Below, piece by piece: positions 1-32,116 of a DNA stretch of 32,116 nt (the first letter of the stretch is position 1; each line of letters begins with the position of its first letter). Origin of the DNA: Chthonomonadaceae bacterium. Its GTDB lineage: Bacteria > Armatimonadota > Chthonomonadetes > Chthonomonadales > Chthonomonadaceae. The position numbers and the translations under genes are program-made. The notes under the pieces are model-generated. The model searched no databases and had not been told where the DNA came from. It worked only from the letters and a program-made list of their open reading frames with translations. The DNA lies in the NCBI GenBank assembly GCA_027450145.1, contig DAIDKH010000050.1:1-32116 (forward strand), given 5' to 3'.

Positions 1-209
1 CTGTCCTTATTCGCCCTACAAGTAATTTGCAAATGGAATGACATTTTCACTGTCCCATTAATTATAGACACATAGGGTGGAACCCTCTAAGATATCATCA
101 CCAAAGTAACCTATATGCCAGTAAATTTGCAGGTTCATCACTGTGTTTTAGTGTGCTAGACTTTCTGTTGGGTTAGTGTGACAAACCCGAACAACACCTG
201 AGGATATTT

Positions 210-875
210 ATGAGACTTATTGCACGCACAATTTCCTTAGCTAGCATTTCAATGCTAGCGCTTATTACTGTTACAGCATCTGCACAGCAGGTCGCATTTA
301 CCGACATGGGACCAGGTAACTCATTTGACACGACCGCTGGCTGGGCACAAGATGGTCCAACTGATCCATCAACTGTAAAATACAATGTAGGAATGGAGTT
401 CACCTCGCTCGCAACAGGAAGACTTGGCTCAATTGATATTGCTCTCTCGGGAATTGGTGTAGATTCTTCACTGCCCGAGAATATTTACCTCACCAGCAGC
501 CTGCCGACATCACCAAGTAACATTACAAATGTTCTGGAGAGCTATACTGTTACCTATCTTCCTTATTCAACATCGAATCTTGTCACTCTGACCTCGCAAA
601 GCAACCCTACGCTTACCCAGGGAGATACTTACTATCTTACTGCAGTACCCACCGGATCTGCTGCCTCTGGCTGGTCATGGAACAACCAGGGTGTAACGGG
701 AAATATCACAGTATCCTCAAGCGGCGGTAATTTTGTAGTTAAAAGCGGATCCACGCTTGGTGCTTTCAGTGTCTACCTGTCACCTCCGGCAGTACCGGAA
801 GCGAGCAGCTTCGCCAGCATTGCTTTTATGGGCCTCGGTTCCACAATGTTGCTAAGAAGGAAGCGTAAAGCTTAA
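210..875 (+). CDS. Secreted PEP-CTERM protein, choice-of-anchor R-like
   Basis: A 221-residue exported protein. Residues 1-24 form a signal peptide (basic start, hydrophobic core, ASA before the likely cleavage site). The body is Ser/Thr/Gly-rich and beta-strand-like; the stretch around VGMEFTSLATGRLGSIDIAL resembles choice-of-anchor R domains. The C-terminus has VPEAS, a short hydrophobic helix and the basic end RRKRKA, the layout of a PEP-CTERM sorting signal that exosortase systems recognise. A TGAGGA ribosome site lies 7 bases before the ATG. No partner gene for sorting is nearby. The precise function is unknown; a surface or extracellular matrix role is inferred from the sorting signal only. 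Confidence 0.8.
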   Translation: MRLIARTISLASISMLALITVTASAQQVAFTDMGPGNSFDTTAGWAQDGPTDPSTVKYNVGMEFTSLATGRLGSIDIALSGIGVDSSLPENIYLTSSLPTSPSNITNVLESYTVTYLPYSTSNLVTLTSQSNPTLTQGDTYYLTAVPTGSAASGWSWNNQGVTGNITVSSSGGNFVVKSGSTLGAFSVYLSPPAVPEASSFASIAFMGLGSTMLLRRKRKA

Positions 876-1318
876 CTTGTGGCTTACAGGAGAGCTATAA
901 AGGCTGGAGAGGGATCCTCAGTTTGCGAGGCTAGCGGGTCCTTTCCACCTCTGTCTCTCTGCGTTCGCTATTGCTCGTTTAGTAGCATTATTGCAAGGTC
1001 ACCAGTTTGTCGGTGGAAACTAAATTGGTACCCAGTTCCGCACTGCTGCCCGTAGGCGATTCCTCATCAAGCCGTTGCAGCATTGTTTGCCTCAAAACAG
1101 GGCGGAGGTAGTGACGCCGCCCTGGACACCCTCGTTATGCTGTTGGCACTGCCAGCACCACTAGTATCCACATACTGTGTAGCATCGGTTAAGCGCTAAG
1201 CTGAACTAGGTGCCTCACTTCACCGCCCGAAGTGTAGGATGCATCGCACCTGCTGGCGCCATGCCCATATACTGCCTGGCAATTACTCTGAGTGAATGGC
1301 ATCTTGTGCTAGTTTACT
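876..1318. other. Long non-coding gap with several small stem-loops
   Basis: About 440 bases with no convincing gene. Visible inverted repeats are CAGGGCGG/CCGCCCTG (1098-1105 with 1117-1124, 11-base loop), CACTTC/GAAGTG (1216-1221 with 1229-1234) nested inside AGGTGC/GCACCT (1208-1213 with 1246-1251), and CCTC/GAGG near 917-930. I looked for the signatures of tmRNA, RNase P RNA, SRP RNA, T-box leaders and cobalamin riboswitches and did not find them. It may hold an unrecognised structured RNA or only regulatory DNA. Confidence 0.4.
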
Positions 1319-1348
1319 TTGACGAATTCCCTCAAAATAGGGTACAAT
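1319..1348 (+). promoter_or_regulatory. Predicted sigma70-type promoter of gltB
   Basis: TTGACG (1319-1324), an 18-base spacer, and TACAAT (1343-1348). Transcription would start near 1355, leaving a leader of about 137 bases before the preferred gltB start. A short dyad TTCAC-A-GTGAA (1359-1369) sits just after the predicted start site and could be an operator. Confidence 0.6.
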
Positions 1349-1491
1349 TGCTTCCCTTTTCACAGTGAAGTGATATTGTTTTGATACCGCCAATGTTGTC
1401 GGTTAAAATCGCGTTGAATGAATTTAAATATAAACTGTGCATGCCCTGCATTACGCAGCGTACCACCGACCCGAAAGAAGAGGACGTGACC

Positions 1492-4400
1492 GTGAACGTC
1501 AGATCTGTACCCACAATCACAAAAACTGGCCTATATGACCCGGAATTTGAACACGACGCCTGTGGCGTTGGGTTTGTAGCCAGTATAAACAGGCAAAAGT
1601 CGCATACCATCATCGACAAAGCGCTTAATGTCCTACATAACCTGGCGCATCGTGGTGCCTGCGGCTGCGACCCTGAAACAGGGGACGGGGCTGGCATTCT
1701 GCTTCAAGTACCCCATGAATTCCTTAAGCGGGTCATGGCTGAGAGTGGCGTTCACCTACCCGATCCTGGTCACTACGGCGTTGGAATGATATTTTTGCCG
1801 CAGGACGAGCACGAGCGACACTTATATGAACAGATTATTGGTGAGCTGATTGCAGATGAGGGCCAAACGCTTCTTGCATGGCGTGATGTCCCGGTTAGTT
1901 CCGGCAGTATTGGTGAAGTCGCGCGATCAGTTGAACCGGTGATACGCCAAGTGTTCATTGCGCGATCTGCGTTTATAGAGACGGACGACGCATTTGAGCG
2001 CCGGCTATTTATCATTCGCCGACGTATTCAGAACCAAGTTGCCTCTCTGCGACTAAAGAACGAAAGTTTCTTCTACATCTGCAGCTTCTCATCCCGAACG
2101 ATTGTGTACAAGGGACTGCTCATGGCCGAGCAGATTAGCGCCTACTACCATGACCTATCATGCCAGGATATGGTCACGTCACTGGCGCTCGTTCATCAGC
2201 GATTCTCTACGAATACATTCCCCACCTGGGATCTGGCGCACCCTTTTAGATATATCGCACACAATGGCGAGATTAATACCTTAAGGGGAAACCGCAACTG
2301 GATGCGAGCCCGTGAGGCACAACTCACGAGCGCTGTATTTGGCGATGAAGTGAAGAAGGTTTTGCCGCTTGTAAACCGCTCAGGCAGCGACTCTGCCACG
2401 CTCGATAATGCTGTTGAGCTGCTTACTCTTGGCGGTCGTAGTCTGCCTCATGCCATGATGATGCTCATACCAGAAGCATGGGATGCAGATGACCTTATGG
2501 ATCCCGACAGAAAAGCGTTCTATGAGTACCACGCCTGCCTAATGGAACCATGGGATGGACCCGCTGCAGTCTGCTTCACAGATGGAAACGTGATTGGCGC
2601 GCTATTAGATAGGAACGGCCTGCGCCCTGCGCGTTACCTGGTCACCGACGATGGCCTGATTGTAATGGCCTCTGAGACAGGTGTCGTTGAGCACGACCCT
2701 GCGCATGTAGTTCAAAAGGGGCGCCTGCAGCCTGGTAAGATGTTCCTGGTTGACGTTCAGGCCGGACGCATTATAAGCGACGATGAGTTAAAGGGTGAGC
2801 TTTGCCGCCAGCACCCCTACCGTGAATGGCTCCAGAACAACCGAATAACCCTCGCTCAGCTTCCTGATACTGCACCGCCGCAAGATCCAGATCATAGCAC
2901 GCTAATTGTTCGACAGAACGCTTTTGGGTACACGCTCGAAGATATTCGTATCATTCTACAGCCTATGGCAGTGAATGGCGAACAGCCACTGGGTTCCATG
3001 GGCACTGATACTCCATTGGCAGTGCTGTCTCGCAACCCACAACTTCTTTACAGCTACTTCAAGCAGCTCTTCGCGCAAGTTACGAATCCGCCTATTGACC
3101 CTATTCGCGAAGATATGGTGATGTCACTCGTTGACTACATTGGTAAAGAAGGATCGCTTCTGGATCCGGGCCCCGCACACGCACGCATGCTGCGTTTGGA
3201 TTCACCCGTTCTTACAAACCTGGAACTCGAGCGCATGCGCCATGTGCGTACACCGGACTTCAGCTCTATCACACTCCCCATGTGGTTCTTTGTTGAAGAA
3301 GAAAACGGCCTGGAAACGGCTGTCAATCGTTTGTGCGAAGCTGCTTCACAGGCGGTTCGTAATGGGTACAGTTTTATCATCCTCTCGGACCGAGGGGTTG
3401 ATGAGCTCACCGCACCCATACCCAGCCTCCTCGCCGTCTCTGCAGTTCACCACCACCTGGTTCGAGAGGGAACGCGCATTCAGGTTGGTCTCATTCTGGA
3501 ATCCGGGGAAGCGCGCGAGGTTCAGCACTTTGCACTGCTCATCGGATATGGCGCCAGCGCAATTAATCCCTACCTCGCTTTTGAGACACTGGACGATATG
3601 TGCCGGCAAGGAATTCTCGATATTTCGCCCGTTAAGGCCCACAAGAATTTCATCAAGGCCATTAGTAAGGGGTTATTAAAGACCTTTGCTAAAATGGGTA
3701 TCTCTACACTTCAAAGCTACCGCGGGGCGCAGATTTTCGAAGCCATCGGCCTCGGTGAGGAGTTGGTAGAGAAGTACTTTACGGGCACTCCCAGTCGACT
3801 GGGCGGCATTGGTCTCGCAGAATTACAACGCGAGGCACTGGCAAGGCATCAACACGCCTATCCTCGTGTCCATATTCCAGAAACACTGGAGTTGGAGACG
3901 GGCGGTCAATATCAGTGGCGGCGGTTTGGTGAATTCCACCAGTACAACCCGGATACCGTTGCTGCGTTGCAACATGCGGTGCGAAGCAATAGCTACAAGG
4001 ACTTCAAGGAGTTCAGCCAATTCTCAAATGATCAGTCCGTTAATCTAGCGACTCTCCGCGGATTGCTGCAGTTTAAACAGGGGACGCCCATATCGATTGA
4101 CGAGGTAGAACCTGCCTCAGAAATTGTAAAGCGCTTTGCAACGGGGGCTATGTCATTAGGCTCCATTAGCCGCGAGGCGCATGAGACCCTTGCAATCGCC
4201 ATGAACCGAATTGGCGGTAAGAGTAATACTGGCGAGGGTGGTGAGGACAGTGTGCGATTTTCCCCGGATGAGAACGGCAATAGCAGGCGCAGCGCCATCA
4301 AGCAGGTGGCGTCTGCCCGTTTTGGGGTGACGGCACACTACTTGGTAAACGCGGATGAAATTCAGATTAAAATGGCGCAGGGTGCAAAGCCGGGTGAGGG

Positions 4401-6024
4401 TGGTGAATTGCCGGGCCACAAGGTAGATGACTATATTGCACGCATACGTCATACCACCCCAGGTGTCACACTGATATCGCCTCCGCCGCACCATGACATC
4501 TACTCAATCGAGGATCTCGCACAGCTCATTTTTGACCTGAAGAACGTCAATCCCAAAGCGCGTATTTCCGTCAAGCTAGTCTCCGAGGTGGGTGTTGGAA
4601 CCGTGGCGGCAGGTGTTGCCAAGGCACATGCAGATCACATCCTTATAAGTGGTCATGATGGCGGTACGGGCGCTTCACCCATGTCATCCATAAAATACGC
4701 CGGTATTCCGTGGGAACTTGGTCTGGCTGAGACCCAGCAGACCTTGGTGAAGAATGACTTGCGCGGTCGTGTACGCGTCCAGACAGACGGCCAGTTAAAA
4801 ACCGGTCGAGACGTCGCGGTAGCCTGTCTTTTGGGAGCGGAAGAGTTTGGCTTTGCAACGGCGCCGCTAGTGGCAATGGGATGCATAATGATGCGCGTTT
4901 GCCATCTGGGCACTTGCCCTGTAGGTATCGCCACTCAAGATCCCGTCCTGCGGCAGAGATTTGCCGGCCAGCCAGAGCACGTTATCAACTACCTGTTCTT
5001 TGTGGCACAGGAGTTGCGAGAGATCATGGCAGAGCTAGGTTTCCGCACCGTCGACCAGATGGTGGGTCGCGTAGATATGCTGGATACCAGACAGGCAGTT
5101 GACCACTGGAAGGCTCACGGCCTCGACCTTGCGCCGATACTTGCACAGCCGGTTGAGGCAACAAAATTCCCCGCGCGGTGTGTCATCGCACAGGACCATG
5201 GCCTGGACACCGCTCTGGATTACCATCTGATTGAACTGTCGCAGGATGCAATTGAGCGATCGATACCGGTTTCTGCAACACTGCCCATTTACAATCGCAA
5301 CCGAACCGTCGGCGCAATGTTGAGCGGCCGAATTGCCCAGCGTTATGGTGCGAAAGGTTTGCCTGACGAAACTATACGTCTCACCTTCCGCGGTTCGGCC
5401 GGTCAGTCATTTGGTGCATTTCTGGCCTCAGGAATCACGCTAATACTTGAGGGCGATGCGAACGACTACCTCGGCAAGGGACTATCGGGAGGACGGATTA
5501 TCGTTTTCCCACCGCCGCAGTCACCGTTCGAGCCGTCTGAAAACATCATTGCGGGCAATACGCTACTCTACGGAGCCACCGAAGGCGAGGTATTTCTGCG
5601 CGGCGTAGCGGGCGAGCGATTCGGTGTTAGGAACAGCGGAGCCGTTGCCGTCGTGGAGGGAACCGGTGACCACGGGTGTGAATACATGACCGGTGGTACT
5701 GTAGTTGTCCTTGGTAAAACGGGGCGCAACTTTGCTGCTGGCATGAGCGGTGGAGTGGCATATGTGTGGGATCCGGATCAGACCTTCCACCTTCGCTGCA
5801 ACCGAAACCACGGCCTTACGGAGCTTGAACAGGTGACAGATGACCACGACATCTCGGTTATTCGCGAACTAGTACAGGCTCACCTCCATCACACCAACAG
5901 CGATAGGGCTGCCGACATCCTGCGGCGGTGGGATGAAACGCTGCCACAATTCGTTAAGGTAGTTTCTGTAGAATATAGACGGGTTCTTGCAGCTAAGTCA
6001 AAGCAGACTGCCACATCGGTATAG
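1492..6024 (+). CDS. gltB: Glutamate synthase (NADPH-type), large subunit
   Basis: The large subunit releases ammonia from glutamine and uses it to convert 2-oxoglutarate to glutamate, in complex with GltD. The reading frame is open from 1381, but GTG at 1492 is preferred because AAGAAGAGG (1475-1483) lies about 8 bases before it; this gives 1510 residues. The catalytic N-terminal cysteine is Cys24 in ACGVGFVA, implying removal of a 23-residue propeptide. The glutaminase domain follows ([15 protein letters not shown]), then the central domain, the FMN-binding synthase domain ([15 protein letters not shown]), a 3Fe-4S site at C1131-x5-C1137-x4-C1142 and the C-terminal beta-helix domain ([15 protein letters not shown]). 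Length and motifs match the bacterial enzyme. gltD follows 115 bases later, as expected for one operon. Identity is certain; only the start is open to debate. Confidence 0.97.
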
Positions 6025-6062
6025 TGTAGTCTCCACGACGCTTCCATGAGTACAATTTCGGG

Positions 6063-6098
6063 CTGCGGTCGCAGCATCATTTACTAGTGCGACCGTAG
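6063..6098 (+). other. Strong intercistronic hairpin between gltB and gltD
   Basis: An 11-base-pair stem (6063-6073 with 6088-6098, one G-T pair) closes a 14-base loop in the 115-base gap. No T-tract follows, so it is more likely an mRNA stability or processing element, or a partial terminator, than a full terminator. Confidence 0.5.
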
Positions 6099-6139
6099 AA
6101 TGGCATGCGATTTACGCAGGCACGAGAGGAACGATTGTA

Positions 6140-7606
6140 ATGGCGGATCCTAAGGGTTTTCTAAAATATGGCCGTGAGCTGCCTAAACGGCGGCCGATTG
6201 AAGAGAGGCTGCACGATTGGATAGAACTTTACCAGGAGTTTCCTGAAGAGAAGCTAAAGAAGCAGGCGTCTCGATGCATGAACTGCGGCATACCATTTTG
6301 CCATCAGGGATGCCCGCTCGGAAATATAATTCCTGACTGGAATGACCTGGTATATCGAGGGCGCTGGCGAGAAGCCCTGGCTGAACTACATAGCACTAAT
6401 AACTTTCCAGAGTTTACCGGGAAGCTGTGTCCGGCACCGTGCGAGGCTGCCTGCGTGCTGGGTATCAATCAGGATCCTGTTACCATCCGCAGGGTAGAAG
6501 AGTCGCTCGCAATGCGCGGTTGGCAGGAGGGCTGGATAATACCGGAACCACCTGAAAAGCGTACCGGTTGTTCAGTGGCAGTAGTGGGTTCAGGTCCTTC
6601 GGGCCTGGCATGTGCACAACAGCTAAACAGGGCCGGTCATACTGTTACCGTGTTTGAACGCGATGAAAAACCCGGCGGATTGCTCCGCTTTGGAATCCCA
6701 GACTTCAAGATGGAGAAGTGGGTTCTTGATCGGCGAATCAAACAGATGCAGGATGAGGGTGTCACTTTCCGGTGCGGTGTAAACGTCGGCGTGAATCTCT
6801 CAGCGGCAGAATTGCAGTCGCAATTTGATGCGATCGTTTTAGCTGGTGGCAGCACGCGGCCGCGCGACCTTCCGGTACCTGGCCGTGAGTTGGACGGCAT
6901 CCATTTCGCCATGGAGTTCCTGCCACAGCAAAACCGCAAAGTAGCCGGCAGCTGGCAGGAGGGCCGGCCACAGCTCTCTGCGGAAGGCAAGAAGGTAATC
7001 ATTCTAGGTGGTGGTGATACCGGCGCCGATTGCCTCGGAACAGTACACCGCCAGGGAGCGGCAGAGGTCTACCAGTTTGAGATTATGCCAAAGCCACCCA
7101 CGGATCGCGATGAAACGATGCCATGGCCCAACTACCCGATGATACTGCGTACCTCCGGTGCGCACGAGGAGGGCGGAAAGCGCGACTGGTCCATCAATAC
7201 GAAAAGCTTCACCGGCAAGGATGGCAAGGTTACGCACTTAAATGGCATCCGTGTAGAGTGGTCGGCTCCAGGGCCAGATGGGCGCCGGAAAATGGAAGAA
7301 ATCCCGGGCAGCGAGTTTACCATTGAAGCTGACTTGGTCCTTCTAGCGTTAGGTTTCCTGCACCCACAGCATGAGGGCTTGCTGCAGGACCTTGGTGTGG
7401 AACTGGATGCACGCGGCAACGTAAAGGCCACAACCAAGGAGTATGCGTCTTCATTGCCAGGTGTTTTCGCATGTGGTGACATGCGCCGCGGACAATCGCT
7501 CATTGTGTGGGCTATAGCAGAAGGCCGCGAATGCGCTCGCAATGTGGACAGATATCTCTGTGGCCAGTCGGAACTTCCGCTCACGCGCGCAGTTGTCACG
7601 GCATGA
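6140..7606 (+). CDS. gltD: Glutamate synthase, small subunit
   Basis: The 488-residue small subunit takes electrons from NAD(P)H through FAD and iron-sulfur clusters to the large subunit. The N-terminal region carries the cysteine motifs CMNCGIPFCHQGCP and CPAPCEAAC that bind 4Fe-4S clusters. It is followed by an FAD-binding Rossmann fold (VVGSGPSGLACAQQL near residue 148), the stretch GGLLRFGIPDFKM, an NAD(P)H site (ILGGGDTGADC), and the final FAD motif GVFACGDMRRGQSLIVWA. A GAGAGG ribosome site lies upstream of the ATG. The stop codon overlaps the tsaD start (ATGA), so the two are translationally coupled. Confidence 0.97.
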   Translation: MADPKGFLKYGRELPKRRPIEERLHDWIELYQEFPEEKLKKQASRCMNCGIPFCHQGCPLGNIIPDWNDLVYRGRWREALAELHSTNNFPEFTGKLCPAPCEAACVLGINQDPVTIRRVEESLAMRGWQEGWIIPEPPEKRTGCSVAVVGSGPSGLACAQQLNRAGHTVTVFERDEKPGGLLRFGIPDFKMEKWVLDRRIKQMQDEGVTFRCGVNVGVNLSAAELQSQFDAIVLAGGSTRPRDLPVPGRELDGIHFAMEFLPQQNRKVAGSWQEGRPQLSAEGKKVIILGGGDTGADCLGTVHRQGAAEVYQFEIMPKPPTDRDETMPWPNYPMILRTSGAHEEGGKRDWSINTKSFTGKDGKVTHLNGIRVEWSAPGPDGRRKMEEIPGSEFTIEADLVLLALGFLHPQHEGLLQDLGVELDARGNVKATTKEYASSLPGVFACGDMRRGQSLIVWAIAEGRECARNVDRYLCGQSELPLTRAVVTA

Positions 7607-8619
7607 TCGTATTGGGCATTGAAACGAGCTGCGACGAAACATCCGCAGGCGTTGTGCGTGGAGGCTGCGAGGTCCTCTCGAACGTGGTGGCAAGTCAGGC
7701 CAATCTCCACGCACGCTACGGCGGGGTCGTACCGGAAGTCGCCTCACGCAAGCATCTTGAATGCATGTTGCCGGTAGTTCTCGAAGCGTTGGATCACGCG
7801 GGTGTTACCTGGCGTGAGTTAGGGGGCCTGGCAGTGACCAATCGGCCTGGCCTGCTTGGCGCATTACTGGTGGGTGTCTCTGCAGCCAAAGCGCTGGCAT
7901 ACGCCCTAAAAATTCCTATCGCACCTGTGCATCATCTGGAAGGACACCTGTACTCCACGTTTCTGGCAGCGCCAGACCTCACGGATCAATTCCCTCTATT
8001 AGCGCTCATTGTCTCCGGTGGCCACACTCAAATTATTCGTATGGATCGGCATTGTGAATACCAATTGCTGGGCACTACGCGTGATGATGCGGCTGGTGAG
8101 GCATTCGATAAGGGTGCACGGCTGCTGAATTTGCCATACCCCGGTGGGCCAGAAGTTGCTGCGCTCGCGTCACAAGGCGACCCCGCCCGCGTACTAATGC
8201 CACGTTCGTATCTGGGTGACACGTTGGACTTCAGCTTTAGTGGTGTTAAGACCGCACTGCGCACCTTTATAGCGCGCGATAATGGCAAAACCAATTTGGC
8301 CGATATCGCGGCGGGGTACCAGGAAGCTATCGTTGTAATGTTAACGCGCACCCTGCAGCGTGCGATTCATTCTACCGGCATCAAGACTTTTTGCGTCTGT
8401 GGTGGTGTTGCTGCGAACCGGCGTCTGCAAGAGTCAATGAAGGCGATGGCGCAAGCCGAAGGCTGCAGACTCATCCTGCCAGATACACAGTTGTGTACGG
8501 ATAACGCCGCGATGATCGCTGCCGCAGGTTGGTACCGGCTTCAGCATGCAGATTCTTCCCCTCTGTCGTTCGATACATTAGCGGTTAGCCCCTTGGCGCT
8601 CGCCACCATCTCGTCATAA
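7603..8619 (+). CDS. tsaD: tRNA N6-adenosine threonylcarbamoyltransferase
   Basis: Transfers the threonylcarbamoyl group to A37 of tRNAs that read ANN codons, with TsaB and TsaE in most bacteria (neither is in the window). The ATG at 7603 shares bases with the gltD stop (ATGA) and gives 338 residues, the normal family length; longer upstream starts would run inside gltD. Motifs seen are GIETSCDETS at the N-terminus, the metal-binding HLEGH (His111 and His115), SGGHTQ, GEAFDKGARLL, FSFSGVKTALR and CGGVAANRRL, with CTDNAAMIA near the end. Coupling of tsaD to gltD is not a usual arrangement. Confidence 0.96.
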   Translation: MIVLGIETSCDETSAGVVRGGCEVLSNVVASQANLHARYGGVVPEVASRKHLECMLPVVLEALDHAGVTWRELGGLAVTNRPGLLGALLVGVSAAKALAYALKIPIAPVHHLEGHLYSTFLAAPDLTDQFPLLALIVSGGHTQIIRMDRHCEYQLLGTTRDDAAGEAFDKGARLLNLPYPGGPEVAALASQGDPARVLMPRSYLGDTLDFSFSGVKTALRTFIARDNGKTNLADIAAGYQEAIVVMLTRTLQRAIHSTGIKTFCVCGGVAANRRLQESMKAMAQAEGCRLILPDTQLCTDNAAMIAAAGWYRLQHADSSPLSFDTLAVSPLALATISS

Positions 8620-8682
8620 GCCTGCAACGGTTTCACGGTCTTCACTGCAGCCTGGCCCCTAACTGAGGCTAATTGCCTGTGC

Positions 8683-8728
8683 TATACTCAAACATGCCTA
8701 GAGTTTTTTAATCGAAACTCATACATGT
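8683..8728 (+). promoter_or_regulatory. Probable -10 element and 5' leader stem-loop
   Basis: TATACT (8683-8688) is a good -10 element, though no clear -35 is seen. Just after the expected start site lies a nested inverted repeat: ACATG (8692-8696) with CATGT (8724-8728), enclosing GAGTTT (8701-8706) and AAACTC (8715-8720). It could be an mRNA 5' hairpin or a protein-binding site for the membrane protein gene that follows. Confidence 0.4.
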
Positions 8729-8747
8729 GTTACAGGAGAGCTTAACC

Positions 8748-9251
8748 GTGCAAATCGTAGAATTATTAAATAAATGGATTCACCTGCTCAGTATCGCTGG
8801 CGTACTTGGCGGAACACTTTTTTCATTGCTGGTATTGGCGCCACAGTTGAAAAATGACGACGATAATCCACAGATTAAAGCGATGTGGAAGCGTTCTGGT
8901 TTGACCCTCGCGGGGCTTTGGATTGTAGTTATCATTACAGGGTTTGTGAATGTATACCTAGTAAGCCCTACCGTAAATGGCAACTATCAGATGTGGTTGG
9001 GTATGAAGATTGCCCTGGCGCTCGTCATGTTTGTGGTAACGCTGTTCGTCGCTCACCCATTTCCCGCCATTCAAAAGTTCTTTAAAGAGCGAACTCCGTG
9101 GCTCGTGGTGTTACTAATAATTGGCGCGATAATTGTCGGCATCTCTGCAAAACTGAACATCTCGCGAGTTACCGGCACCGGACTGAAGGAGGCAGCAACC
9201 GCCCAGGCAACCGCTCCGGTTACGCCCGCTCCCCTACAATCGGCACCGTAA
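8748..9251 (+). CDS. Small four-helix membrane protein, CopD-like
   Basis: A 167-residue integral membrane protein. GTG at 8748 is chosen because AGGAG (8734-8738) lies 9 bases before it. Four hydrophobic helices are visible at about residues 10-31, 50-71, 82-105 and 114-134. The first contains KWIHLLSIAGVLGGTLF, which resembles the helix-embedded histidine of CopD/DUF2269-type membrane proteins, and the third is followed by AHPF. The C-terminus is an Ala/Pro/Thr tail. Function is unknown; copper or cytochrome links are weak inferences from the helix pattern. It stands alone, ending at a convergent terminator. Confidence 0.7.
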   Translation: MQIVELLNKWIHLLSIAGVLGGTLFSLLVLAPQLKNDDDNPQIKAMWKRSGLTLAGLWIVVIITGFVNVYLVSPTVNGNYQMWLGMKIALALVMFVVTLFVAHPFPAIQKFFKERTPWLVVLLIIGAIIVGISAKLNISRVTGTGLKEAATAQATAPVTPAPLQSAP

Positions 9252-9268
9252 GTTTAGTTTACGCTGCA

Positions 9269-9311
9269 GCACGGGCACGCGGTAGCTTGATAGTAAGCAG
9301 AGTGCCCGTGC
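9269..9311. terminator. Bidirectional terminator-like hairpin
   Basis: A perfect 10-base-pair stem (9269-9278 with 9302-9311, GCACGGGCAC/GTGCCCGTGC) with a 23-base loop that itself holds GCTT/AAGC. It sits between the convergent membrane protein gene and the end of the feo operon. No long T-tract is present on either side. Confidence 0.6.
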
Positions 9312-9330
9312 CTTCTAGGAAAAGTTGATA

Positions 9331-9552
9331 TTAGGAGCCTTTACGAGGATGCGTGGGCACGACGGTTGCATGCCCCTTTGGTTTGGCAATCAAGGGTATC
9401 GTCGATTTTGACCGTTTGGCGGCAGCGCAGGTGCCGCATCCCGGGCAGCCCTCATCACGTTTACCAAACAGCGCACTCAACTGCTTAAGTACGTTACGGA
9501 TAACGTATACGAGCGCTATCAGTACAATACTCCAAACAATGATTTCTTGCAT
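9331..9552 (-). CDS. FeoB-associated Cys-rich membrane protein
   Basis: A 73-residue protein directly after feoB; its ATG at 9552 lies one base past the feoB stop, so an upstream extension into feoB is rejected. It has one transmembrane helix (about residues 3-20, IIVWSIVLIALVYVI) and then a cysteine cluster GCPGCGTCAAAKRS, the layout of the FeoB_associated family found next to feoB in many bacteria. It probably helps FeoB in iron transfer at the membrane; the molecular role is not known. It is the last gene of the dtxR-feoA-feoB operon. Confidence 0.85.
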   Translation of the reverse strand: MQEIIVWSIVLIALVYVIRNVLKQLSALFGKRDEGCPGCGTCAAAKRSKSTIPLIAKPKGHATVVPTHPRKGS

Positions 9553-9553
9553 C

Positions 9554-11695
9554 TTACCTAATCCCCCACCCCAACGCCATGCCTGTGTGGTAGATGATAA
9601 ACGACACAATCCACGCCAGCGCCGTCATATACACAAGCTGAAAGATCGGCCATTTCCAGCCGTTAGTCTCCCTTCGCACCACCGCTACCGTTGAGATACA
9701 CTGCATTGCCAGCACGTAATAGACCATCAATGTCACCGCGACCAGCGGGGTGAAGACCCGCTGCCCGGTACGCGGGTTCACATCCTCCTTCATGCGCTTG
9801 CCAAGGTTCGCCTGCCCTACTCGTGAATCGGGACTATCCACATTGTATATAGTGCCCATCGTAGAAACGAATACTTCCCGGGCGATAAATGAGGATGCGA
9901 TGCCTACTCCCATCTTCCAGTTAAAGCCCAGGGGTCTAAGCGCTGGTGCAATAAGTTGGCCAGTTTGACCAAGATAAGAGTTTGTCAGTGCTTGCTGCGG
10001 TGCTGCATTGGGCGATTTGGGATAGGCCGAGAGAAACCAAATGACCACAGATATGGATAAAATGACCGTGCCCGCGCGGCGAATGAATAACCATGAACGC
10101 TCAAGCATCTGCATGACCACAGTTCGCCATGCGGGCAGCCTGTAAGGGGGTAGCTCCATGAGAAAACTTGGTGAAACACCCTTAAGCAGTGTGCGGTGAA
10201 ACGCCCAGGCCATTAGAAACGCTGCCGCCATACCCAAAAAGTACATCGCTGTGAACGTAACCCCGGGCAACGTCAGCAATGTTAAGGAGCCGATTCCTAA
10301 AATGCGACGGTTTGGTAGAAATGCCGAGGTCATGAGCAGGTAAACGGGTAGTCTAGCAGAACAAGACATAAGTGGCGCAATGAGGATGGTGATAAGCCGA
10401 GCCTTACGATCGCCAATTGTACGCGTCGCCATAATCCCCGGAATGGCACACGCAAACGACGACAGCAGTGGTATGAACGACTTACCATGCAACCCTACAC
10501 GACTCATTAGGCGATCCATGAGGAATGCCGCGCGAGCCATGTACCCGGTGTCTTCAAGCAGCCCAATAAAGAAGAAGAGCAACAGTATTTGAGGAAGGAA
10601 AGAAAGTGTCGTGCCCATTCCGCCCAACACGCCAGCATCGAAAAGGTCTCGCAAGTCGCCTCGTGGAAGTATCCGCGCCGCAATGCTGCCCACCTGTGCA
10701 ACGCCATTCTGCACCGCATTAGCGGGCCCTTGCCCCAAGGAGAATATCACCTGAAAGACGAACGCCATCACGACGAAAAATAGAACATAGCCCCAAAACG
10801 GATGCATGACCAGCCGGTCAACTCGTTCCGTCGTGGAAGCCTCTGGTAAGTCGGTCGCCAAGGTCTTCGACTTACTCCCGGATACCATTCTCGACGCCCA
10901 GGCATATCGCGCTTCGATCACACGGGTGACGAAGTCAACGTCCGCGGCGGCGAGCCTGTCGCGGGTCGCACCAATTAGCTGCTCAAGCTGCGGGGTAGAA
11001 GTGAGTGCACTGTTGTCTTGTATAAGGAGCGAAACGGCCTCTGCAAATGCCGCCCGTGGCAGTAACTCATGTCGCTGCTGAAGGTATTGCTGCAGTTCTG
11101 CTATGGCATTGCGCACCGCGTCGGTCACCTGCCAGGCGGGCGGAGGCGGATCGCCTGGCTTTGTCACACGACTAAGTAGCTCGGAGAGCCCTTCGGCCTT
11201 TGCCGCTACGACTACACAGACTGGAACTCCGAGTTCTTTTTCCAACGCGACTGCGTCTAGTTTATCGCCACGTTTCTCAAGCATGTCGGTCATCGTTAGC
11301 ACAACAATAACTGGCAGCCCTGTGTCCAGTATTTGGCTGGTGACGTATAGATTGCGCTCCAGGTTTGTGGCGTCCACTACGTTAATTACAACGTCGGGTT
11401 TAGGGGAATCTGGTCGAATGCCCAACAGCACTTCGCGAGCAATTGCCTCATCAGGCGAGTGAGGAGTAAGGGAATAGAGCCCCGGAAGATCCAGGAGACG
11501 GAGGTTGGTGCCATCTGGTAGCACCGTTTTGCCCTCTTTACGTTCTACTGTTACGCCAGGGTAGTTTCCAACACGCTGCCGCATGCCGGTTAGCGCATTA
11601 AAGAGCGTTGTCTTGCCACAGTTAGGATTTCCAACAAGAACCGCGACGAGTTCGCGAGTTGCCGAAACACCTGCCAGATTCGTAGATGCCTGCAT
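9554..11695 (-). CDS. feoB: Ferrous iron transport protein B
   Basis: A GTP-hydrolysing inner membrane protein for ferrous iron uptake, 713 residues. ATG at 11695 overlaps the feoA stop (TAATG) and has GGAGG about 8 bases upstream. The N-terminal G domain shows G1 GNPNCGKT (22-29), G2 around GNYPGVTVER, G3 DLPGLYSL, G4 as TMTD rather than the more usual NMMD or NKxD, and G5-like AAKAEGL. The membrane part has two gate-like repeats (FIGLLEDTGYMARAAFLMDR and PLLSSFACAIPGI, GIASSFIAREVFVSTMG). The C-terminus ends in several helices. Order and coupling with feoA and the regulator support iron-controlled expression. Confidence 0.96.
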   Translation of the reverse strand: MQASTNLAGVSATRELVAVLVGNPNCGKTTLFNALTGMRQRVGNYPGVTVERKEGKTVLPDGTNLRLLDLPGLYSLTPHSPDEAIAREVLLGIRPDSPKPDVVINVVDATNLERNLYVTSQILDTGLPVIVVLTMTDMLEKRGDKLDAVALEKELGVPVCVVVAAKAEGLSELLSRVTKPGDPPPPAWQVTDAVRNAIAELQQYLQQRHELLPRAAFAEAVSLLIQDNSALTSTPQLEQLIGATRDRLAAADVDFVTRVIEARYAWASRMVSGSKSKTLATDLPEASTTERVDRLVMHPFWGYVLFFVVMAFVFQVIFSLGQGPANAVQNGVAQVGSIAARILPRGDLRDLFDAGVLGGMGTTLSFLPQILLLFFFIGLLEDTGYMARAAFLMDRLMSRVGLHGKSFIPLLSSFACAIPGIMATRTIGDRKARLITILIAPLMSCSARLPVYLLMTSAFLPNRRILGIGSLTLLTLPGVTFTAMYFLGMAAAFLMAWAFHRTLLKGVSPSFLMELPPYRLPAWRTVVMQMLERSWLFIRRAGTVILSISVVIWFLSAYPKSPNAAPQQALTNSYLGQTGQLIAPALRPLGFNWKMGVGIASSFIAREVFVSTMGTIYNVDSPDSRVGQANLGKRMKEDVNPRTGQRVFTPLVAVTLMVYYVLAMQCISTVAVVRRETNGWKWPIFQLVYMTALAWIVSFIIYHTGMALGWGIR

Positions 11696-12081
11696 TATGG
11701 TGCCTCCAGCTCTTCGTGGCTCAACCACACGGCACTCGCTTCCTCTCGCCTAAGTGACAGGTTATAGCCGCGCACTTCGATGTCTAGCGGACCGCCGAAT
11801 GCTGCAATACGCAGCACTTTGACGTGAACTCCGGGTGTCAATCCCATTTCGAGCAGCCGAATTTTCCCAGATGATTGCCCTAAAAGCCGTGCAATAAAAC
11901 CACATTCGCCAGGCTTTAGTTCCGCAAGGCTTACTCCACTTCGCGTAAGCATCCCCGCCGTATCGGTCCTAAGCGTCTCCGTGCGATCAAGCGAATGTTG
12001 TGCAAGCTGCATTCGACGCCTGCGCGTACGTATTGTGGATGGCTTGTCTGGCGTTGCGCCATCGCCGTCGTTATTTTTCAT
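11695..12081 (-). CDS. feoA: Ferrous iron transport protein A
   Basis: A 128-residue protein whose residues about 50-125 form the SH3-like FeoA domain (LAELKPGECGFIARLLG, RLLEMGLTPGVHVKVLR, GGPLDIEVRGYNLSLRREEA). It acts in the cytoplasm and supports FeoB activity. The first 45 residues are a basic, probably disordered extension absent from most FeoA proteins, so translation may start further in, for example at Met24 or Met44. It lies 26 bases after the regulator and overlaps feoB by one base. Confidence 0.92.
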   Translation of the reverse strand: MKNNDGDGATPDKPSTIRTRRRRMQLAQHSLDRTETLRTDTAGMLTRSGVSLAELKPGECGFIARLLGQSSGKIRLLEMGLTPGVHVKVLRIAAFGGPLDIEVRGYNLSLRREEASAVWLSHEELEAP

Positions 12082-12107
12082 TGCGACTCTTGGTTGCCTC
12101 CCGGCGA

Positions 12108-12923
12108 TCAGGCAGTTACTGCCGGATTCTCGGCGCGCTCTGCAGTAGTAATGTTAGATCCGCTGCAAACCACAGTAAGTGAGTTTACGGCCTGCACGGC
12201 CGACACAACCCTTATGGAACCACTGACTTCTCGTCCTACCGCGACGAGCGAATTGAGACCAGGCAGCCTGAGGGTTATAACATCTCCAAAAGGCGATTTG
12301 CTCTCGACCCGTGCCTCAGTTTGCGGTACCAGACCAATTTCAAGAAGGTACCCTAGAAATTCGGTGCGCTCATCGGTTATTCGGCTGATTATCACACGCT
12401 CACCGGGTTCGCAATCCGCTAGCGGCCGCGTACAATCCTCTGCGGTTGCATCCACAGGATTTCCGTGTGGGCAAGTTGCAGGGTAACCCAACGCACGCTC
12501 GATTTTGTCGGCAACCTCTTCACTCAGATAGTGCTCCAGCTTACATGCCAGTTCATGAACGTCATCCCAGGGTAACTCTAAAAAGTTGACCAGTAAACAT
12601 TCCACAAGCCGATGCCGTCTGAGCAGCGATACCGAAAGCCGTGTTCCCTTGGGAGTCAATCGCACTCCGTGGTATGGCGTGTGCTCTACCAACCTGAGCT
12701 CTGCGAGCCTTTTGAGCATGCCCGTTGCAGACGCTGGAGAAACAGTCATGTATTTGGATACATCGCCGGTGCCCACTACACTCAACTCCTGCTGCAGCCG
12801 AAAAATTCCCTCGGTGTACTCCTCAATCGACTCTGTTATCTCACGCTGTTCGCGATCACGAGACGACGGCCTGCACCCAGCAGGCACACGCAGTTGACTA
12901 TCATGCGGTTCCTTACCAGCCAT
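12108..12923 (-). CDS. DtxR/IdeR-family metal-dependent repressor with FeoA-like domain
   Basis: A 271-residue regulator that probably represses the feo operon when iron is abundant. ATG at 12923 has GGAG 7 bases upstream. Residues about 36-95 form the winged helix, 96-150 the dimerisation and metal-binding domain, and about 170-245 a FeoA/SH3-like domain. By eye alignment with DtxR, His104 and Glu108 match H79 and E83, His123 matches H98, and Cys127, Glu130 and His131 match C102, E105 and H106; CPHGNP is also conserved. The position of DtxR Met10 is Glu35 here, closer to the acidic ligand of MntR. The cysteine favours iron, as does the operon. Upstream boxes at 12965 and 13003 fit self-regulation. 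Confidence 0.9.
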   Translation of the reverse strand: MAGKEPHDSQLRVPAGCRPSSRDREQREITESIEEYTEGIFRLQQELSVVGTGDVSKYMTVSPASATGMLKRLAELRLVEHTPYHGVRLTPKGTRLSVSLLRRHRLVECLLVNFLELPWDDVHELACKLEHYLSEEVADKIERALGYPATCPHGNPVDATAEDCTRPLADCEPGERVIISRITDERTEFLGYLLEIGLVPQTEARVESKSPFGDVITLRLPGLNSLVAVGREVSGSIRVVSAVQAVNSLTVVCSGSNITTAERAENPAVTA

Positions 12924-12961
12924 TTCACACTCCATCACCAATAACGTAGACGCATATTTAA

Positions 12962-12991
12962 ATTTTAACACGTGATAACCTAATAATGCAA
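12962..12991 (-). promoter_or_regulatory. Predicted promoter of the dtxR-feo operon
   Basis: On the minus strand, TTGCAT (12986-12991) and TAAAAT (12962-12967) are separated by 18 bases. Transcription would start near 12955, about 30 bases before the regulator's ATG. Confidence 0.5.
12965..12983 (-). promoter_or_regulatory. DtxR/IdeR-like box, proximal
   Basis: Read on the minus strand, the 19 bases start with the perfect half-site TTAGGTTA and end in TTAA; 12 of 19 positions match the iron-box consensus TTAGGTTAGSCTAACCTAA. It covers the -10 and the spacer of the predicted promoter, the classic place for repression. Confidence 0.5.
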
Positions 12992-13002
12992 CCATCACAT
13001 CC

Positions 13003-13021
13003 AATTTTTAGCCTAATCTAA
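13003..13021. promoter_or_regulatory. DtxR/IdeR-like box, distal
   Basis: TTAGCCTAATCTAA (13008-13021) matches 13 of 14 positions of the right part of the iron-box consensus; the left part is degenerate (13 of 19 overall). It lies just upstream of the -35 of the minus-strand promoter and between two divergent operons. Confidence 0.4.
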
Positions 13022-13081
13022 ACTTATTTTTACAAAATCCGCTATCAGGAGGATAACAGCTGACCGCACTGCTCATAATAC

Positions 13082-13111
13082 TTGGATGAATTTGGGCGCA
13101 AATTGTAACAT
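13082..13111 (+). promoter_or_regulatory. Predicted promoter of the nucleoside hydrolase operon
   Basis: TTGGAT (13082-13087), 18-base spacer, TAACAT (13106-13111). The start site would be near 13118, leaving a leader of about 44 bases. AGGAGG at 13151-13156 then serves the GTG at 13162. Confidence 0.45.
13089..13104. promoter_or_regulatory. LacI-style palindromic operator candidate
   Basis: AATTTGGGCGCAAATT is a 16-base palindrome with a single mismatched pair and a GC centre. It fills the spacer of the predicted promoter. Short palindromes with a central GC or CG step are typical of LacI-family sites, and a LacI-family gene lies at 23363. Confidence 0.45.
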
Positions 13112-13161
13112 GTGGAGGAAACAGTACCAAGCCTGTAGAAATACTTGATTAGGAGGTAAAT

Positions 13162-14067
13162 GTGTCACTAATACCTGTGCTGCTCGACACGGATATAGGC
13201 TCGGATATTGACGACGCCCTTGCTCTCGCCTACCTGTTGCGGCACCCGGAGTGTCACTTAACAGGCGTAACAACTGTAAGTGGCGAGCCATGTAAGCGAG
13301 CCGCGCTTGTACGCTGGCTGTGCACCGTTGCTGGCAGGCCCGAAGTACCTGTTTACTGTGGCACAGAGCCTCCGTTATTGGGTACTCAGAGGCAACCACT
13401 TGCGCACCAACACAGTGCTATTCCTGCCGAGTTTGCTGAGACGCGCCACCCTGAATCCCACGCAGTAGATTTTATGCGTGACGAGATTACCAAGCATCCT
13501 GGCGAAGTGACACTTCTCGCCATTGGCCCGCTAACTAACGTCGGCCTGCTCTTCGCAACATATCCCTTCATTCCGCAATTGCTGCGATCGCTTGTTATTA
13601 TGGGTGGTGACTTCCGCCCCAACTACGATGACTCCATAGAGGAATGGAACATTAAGTGTGATCCAGCGGCTGCCTCAATTGTTCTCGCTCGTGTAGCGTC
13701 GCCCTTCCTTGCAGTAGGGCTGAATGTGACGACACGGTGCCGGCTTACGATGACGGCGATGGACGCACTTCTAAGCGGAAAAGATCCCCTTAAGGCTGCA
13801 GTAAACGCGATGGCAAGGGTTTGGTATGACTCCGCCTCAGAGGTGACTTTTCACGATCCTTTAGCAGCTGCTCTCATCTTTCAGCCGAACCTCTGCGAAA
13901 CTGTCTCGACTTCATTACATGTCGACATATGCTCCGCAGACAGCCCAGGCGCGACTATTGAAATTACAGACGATACGGCTAAACCGCATCAAATCGCCAC
14001 TAATGTCGACACGCAGCAATTCTTCACCCATTACAGCTCTGTTCTAGAAACCAGGCACATACCGTAA
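13162..14067 (+). CDS. Inosine-uridine preferring nucleoside hydrolase family protein
   Basis: A 301-residue cytoplasmic enzyme of the IUNH fold, which splits the N-glycosidic bond of nucleosides or related ribosides to base and sugar. The calcium and ribose site starts with DTDIGSDIDDALALAY (residues 9-24), an extended form of the usual DTDPGxDDA. Further family motifs are AIGPLTNVG, VIMGGDF, EEWNIKCDPAAA and the late HDPLAAAL. GTG is the start, with AGGAGG 5 bases upstream. It is the first gene of a five-gene set and lies 9 bases before the next. The substrate cannot be read from the sequence; a modified riboside is as likely as a normal nucleoside. Confidence 0.88.
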   Translation: MSLIPVLLDTDIGSDIDDALALAYLLRHPECHLTGVTTVSGEPCKRAALVRWLCTVAGRPEVPVYCGTEPPLLGTQRQPLAHQHSAIPAEFAETRHPESHAVDFMRDEITKHPGEVTLLAIGPLTNVGLLFATYPFIPQLLRSLVIMGGDFRPNYDDSIEEWNIKCDPAAASIVLARVASPFLAVGLNVTTRCRLTMTAMDALLSGKDPLKAAVNAMARVWYDSASEVTFHDPLAAALIFQPNLCETVSTSLHVDICSADSPGATIEITDDTAKPHQIATNVDTQQFFTHYSSVLETRHIP

Positions 14068-14076
14068 GGAGAGTAG

Positions 14077-15342
14077 ATGAAACGCACAATTGTTCCAATT
14101 TTGGCGCTGGCAGGCGCGCTTGCAGCGGCCGGAGTCAGCGCCCATGCCCAGGGATCCTTTTACCTAAAAAATGGAGACCGGGTGGTGTTTTATGGTGACA
14201 GTATCACCGAGCAGCACCTTTATACTAACTGGGTAGAAGATTATGTGGTAACTCGGTTTCCAAATCTTCGAGTGGACTTCGTAAACGCCGGTGTTGGCGG
14301 TGACAAAGTATCTGGTGGATGGGCAGGCAATATTGACGTGAGACTTAAGCGCGATCTCATCCCGTTTAAGCCAACCGTTGTAACATGTATGCTGGGTATG
14401 AACGATGCGGCTTATCGACCATACGATCAGGGAATCTTCGATGCGTATGCCACAGGCTATAAAAACATTCTGAAGATGGTTAAGGCGAGTTTACCGGACG
14501 TCCGTTGGACGCTGATAGAACCATCTCCCTATGATGACATCACCCAGCCGTTAAATTTCCCAGGCGGTTATAACGCGGTACTTTTGAAATACGCAGCGTA
14601 CGTAAGGAAGCTGGCAGCCAGCACAGGATCCCTGGATTCGGATTTCAACCACCCTATGACAGAAATGCTCATAAAGGCCAAGGCGGCGGATCCATCGCTC
14701 GCGCAAAAGATCATCCCTGGTCGCGTTCACCCGTCACCCGCCGGGCACCTCATCATGGCGGAGGCTCTTCTTAACACCTGGCACGCGCCATCGCTCGTAG
14801 CATCGGCAACAATTGACGCCTCCACCGGCAAGGTAACATCCGAGGCGAATACCAGCATTTCGAATGTTGCAACATCCAATGGAGTACTTAGTTGGACAGA
14901 GACAGATAAATCGCTGCCGTTTCCGCTCGACCTGAAGGACCCAGTTACAAAGCTGGTTCTTTCTAGTTCCAACTTTGTGCAGAAGCTGGACGAAGAACCT
15001 CTCACTGTTACCGGGCTTACCGCAGCACACTACGCCTTGGATATTGATGGTACTACCGTTGGCACATTTACCCCGGATCAACTCAGTTCCGGAGTTAATC
15101 TTGCTCTGCTTTCCACTCCCATGTTAAACCAGGCGCTGGCGGTCAACCAACTTACAACCGACCATAGCAATGTGCACATGACCATGTGGCGGTCTATCGA
15201 GATGCCCCTGGCTTATGATAAATCCCCCGCACTTACAAATGCCATAGACAGCCTGAACGCACTTGATTTTCAACTACAGGCGCGCCGACGACAGGAAGCT
15301 GAGCCCCATCCTCACAAATACACACTGACACCCGTAGCGTAA
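14077..15342 (+). CDS. Secreted SGNH/GDSL hydrolase
   Basis: A 421-residue exported esterase-like enzyme. Residues 1-24 are a signal peptide ending AHAQ. Block I is GDSIT (Ser42 nucleophile), block II NAGVGGDK (Gly72), block III GMND (Asn109), and block V GRVHPSPAGH (His218). The Asp usually three residues before this His is Gly215 here. The catalytic domain covers about residues 27-235; the remaining 185 residues look beta-rich and may bind carbohydrate or help packing. Relatives include carbohydrate acetyl esterases and rhamnogalacturonan acetylesterases. An AAGGAGAG ribosome site precedes the ATG. Its neighbours suggest action on an acylated external substrate. Confidence 0.88.
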   Translation: MKRTIVPILALAGALAAAGVSAHAQGSFYLKNGDRVVFYGDSITEQHLYTNWVEDYVVTRFPNLRVDFVNAGVGGDKVSGGWAGNIDVRLKRDLIPFKPTVVTCMLGMNDAAYRPYDQGIFDAYATGYKNILKMVKASLPDVRWTLIEPSPYDDITQPLNFPGGYNAVLLKYAAYVRKLAASTGSLDSDFNHPMTEMLIKAKAADPSLAQKIIPGRVHPSPAGHLIMAEALLNTWHAPSLVASATIDASTGKVTSEANTSISNVATSNGVLSWTETDKSLPFPLDLKDPVTKLVLSSSNFVQKLDEEPLTVTGLTAAHYALDIDGTTVGTFTPDQLSSGVNLALLSTPMLNQALAVNQLTTDHSNVHMTMWRSIEMPLAYDKSPALTNAIDSLNALDFQLQARRRQEAEPHPHKYTLTPVA

Positions 15343-15360
15343 AATAAACAGGAGCCGTGC

Positions 15361-17166
15361 ATGCCAATTGTTACACCGCTGAAGAAGGCGTTTCAAATTA
15401 GCATGTGCGGCTTTATGCTGCTCGCGGGGGGATGCAAAGGCGGATACCGCGCGATGCCCGTCGCCGTTCATCTCAACTCTTCTGAGATGAGAGACTTCCA
15501 ACACACCGACTACAACGGTAGGTGGGGCGGTGCGTTCGTCTGCTCAACCGTTGCAGATCCGCGAACATTCAACCCTATTACCACCCAAGAAACAACCAGC
15601 ATTGCCGCCTGGGGACCACTGTTTAGCGGTCTTCTAAGCCAGGATCCGTTTACTTTTCAGTTCACACCTGCGCTTGCTGCGAAGTATACCGAGTCGAAAG
15701 ATGGCAGGATCTGGACGTTTTACCTTCGTCACGGCATCCGCTGGTCAGACGGTTACCCACTCACGGCAGATGATGTCATATTCTCGCTTAACGTCATCTA
15801 CGACCCAAAAGTAATAGACTCCGCTCGATCATTACTTACCATCCATGGCAAGCCCTTCAAGTACCGAGAAATCAACAAGTACACGGTGCGTATTACCCTT
15901 CCAGCACCCGTTGGAGCCTTTCTCTCCAACTTCGCCGCCGTAGCGGTAGTTCCAAAACACTGTCTTGAAGCCGCATGGAAAGCGGGCAAGTTTAACTCTG
16001 CCTGGGGAGTAAATACACCGCCGTCACAAATTGTAGGCGATGGTCCATTCAAAATGGTCGATTACGAACCCGGCCAGTCAATTACCTACGTGCGCAACCC
16101 TTACTACTGGCGCCTCGCGGCCAATGGCAGACAACTGCCGTTTTTGGACGGTGGTGTCACAGAAATTGTGCCGGATGTAAATACAGAGGTTTTGAAATTT
16201 CTGGCTCGCGAGACAGATTGGGTGAACCTGAGGCCCGAGGATTGGGACGTAATGCAGCAACAGGCCCGAACTGGAAACTACAAGCTAATGAACCTGGGCC
16301 CGGGTTGGGGCGTTTCGTATATAAGCTTCAACCTCAATCCTCCTGCTTCCGCAGTACCGCAGTGGAAAATAAAGCTATTTCAAAATCGCGTTTTTCGTCA
16401 GGCCATTTCCTACGCCATTAATCGGCAATTGATATGCTCCACCGTATTTCGCGGGTTTGCTCAGCCGCTCTGGTCCTACATCAGTCCGGCAAATAAAGTG
16501 TTTTACAACCCAGGTGTTCCGCAGTACCAGTATAATCCTGCCCTTGCGGCAAAGCTGCTACGTTCTATAGGCCTCGTAAAACATGATGGCGTCCTTACCG
16601 ACAGGGCCGGTCATGCGGTAACGATAACCTTAATGCCGCCATCTGGAAACGGCAACCTTATCACAACGTGCAGTATAATCCAACAAGAACTCAAACCCTT
16701 AGGCATCAACATGACCGTTTCTCCACAGGACTTCAACGCCCTTGTCGGGAGAATGAGCGGCAGCCACAACTGGGAGAGCATCGCCTTAGGGTTCACCGGC
16801 GGGTTCAACCCGTACGACTCGGCAAACATTTGGCTTTCCAGTGGCAGCCTGCATGTGTGGAATCCCAATCAAACAAAACCAGCAACTCCTTGGGAGGCCG
16901 AGATCGACAAGATTTTTAATACTGCTCATACCACAGTGGAACGAAGCAAGCGAGTGGAGCTTTTCAAACGCTTTCAGAATATTGCCTCAACTGAACTGCC
17001 GCTCATTTATATCGTGGAACCCGATGTTTTAATTGGTGTGAAAAACAATGTAGGAAACGCACGGCCAAGCGCGCTGGGCAGTAGCATTTACAGCGGCTTC
17101 ATGTGGGAACTAGATCACATATACCTAAAATCGCAACAACCGCACGGGCTAACGACCCGTCGTTAG
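15361..17166 (+). CDS. ABC transporter substrate-binding lipoprotein, family 5
   Basis: A 601-residue peptide/opine/nickel-type (SBP_bac_5, DppA/OppA-like) binding protein. The N-terminus has a basic start, a hydrophobic stretch and LLAGGC with Cys25 as the likely lipidation site (the box is imperfect, Ala at -3). Family motifs include WTFYLRHGIRWSDGYPLTADD, GDGPFKMVDYEPGQSITYVRNPYYW, FRQAISYAINRQ and AAKLLRSIGL. AGGAG lies before the ATG. It sits 18 bases after the GDSL gene and 15 before the PhyH gene. No permease is encoded in the window; an OppF-type ATPase is at 24355. Ligands in this family range from peptides to oligosaccharides, so the ligand is unknown. Confidence 0.93.
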   Translation: MPIVTPLKKAFQISMCGFMLLAGGCKGGYRAMPVAVHLNSSEMRDFQHTDYNGRWGGAFVCSTVADPRTFNPITTQETTSIAAWGPLFSGLLSQDPFTFQFTPALAAKYTESKDGRIWTFYLRHGIRWSDGYPLTADDVIFSLNVIYDPKVIDSARSLLTIHGKPFKYREINKYTVRITLPAPVGAFLSNFAAVAVVPKHCLEAAWKAGKFNSAWGVNTPPSQIVGDGPFKMVDYEPGQSITYVRNPYYWRLAANGRQLPFLDGGVTEIVPDVNTEVLKFLARETDWVNLRPEDWDVMQQQARTGNYKLMNLGPGWGVSYISFNLNPPASAVPQWKIKLFQNRVFRQAISYAINRQLICSTVFRGFAQPLWSYISPANKVFYNPGVPQYQYNPALAAKLLRSIGLVKHDGVLTDRAGHAVTITLMPPSGNGNLITTCSIIQQELKPLGINMTVSPQDFNALVGRMSGSHNWESIALGFTGGFNPYDSANIWLSSGSLHVWNPNQTKPATPWEAEIDKIFNTAHTTVERSKRVELFKRFQNIASTELPLIYIVEPDVLIGVKNNVGNARPSALGSSIYSGFMWELDHIYLKSQQPHGLTTRR

Positions 17167-17181
17167 AGGGGTATCAGACAG

Positions 17182-18027
17182 ATGCTAAGCGAGCAGGATC
17201 ACAAGTTTTTTAGCGATAATGGCTACCTTATTGTACATAAAGCGGTGGCCGAAGACGACTGCAAAAAAGTGGTGGACGCCATTTTCTGGTTCCTAGAAAT
17301 GGACCCCAATGACCATAACGACTGGTATCGCGACCCCCTAAAGCCAGGCGGAATGATCGAAATGTACCAACATCAGGCAATGTGGAATAACAGGCAGAAT
17401 GAACGACTATACGAAGCCTTTTCCCAATTGCTTCACGAAACTAAATTGTGCGTAACGATAGACAGAGTTGGGATGAAGCCGCCTCGAAACCCACTTTACC
17501 CCGCGTATGACCACACGGGCTTTATTCATTGGGACATTGACACGAACAATTTACCGACCCAACTTGGATTGCAGGGAGTACTATGCCTGACTGACACCGA
17601 TGCAGATATGGGCGGTTTTCAGTGTATTCCTGGCTTTCACCGCAACTTGGAAGAGTGGATTTCCCAGCAACCGGCGGACCGTAACCCGCGGCATCCCGAT
17701 CTTAGCCGACTGCCTGATGGCATGAAGGTTACTGCAATTCCCGCGCAGGCTGGCGATCTGATTATATGGGACACGCGCCTTGCTCATGGTAATGGCCACA
17801 ATGTGTCGCGGAAGCCGAGGTTTTCGCAGTATATCTCTATGTTCCCCGCGAGTCGCCTTACCGATGAAAACCGATTGCACCGAATTCACTGCTGGAAACA
17901 TCGGCTGCCGCCAGGAGGAAGCGTCTTCCCTGGTGACCCTCGCGAATTCGAGCAGCATTTCGGTGAGACAGCTCACCTTACCCCGCTTGGTGAAAAGTTG
18001 CTGGGAAGTGCTCCTTGGCCCGCTTAG
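17182..18027 (+). CDS. Phytanoyl-CoA dioxygenase (PhyH) family protein
   Basis: A 281-residue non-haem iron(II), 2-oxoglutarate-dependent oxygenase. The iron triad is visible as His116-x-Asp118 (FIHWDID) and His202 (DTRLAHGNGHN), and Arg210 or Arg213 is placed to bind 2-oxoglutarate. The fold begins with FFSDNGYLIVHKAV, typical of PhyH. MGGFQCIPGFH and AGDLIIWD are further family hallmarks. No signal peptide is seen, so it is cytoplasmic. It lies 15 bases after the binding protein gene. PhyH relatives hydroxylate very varied small molecules, and several bacterial phyla carry them in large numbers in catabolic clusters; the substrate here is unknown. Confidence 0.92.
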   Translation: MLSEQDHKFFSDNGYLIVHKAVAEDDCKKVVDAIFWFLEMDPNDHNDWYRDPLKPGGMIEMYQHQAMWNNRQNERLYEAFSQLLHETKLCVTIDRVGMKPPRNPLYPAYDHTGFIHWDIDTNNLPTQLGLQGVLCLTDTDADMGGFQCIPGFHRNLEEWISQQPADRNPRHPDLSRLPDGMKVTAIPAQAGDLIIWDTRLAHGNGHNVSRKPRFSQYISMFPASRLTDENRLHRIHCWKHRLPPGGSVFPGDPREFEQHFGETAHLTPLGEKLLGSAPWPA

Positions 18028-18141
18028 AGCCAAAGCACACCCAATTAAGTACTGAAAGCAGTACCGATTTGAAATAACACGCGCTTGCGTGAGGCAGTAA
18101 CTATCGCGCAGCACGTTGATGGTACACAAGGAGATTGCTCT

Positions 18142-19467
18142 ATGTCCCAAGATAATTCGCGCCGGCGCTTTCTCGCACAATCTGCGGTCAGTGCAGCAGC
18201 AGGCCTTATAGCAGGTCAGGTAGATGCTGCGCCCCAACATGACATGCCATACACGTCTTCGTTAATGGCAGCGCTTAACGTTCATCAATTTGGCGCAAAG
18301 GCGGATGGTGTTACGGACGACACAGCGGCTATTCAGCGTGCGCTCGACAAGGCAGGAACGGCTGGAGGCGGCATTGTGGAACTACCCACTGGCCATTACG
18401 CTGTGAAGGGAACCCTGCAAGTGCCTGGCGGCGTGCTGCTGCAAGGCTCGTTTCGTGTACCTCCGTGCAGCCGTCATGATCAACACCCTCACCTGCATGG
18501 AACTGTTCTACTTGCGTTTGCCGGGCGTGGGAAGCCAGAATCCGCCCCATTTGTTCTCTTGAACGGGAATATGGCGGCAATACAGGGCGTAATCATCACT
18601 TACCCAGAATGGAAACGATCGGACGTACCTCCGGTACCCTATCCACCTGCCATTGCTGCACGCGAGAACACCGAAAATGTCTCAGTGCTCGATTGCTGTC
18701 TTCTCAACACTTATGAGGCCATACACTTGCAATCGTCAAGCCGTCATCTCATACGTAATGTCTACGCGTATCCCCACTATCGCGGACTGTACATCGACAA
18801 TTGCACGGATATTGGTCGCGTTGAAAACTGCCACTTCTGGCCATTCGGCGCTACTTACTATCCAGATGACCCATTTTCTAAGTGGGTTAACCTGAATGGG
18901 GTCGCATTCGAATTTGCGCGAACCGACTGGCAATACGTCTTCAATACGTTCTGTTTCGGCTATGGGGTTGGCTACAAATTTTCACAATCGAAGAATGGTG
19001 CGTGCAATGGTAATTTCCTTGGTATAGGATCGGACTCGTGTGAACGTGACATTCTGGTTGAGCAGGCACAACCTTACGGGCTGCTAATTACCAATGGTGA
19101 ATTTGTAGGCCGGTGGACCAGCAAGCACGCCACCTGCATTGAGATTATGGACGGTGCTGCGTCAAAGCTCAGCCTTACAAATTGCTCATTCTGGGGGCCA
19201 ATTCATAGGATTGTGTGGCAAAAGAGTGCCCAGATGCAATTTACGGCTAATGCTTGTCATTTTGTAGACTGGACCGACAATGCCATTCAAATTGATGCGG
19301 GCAGGGCGATAATTCAAGGGTGTACATTCATGCAGGATCGCAATGCGATTACAGTTGGCCCCAAAGCTACCTCTGTGCTGATAACCACCAACCAGGCGCC
19401 TGGTGGCCTCAAAGTAGACAACCATGCTGGTGCCCGCACCCAGATGGGCTTCAATGAACAGGTGTGA
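18142..19467 (+). CDS. Tat-exported right-handed beta-helix protein, pectate lyase superfamily
   Basis: A 441-residue protein with a twin-arginine signal (SRRRFLAQSA, residues 6-15). ATG at 18142 is preferred over an upstream in-frame start because an AAGGAG site precedes it and the Tat motif then sits at the N-terminus. The mature part opens with VHQFGAKADGVTDDTAAIQRALDKA and GGGIVELPTGHYAVKGTLQVP, the hallmark of the pectate lyase 3 / pectin lyase-like superfamily, and continues with beta-helix coils rich in Asn, Gly and Cys. This fold is used by polysaccharide lyases, glycosidases and epimerases; I see no motif that settles which. It is the last gene of the set, after a 114-base gap. Confidence 0.88.
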   Translation: MSQDNSRRRFLAQSAVSAAAGLIAGQVDAAPQHDMPYTSSLMAALNVHQFGAKADGVTDDTAAIQRALDKAGTAGGGIVELPTGHYAVKGTLQVPGGVLLQGSFRVPPCSRHDQHPHLHGTVLLAFAGRGKPESAPFVLLNGNMAAIQGVIITYPEWKRSDVPPVPYPPAIAARENTENVSVLDCCLLNTYEAIHLQSSSRHLIRNVYAYPHYRGLYIDNCTDIGRVENCHFWPFGATYYPDDPFSKWVNLNGVAFEFARTDWQYVFNTFCFGYGVGYKFSQSKNGACNGNFLGIGSDSCERDILVEQAQPYGLLITNGEFVGRWTSKHATCIEIMDGAASKLSLTNCSFWGPIHRIVWQKSAQMQFTANACHFVDWTDNAIQIDAGRAIIQGCTFMQDRNAITVGPKATSVLITTNQAPGGLKVDNHAGARTQMGFNEQV

Positions 19468-19472
19468 TTCTC

Positions 19473-19608
19473 GCCTGCACCGGTACGTTTAATGCTCAGC
19501 CGGTACAGGCACTCACTGCTGCCAGATATCTACGAAGGATGCCTTCGTAGATATCACCAACCTGCAGTGTACAGGCCAACTTACCGATACAGATAGTGTA
19601 TCGGTAAG
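19473..19608 (+). other. Cluster of three consecutive stem-loops
   Basis: Stem A: 19473-19483 with 19500-19510 (11 pairs, one mismatch). Stem B: 19525-19538 with 19542-19555, a perfect 14-pair stem with a 3-base loop. Stem C: 19580-19591 with 19597-19608, a perfect 12-pair stem with a 5-base loop. CACTGC (19514-19519) and GCAGTG (19564-19569) can close a further stem around B, and GTACAGGC is repeated at 19503 and 19569. The cluster fills nearly all of the gap between the beta-helix gene and the methyltransferase gene. It could be a terminator array, an attenuator or a multi-site DNA element. Confidence 0.6.
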
Positions 19609-19637
19609 GTTGTATCGCTTTTATAAGTAGGTGCACT

Positions 19638-20885
19638 ATGGCACACAAAGTATACGGATCGTTTGAGAACATACCCCCCAGTATCCGACAACACAATCTC
19701 TGGGCACGAACGCTTAAGTTGAACCAAAACGGATGGGAATGGGATTTTAGTCTCACCAATGAGTTGGGACCGGTGTTTCCAGCTCTTGCTGACGACTTGA
19801 TGATAGAACTGTTGGGCATCGCTGTCAAAGATAGAGTGATCGACATTGGAGGCGGTGACGCCTGTTTCAGTAGGGCTAATGTTGTTACGGACGCGTTCAT
19901 AAACTCGAACGTGCACAGGAGCGGCCGGGTATTACGGCAACTTCAGGGGACCGCTACGCGATTTGAAGAATGTTTTGCCGAACAGCTCCCCTTTGCCGAT
20001 CAGGAGTTTGATTTCGCTTACTCGCGCTCGGTTTTCGAACACACAATAGATCCCGCTGCCGCTTGCAGCGAAATGATGCGCGTCGCACGACGTGGCTTTA
20101 TAGAAACACCCACACCGCTCGCCGAATATTTAGGAGGACACCCCACTCATAGGTGGATTGTCTACATCGAGAAGAGCAATAATAGCGAACCTGTACTCGT
20201 ATTTAAACGGAAGCCATTCGTGCGTGCGCCGTTTAGTTACCTACTACGACCGCTATTCTTTAACGATAATGATTTCCACTTTAGATGGGAATGGAAGTAC
20301 CGTAACGTTGTCACCACGCAATTTGCCTGGGAGGGTAGGTTTCGGTTTCGCATTGACGATGATCTCAAACCAGGGTACATGGATTATGATGTCCCTGAGG
20401 CAGCGGCAGCAGCACATCTGGATTGTGCGGTAAGCGCTATTCAGTATGGGAACGTTCCACTGGATGTAATCAAACCTGATATCGACGTGACTTTGGCGCT
20501 CACCCCGTTACATGCGGAAGCCTATAACGCCAAGGGCTGCATGCTGTTTTTCGCAGGCGAGAGAAACTCCGCGGTTGAGTGCTTTAACATGGCAACCCGC
20601 CTTGATCCTCGGGTCGATCTGTATCAACAAAATTTGGTAGCGGCAACATCATCGGTCGAAGCACCTGTTATTCGAGTGGTGGAAGATGCTTATGCGCTGC
20701 CAGAAATGAAGTCTCGGGACTTAATTGACTGCATGCTGGACGCGCACGATCTGGAGGTTGGTCTGGTACTACTTTTAAACGGGTTGATGGCGAGCGGATC
20801 GCCAAGAATTCGACACATCAAAGAAAGATTCACGGCAGTGAAAGCGCTATCGCAGCAACTCAATACCAAGCCGGCAGCCGCCTGA
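19638..20885 (+). CDS. SAM-dependent methyltransferase-like protein with TPR-like tail
   Basis: A 415-residue cytoplasmic protein. Residues about 60-160 are a class I methyltransferase core: the SAM-binding motif VIDIGGGDACFS (67-78), the acidic-strand stretch EQLPFADQEFDFAYSRSVFEH, and the post-motif strand MMRVARRGFIETPTP. Middle residues 165-255 are rich in Phe, Trp and Arg and match nothing I recognise. Residues about 285-335 (PLHAEAYNAKGCMLFFAGERNSAVECFNMATRLDP) look like a single tetratricopeptide repeat. A GTAGGTG site lies before the ATG. The target is unknown; TPR-fused methyltransferases often act in glycan or secondary-metabolite synthesis, but that is inference. Confidence 0.75.
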   Translation: MAHKVYGSFENIPPSIRQHNLWARTLKLNQNGWEWDFSLTNELGPVFPALADDLMIELLGIAVKDRVIDIGGGDACFSRANVVTDAFINSNVHRSGRVLRQLQGTATRFEECFAEQLPFADQEFDFAYSRSVFEHTIDPAAACSEMMRVARRGFIETPTPLAEYLGGHPTHRWIVYIEKSNNSEPVLVFKRKPFVRAPFSYLLRPLFFNDNDFHFRWEWKYRNVVTTQFAWEGRFRFRIDDDLKPGYMDYDVPEAAAAAHLDCAVSAIQYGNVPLDVIKPDIDVTLALTPLHAEAYNAKGCMLFFAGERNSAVECFNMATRLDPRVDLYQQNLVAATSSVEAPVIRVVEDAYALPEMKSRDLIDCMLDAHDLEVGLVLLLNGLMASGSPRIRHIKERFTAVKALSQQLNTKPAAA

Positions 20886-20899
20886 AGCGGCGGCCGGCT
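20869..20899. terminator. Convergent hairpin with the stop codon in its loop
   Basis: A 13-position GC-rich stem (20869-20881 with 20887-20899, one A-G mismatch) closes a 5-base loop CTGAA that holds the methyltransferase stop codon. It lies between the convergent methyltransferase and acs genes. No T-tract follows. Confidence 0.55.
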
Positions 20900-20911
20900 C
20901 ACCGCGGCCCG

Positions 20912-22903
20912 TTAATCGTCATCCGATCCGTATTTGCTCTTGATACCGGCCACGATATTAGGATCGGCCAGCGTAGAAGTATCACCCAGCACCCGGCCCT
21001 CTGCGATATCCCTGAGCAGACGACGCATTATCTTCCCGCTTCTCGTTTTGGGTAGGTCCCCAGAGATGATTACCTCGTCGGGGCGACAAACCGCCCCCAA
21101 CCGCTGAGAAACGAACTCCTTTAATTCAGCGGCCAGACGCTTACGAGCCTCACCATCCGACGAAGGCGGCGCATATTCCTCGCGCACGATAACAAAAGCT
21201 ACTGGAGCCTGCCCCTTTACTTCGTGACTGCGACCGATGACCGCTGCCTCCGCCACTGCAGGATGCTCCACCAGTACAGACTCCAATTCCATCGTAGAGA
21301 GATTATGGCCGGCAACGAGCATGATATCATCCACGCGACCAAGCAGCCAGTAATTTCCTTCCATGTCCCGTAGTGCACCGTCACCAGGGAAATACAAACC
21401 GGGAAAGCGAGACCAGTAGACCTGCTGATAACGGTGGTCGTCACCCCAGATGGTACGAAGCATGGACGGCCACGGTTTTGTAATCACCAGGATTCCTTTG
21501 TGGTCCGGTGGTAGGGAGCGCCCCATGTCATCAACAACGTCCACGGAAATACCAGGGAACGGCCTCGTAGCGCTGCCCGGATGAGTCGTCGTCAGTCCTG
21601 GCAATGACGTGATCATGATCGACCCGGTTTCCGTCTGCCACCAGGTATCCACAATTGGGCATCGCTCGCGGCCGATATGCCGGTGATACCACAGCCATGC
21701 TTCAGGATTGATTGGCTCGCCCACAGACCCAAGCAGACGCAAGCTGGACAGGTCATGCTTTGCGGGATGCTCATCCCCCCATTTCATACATGCGCGAATT
21801 AACGTGGGCGCCGTGTATAGAATGGTTATTTTATGCCGCTCAATCATATCCCAGAAGCGGTCACGACATGGTTCCCCCTGTGTTGACCAGTCGGGAGAAC
21901 CCTCGTACATAAATACAGTGGCGCAATTGGCCAGTGGACCGTATACCACATAAGAATGCCCGGTAATCCAACCAATGTCCGCCGTGCACCAATACAGATC
22001 GGTAGGTTTAATGTCGAACACGAGCTGGGTCGTGGTATACGCTCCTGTAAGGTACCCACCTGTGGTATGGAGGATTCCCTTCGGTTTACCAGTACTTCCG
22101 GATGTGTAGAGAATAAACAGGGGGTCCTCAGCATCCATTGGCTCGGCAGCGCAGTCCGTAGATTGCCCCACAATTAAATCGTGCCACCATAAATCGCGTC
22201 CCGGTTCCATTTTTACTGGGCATTTATCGCCTGCTCGACGAAGCACAATAGCCCGCTTAACCGAAGGACAGGATGGCAACGCCTCATCAACCACTGATTT
22301 AAGGGGGACTATGTTCCCACGGCGCCAGTAGCCATCCGCCGTGATGATTACTTTTGCACCGCAGTCGTTGGTGCGCTCCGCGAGCGACTCCACTGAAAAT
22401 CCACCAAACACCACGGAATGCAACGCGCCTAACCGCGTGCACGCTAGCATTGCGATGGCGGCCTCCGGAACCATCGGCATGTAAATGCTTACACGATCCC
22501 CTTTACCCACGCCCTGCTGCTTCAGCACGTTCGCGAATTGGTTTACTAGTGCCGAGAGTTCTCTATATGTTAGGGTTCGCTGATCACCTGGTTCGCCCTC
22601 CCAAACGATTGCCCTGCGATCGCCGTTTGTCGCCAAATGCCTATCAAGGCAATTAGTACTAACATTCAGCTTTCCGCCTACAAACCACTTTGCATGAGGC
22701 GGATTCCACTCCAGGATCTGGTTCCACGGCTCCATCCAATCTAATCTACTCGCATAGCCTGCCCAAAAGACTTCGGGATCTTCCGCTGCGCGGCCGTAAA
22801 TTTCAGGGTCGGAGGCGTTTGCCTGTGCCGCAAACTCCTTCGGCGGTGTAAAGGAATGACCTGGTTGCCAGTCGGAACCGCTAGTATTAGCGTCTGTGCT
22901 CAT
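20912..22903 (-). CDS. acs: Acetyl-CoA synthetase
   Basis: Activates acetate with ATP and CoA to acetyl-CoA, 663 residues. ATG at 22903 is preferred, with GAGGAG about 10 bases upstream; a GTG two codons earlier would be only 4 bases from that site. Motifs are the AMP-binding loop [11 protein letters not shown], the acyl pocket and ATP motif [16 protein letters not shown], the hinge region [23 protein letters not shown] and the C-terminal [13 protein letters not shown], whose lysine is the usual acetylation site that silences the enzyme. Length fits the AMP-forming family. It is transcribed alone and faces away from the LacI gene. Confidence 0.97.
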
Positions 22904-22909
22904 GCTCAC

Positions 22910-23201
22910 TCATCTCCTCGAGTTGCAAAATATGTCTAATGAATTTCAATATACGGATGAAGATGTCCTGCTTTACTACTACGTGAACCTGTTTGAAGTG
23001 AATGACTGTAGCACTGGGGGAGTTCAATTCGGCGGGCTTAAGCCGCGCGTTGACGGCACCACGAGTCAACACATACCTTCACCCGCGATCAGCTGCATTA
23101 AGGCACCAGACATGAAGCACCGATTTCAATAGATGCCATGCTATAGCTTCACCCAGGAAAACTCGTCCAATAGGAATGGACTCAAACAGAGAGCGGCAAT
23201 G
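22910..23201. other. Divergent intergenic region between acs and the LacI-type gene
   Basis: Part of a 450-base gap without a supported gene. It holds the acs ribosome site (22914-22919, minus strand) and a 10-base palindrome GGCTTAAGCC (23035-23044). A short open frame on the plus strand here has no ribosome site and no recognisable protein. Promoter elements of the LacI gene follow and are listed separately. Confidence 0.5.
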
Positions 23202-23276
23202 CACATTGCTATTTTATAATGTGAACTGCTAGAATACTGGCAGTCATAGGTGTTTGGGTCGATGCCAAGCCCCAAA
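23202..23276 (+). promoter_or_regulatory. Predicted promoter and dyads before the LacI-ATPase pair
   Basis: TTGCTA (23206-23211), 18-base spacer, TAGAAT (23230-23235). The -35 is flanked by the inverted repeat CACATT/AATGTG (23202-23207 with 23218-23223). A second dyad TTTGGG/CCCAAA (23253-23258 with 23271-23276) lies just downstream of the expected start site. A perfect TATAAT (23215-23220) is an alternative -10 but lacks a good -35. Confidence 0.4.
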
Positions 23277-23362
23277 ACGCAGATACCTGCAGTCATTCGG
23301 CACGGAATATACCGCCTGACGTTTCATCACACTAGATCACTCACCAATTAGAATTCGCTGGC

Positions 23363-24358
23363 ATGCCTATAACAATTCAGGATATCGCGGACAACCTTAA
23401 CCTTCCATACTCTACGGTCGCTAATGTTCTTCAGGGGCGTAGCGACCTGGCGATCTCTCCTGCCACCCGTGAACAGGTTCTACAAATCGCACAGCAAATG
23501 GGCTATATAGACTCACCGTCCCAGTGTCAGCCTCGTAAGCCCACGGGCCACTTAGGGCTATGGATGAGCAGCATATACACGGCGTTTCACGCACAGATCA
23601 TTAACCACGTGGAAAATAACGCACGATCTGCAGGGTATCAGCTTATAGTCCGCTCATTGCAGCACGGTTTGAACGGCTCTGTACTTCCGGAACTAAATAT
23701 CGACGGATGTCTCGCCTTTGAATGCTCCGGGCAAGTCATGGCACTTGAGACAAATACTCAATTCAACAGCCTGCCAACCGTGTGTATGGGTGGTGTTAAT
23801 TGCCATGTACCAAGTCTTGATTGCGTCGAGATTGATCTAGCCACCGGCACACTCAAGGCATTGGCACACCTCGCAGCAGTTGGCTGCAGGGCAATCGCGT
23901 ACCTCGGCCCAAATATGATCGATAACCGCCTATCGGCCTACTTCCAATTTGCCGACGACATTCGACAGGAACCAATTACCATACTAACCCCCACACAAAG
24001 TAAGCAGCAGGCACGGCAGGCAGTATGTGAATTCGCAGGCCGAGGCAGGCCATTCGATGGCGTCTATTGTTTCAATGACGATATGGCAATAGCCTGTGTC
24101 GCTGGACTTCGTGACGCGGGTCTCAGCGTACCGCGTGACGTTGCCGTCGTGGGATGTGATGGGATTGAGGAAGCCGGCCTAAGTGATCCTCCTATCACCT
24201 CGCTTGCTATGCCGGTCGACGAGATGTGCCGGATCGCCATATCACTGCTTCATGACCGGATTGTAGATAGCTCGATTGCACCCCGACACCGTCAACTGAG
24301 TCCGTACCTCGTGCTTCGCGATAGCTCGAATAGAACGGTCGAACAACCTACCTTATGA
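23363..24358 (+). CDS. LacI-family transcriptional regulator
   Basis: A 331-residue repressor-type regulator. Residues 4-25 (TIQDIADNLNLPYSTVANVLQG) are the LacI helix-turn-helix, followed by the hinge region and a periplasmic-binding-protein-like ligand domain (about 62-320) with FDGVYCFNDDMAIACVAGLRDAGLSVPRDVAVVGCDG, the usual family hallmark. The ligand is probably a sugar or nucleoside-like molecule, which cannot be fixed from sequence. No clear ribosome site precedes the ATG. The stop codon overlaps the ATG of the ABC ATPase (ATGA), so the regulator and a transport ATPase are made together. A candidate operator is at 13089. Confidence 0.93.
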   Translation: MPITIQDIADNLNLPYSTVANVLQGRSDLAISPATREQVLQIAQQMGYIDSPSQCQPRKPTGHLGLWMSSIYTAFHAQIINHVENNARSAGYQLIVRSLQHGLNGSVLPELNIDGCLAFECSGQVMALETNTQFNSLPTVCMGGVNCHVPSLDCVEIDLATGTLKALAHLAAVGCRAIAYLGPNMIDNRLSAYFQFADDIRQEPITILTPTQSKQQARQAVCEFAGRGRPFDGVYCFNDDMAIACVAGLRDAGLSVPRDVAVVGCDGIEEAGLSDPPITSLAMPVDEMCRIAISLLHDRIVDSSIAPRHRQLSPYLVLRDSSNRTVEQPTL

Positions 24359-25356
24359 TTGACAATACTCCTCGCCCGATCAATGGTCAACCGATATTGG
24401 AGGTCTGCGGCCTTAAAAAATATTTCCCGATTTCGCGCACGCAAGGATTACGTACGACGATGCTCACGGTTAAAGCTGTCGATGGCATCGATCTATCGGT
24501 TTATCCTGGCGAAACGGTTGCACTCGTTGGCGAGAGTGGCTGCGGTAAAACGACTGTAGCACGTTGCATTTTGCGGTTAACTCGCCCTACAGCAGGCTCA
24601 ATAAAGCTGTTGGGGCGTGATTTTCTAGCTCTTCGTGGCGAGGAATTTCGCCAGTTGCGGCAACATGCCAGCCAGGTTTTCCAGGATCCCTTTGCCGCAC
24701 TAAACCCACGAATGCAAATTGGTTCTTCCGTTATGGAGCCGATGTCGGCTAGGGGTTCGATCTCGAAGCAGGACCGAAATGCTGCAGTAAAGCAGCTGTT
24801 ATTGGATGTTGGATTGCCCGCTGATGCCATAAACCGGTTTCCCCACGAGTTTTCAGGCGGGCAGCGCCAGCGCATCGGCATCGCAAGAGCCATTGCTGGA
24901 GCCCCGGAACTCCTCATCCTTGACGAACCGACCTCTGCGTTAGATGTTTCGGTACGGGCACAGATTCTCAACTTATTGGCAGACATTCAGGAGACTAGAG
25001 GCATTAGCTACCTTCTCATAGCTCATGACCTTTCGGTAGTAAGGCATGCGGCCCACAGGGTTGCCGTGATGTACCTAGGTCGTATCGTGGAGTTTGGCAG
25101 CGTAGACGACGTGTTTTTAAAGCCGGCGCACCCTTACACCGTAGCGTTGCTCGCCGCTGTACCTCGTCCTGAACCCCAGGCTCAAAAAGTGCGGCCTGTT
25201 CTAGCAGGTGAACCACCGTCACCCATACAAATACCTCGCGGTTGCCGATTTTGCCCCAGATGTCCGCGTGCTCAAGAAATCTGTATGCAGGAGGAACCAA
25301 GATTCGCCGCTACAAATAGCCTTAATCACCAAACAGCCTGTCATTTTCCCCTATAA
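24355..25356 (+). CDS. Oligopeptide/dipeptide-type ABC transporter ATP-binding protein (OppF/DppF-like)
   Basis: A 333-residue ATPase that would power import by a family-5 type transporter. Walker A GESGCGKT (59-66), Q-loop Gln110, signature FSGGQRQR (166-173), Walker B LLILDE (186-191) and H-loop His224 are all intact. The C-terminal extension (HPYTVALLAAVPRP, then CRFCPRCPRAQEIC) is the oligo_HPY domain with its cysteines, which in relatives can carry an iron-sulfur cluster. Its ATG overlaps the LacI-type stop codon. The normal partners (OppD-like ATPase, two permeases, binding protein) are not adjacent; the only binding protein in the window is at 15361. Confidence 0.93.
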   Translation: MIDNTPRPINGQPILEVCGLKKYFPISRTQGLRTTMLTVKAVDGIDLSVYPGETVALVGESGCGKTTVARCILRLTRPTAGSIKLLGRDFLALRGEEFRQLRQHASQVFQDPFAALNPRMQIGSSVMEPMSARGSISKQDRNAAVKQLLLDVGLPADAINRFPHEFSGGQRQRIGIARAIAGAPELLILDEPTSALDVSVRAQILNLLADIQETRGISYLLIAHDLSVVRHAAHRVAVMYLGRIVEFGSVDDVFLKPAHPYTVALLAAVPRPEPQAQKVRPVLAGEPPSPIQIPRGCRFCPRCPRAQEICMQEEPRFAATNSLNHQTACHFPL

Positions 25357-25411
25357 ATTCCACTTCGGGAACCCGATTAATTATAAATCCGTAAATTTGT
25401 TCCGTGTATCC

Positions 25412-25441
25412 TTGTTATCGCCTTACATTTCGTGTTATAAT
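25412..25441 (+). promoter_or_regulatory. Predicted extended -10 promoter of the prepilin-like gene
   Basis: TTGTTA (25412-25417), 18-base spacer, and TATAAT (25436-25441) preceded by TGT, giving an extended -10 (TGTTATAAT). This is the strongest promoter match in the window. Start site near 25448. Confidence 0.65.
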
Positions 25442-25483
25442 GTGAAGCTTATGTGTGGGCCATAGAGAGGTTTGCGTCGTTAA

Positions 25484-26173
25484 TTGGTAAGTTCCAAGTC
25501 GCGGTACGGGTTTACGTTAATAGAGCTGCTCGTTGTGATCGCTATCATAGCGATTCTTGCAGCGATACTGTTTCCCGTATTCGCATCTGCTCGAGAAAAG
25601 GCACGGCAAACCGTGTGCCTTTCAAACCAGATGCAAATGGGCTTAGCAGTGTTGATGTACACGCAGGACTATGATGAACGCGTTCCTTTGGCAGCCACTG
25701 CGCCAACGGTGTACACGTATCTAAACTGGCATGATCTGCTAGGACCGTACACCAAAAGCTCAGGGATCTGGGTTTGCCCGGATGCAGATTTACCTTTAAG
25801 AGACAGCACCGGCAAGCTTGTTTGCCACTACGGATGGAATGCGTATTATCTTAACGAGGGTGTCAATGTGCAAAACATTTACACTCTTAACAATGCACCG
25901 GGTGTAACGGTCGCGGAAGTTTCTGCGCCGGCTCACACGATTATGATTACAGATAACAGAGGGATTAATGGGTTCATTCCCACCAATCATCTCTCTACAT
26001 ATGTATTACCGCCATCACAGCCTGATGCAGCGTACTGGGGTCGACCAGCCCCGAGGCATTCTGGCGGTGTTATCGTAACATTTATGGACGGGCACGCCAA
26101 GTGGATGAGACCCGAAATGTTTGATGAGGGTCAACAACCTGTTGACAGCTGGTTCCAGTTGCAACAACAGTAA
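25484..26173 (+). CDS. Prepilin-type N-terminal cleavage protein, DUF1559-like
   Basis: A 229-residue type II/IV pseudopilin-like protein. The N-terminus has a short basic leader ending in Gly9, cut before Phe10 ([10 protein letters not shown]), then one long hydrophobic helix with Glu at +5 and [16 protein letters not shown]. The C-terminal half is globular and ends with [18 protein letters not shown], the H-x9-DG signature. The start is TTG at 25484, forced by an in-frame stop just upstream; AGAGAGG lies 13 bases before it, a long spacing. Such proteins occur in many copies in Armatimonadota and Planctomycetota and their function is not established. It stands alone, with its own promoter and a terminator-like hairpin. 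Confidence 0.9.
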
Positions 26174-26192
26174 CTGCATCTACCGATGTGCG

Positions 26193-26234
26193 TCTACAAA
26201 CTGCGCCTTGCATTGCGTGCCAGTTTGAGTTAGA
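26193..26234 (+). terminator. Terminator-like imperfect hairpin
   Basis: CAAACTG (26197-26203) pairs with CAGTTTG (26221-26227), with an inner CGC/GCG and an outer TCTA/TAGA. It lies 20 bases after the prepilin-like stop and before the sigma factor gene. Confidence 0.45.
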
Positions 26235-26327
26235 CACCGTTTCTTAAGAATCGAATTTAGAATTAATCGCTGGCAGCAGTTGCCGCCGTCGGCGAACAGT
26301 AATTTGTACAGGAGAAGGGAGGGCGTA

Positions 26328-27395
26328 ATGCCCGCGAAGATTACGGAGACCCCGCGGCGAACACGTCGACGGACAGCGGAATTTCCTGAAGACAAGGAGA
26401 CCGCGATTGCAGTCGACGCAGAGCCTGGTTTTCAGACTGACATAAATCTGAAAGCACTGTTAGGTGGGGCAGGCGACGAAGGAAAAATAGCAGAAACGGT
26501 AGCCGTTGTTGCTGATGACGATGACCGCGAACCTGTTGTGGAGGAATTGGAGGAATCCACACAGGCTTGGTTACGACGAGCCGGTAAAATTGCACTGCTG
26601 AACCACGAGCAGGAGATAAACCTTGCACAGCGGATAGAGCGAGCCCGGCTACTAAACGACGAACTGCAGGAGCGGCAAGCAAAAGAGCAACTGGTTATGG
26701 CTAACCTGCGACTTGTTGCATCAGTGGCGCGACGGTATCTGGGTCACGGTATGCCTATTGAAGACCTCATGCAGGAAGGCACCATTGGCCTAATGCGCGC
26801 AGTAGACAGGTTCAATTACCGCAAGGGTTACCGGTTCAGCACATATGCTATATGGTGGATCCGCAGGTCAATTAGTCGCGCGATTGCCGACCAAGCCCGC
26901 CTTATACGGCTGCCGGTGCACGTTACGGATACGCTGGGGCGCATTAACAAAACCCGCGGCCAGCTACGCGAACGTCTAGGCCGTGTACCGACTCGCGCAG
27001 AACTTGCGGCTGAACTGACCATGACCGAGGACAAGCTCACAGAGTTGTTGCGTGGTGCGGTAGAGCCGTTGTCACTGGAAGCGCCCATTGGAGAGGAGGG
27101 CGAAAGCAGGCTCGCCGACCTTATCCCTGCAGCCGATACGCACAACCCAGCGCTTTCTGCTACAAAGACCGCCCTGCGAGACGAGCTTCTTGCTGCCCTG
27201 GATGAATTAACACAGCGAGAGAAGGATGTAATCCTTCTCCGTTACGGAATGGACGGCGAGGAACCACGAACCCTGGAGGAAGTAGGACGCGCACTTGATG
27301 TCACGCGTGAGCGTGTGCGCCAAATTGAATCCTCAGCTCTCGGCAAGCTTCGCAAGCCTGGGAGAACCGTTCGAATATCTGAGCTGATGGCGTAG
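26328..27395 (+). CDS. RNA polymerase sigma factor, RpoD/SigA family
   Basis: A 355-residue sigma70 factor of group 1 or 2. ATG at 26328 is chosen for the GGGAGG site just upstream; an earlier start would add 16 residues with no ribosome site. Residues 1-70 are a variable, charged extension without a region 1.1. Region 1.2 begins near 77 (TQAWLRRAGKIALLNHEQEI), region 2 covers about 118-195 with GYRFSTYAIWWIRRSISRAI, and ARLIRLPVH opens region 3. Region 4.2 is RTLEEVGRALDVTRERVRQI near 315. IRLPVH and the short N-terminus fit a primary factor of a diverged phylum or a group 2 factor; both remain possible. Confidence 0.9.
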   Translation: MPAKITETPRRTRRRTAEFPEDKETAIAVDAEPGFQTDINLKALLGGAGDEGKIAETVAVVADDDDREPVVEELEESTQAWLRRAGKIALLNHEQEINLAQRIERARLLNDELQERQAKEQLVMANLRLVASVARRYLGHGMPIEDLMQEGTIGLMRAVDRFNYRKGYRFSTYAIWWIRRSISRAIADQARLIRLPVHVTDTLGRINKTRGQLRERLGRVPTRAELAAELTMTEDKLTELLRGAVEPLSLEAPIGEEGESRLADLIPAADTHNPALSATKTALRDELLAALDELTQREKDVILLRYGMDGEEPRTLEEVGRALDVTRERVRQIESSALGKLRKPGRTVRISELMA

Positions 27396-27413
27396 TACCC
27401 AAAAATCGCCGCA

Positions 27414-27450
27414 GAAATAGAGGACCGCTCGGTAAGCGGCCCTCTATTTC
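27414..27450 (+). terminator. Terminator after the sigma factor gene
   Basis: GAAATAGAGG (27414-27423) pairs with CCTCTATTTC (27441-27450); an inner CCGCT/AGCGG stem adds five pairs around a CGGTA loop. An A-run precedes it and a T-rich arm ends it. Confidence 0.75.
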
Positions 27451-27694
27451 ATGTAATACGTTTTCCAGTTACCTCCTTTTATACACATCTGTCTCAACCA
27501 AACGACGGATTTTTGCACCTTTACTGGCACAATTCTCTGGACGGTAAACACAATTGCGGTAAACTAATACCATCGTTCGATGATATATCCATTGCTAGTT
27601 ACAGCGTACACAGAACGCATCTACCAGGTGATTCTCATAAGTGTCAGTCGCCTGCAACGCATGTTCCATACCAGGGAAGAAAGAGAATACTAGG

Positions 27695-28456
27695 TTGAAC
27701 CCATTTTTGAGCGAATTTCTCGCTGCCACCGGCTGGACAATTTATGGCAGTTTTTTCGAGTGGTACTGGCATAAGTACTGGATGCATCAGCCCCGCTTTC
27801 CAAAAGAGGCATTCCGAGGGCACACAATCGTGCACCATGGCCTCTACAAAGGCGACGACAGCTATTTCGTTCCGGAATCTGAGCATCCTGAACACATACT
27901 CTTGAAACCGTATGCGCTCCCTGCTATTGTGGCTGTACATCTGCCCATCATGTACGCGATCCAACGTTTTCTGGCGCCAAACACCATGATTGGATCTGTT
28001 GTTGCGGTCATACTCTATTTTGTGATTTATGAATACATGCACTGGAACATGCACGTACCGCGTGGACATTTTATTGAGCGGTTCAGGTTCTTCCAGTTTC
28101 TGCGAGCCCACCACAAGCTGCATCACAAATATTACCAAAAGAATTTCTGCGTGCTGTTCCCATTAGCAGACTATGTGTTTGGATCAGCGATTACCGAGGA
28201 GAGCGTTGCGCAGGAGAAGCGACGCCGCGAGGAGGCCATAGCCCGTGGTGAAAAGCCTGGCAAATTCTTAGCGGACAGTACACGTGGCTCGGTTAAATCA
28301 ACTAGCCGATCCCGTCGTGCTCATCGCACCGATCCGCAATCACGCCTGGCTCAGGAGTTTATGAAGTTCAAGCTTCGCCGCAATCGGCCGGGCAGGCGTC
28401 ATCGCAAAATCGAGGACCTATCGGATCTAGTCTCAACAAAGCACAAGAGCGAATAG
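27695..28456 (+). CDS. Fatty acid hydroxylase / sterol desaturase family membrane protein
   Basis: A 253-residue membrane di-iron oxygenase. Histidine clusters are HKYWMH (26-31), HTIVHH (43-48), HWNMH (116-120) and HHKLHH (139-144), the pattern of the family that hydroxylates or desaturates lipids, sterols and carotenoids. Hydrophobic helices lie at about 8-25, 73-92 and 98-114. The last 80 residues are strongly basic and low in complexity (many Arg, Lys, Ser), unusual for the family, and probably cytoplasmic. TTG at 27695 is preferred, after GGGAAGAAAGAG; a GTG 54 bases upstream would add 18 odd residues. It is flanked by terminators on both sides. The lipid substrate is unknown. Confidence 0.85.
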   Translation: MNPFLSEFLAATGWTIYGSFFEWYWHKYWMHQPRFPKEAFRGHTIVHHGLYKGDDSYFVPESEHPEHILLKPYALPAIVAVHLPIMYAIQRFLAPNTMIGSVVAVILYFVIYEYMHWNMHVPRGHFIERFRFFQFLRAHHKLHHKYYQKNFCVLFPLADYVFGSAITEESVAQEKRRREEAIARGEKPGKFLADSTRGSVKSTSRSRRAHRTDPQSRLAQEFMKFKLRRNRPGRRHRKIEDLSDLVSTKHKSE

Positions 28457-28486
28457 CGAAAGCACAGTATTAGCTGCCTTGAAATT

Positions 28487-28525
28487 GACGGCGGTTCCGC
28501 TTTAGGGCGGGACCGTCTATTTATT
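28487..28525. terminator. Terminator between the hydroxylase and comF genes
   Basis: GTTCCGC (28494-28500) pairs with GCGGGAC (28507-28513, one G-T pair), extended by GACG/CGTC across a 3-base bulge, followed by TATTTATT. It lies between convergent genes. Confidence 0.65.
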
Positions 28526-28536
28526 CATAAGCGCTA

Positions 28537-29328
28537 TTAAACGGCGCGCGCGGCGGTAACCACACCAATTCTTCGCGCACCACTGTTCTGAAGCACTCGA
28601 GATGCGTCGCGCATGGTGGCGCCCGTGGTAAGTACATCGTCAACCAGCAGGATGGATTGTCCCTCTACAGCTACAGGACCGATCGCTTCGAAAACACCCA
28701 CCACATTCTCTGCCCGCTCCGTTCGGCTAAGTGCGGTCTGCGTTGACGTTGCCCTAACCCTTCTCAAGACATCCGTTCGAACAGGCACACCCAATGCCGC
28801 ACCTAGCTCACGAGCAAGCAACTCCGCCTGGTTGAAGCCACGATAACGTTCTCTCGAAGGATGGAGCGGTGCAGGCACAATCATGTCGAACGGTGTGACC
28901 ACCCCATCAACATCACGCTCGAGCAGCGGGCAATCAGAATTGTCTAGCGCTTCCGCCATAAGTCCAGCAAGGGGTTTAGACAACTGCAGATATCGGCGAT
29001 ACTTAAAGGCATGTATGGCATGACGCAGGGTACCTTGGTAGAGCCCGGCAGCTGTTGACCACATAAATGCGGGGTATCGTTCCCCTGCACAGTGTACACA
29101 CGGCTCGTCATCGAGTATTGCAGGACCGCCGCAGTGTTTGCACCACGGTTTCGGGACAGGTATAACCCCTGCGCGGCATTGAGCACAGAAACATTCGCCG
29201 GGTGATGTCCACGCACGACAAACCACGCACCTCGGCGGATACAGCACGTCAAGTAATCCCCCGGCGCCGCGAACCAGGCGCAGCGTTAACAGGTGTAATT
29301 TGAACAGGGAATTTTCGTTATCGCACAT
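28537..29328 (-). CDS. ComF family protein (amidophosphoribosyltransferase-like)
   Basis: A 263-residue protein. ATG at 29328 follows GGGAG by 10 bases and is preferred over a TTG 15 codons upstream. The N-terminal part has a zinc-finger-like set of cysteines (CVVC, CFCAQC, CKHCG, CVHC) and the C-terminal part a phosphoribosyltransferase fold with PAPLHPSRERYRGFNQAELLA and the PRPP loop ILLVDDVLTTGATM. In naturally competent bacteria ComF helps take single-stranded DNA into the cytoplasm; in others its role is unclear. No other competence genes are close, although a prepilin-like protein is at 25484. Confidence 0.93.
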   Translation of the reverse strand: MCDNENSLFKLHLLTLRLVRGAGGLLDVLYPPRCVVCRAWTSPGECFCAQCRAGVIPVPKPWCKHCGGPAILDDEPCVHCAGERYPAFMWSTAAGLYQGTLRHAIHAFKYRRYLQLSKPLAGLMAEALDNSDCPLLERDVDGVVTPFDMIVPAPLHPSRERYRGFNQAELLARELGAALGVPVRTDVLRRVRATSTQTALSRTERAENVVGVFEAIGPVAVEGQSILLVDDVLTTGATMRDASRVLQNSGARRIGVVTAARAV

Positions 29329-29613
29329 CGCCTTGCTGCTCCCGTGAGGCCGACAGGAGGTAGAAGAAGCCAAGTGTCAATTAGAACAAGTCACTTTTGC
29401 ATGATGTAAGAATACCCGAGTTGTATGCCGCGCACAGAAAGCTCTTTGGGGAACCTGAGATTTCGCCTGCGGTTGGATTTGCATAGAAGTCCTTTAAAAC
29501 CGGGGAAGCTCGCCATCATAATGCGGCACCGAAGTGACGCAAGGAGATGGGGGTAGTTGCGCGCTCACGGCTGTGTTGCTACGAGTGCACCAGTTCCGAA
29601 AAATAACGAACGG

Positions 29614-30129
29614 CTAGCGCAGTAGTACTGCCACTCCCTCCAACACCTCGGGTAAATGGTAGACTGGCATGATGAGTGCTTCAGACAGGCCGATCAGACC
29701 CTTAAGAGGGATACTCACAGGTGCGAGCTGCTGGAAAGATCCATCCGTAGTGCTGAGCATTTCGAAAACGGCATCCTGCACTTCTTCGCTTAAGGAGCGC
29801 ATGCATATTTCAGGGTCTGTTGATTTAGTGAGGCCCATAGCCTGGCACCACGCCGAATTAAAACTACCTACTGCTCCTTGGCGAGTGACGGTCATCACGG
29901 GCTGATCAGTACAGGCAATAAATGCCTCGATATTGGCGGCCAGGGCTTCTATGCGCCTTCGCGCGTATTCTGCTTCAGCCCGTGCAATATTTAACATACT
30001 CGGTGCCAGTTGCACTTCGGTGTCTATCGGCGTAGTAAATACGCTCTCATTACCGGTACTATTGGTCGCTACGGGTACGTCCATAATCGGCTTCAAAGAA
30101 TGCCCCTGTTCCCGGCTGTTATGTATCAC
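29614..30129 (-). CDS. PAS-like domain protein
   Basis: A 171-residue protein of unknown function. Residues about 45-70 form an amphipathic, Ala/Glu/Arg-rich helix (IARAEAEYARRRIEALAANIEAF), followed by a PAS-like fold: FIACTDQPVMTVTRQGAVGSFNSAWCQAMGL and, later, PVSIPLKGLIGLSEALIMPVYHL. No output domain is attached, so it would sense and signal through a partner. The start is GTG at 30129 with a weak site; ATG at 30084 would be a shorter alternative. The GTG lies in a perfect inverted repeat at 30113-30134. It follows the zinc-ribbon gene by 69 bases on the same strand. Confidence 0.6.
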   Translation of the reverse strand: MIHNSREQGHSLKPIMDVPVATNSTGNESVFTTPIDTEVQLAPSMLNIARAEAEYARRRIEALAANIEAFIACTDQPVMTVTRQGAVGSFNSAWCQAMGLTKSTDPEICMRSLSEEVQDAVFEMLSTTDGSFQQLAPVSIPLKGLIGLSEALIMPVYHLPEVLEGVAVLLR

Positions 30130-30134
30130 AGCCG
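30113..30134 (-). promoter_or_regulatory. Hairpin over the PAS-like gene start
   Basis: CGGCTGT (30113-30119) and ACAGCCG (30128-30134) form a perfect 7-pair stem with an 8-base loop. It overlaps the GTG start at 30127-30129 and could hide it, or act as an operator if ATG 30084 is the true start. Confidence 0.4.
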
Positions 30135-30198
30135 ACAGAATATCCCCTATTTCTGAAATATCGGTATGACGCGAGAAAATATGCAGAATTTTCGCACA

Positions 30199-30666
30199 TT
30201 AATATGAACCTAGTCCGTTGCCTGCTGCACCATGTGGTGCCAGCTTGGCTGCCATGCCTACCATCGCCTGCAGGGTTGGAACAAAGGCTTCAAAACTAAC
30301 CCACATCAGAAGAAGGTGAAACACCATTGCGATCATACTCCAGTTCACGCAAAACTTACCGATCGCCTGTCGCTCTTGGTCATTCATCATCATAAACGCC
30401 CAGCCTACTGGCAAGCCAATGTAGGGCATGCTTAACGCAAGCCAAAGCGCTGCACGTTTAGAAAGTGCCGGGTCACCAGACCCTCCGACAGGAGTAACAA
30501 CGGCAGGCATGCGCGCAATCGGGGCATTAGGTACCTCTACCATAGATCGCAATCGGCTACCTGCTGCAGCCGTGATGGGTGCCTGACACTTCCAGCAGGT
30601 AGCAACAGTATCAAAGTTATTGGCGCCGCAGCGCGGACATACTACTCGACCAGCACTCGATGTCAT
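30199..30666 (-). CDS. Zinc-ribbon membrane protein of unknown function
   Basis: A 155-residue protein. ATG at 30666 is chosen because GAGGAAGGA lies shortly upstream. Residues 10-27 hold a zinc ribbon (CPRC then CWKC), followed by a Pro/Ala-rich linker and two hydrophobic helices (about 72-92, ALWLALSMPYIGLPVGWAFMM, and 107-128, WSMIAMVFHLLLMWV), with a Gly-rich end. Such small ribbon-plus-membrane proteins are common and mostly uncharacterised. It may be co-transcribed with the PAS-like gene that follows. Confidence 0.7.
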   Translation of the reverse strand: MTSSAGRVVCPRCGANNFDTVATCWKCQAPITAAAGSRLRSMVEVPNAPIARMPAVVTPVGGSGDPALSKRAALWLALSMPYIGLPVGWAFMMMNDQERQAIGKFCVNWSMIAMVFHLLLMWVSFEAFVPTLQAMVGMAAKLAPHGAAGNGLGSY

Positions 30667-30837
30667 CGTGCATCCTTCCTCGTGAAGCAGGGCCACGCAT
30701 TTCTATTACGCAATAATCGCAAGCAAAAGTCACAGCGGCTTTATGACAACAATTTTTACTGTTATTGCAACGTTTGCTGCTAGATTATCTTTTGTCAGCA
30801 AAATGCCACAAGCGCACCAATTGCTACTATCAATATC

Positions 30838-30867
30838 TTGACTTACTACCTGCGCGTCCGCTATCAT
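30838..30867 (+). promoter_or_regulatory. Predicted promoter of the repeat protein gene
   Basis: TTGACT (30838-30843), 18-base spacer, TATCAT (30862-30867). The start site near 30874 falls 30 bases before the ATG at 30904. It overlaps what could otherwise be read as a TTG start at 30838, arguing against that start. Confidence 0.5.
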
Positions 30868-30903
30868 TATATCAGAACGGAAAGATGGGATACCTTTTCA
30901 GAT

Positions 30904-31575
30904 ATGAATTTGACTCGCAGGTGGAGCCGAGAGACAATAATTTTTGAGATACAAAGCAAGTTTCAAGCCAAGGAGGATTTATGTTACACAGTGGTAGCAG
31001 GAACCGACGTTCCACTTCTTAGAGCGGCAATGCGGCATTTTGGGTCGTGGCGCAATGCAGTGGAAGCGGCAGGCATAAGTTACGACGATATTAGGCGGTA
31101 CAAGACCTGGACAAAAGCGCGAATTATAGAGCGCATTCAGCAATTGCACAAGGAAGAAGCGGATCTTAGCTGGCGACACGTAAGCACGCAACTCGACCCA
31201 CAATTGGCAGCAGCAGCCTGCAAGCGCAAGCATTTCGGATCTTGGCGTGCCGCGTTGGCGGCAGCAGGACTAGACTACAACTTAATTCGCAAATACCAGG
31301 ACTGGACCGATGAAATGATCACGCAGCGGGTTCTGGAGCTATACAATGAGGGCGTGAACCTTAACGCGCGTCATATAGAGGAAACCGATATCACGCTTAT
31401 CACGGCGGCTCGCAGACACTTTCAAAGCTGGGACGGCGCTGTTACGGCAGCGGGTCTGGATTACAAAGCGATCGCGCTACGCAAGCCATTTCGCCGCGTT
31501 CGCAAATCAATTGACAGCCGAATTTCAGAAGCCCATCCGGTTCCTATTGCCGCTGCCCAGTTAGATCTAACCTAA
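30904..31575 (+). CDS. Triple-repeat protein resembling homing-endonuclease-associated (HNH) repeats
   Basis: A 223-residue protein built from three repeats of about 62-65 residues. Each begins with a Trp (RWS, TWT, DWT), runs through two predicted helices, and ends in a block like RHFGSWRNAVEAAGISY, KHFGSWRAALAAAGLDY and RHFQSWDGAVTAAGLDY. This pattern resembles the homing-endonuclease-associated repeat (HNH_repeat), thought to bind DNA, but no nuclease motif is present. The tail is basic (RKPFRRVRKS). A TTG further upstream is rejected because it is the predicted promoter -35. Role unknown; a sequence-specific DNA-binding protein is the best guess. Confidence 0.7.
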   Translation: MNLTRRWSRETIIFEIQSKFQAKEDLCYTVVAGTDVPLLRAAMRHFGSWRNAVEAAGISYDDIRRYKTWTKARIIERIQQLHKEEADLSWRHVSTQLDPQLAAAACKRKHFGSWRAALAAAGLDYNLIRKYQDWTDEMITQRVLELYNEGVNLNARHIEETDITLITAARRHFQSWDGAVTAAGLDYKAIALRKPFRRVRKSIDSRISEAHPVPIAAAQLDLT

Positions 31576-31594
31576 ACATAATCAGCGAATGAAC

Positions 31595-31638
31595 AGAGAG
31601 AGCCCTGCACATTGTTGCCGTGGTGCAGGGCTCTCTCT
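31595..31638. terminator. Perfect 16-pair convergent terminator hairpin
   Basis: AGAGAGAGCCCTGCAC (31595-31610) and its exact complement (31623-31638) enclose a 12-base loop between two convergent genes. There is no T-run, but the stem is the longest perfect one in the window. Confidence 0.7.
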
Positions 31639-31658
31639 GGGCCTAAGCAGGTAGTGGT

Positions 31659-32116
31659 CTACCAGGCGTAATCTTCTGGCGAGGTTTTGAAGCCAGGGAA
31701 GATCTCATTAATCCTCTTGTTCACATCCTCCGAGAGGTTGATCTCCAGTGCACGCAACGAACCTTCCAGTTGGTCCAGCGTTCGCGGCCCAATAATTGGG
31801 GCTGTGATAACGGGATTCTGAAGCATCCATGCTAGTGCTACATCAGCAGGCTTTTCGCCCAGTTCCGCGCACAGGTTTTCCCATGCCTCCAAACGGGGCC
31901 GTTCTGCTTCTACACGGCGCTGCATGTCTTCACTAGACCGCCGCCCCTCGCTCAGCTTCTTAAGTACGCCTCCCAGTAGGCCGCCACCTAGCGGGCTCCA
32001 GGGAATGATACCAAGCCCATACTCTCGGCATGCGGGAATCATCTCGCGTTCAATATCGCGCCTCATAAGATGGTAAATCGACTGTTCGGAAACAAGGCCC
32101 AACGTACCCCGTCGCC
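31659..32116 (-). CDS. Aldo/keto reductase, C-terminal part (cut by the window edge)
   Basis: Only the last 152 residues or so are in the window; the frame runs open through the edge. Visible are GLVSEQSIYHLMRRDIE, the segment GLGIIPWSPLGGGLLGG, the cofactor-binding stretch ADVALAWMLQNPVITAPIIGPRT and LEINLSEDVNKRINEIFPG, all typical of the YajO/Gpr-like class of NADPH-dependent aldo/keto reductases. The catalytic Asp, Tyr, Lys and His lie in the missing part. Substrate unknown. Confidence 0.92.
   Translation of the reverse strand, partial: RRGTLGLVSEQSIYHLMRRDIEREMIPACREYGLGIIPWSPLGGGLLGGVLKKLSEGRRSSEDMQRRVEAERPRLEAWENLCAELGEKPADVALAWMLQNPVITAPIIGPRTLDQLEGSLRALEINLSEDVNKRINEIFPGFKTSPEDYAW

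Follow-up and report, generated by a model that had tools for sequence, protein, structure and literature searches.

A lineage-restricted gene set in Chthonomonadaceae includes a solute-binding protein that most likely works with a dispersed Opp/Dpp-type importer

Five adjacent genes in a Chthonomonadaceae genome encode a nucleoside hydrolase (NH), an SGNH/GDSL hydrolase, a family-5 solute-binding lipoprotein (SBP), a PhyH-family dioxygenase and a right-handed beta-helix protein (BH), and we lean, with some confidence, toward reading them as a lineage-specific, probably shuffled and co-transcribed scavenging set of known families whose products would act in parallel and not as one pathway. The SBP most likely serves as the binding lipoprotein of an Opp/Dpp-type importer, the remaining genes of which are dispersed over the genome. 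The Chthonomonadaceae (Armatimonadota) are a little-known family of soil and hot-spring bacteria. The window, by which we mean the whole stretch of 32,116 nucleotides that was analyzed, is contig C50 of a 4.14-Mb genome that is 97% complete (Table 1).

Table 1. Features of the window, with the importer genes found elsewhere in the same genome.
Feature	Position	Strand	Evidence and remarks
Nucleoside hydrolase (NH)	13162..14067	+	IU_nuc_hydro E 1.4e-57 (Pfam); GTG start; predicted cytoplasmic
SGNH/GDSL hydrolase	14077..15342	+	Lipase_GDSL_2 E 2.2e-20 (Pfam); signal peptide and C-terminal domain; predicted secreted
Family-5 solute-binding lipoprotein (SBP)	15361..17166	+	SBP_bac_5 E 1.6e-80 (Pfam)
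PhyH-family Fe(II)/2-oxoglutarate dioxygenase	17182..18027	+	PhyH E 1.3e-12 (Pfam)
Right-handed beta-helix protein (BH)	18142..19467	+	Pect-lyase_RHGA_epim E 2.1e-14; pectate-lyase-like N-terminus
Methyltransferase-like gene	19638..20885	+	170 bases 3' of BH; candidate sixth gene
DtxR-type operator-like inverted repeat TTTAGCCTAATCTAAA	13007..13022	.	Between dtxR-feoA-feoB and NH
Dispersed Opp importer genes, three contigs (nuoF, zwf, rpsB neighbors)	L112:7432-9731, L226:6744-8821, L227:7696-9808		

All five reading frames, spanning 13162-19467 on the plus strand, are open and full length. As an earlier note on this DNA had described, they are co-directional with gaps of exactly 9, 18, 15 and 114 bases, and the five family assignments made there match the Pfam results. 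In the sister genome (G120) the corresponding gaps are 9, 24, 13 and 116 bases, and the short gaps and their Shine-Dalgarno sequences are preserved between the two. Amino acid identity across the five proteins is 77–89%, with dN of 0.07–0.15; dS is saturated, at about 2.1 for NH, and could not be calculated for the other four. Given these dN values against a saturated dS, we consider the genes to be real and constrained, and the comparison of sequences indicates that they are under strong purifying selection. The conserved start of BH is the ATG at 18142 (MSQDNSRRRFL); the ORF tool picks TTG 18085. A Shine-Dalgarno-like AAGGAG 5' of BH is conserved, the remainder of the 114-base spacer is not, and no terminator was found on the plus strand between PhyH and BH (fold z -1.36). 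Spacing and Shine-Dalgarno conservation together suggest that the five genes are probably co-transcribed. The methyltransferase-like gene, which is kept in the genus and diverges fast (63% amino acid identity as against 77–89% for the five), is a possible sixth member of the set.

The earlier note had given the first gene a promoter of its own, a claim that found no backing in a sigma-70 consensus scan of the plus strand between 12800 and 13162, which returned no site and, overall, fewer sites than in shuffles. The best-conserved upstream element common to the window and the second genus is the DtxR-type box TTTAGCCTAATCTAAA, the sole exact copy of this sequence in the genome. The box is nearer to the divergent dtxR-feo genes than to NH and probably serves them; iron control of the NH operon was considered and rejected, since the box lies on the feo side and is not assignable to an NH promoter. 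An Rfam search of the window matched no riboswitch and no structured RNA of another kind.

The linkage of these genes does not come down to chance in a single genome; it truly recurs, though within a narrow range. The sister genome carries all five in this order, and in a third genome of the window's genus (G171) they are found across two contigs, as NH-GDSL and SBP-PhyH-BH. In a second genus (G007), NH-GDSL-SBP-PhyH keep this order beside the same feo genes, and no relative of BH is detectable in the genome; a third genus (G108) keeps GDSL-SBP-PhyH as a block away from feo, with no NH and with a BH relative on another contig. The core order is kept across the three genera at 54–71% identity. 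The view in the earlier note of the genes as one system implied recurrence in relatives, and this part stood, with five genes in G120, four in G007 and three in G108, but the full set proved to be confined to the window's genus. Linkage of BH to the set is likewise seen in that genus only, the gene being unlinked or absent in every relative outside it. In the rest of the family PhyH is mostly alone (in one genus 3' of an SSF symporter), NH orthologues are unlinked, and in several other genera the GDSL orthologue lies 3' of an accC-like gene (Pfam-confirmed in G126; judged from the order and length of the genes in G057, G075 and G022). Beyond the Chthonomonadaceae no four- or three-gene set was seen: NH, GDSL or a close SBP relative is near PhyH at none of 57 non-Armatimonadota loci, and a distant family-5 SBP (26% identity) is near it at one of them. 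A literature search for the gene combination returned no paper in which as many as three of four terms occurred together.

Mere shuffling would not readily account for GDSL-SBP-PhyH (in one case with NH) holding its order in three genera at this level of divergence, which is a difficulty for the set that we prefer. The survival of GDSL-SBP-PhyH away from feo in G108 argues against plain juxtaposition, in which rearrangement would have made neighbors of genes that share neither promoter nor function, their order being a matter of common descent of the segment. Gaps of 9–24 bases with Shine-Dalgarno sequences, as are typical of co-transcribed genes, argue against it too, and tight spacing together with retention away from feo points to some shared benefit. 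We regard such juxtaposition as improbable, even though the flanking feo genes are also syntenic in the second genus, the PhyH-BH spacer is unconserved, no consensus promoter precedes NH, and Opp genes elsewhere in the genome adjoin nuoF, zwf and rpsB.

These Opp genes bear directly on the SBP, whose leader ends LLAGGC and whose SBP_bac_5 domain is predicted to lie in an exported lipoprotein. Its clade was found in 10 of the 291 Armatimonadota genomes searched. SBP-permease operons exist in G126, G155, G019 and G045; the SBP directly precedes DppB, DppC and two ATPases in G126 and G155, and two genomes of family f7 have SBP-DppB-DppC. The five proteins of an intact SBP operon were compared with those Opp components that were found in the genome of the window. 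The best match to the SBP was on C50 (45%), that to DppB on C19 beside nuoF (61%), those to DppC (50%) and one ATPase (61%) on C69 beside zwf (glucose-6-phosphate dehydrogenase), and that to the other ATPase on C76 next to rpsB (59%), all of them scoring above every paralogue. Cognate DppB, DppC and oligo_HPY ATPases are encoded in the window genome, away from the SBP locus, and DppB of the third genus also adjoins a protein whose start matches the NuoF beside the C19 DppB. An OppF-type ATPase at 24355 was considered as the ATPase of the SBP and set aside, as those on C69 and C76 match the intact operon better. At 23363-25356 the window carries a LacI-family regulator and then an orphan Opp-type ATPase, an arrangement conserved in the sister genome.

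Of 17 family genomes, 7 (from 4 of 11 genera) have the SBP, and precisely these 7 have a matching DppC (at least 50% identity), a coincidence with a chance of 1 in 330 if genera were independent, which they are not fully, the count being drawn from incomplete and phylogenetically non-independent MAGs. PhyH is present in 14 of the 17 and absent from the SBP-bearing G126 and G155; PhyH is lacking in half of the SBP genomes (5/10), and the SBP in most of those with PhyH. Because the SBP is co-inherited with the matching DppC, and independently of PhyH, we think that it works with the dispersed importer. The position of DppA Asp408, the residue that anchors the ligand amino-terminus, is Gly in all SBP-clade members examined, and for this reason we do not claim a classical peptide ligand.

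The same pattern of inheritance weighs on a single capture-and-process path of the kind that the earlier note had drawn, in which GDSL and BH act outside, the SBP imports, and PhyH and NH finish the processing of an acylated riboside or glycan-like substrate. The predicted cellular locations fit such a path, as do the four-gene core shared by two genera and the three genes kept together in another, but the SBP follows the dispersed DppC and is not co-inherited with PhyH, BH is linked in one genus (being absent from G007 and unlinked elsewhere), and NH is missing from one of the three genera (G108). Elsewhere in the family NH and GDSL orthologues are unlinked, and the surroundings of PhyH at the 57 loci in other phyla likewise lack the proposed partners. 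We consider this path unlikely.

The PhyH protein can be assigned with confidence, from its sequence and predicted structure, to the Fe(II)/2-oxoglutarate (2OG) dioxygenases: H116, D118, H202 and R213 (iron triad and 2OG Arg) are invariant in 23 homologues, the predicted model has a pLDDT of 95.7, and PDB matches support the DSBH fold. In the fold comparison the matches were DUF1479 proteins and a large number of 2OG oxygenases, at 13–21% identity, which fixes no substrate. By profile the protein is nearest to EctD (E 2.5e-8), the nearest solved sequence; PHYHD1 matches at E 0.11 only and ranks 42 in the fold search (TM 0.54), and by these comparisons sequence and fold do not place the window PhyH specifically with PHYHD1. 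Ectoine hydroxylase was rejected as an identity (NCBIfam score 29.5 vs a cut-off of 336.5). Sugar-acid-type genes (enolase-type dehydratase, UxuA, HpcH aldolase, Gfo/Idh, GH2, PfkB) lie within 4 kb of PhyH at 23 of the 57 non-Armatimonadota loci, with 9 UxuA-type genes near PhyH vs 1 far from it and 7 HpcH-type genes vs 0, many of the loci being interrelated. Since UxuA- and HpcH-type genes concentrate near PhyH in other phyla, gene context favors a sugar-like substrate. At L100 and a matching cluster, L087, the PhyH relative stands beside a dipeptide-epimerase-like enolase-superfamily gene with DUF1611 nearby, and at L101 PhyH relatives stand beside galactonate-dehydratase-like enolase-superfamily genes.

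The catalytic motifs of NH are intact (DTDIGSDIDDA, WNIxCD and FHDPL, which include the Asp cluster DTDxGxDxDD and HDP). An NH homologue in G022 (L114:8309-9364) carries an N-terminal twin-arginine-like leader; the window NH is predicted to be cytoplasmic. The GDSL protein has the catalytic Ser, Gly, Asn and His, with Gly in place of the DxxH Asp. The triad thus varies within the clade: this position is Gly in G000, G120 and G108 but Asp in G171 and G007. BH has a twin-arginine leader (SRRRFLA).

The neighborhood of PhyH and NH acquires a further interest from recent enzymology. Free 2'-O-methyl nucleosides are demethylated by PHYHD1 and by PhyH enzymes of bacteria, an activity first reported in 2025; the active bacterial demethylases come from several groups, Poribacteria among them, and 2'-O-methyl nucleosides can also be cleaved directly by some NHs (PMC12709175). 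Salvage of such nucleosides, with uptake by the importer, demethylation by PhyH (releasing formaldehyde), cleavage by NH, and GDSL and BH as passengers, would accord with this activity and with PhyH and NH sharing an operon-like cluster in two genera, but we give it little chance, given the profile proximity of PhyH to EctD and its distance from PHYHD1, the occurrence of NH near PhyH in one lineage only, the sugar-acid clusters around PhyH in other phyla, and the fact that a demethylase is unneeded if NHs can cleave 2'-O-methyl nucleosides directly. Nevertheless, the demethylase activity makes the PhyH-NH neighborhood worth testing (PMC12709175). Were this reading true, it would provide a physiological context in bacteria for that activity, and a bacterial cluster joining 2'-O-methyl demethylase activity to nucleoside breakdown, of which none was found in the literature searched.

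We return to the parallel scavenging set that we prefer, which builds on what was observed of gene structure, protein families, the pattern of conservation, the dispersal of permease genes and co-occurrence. An NH-GDSL-SBP-PhyH core would have been assembled within the Chthonomonadaceae, with the Tat-dependent BH gene added in one genus. The SBP would capture a small organic ligand, probably without the classical free-amino-terminus anchor, and pass it to an Opp/Dpp permease encoded at three distant loci (DppB; DppC with an ATPase; the second ATPase). With locations and classes of chemistry predicted from the protein families, the exported GDSL and BH proteins may trim acylated or polyuronide-like material outside the cell, NH would free bases from nucleosides in the cytoplasm, and PhyH may oxidize a sugar-like or other small substrate using iron and 2-oxoglutarate. 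These functions would be expressed together and run in parallel, rather than being successive steps on one compound; co-transcription, the substrates and a shared purpose are all inferred here.

More generally, an operon-like line-up can mislead in the Chthonomonadaceae. In Chthonomonas calidirosea many functionally related genes are reported to be placed singly rather than in operons, histidine, tryptophan and purine biosynthesis being the examples named in the introduction of that work (PMC4959169). With the operons of Chthonomonas dispersed, and Opp genes placed here next to nuoF and rpsB, little about shared function can be concluded from adjacency; since the SBP is co-inherited with permease genes off its contig and not with its neighbors, function in this family is better read from co-occurrence across genomes.

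Comparison with known systems places each component. Like EctD, FJS and PHYHD1, the window PhyH has an HxD...H iron site and the 2OG Arg, but it shares 13–21% identity by fold and has its own conserved C-terminal LTPLG..LLG..W. Like the RihA/RihC-type nucleoside hydrolases, the window NH is a full-length IU_nuc_hydro protein with the catalytic motifs, although its scores fall far short of the RihA, RihC and UriH equivalog cut-offs. The SBP resembles the binding protein of E. coli DppABCDF in being an SBP_bac_5 lipoprotein with relatives that immediately precede the genes for DppB, DppC and two ATPases (G126 and G155), whereas in the window genome the transporter genes are spread over four contigs and the Asp408 position is Gly. 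The closest parallel to this arrangement comes from the same family, in the scattered related genes of C. calidirosea T49; there histidine, tryptophan and purine genes are named (PMC4959169), whereas the case described here, with gene families that are themselves known, is that of a dispersed Opp importer.
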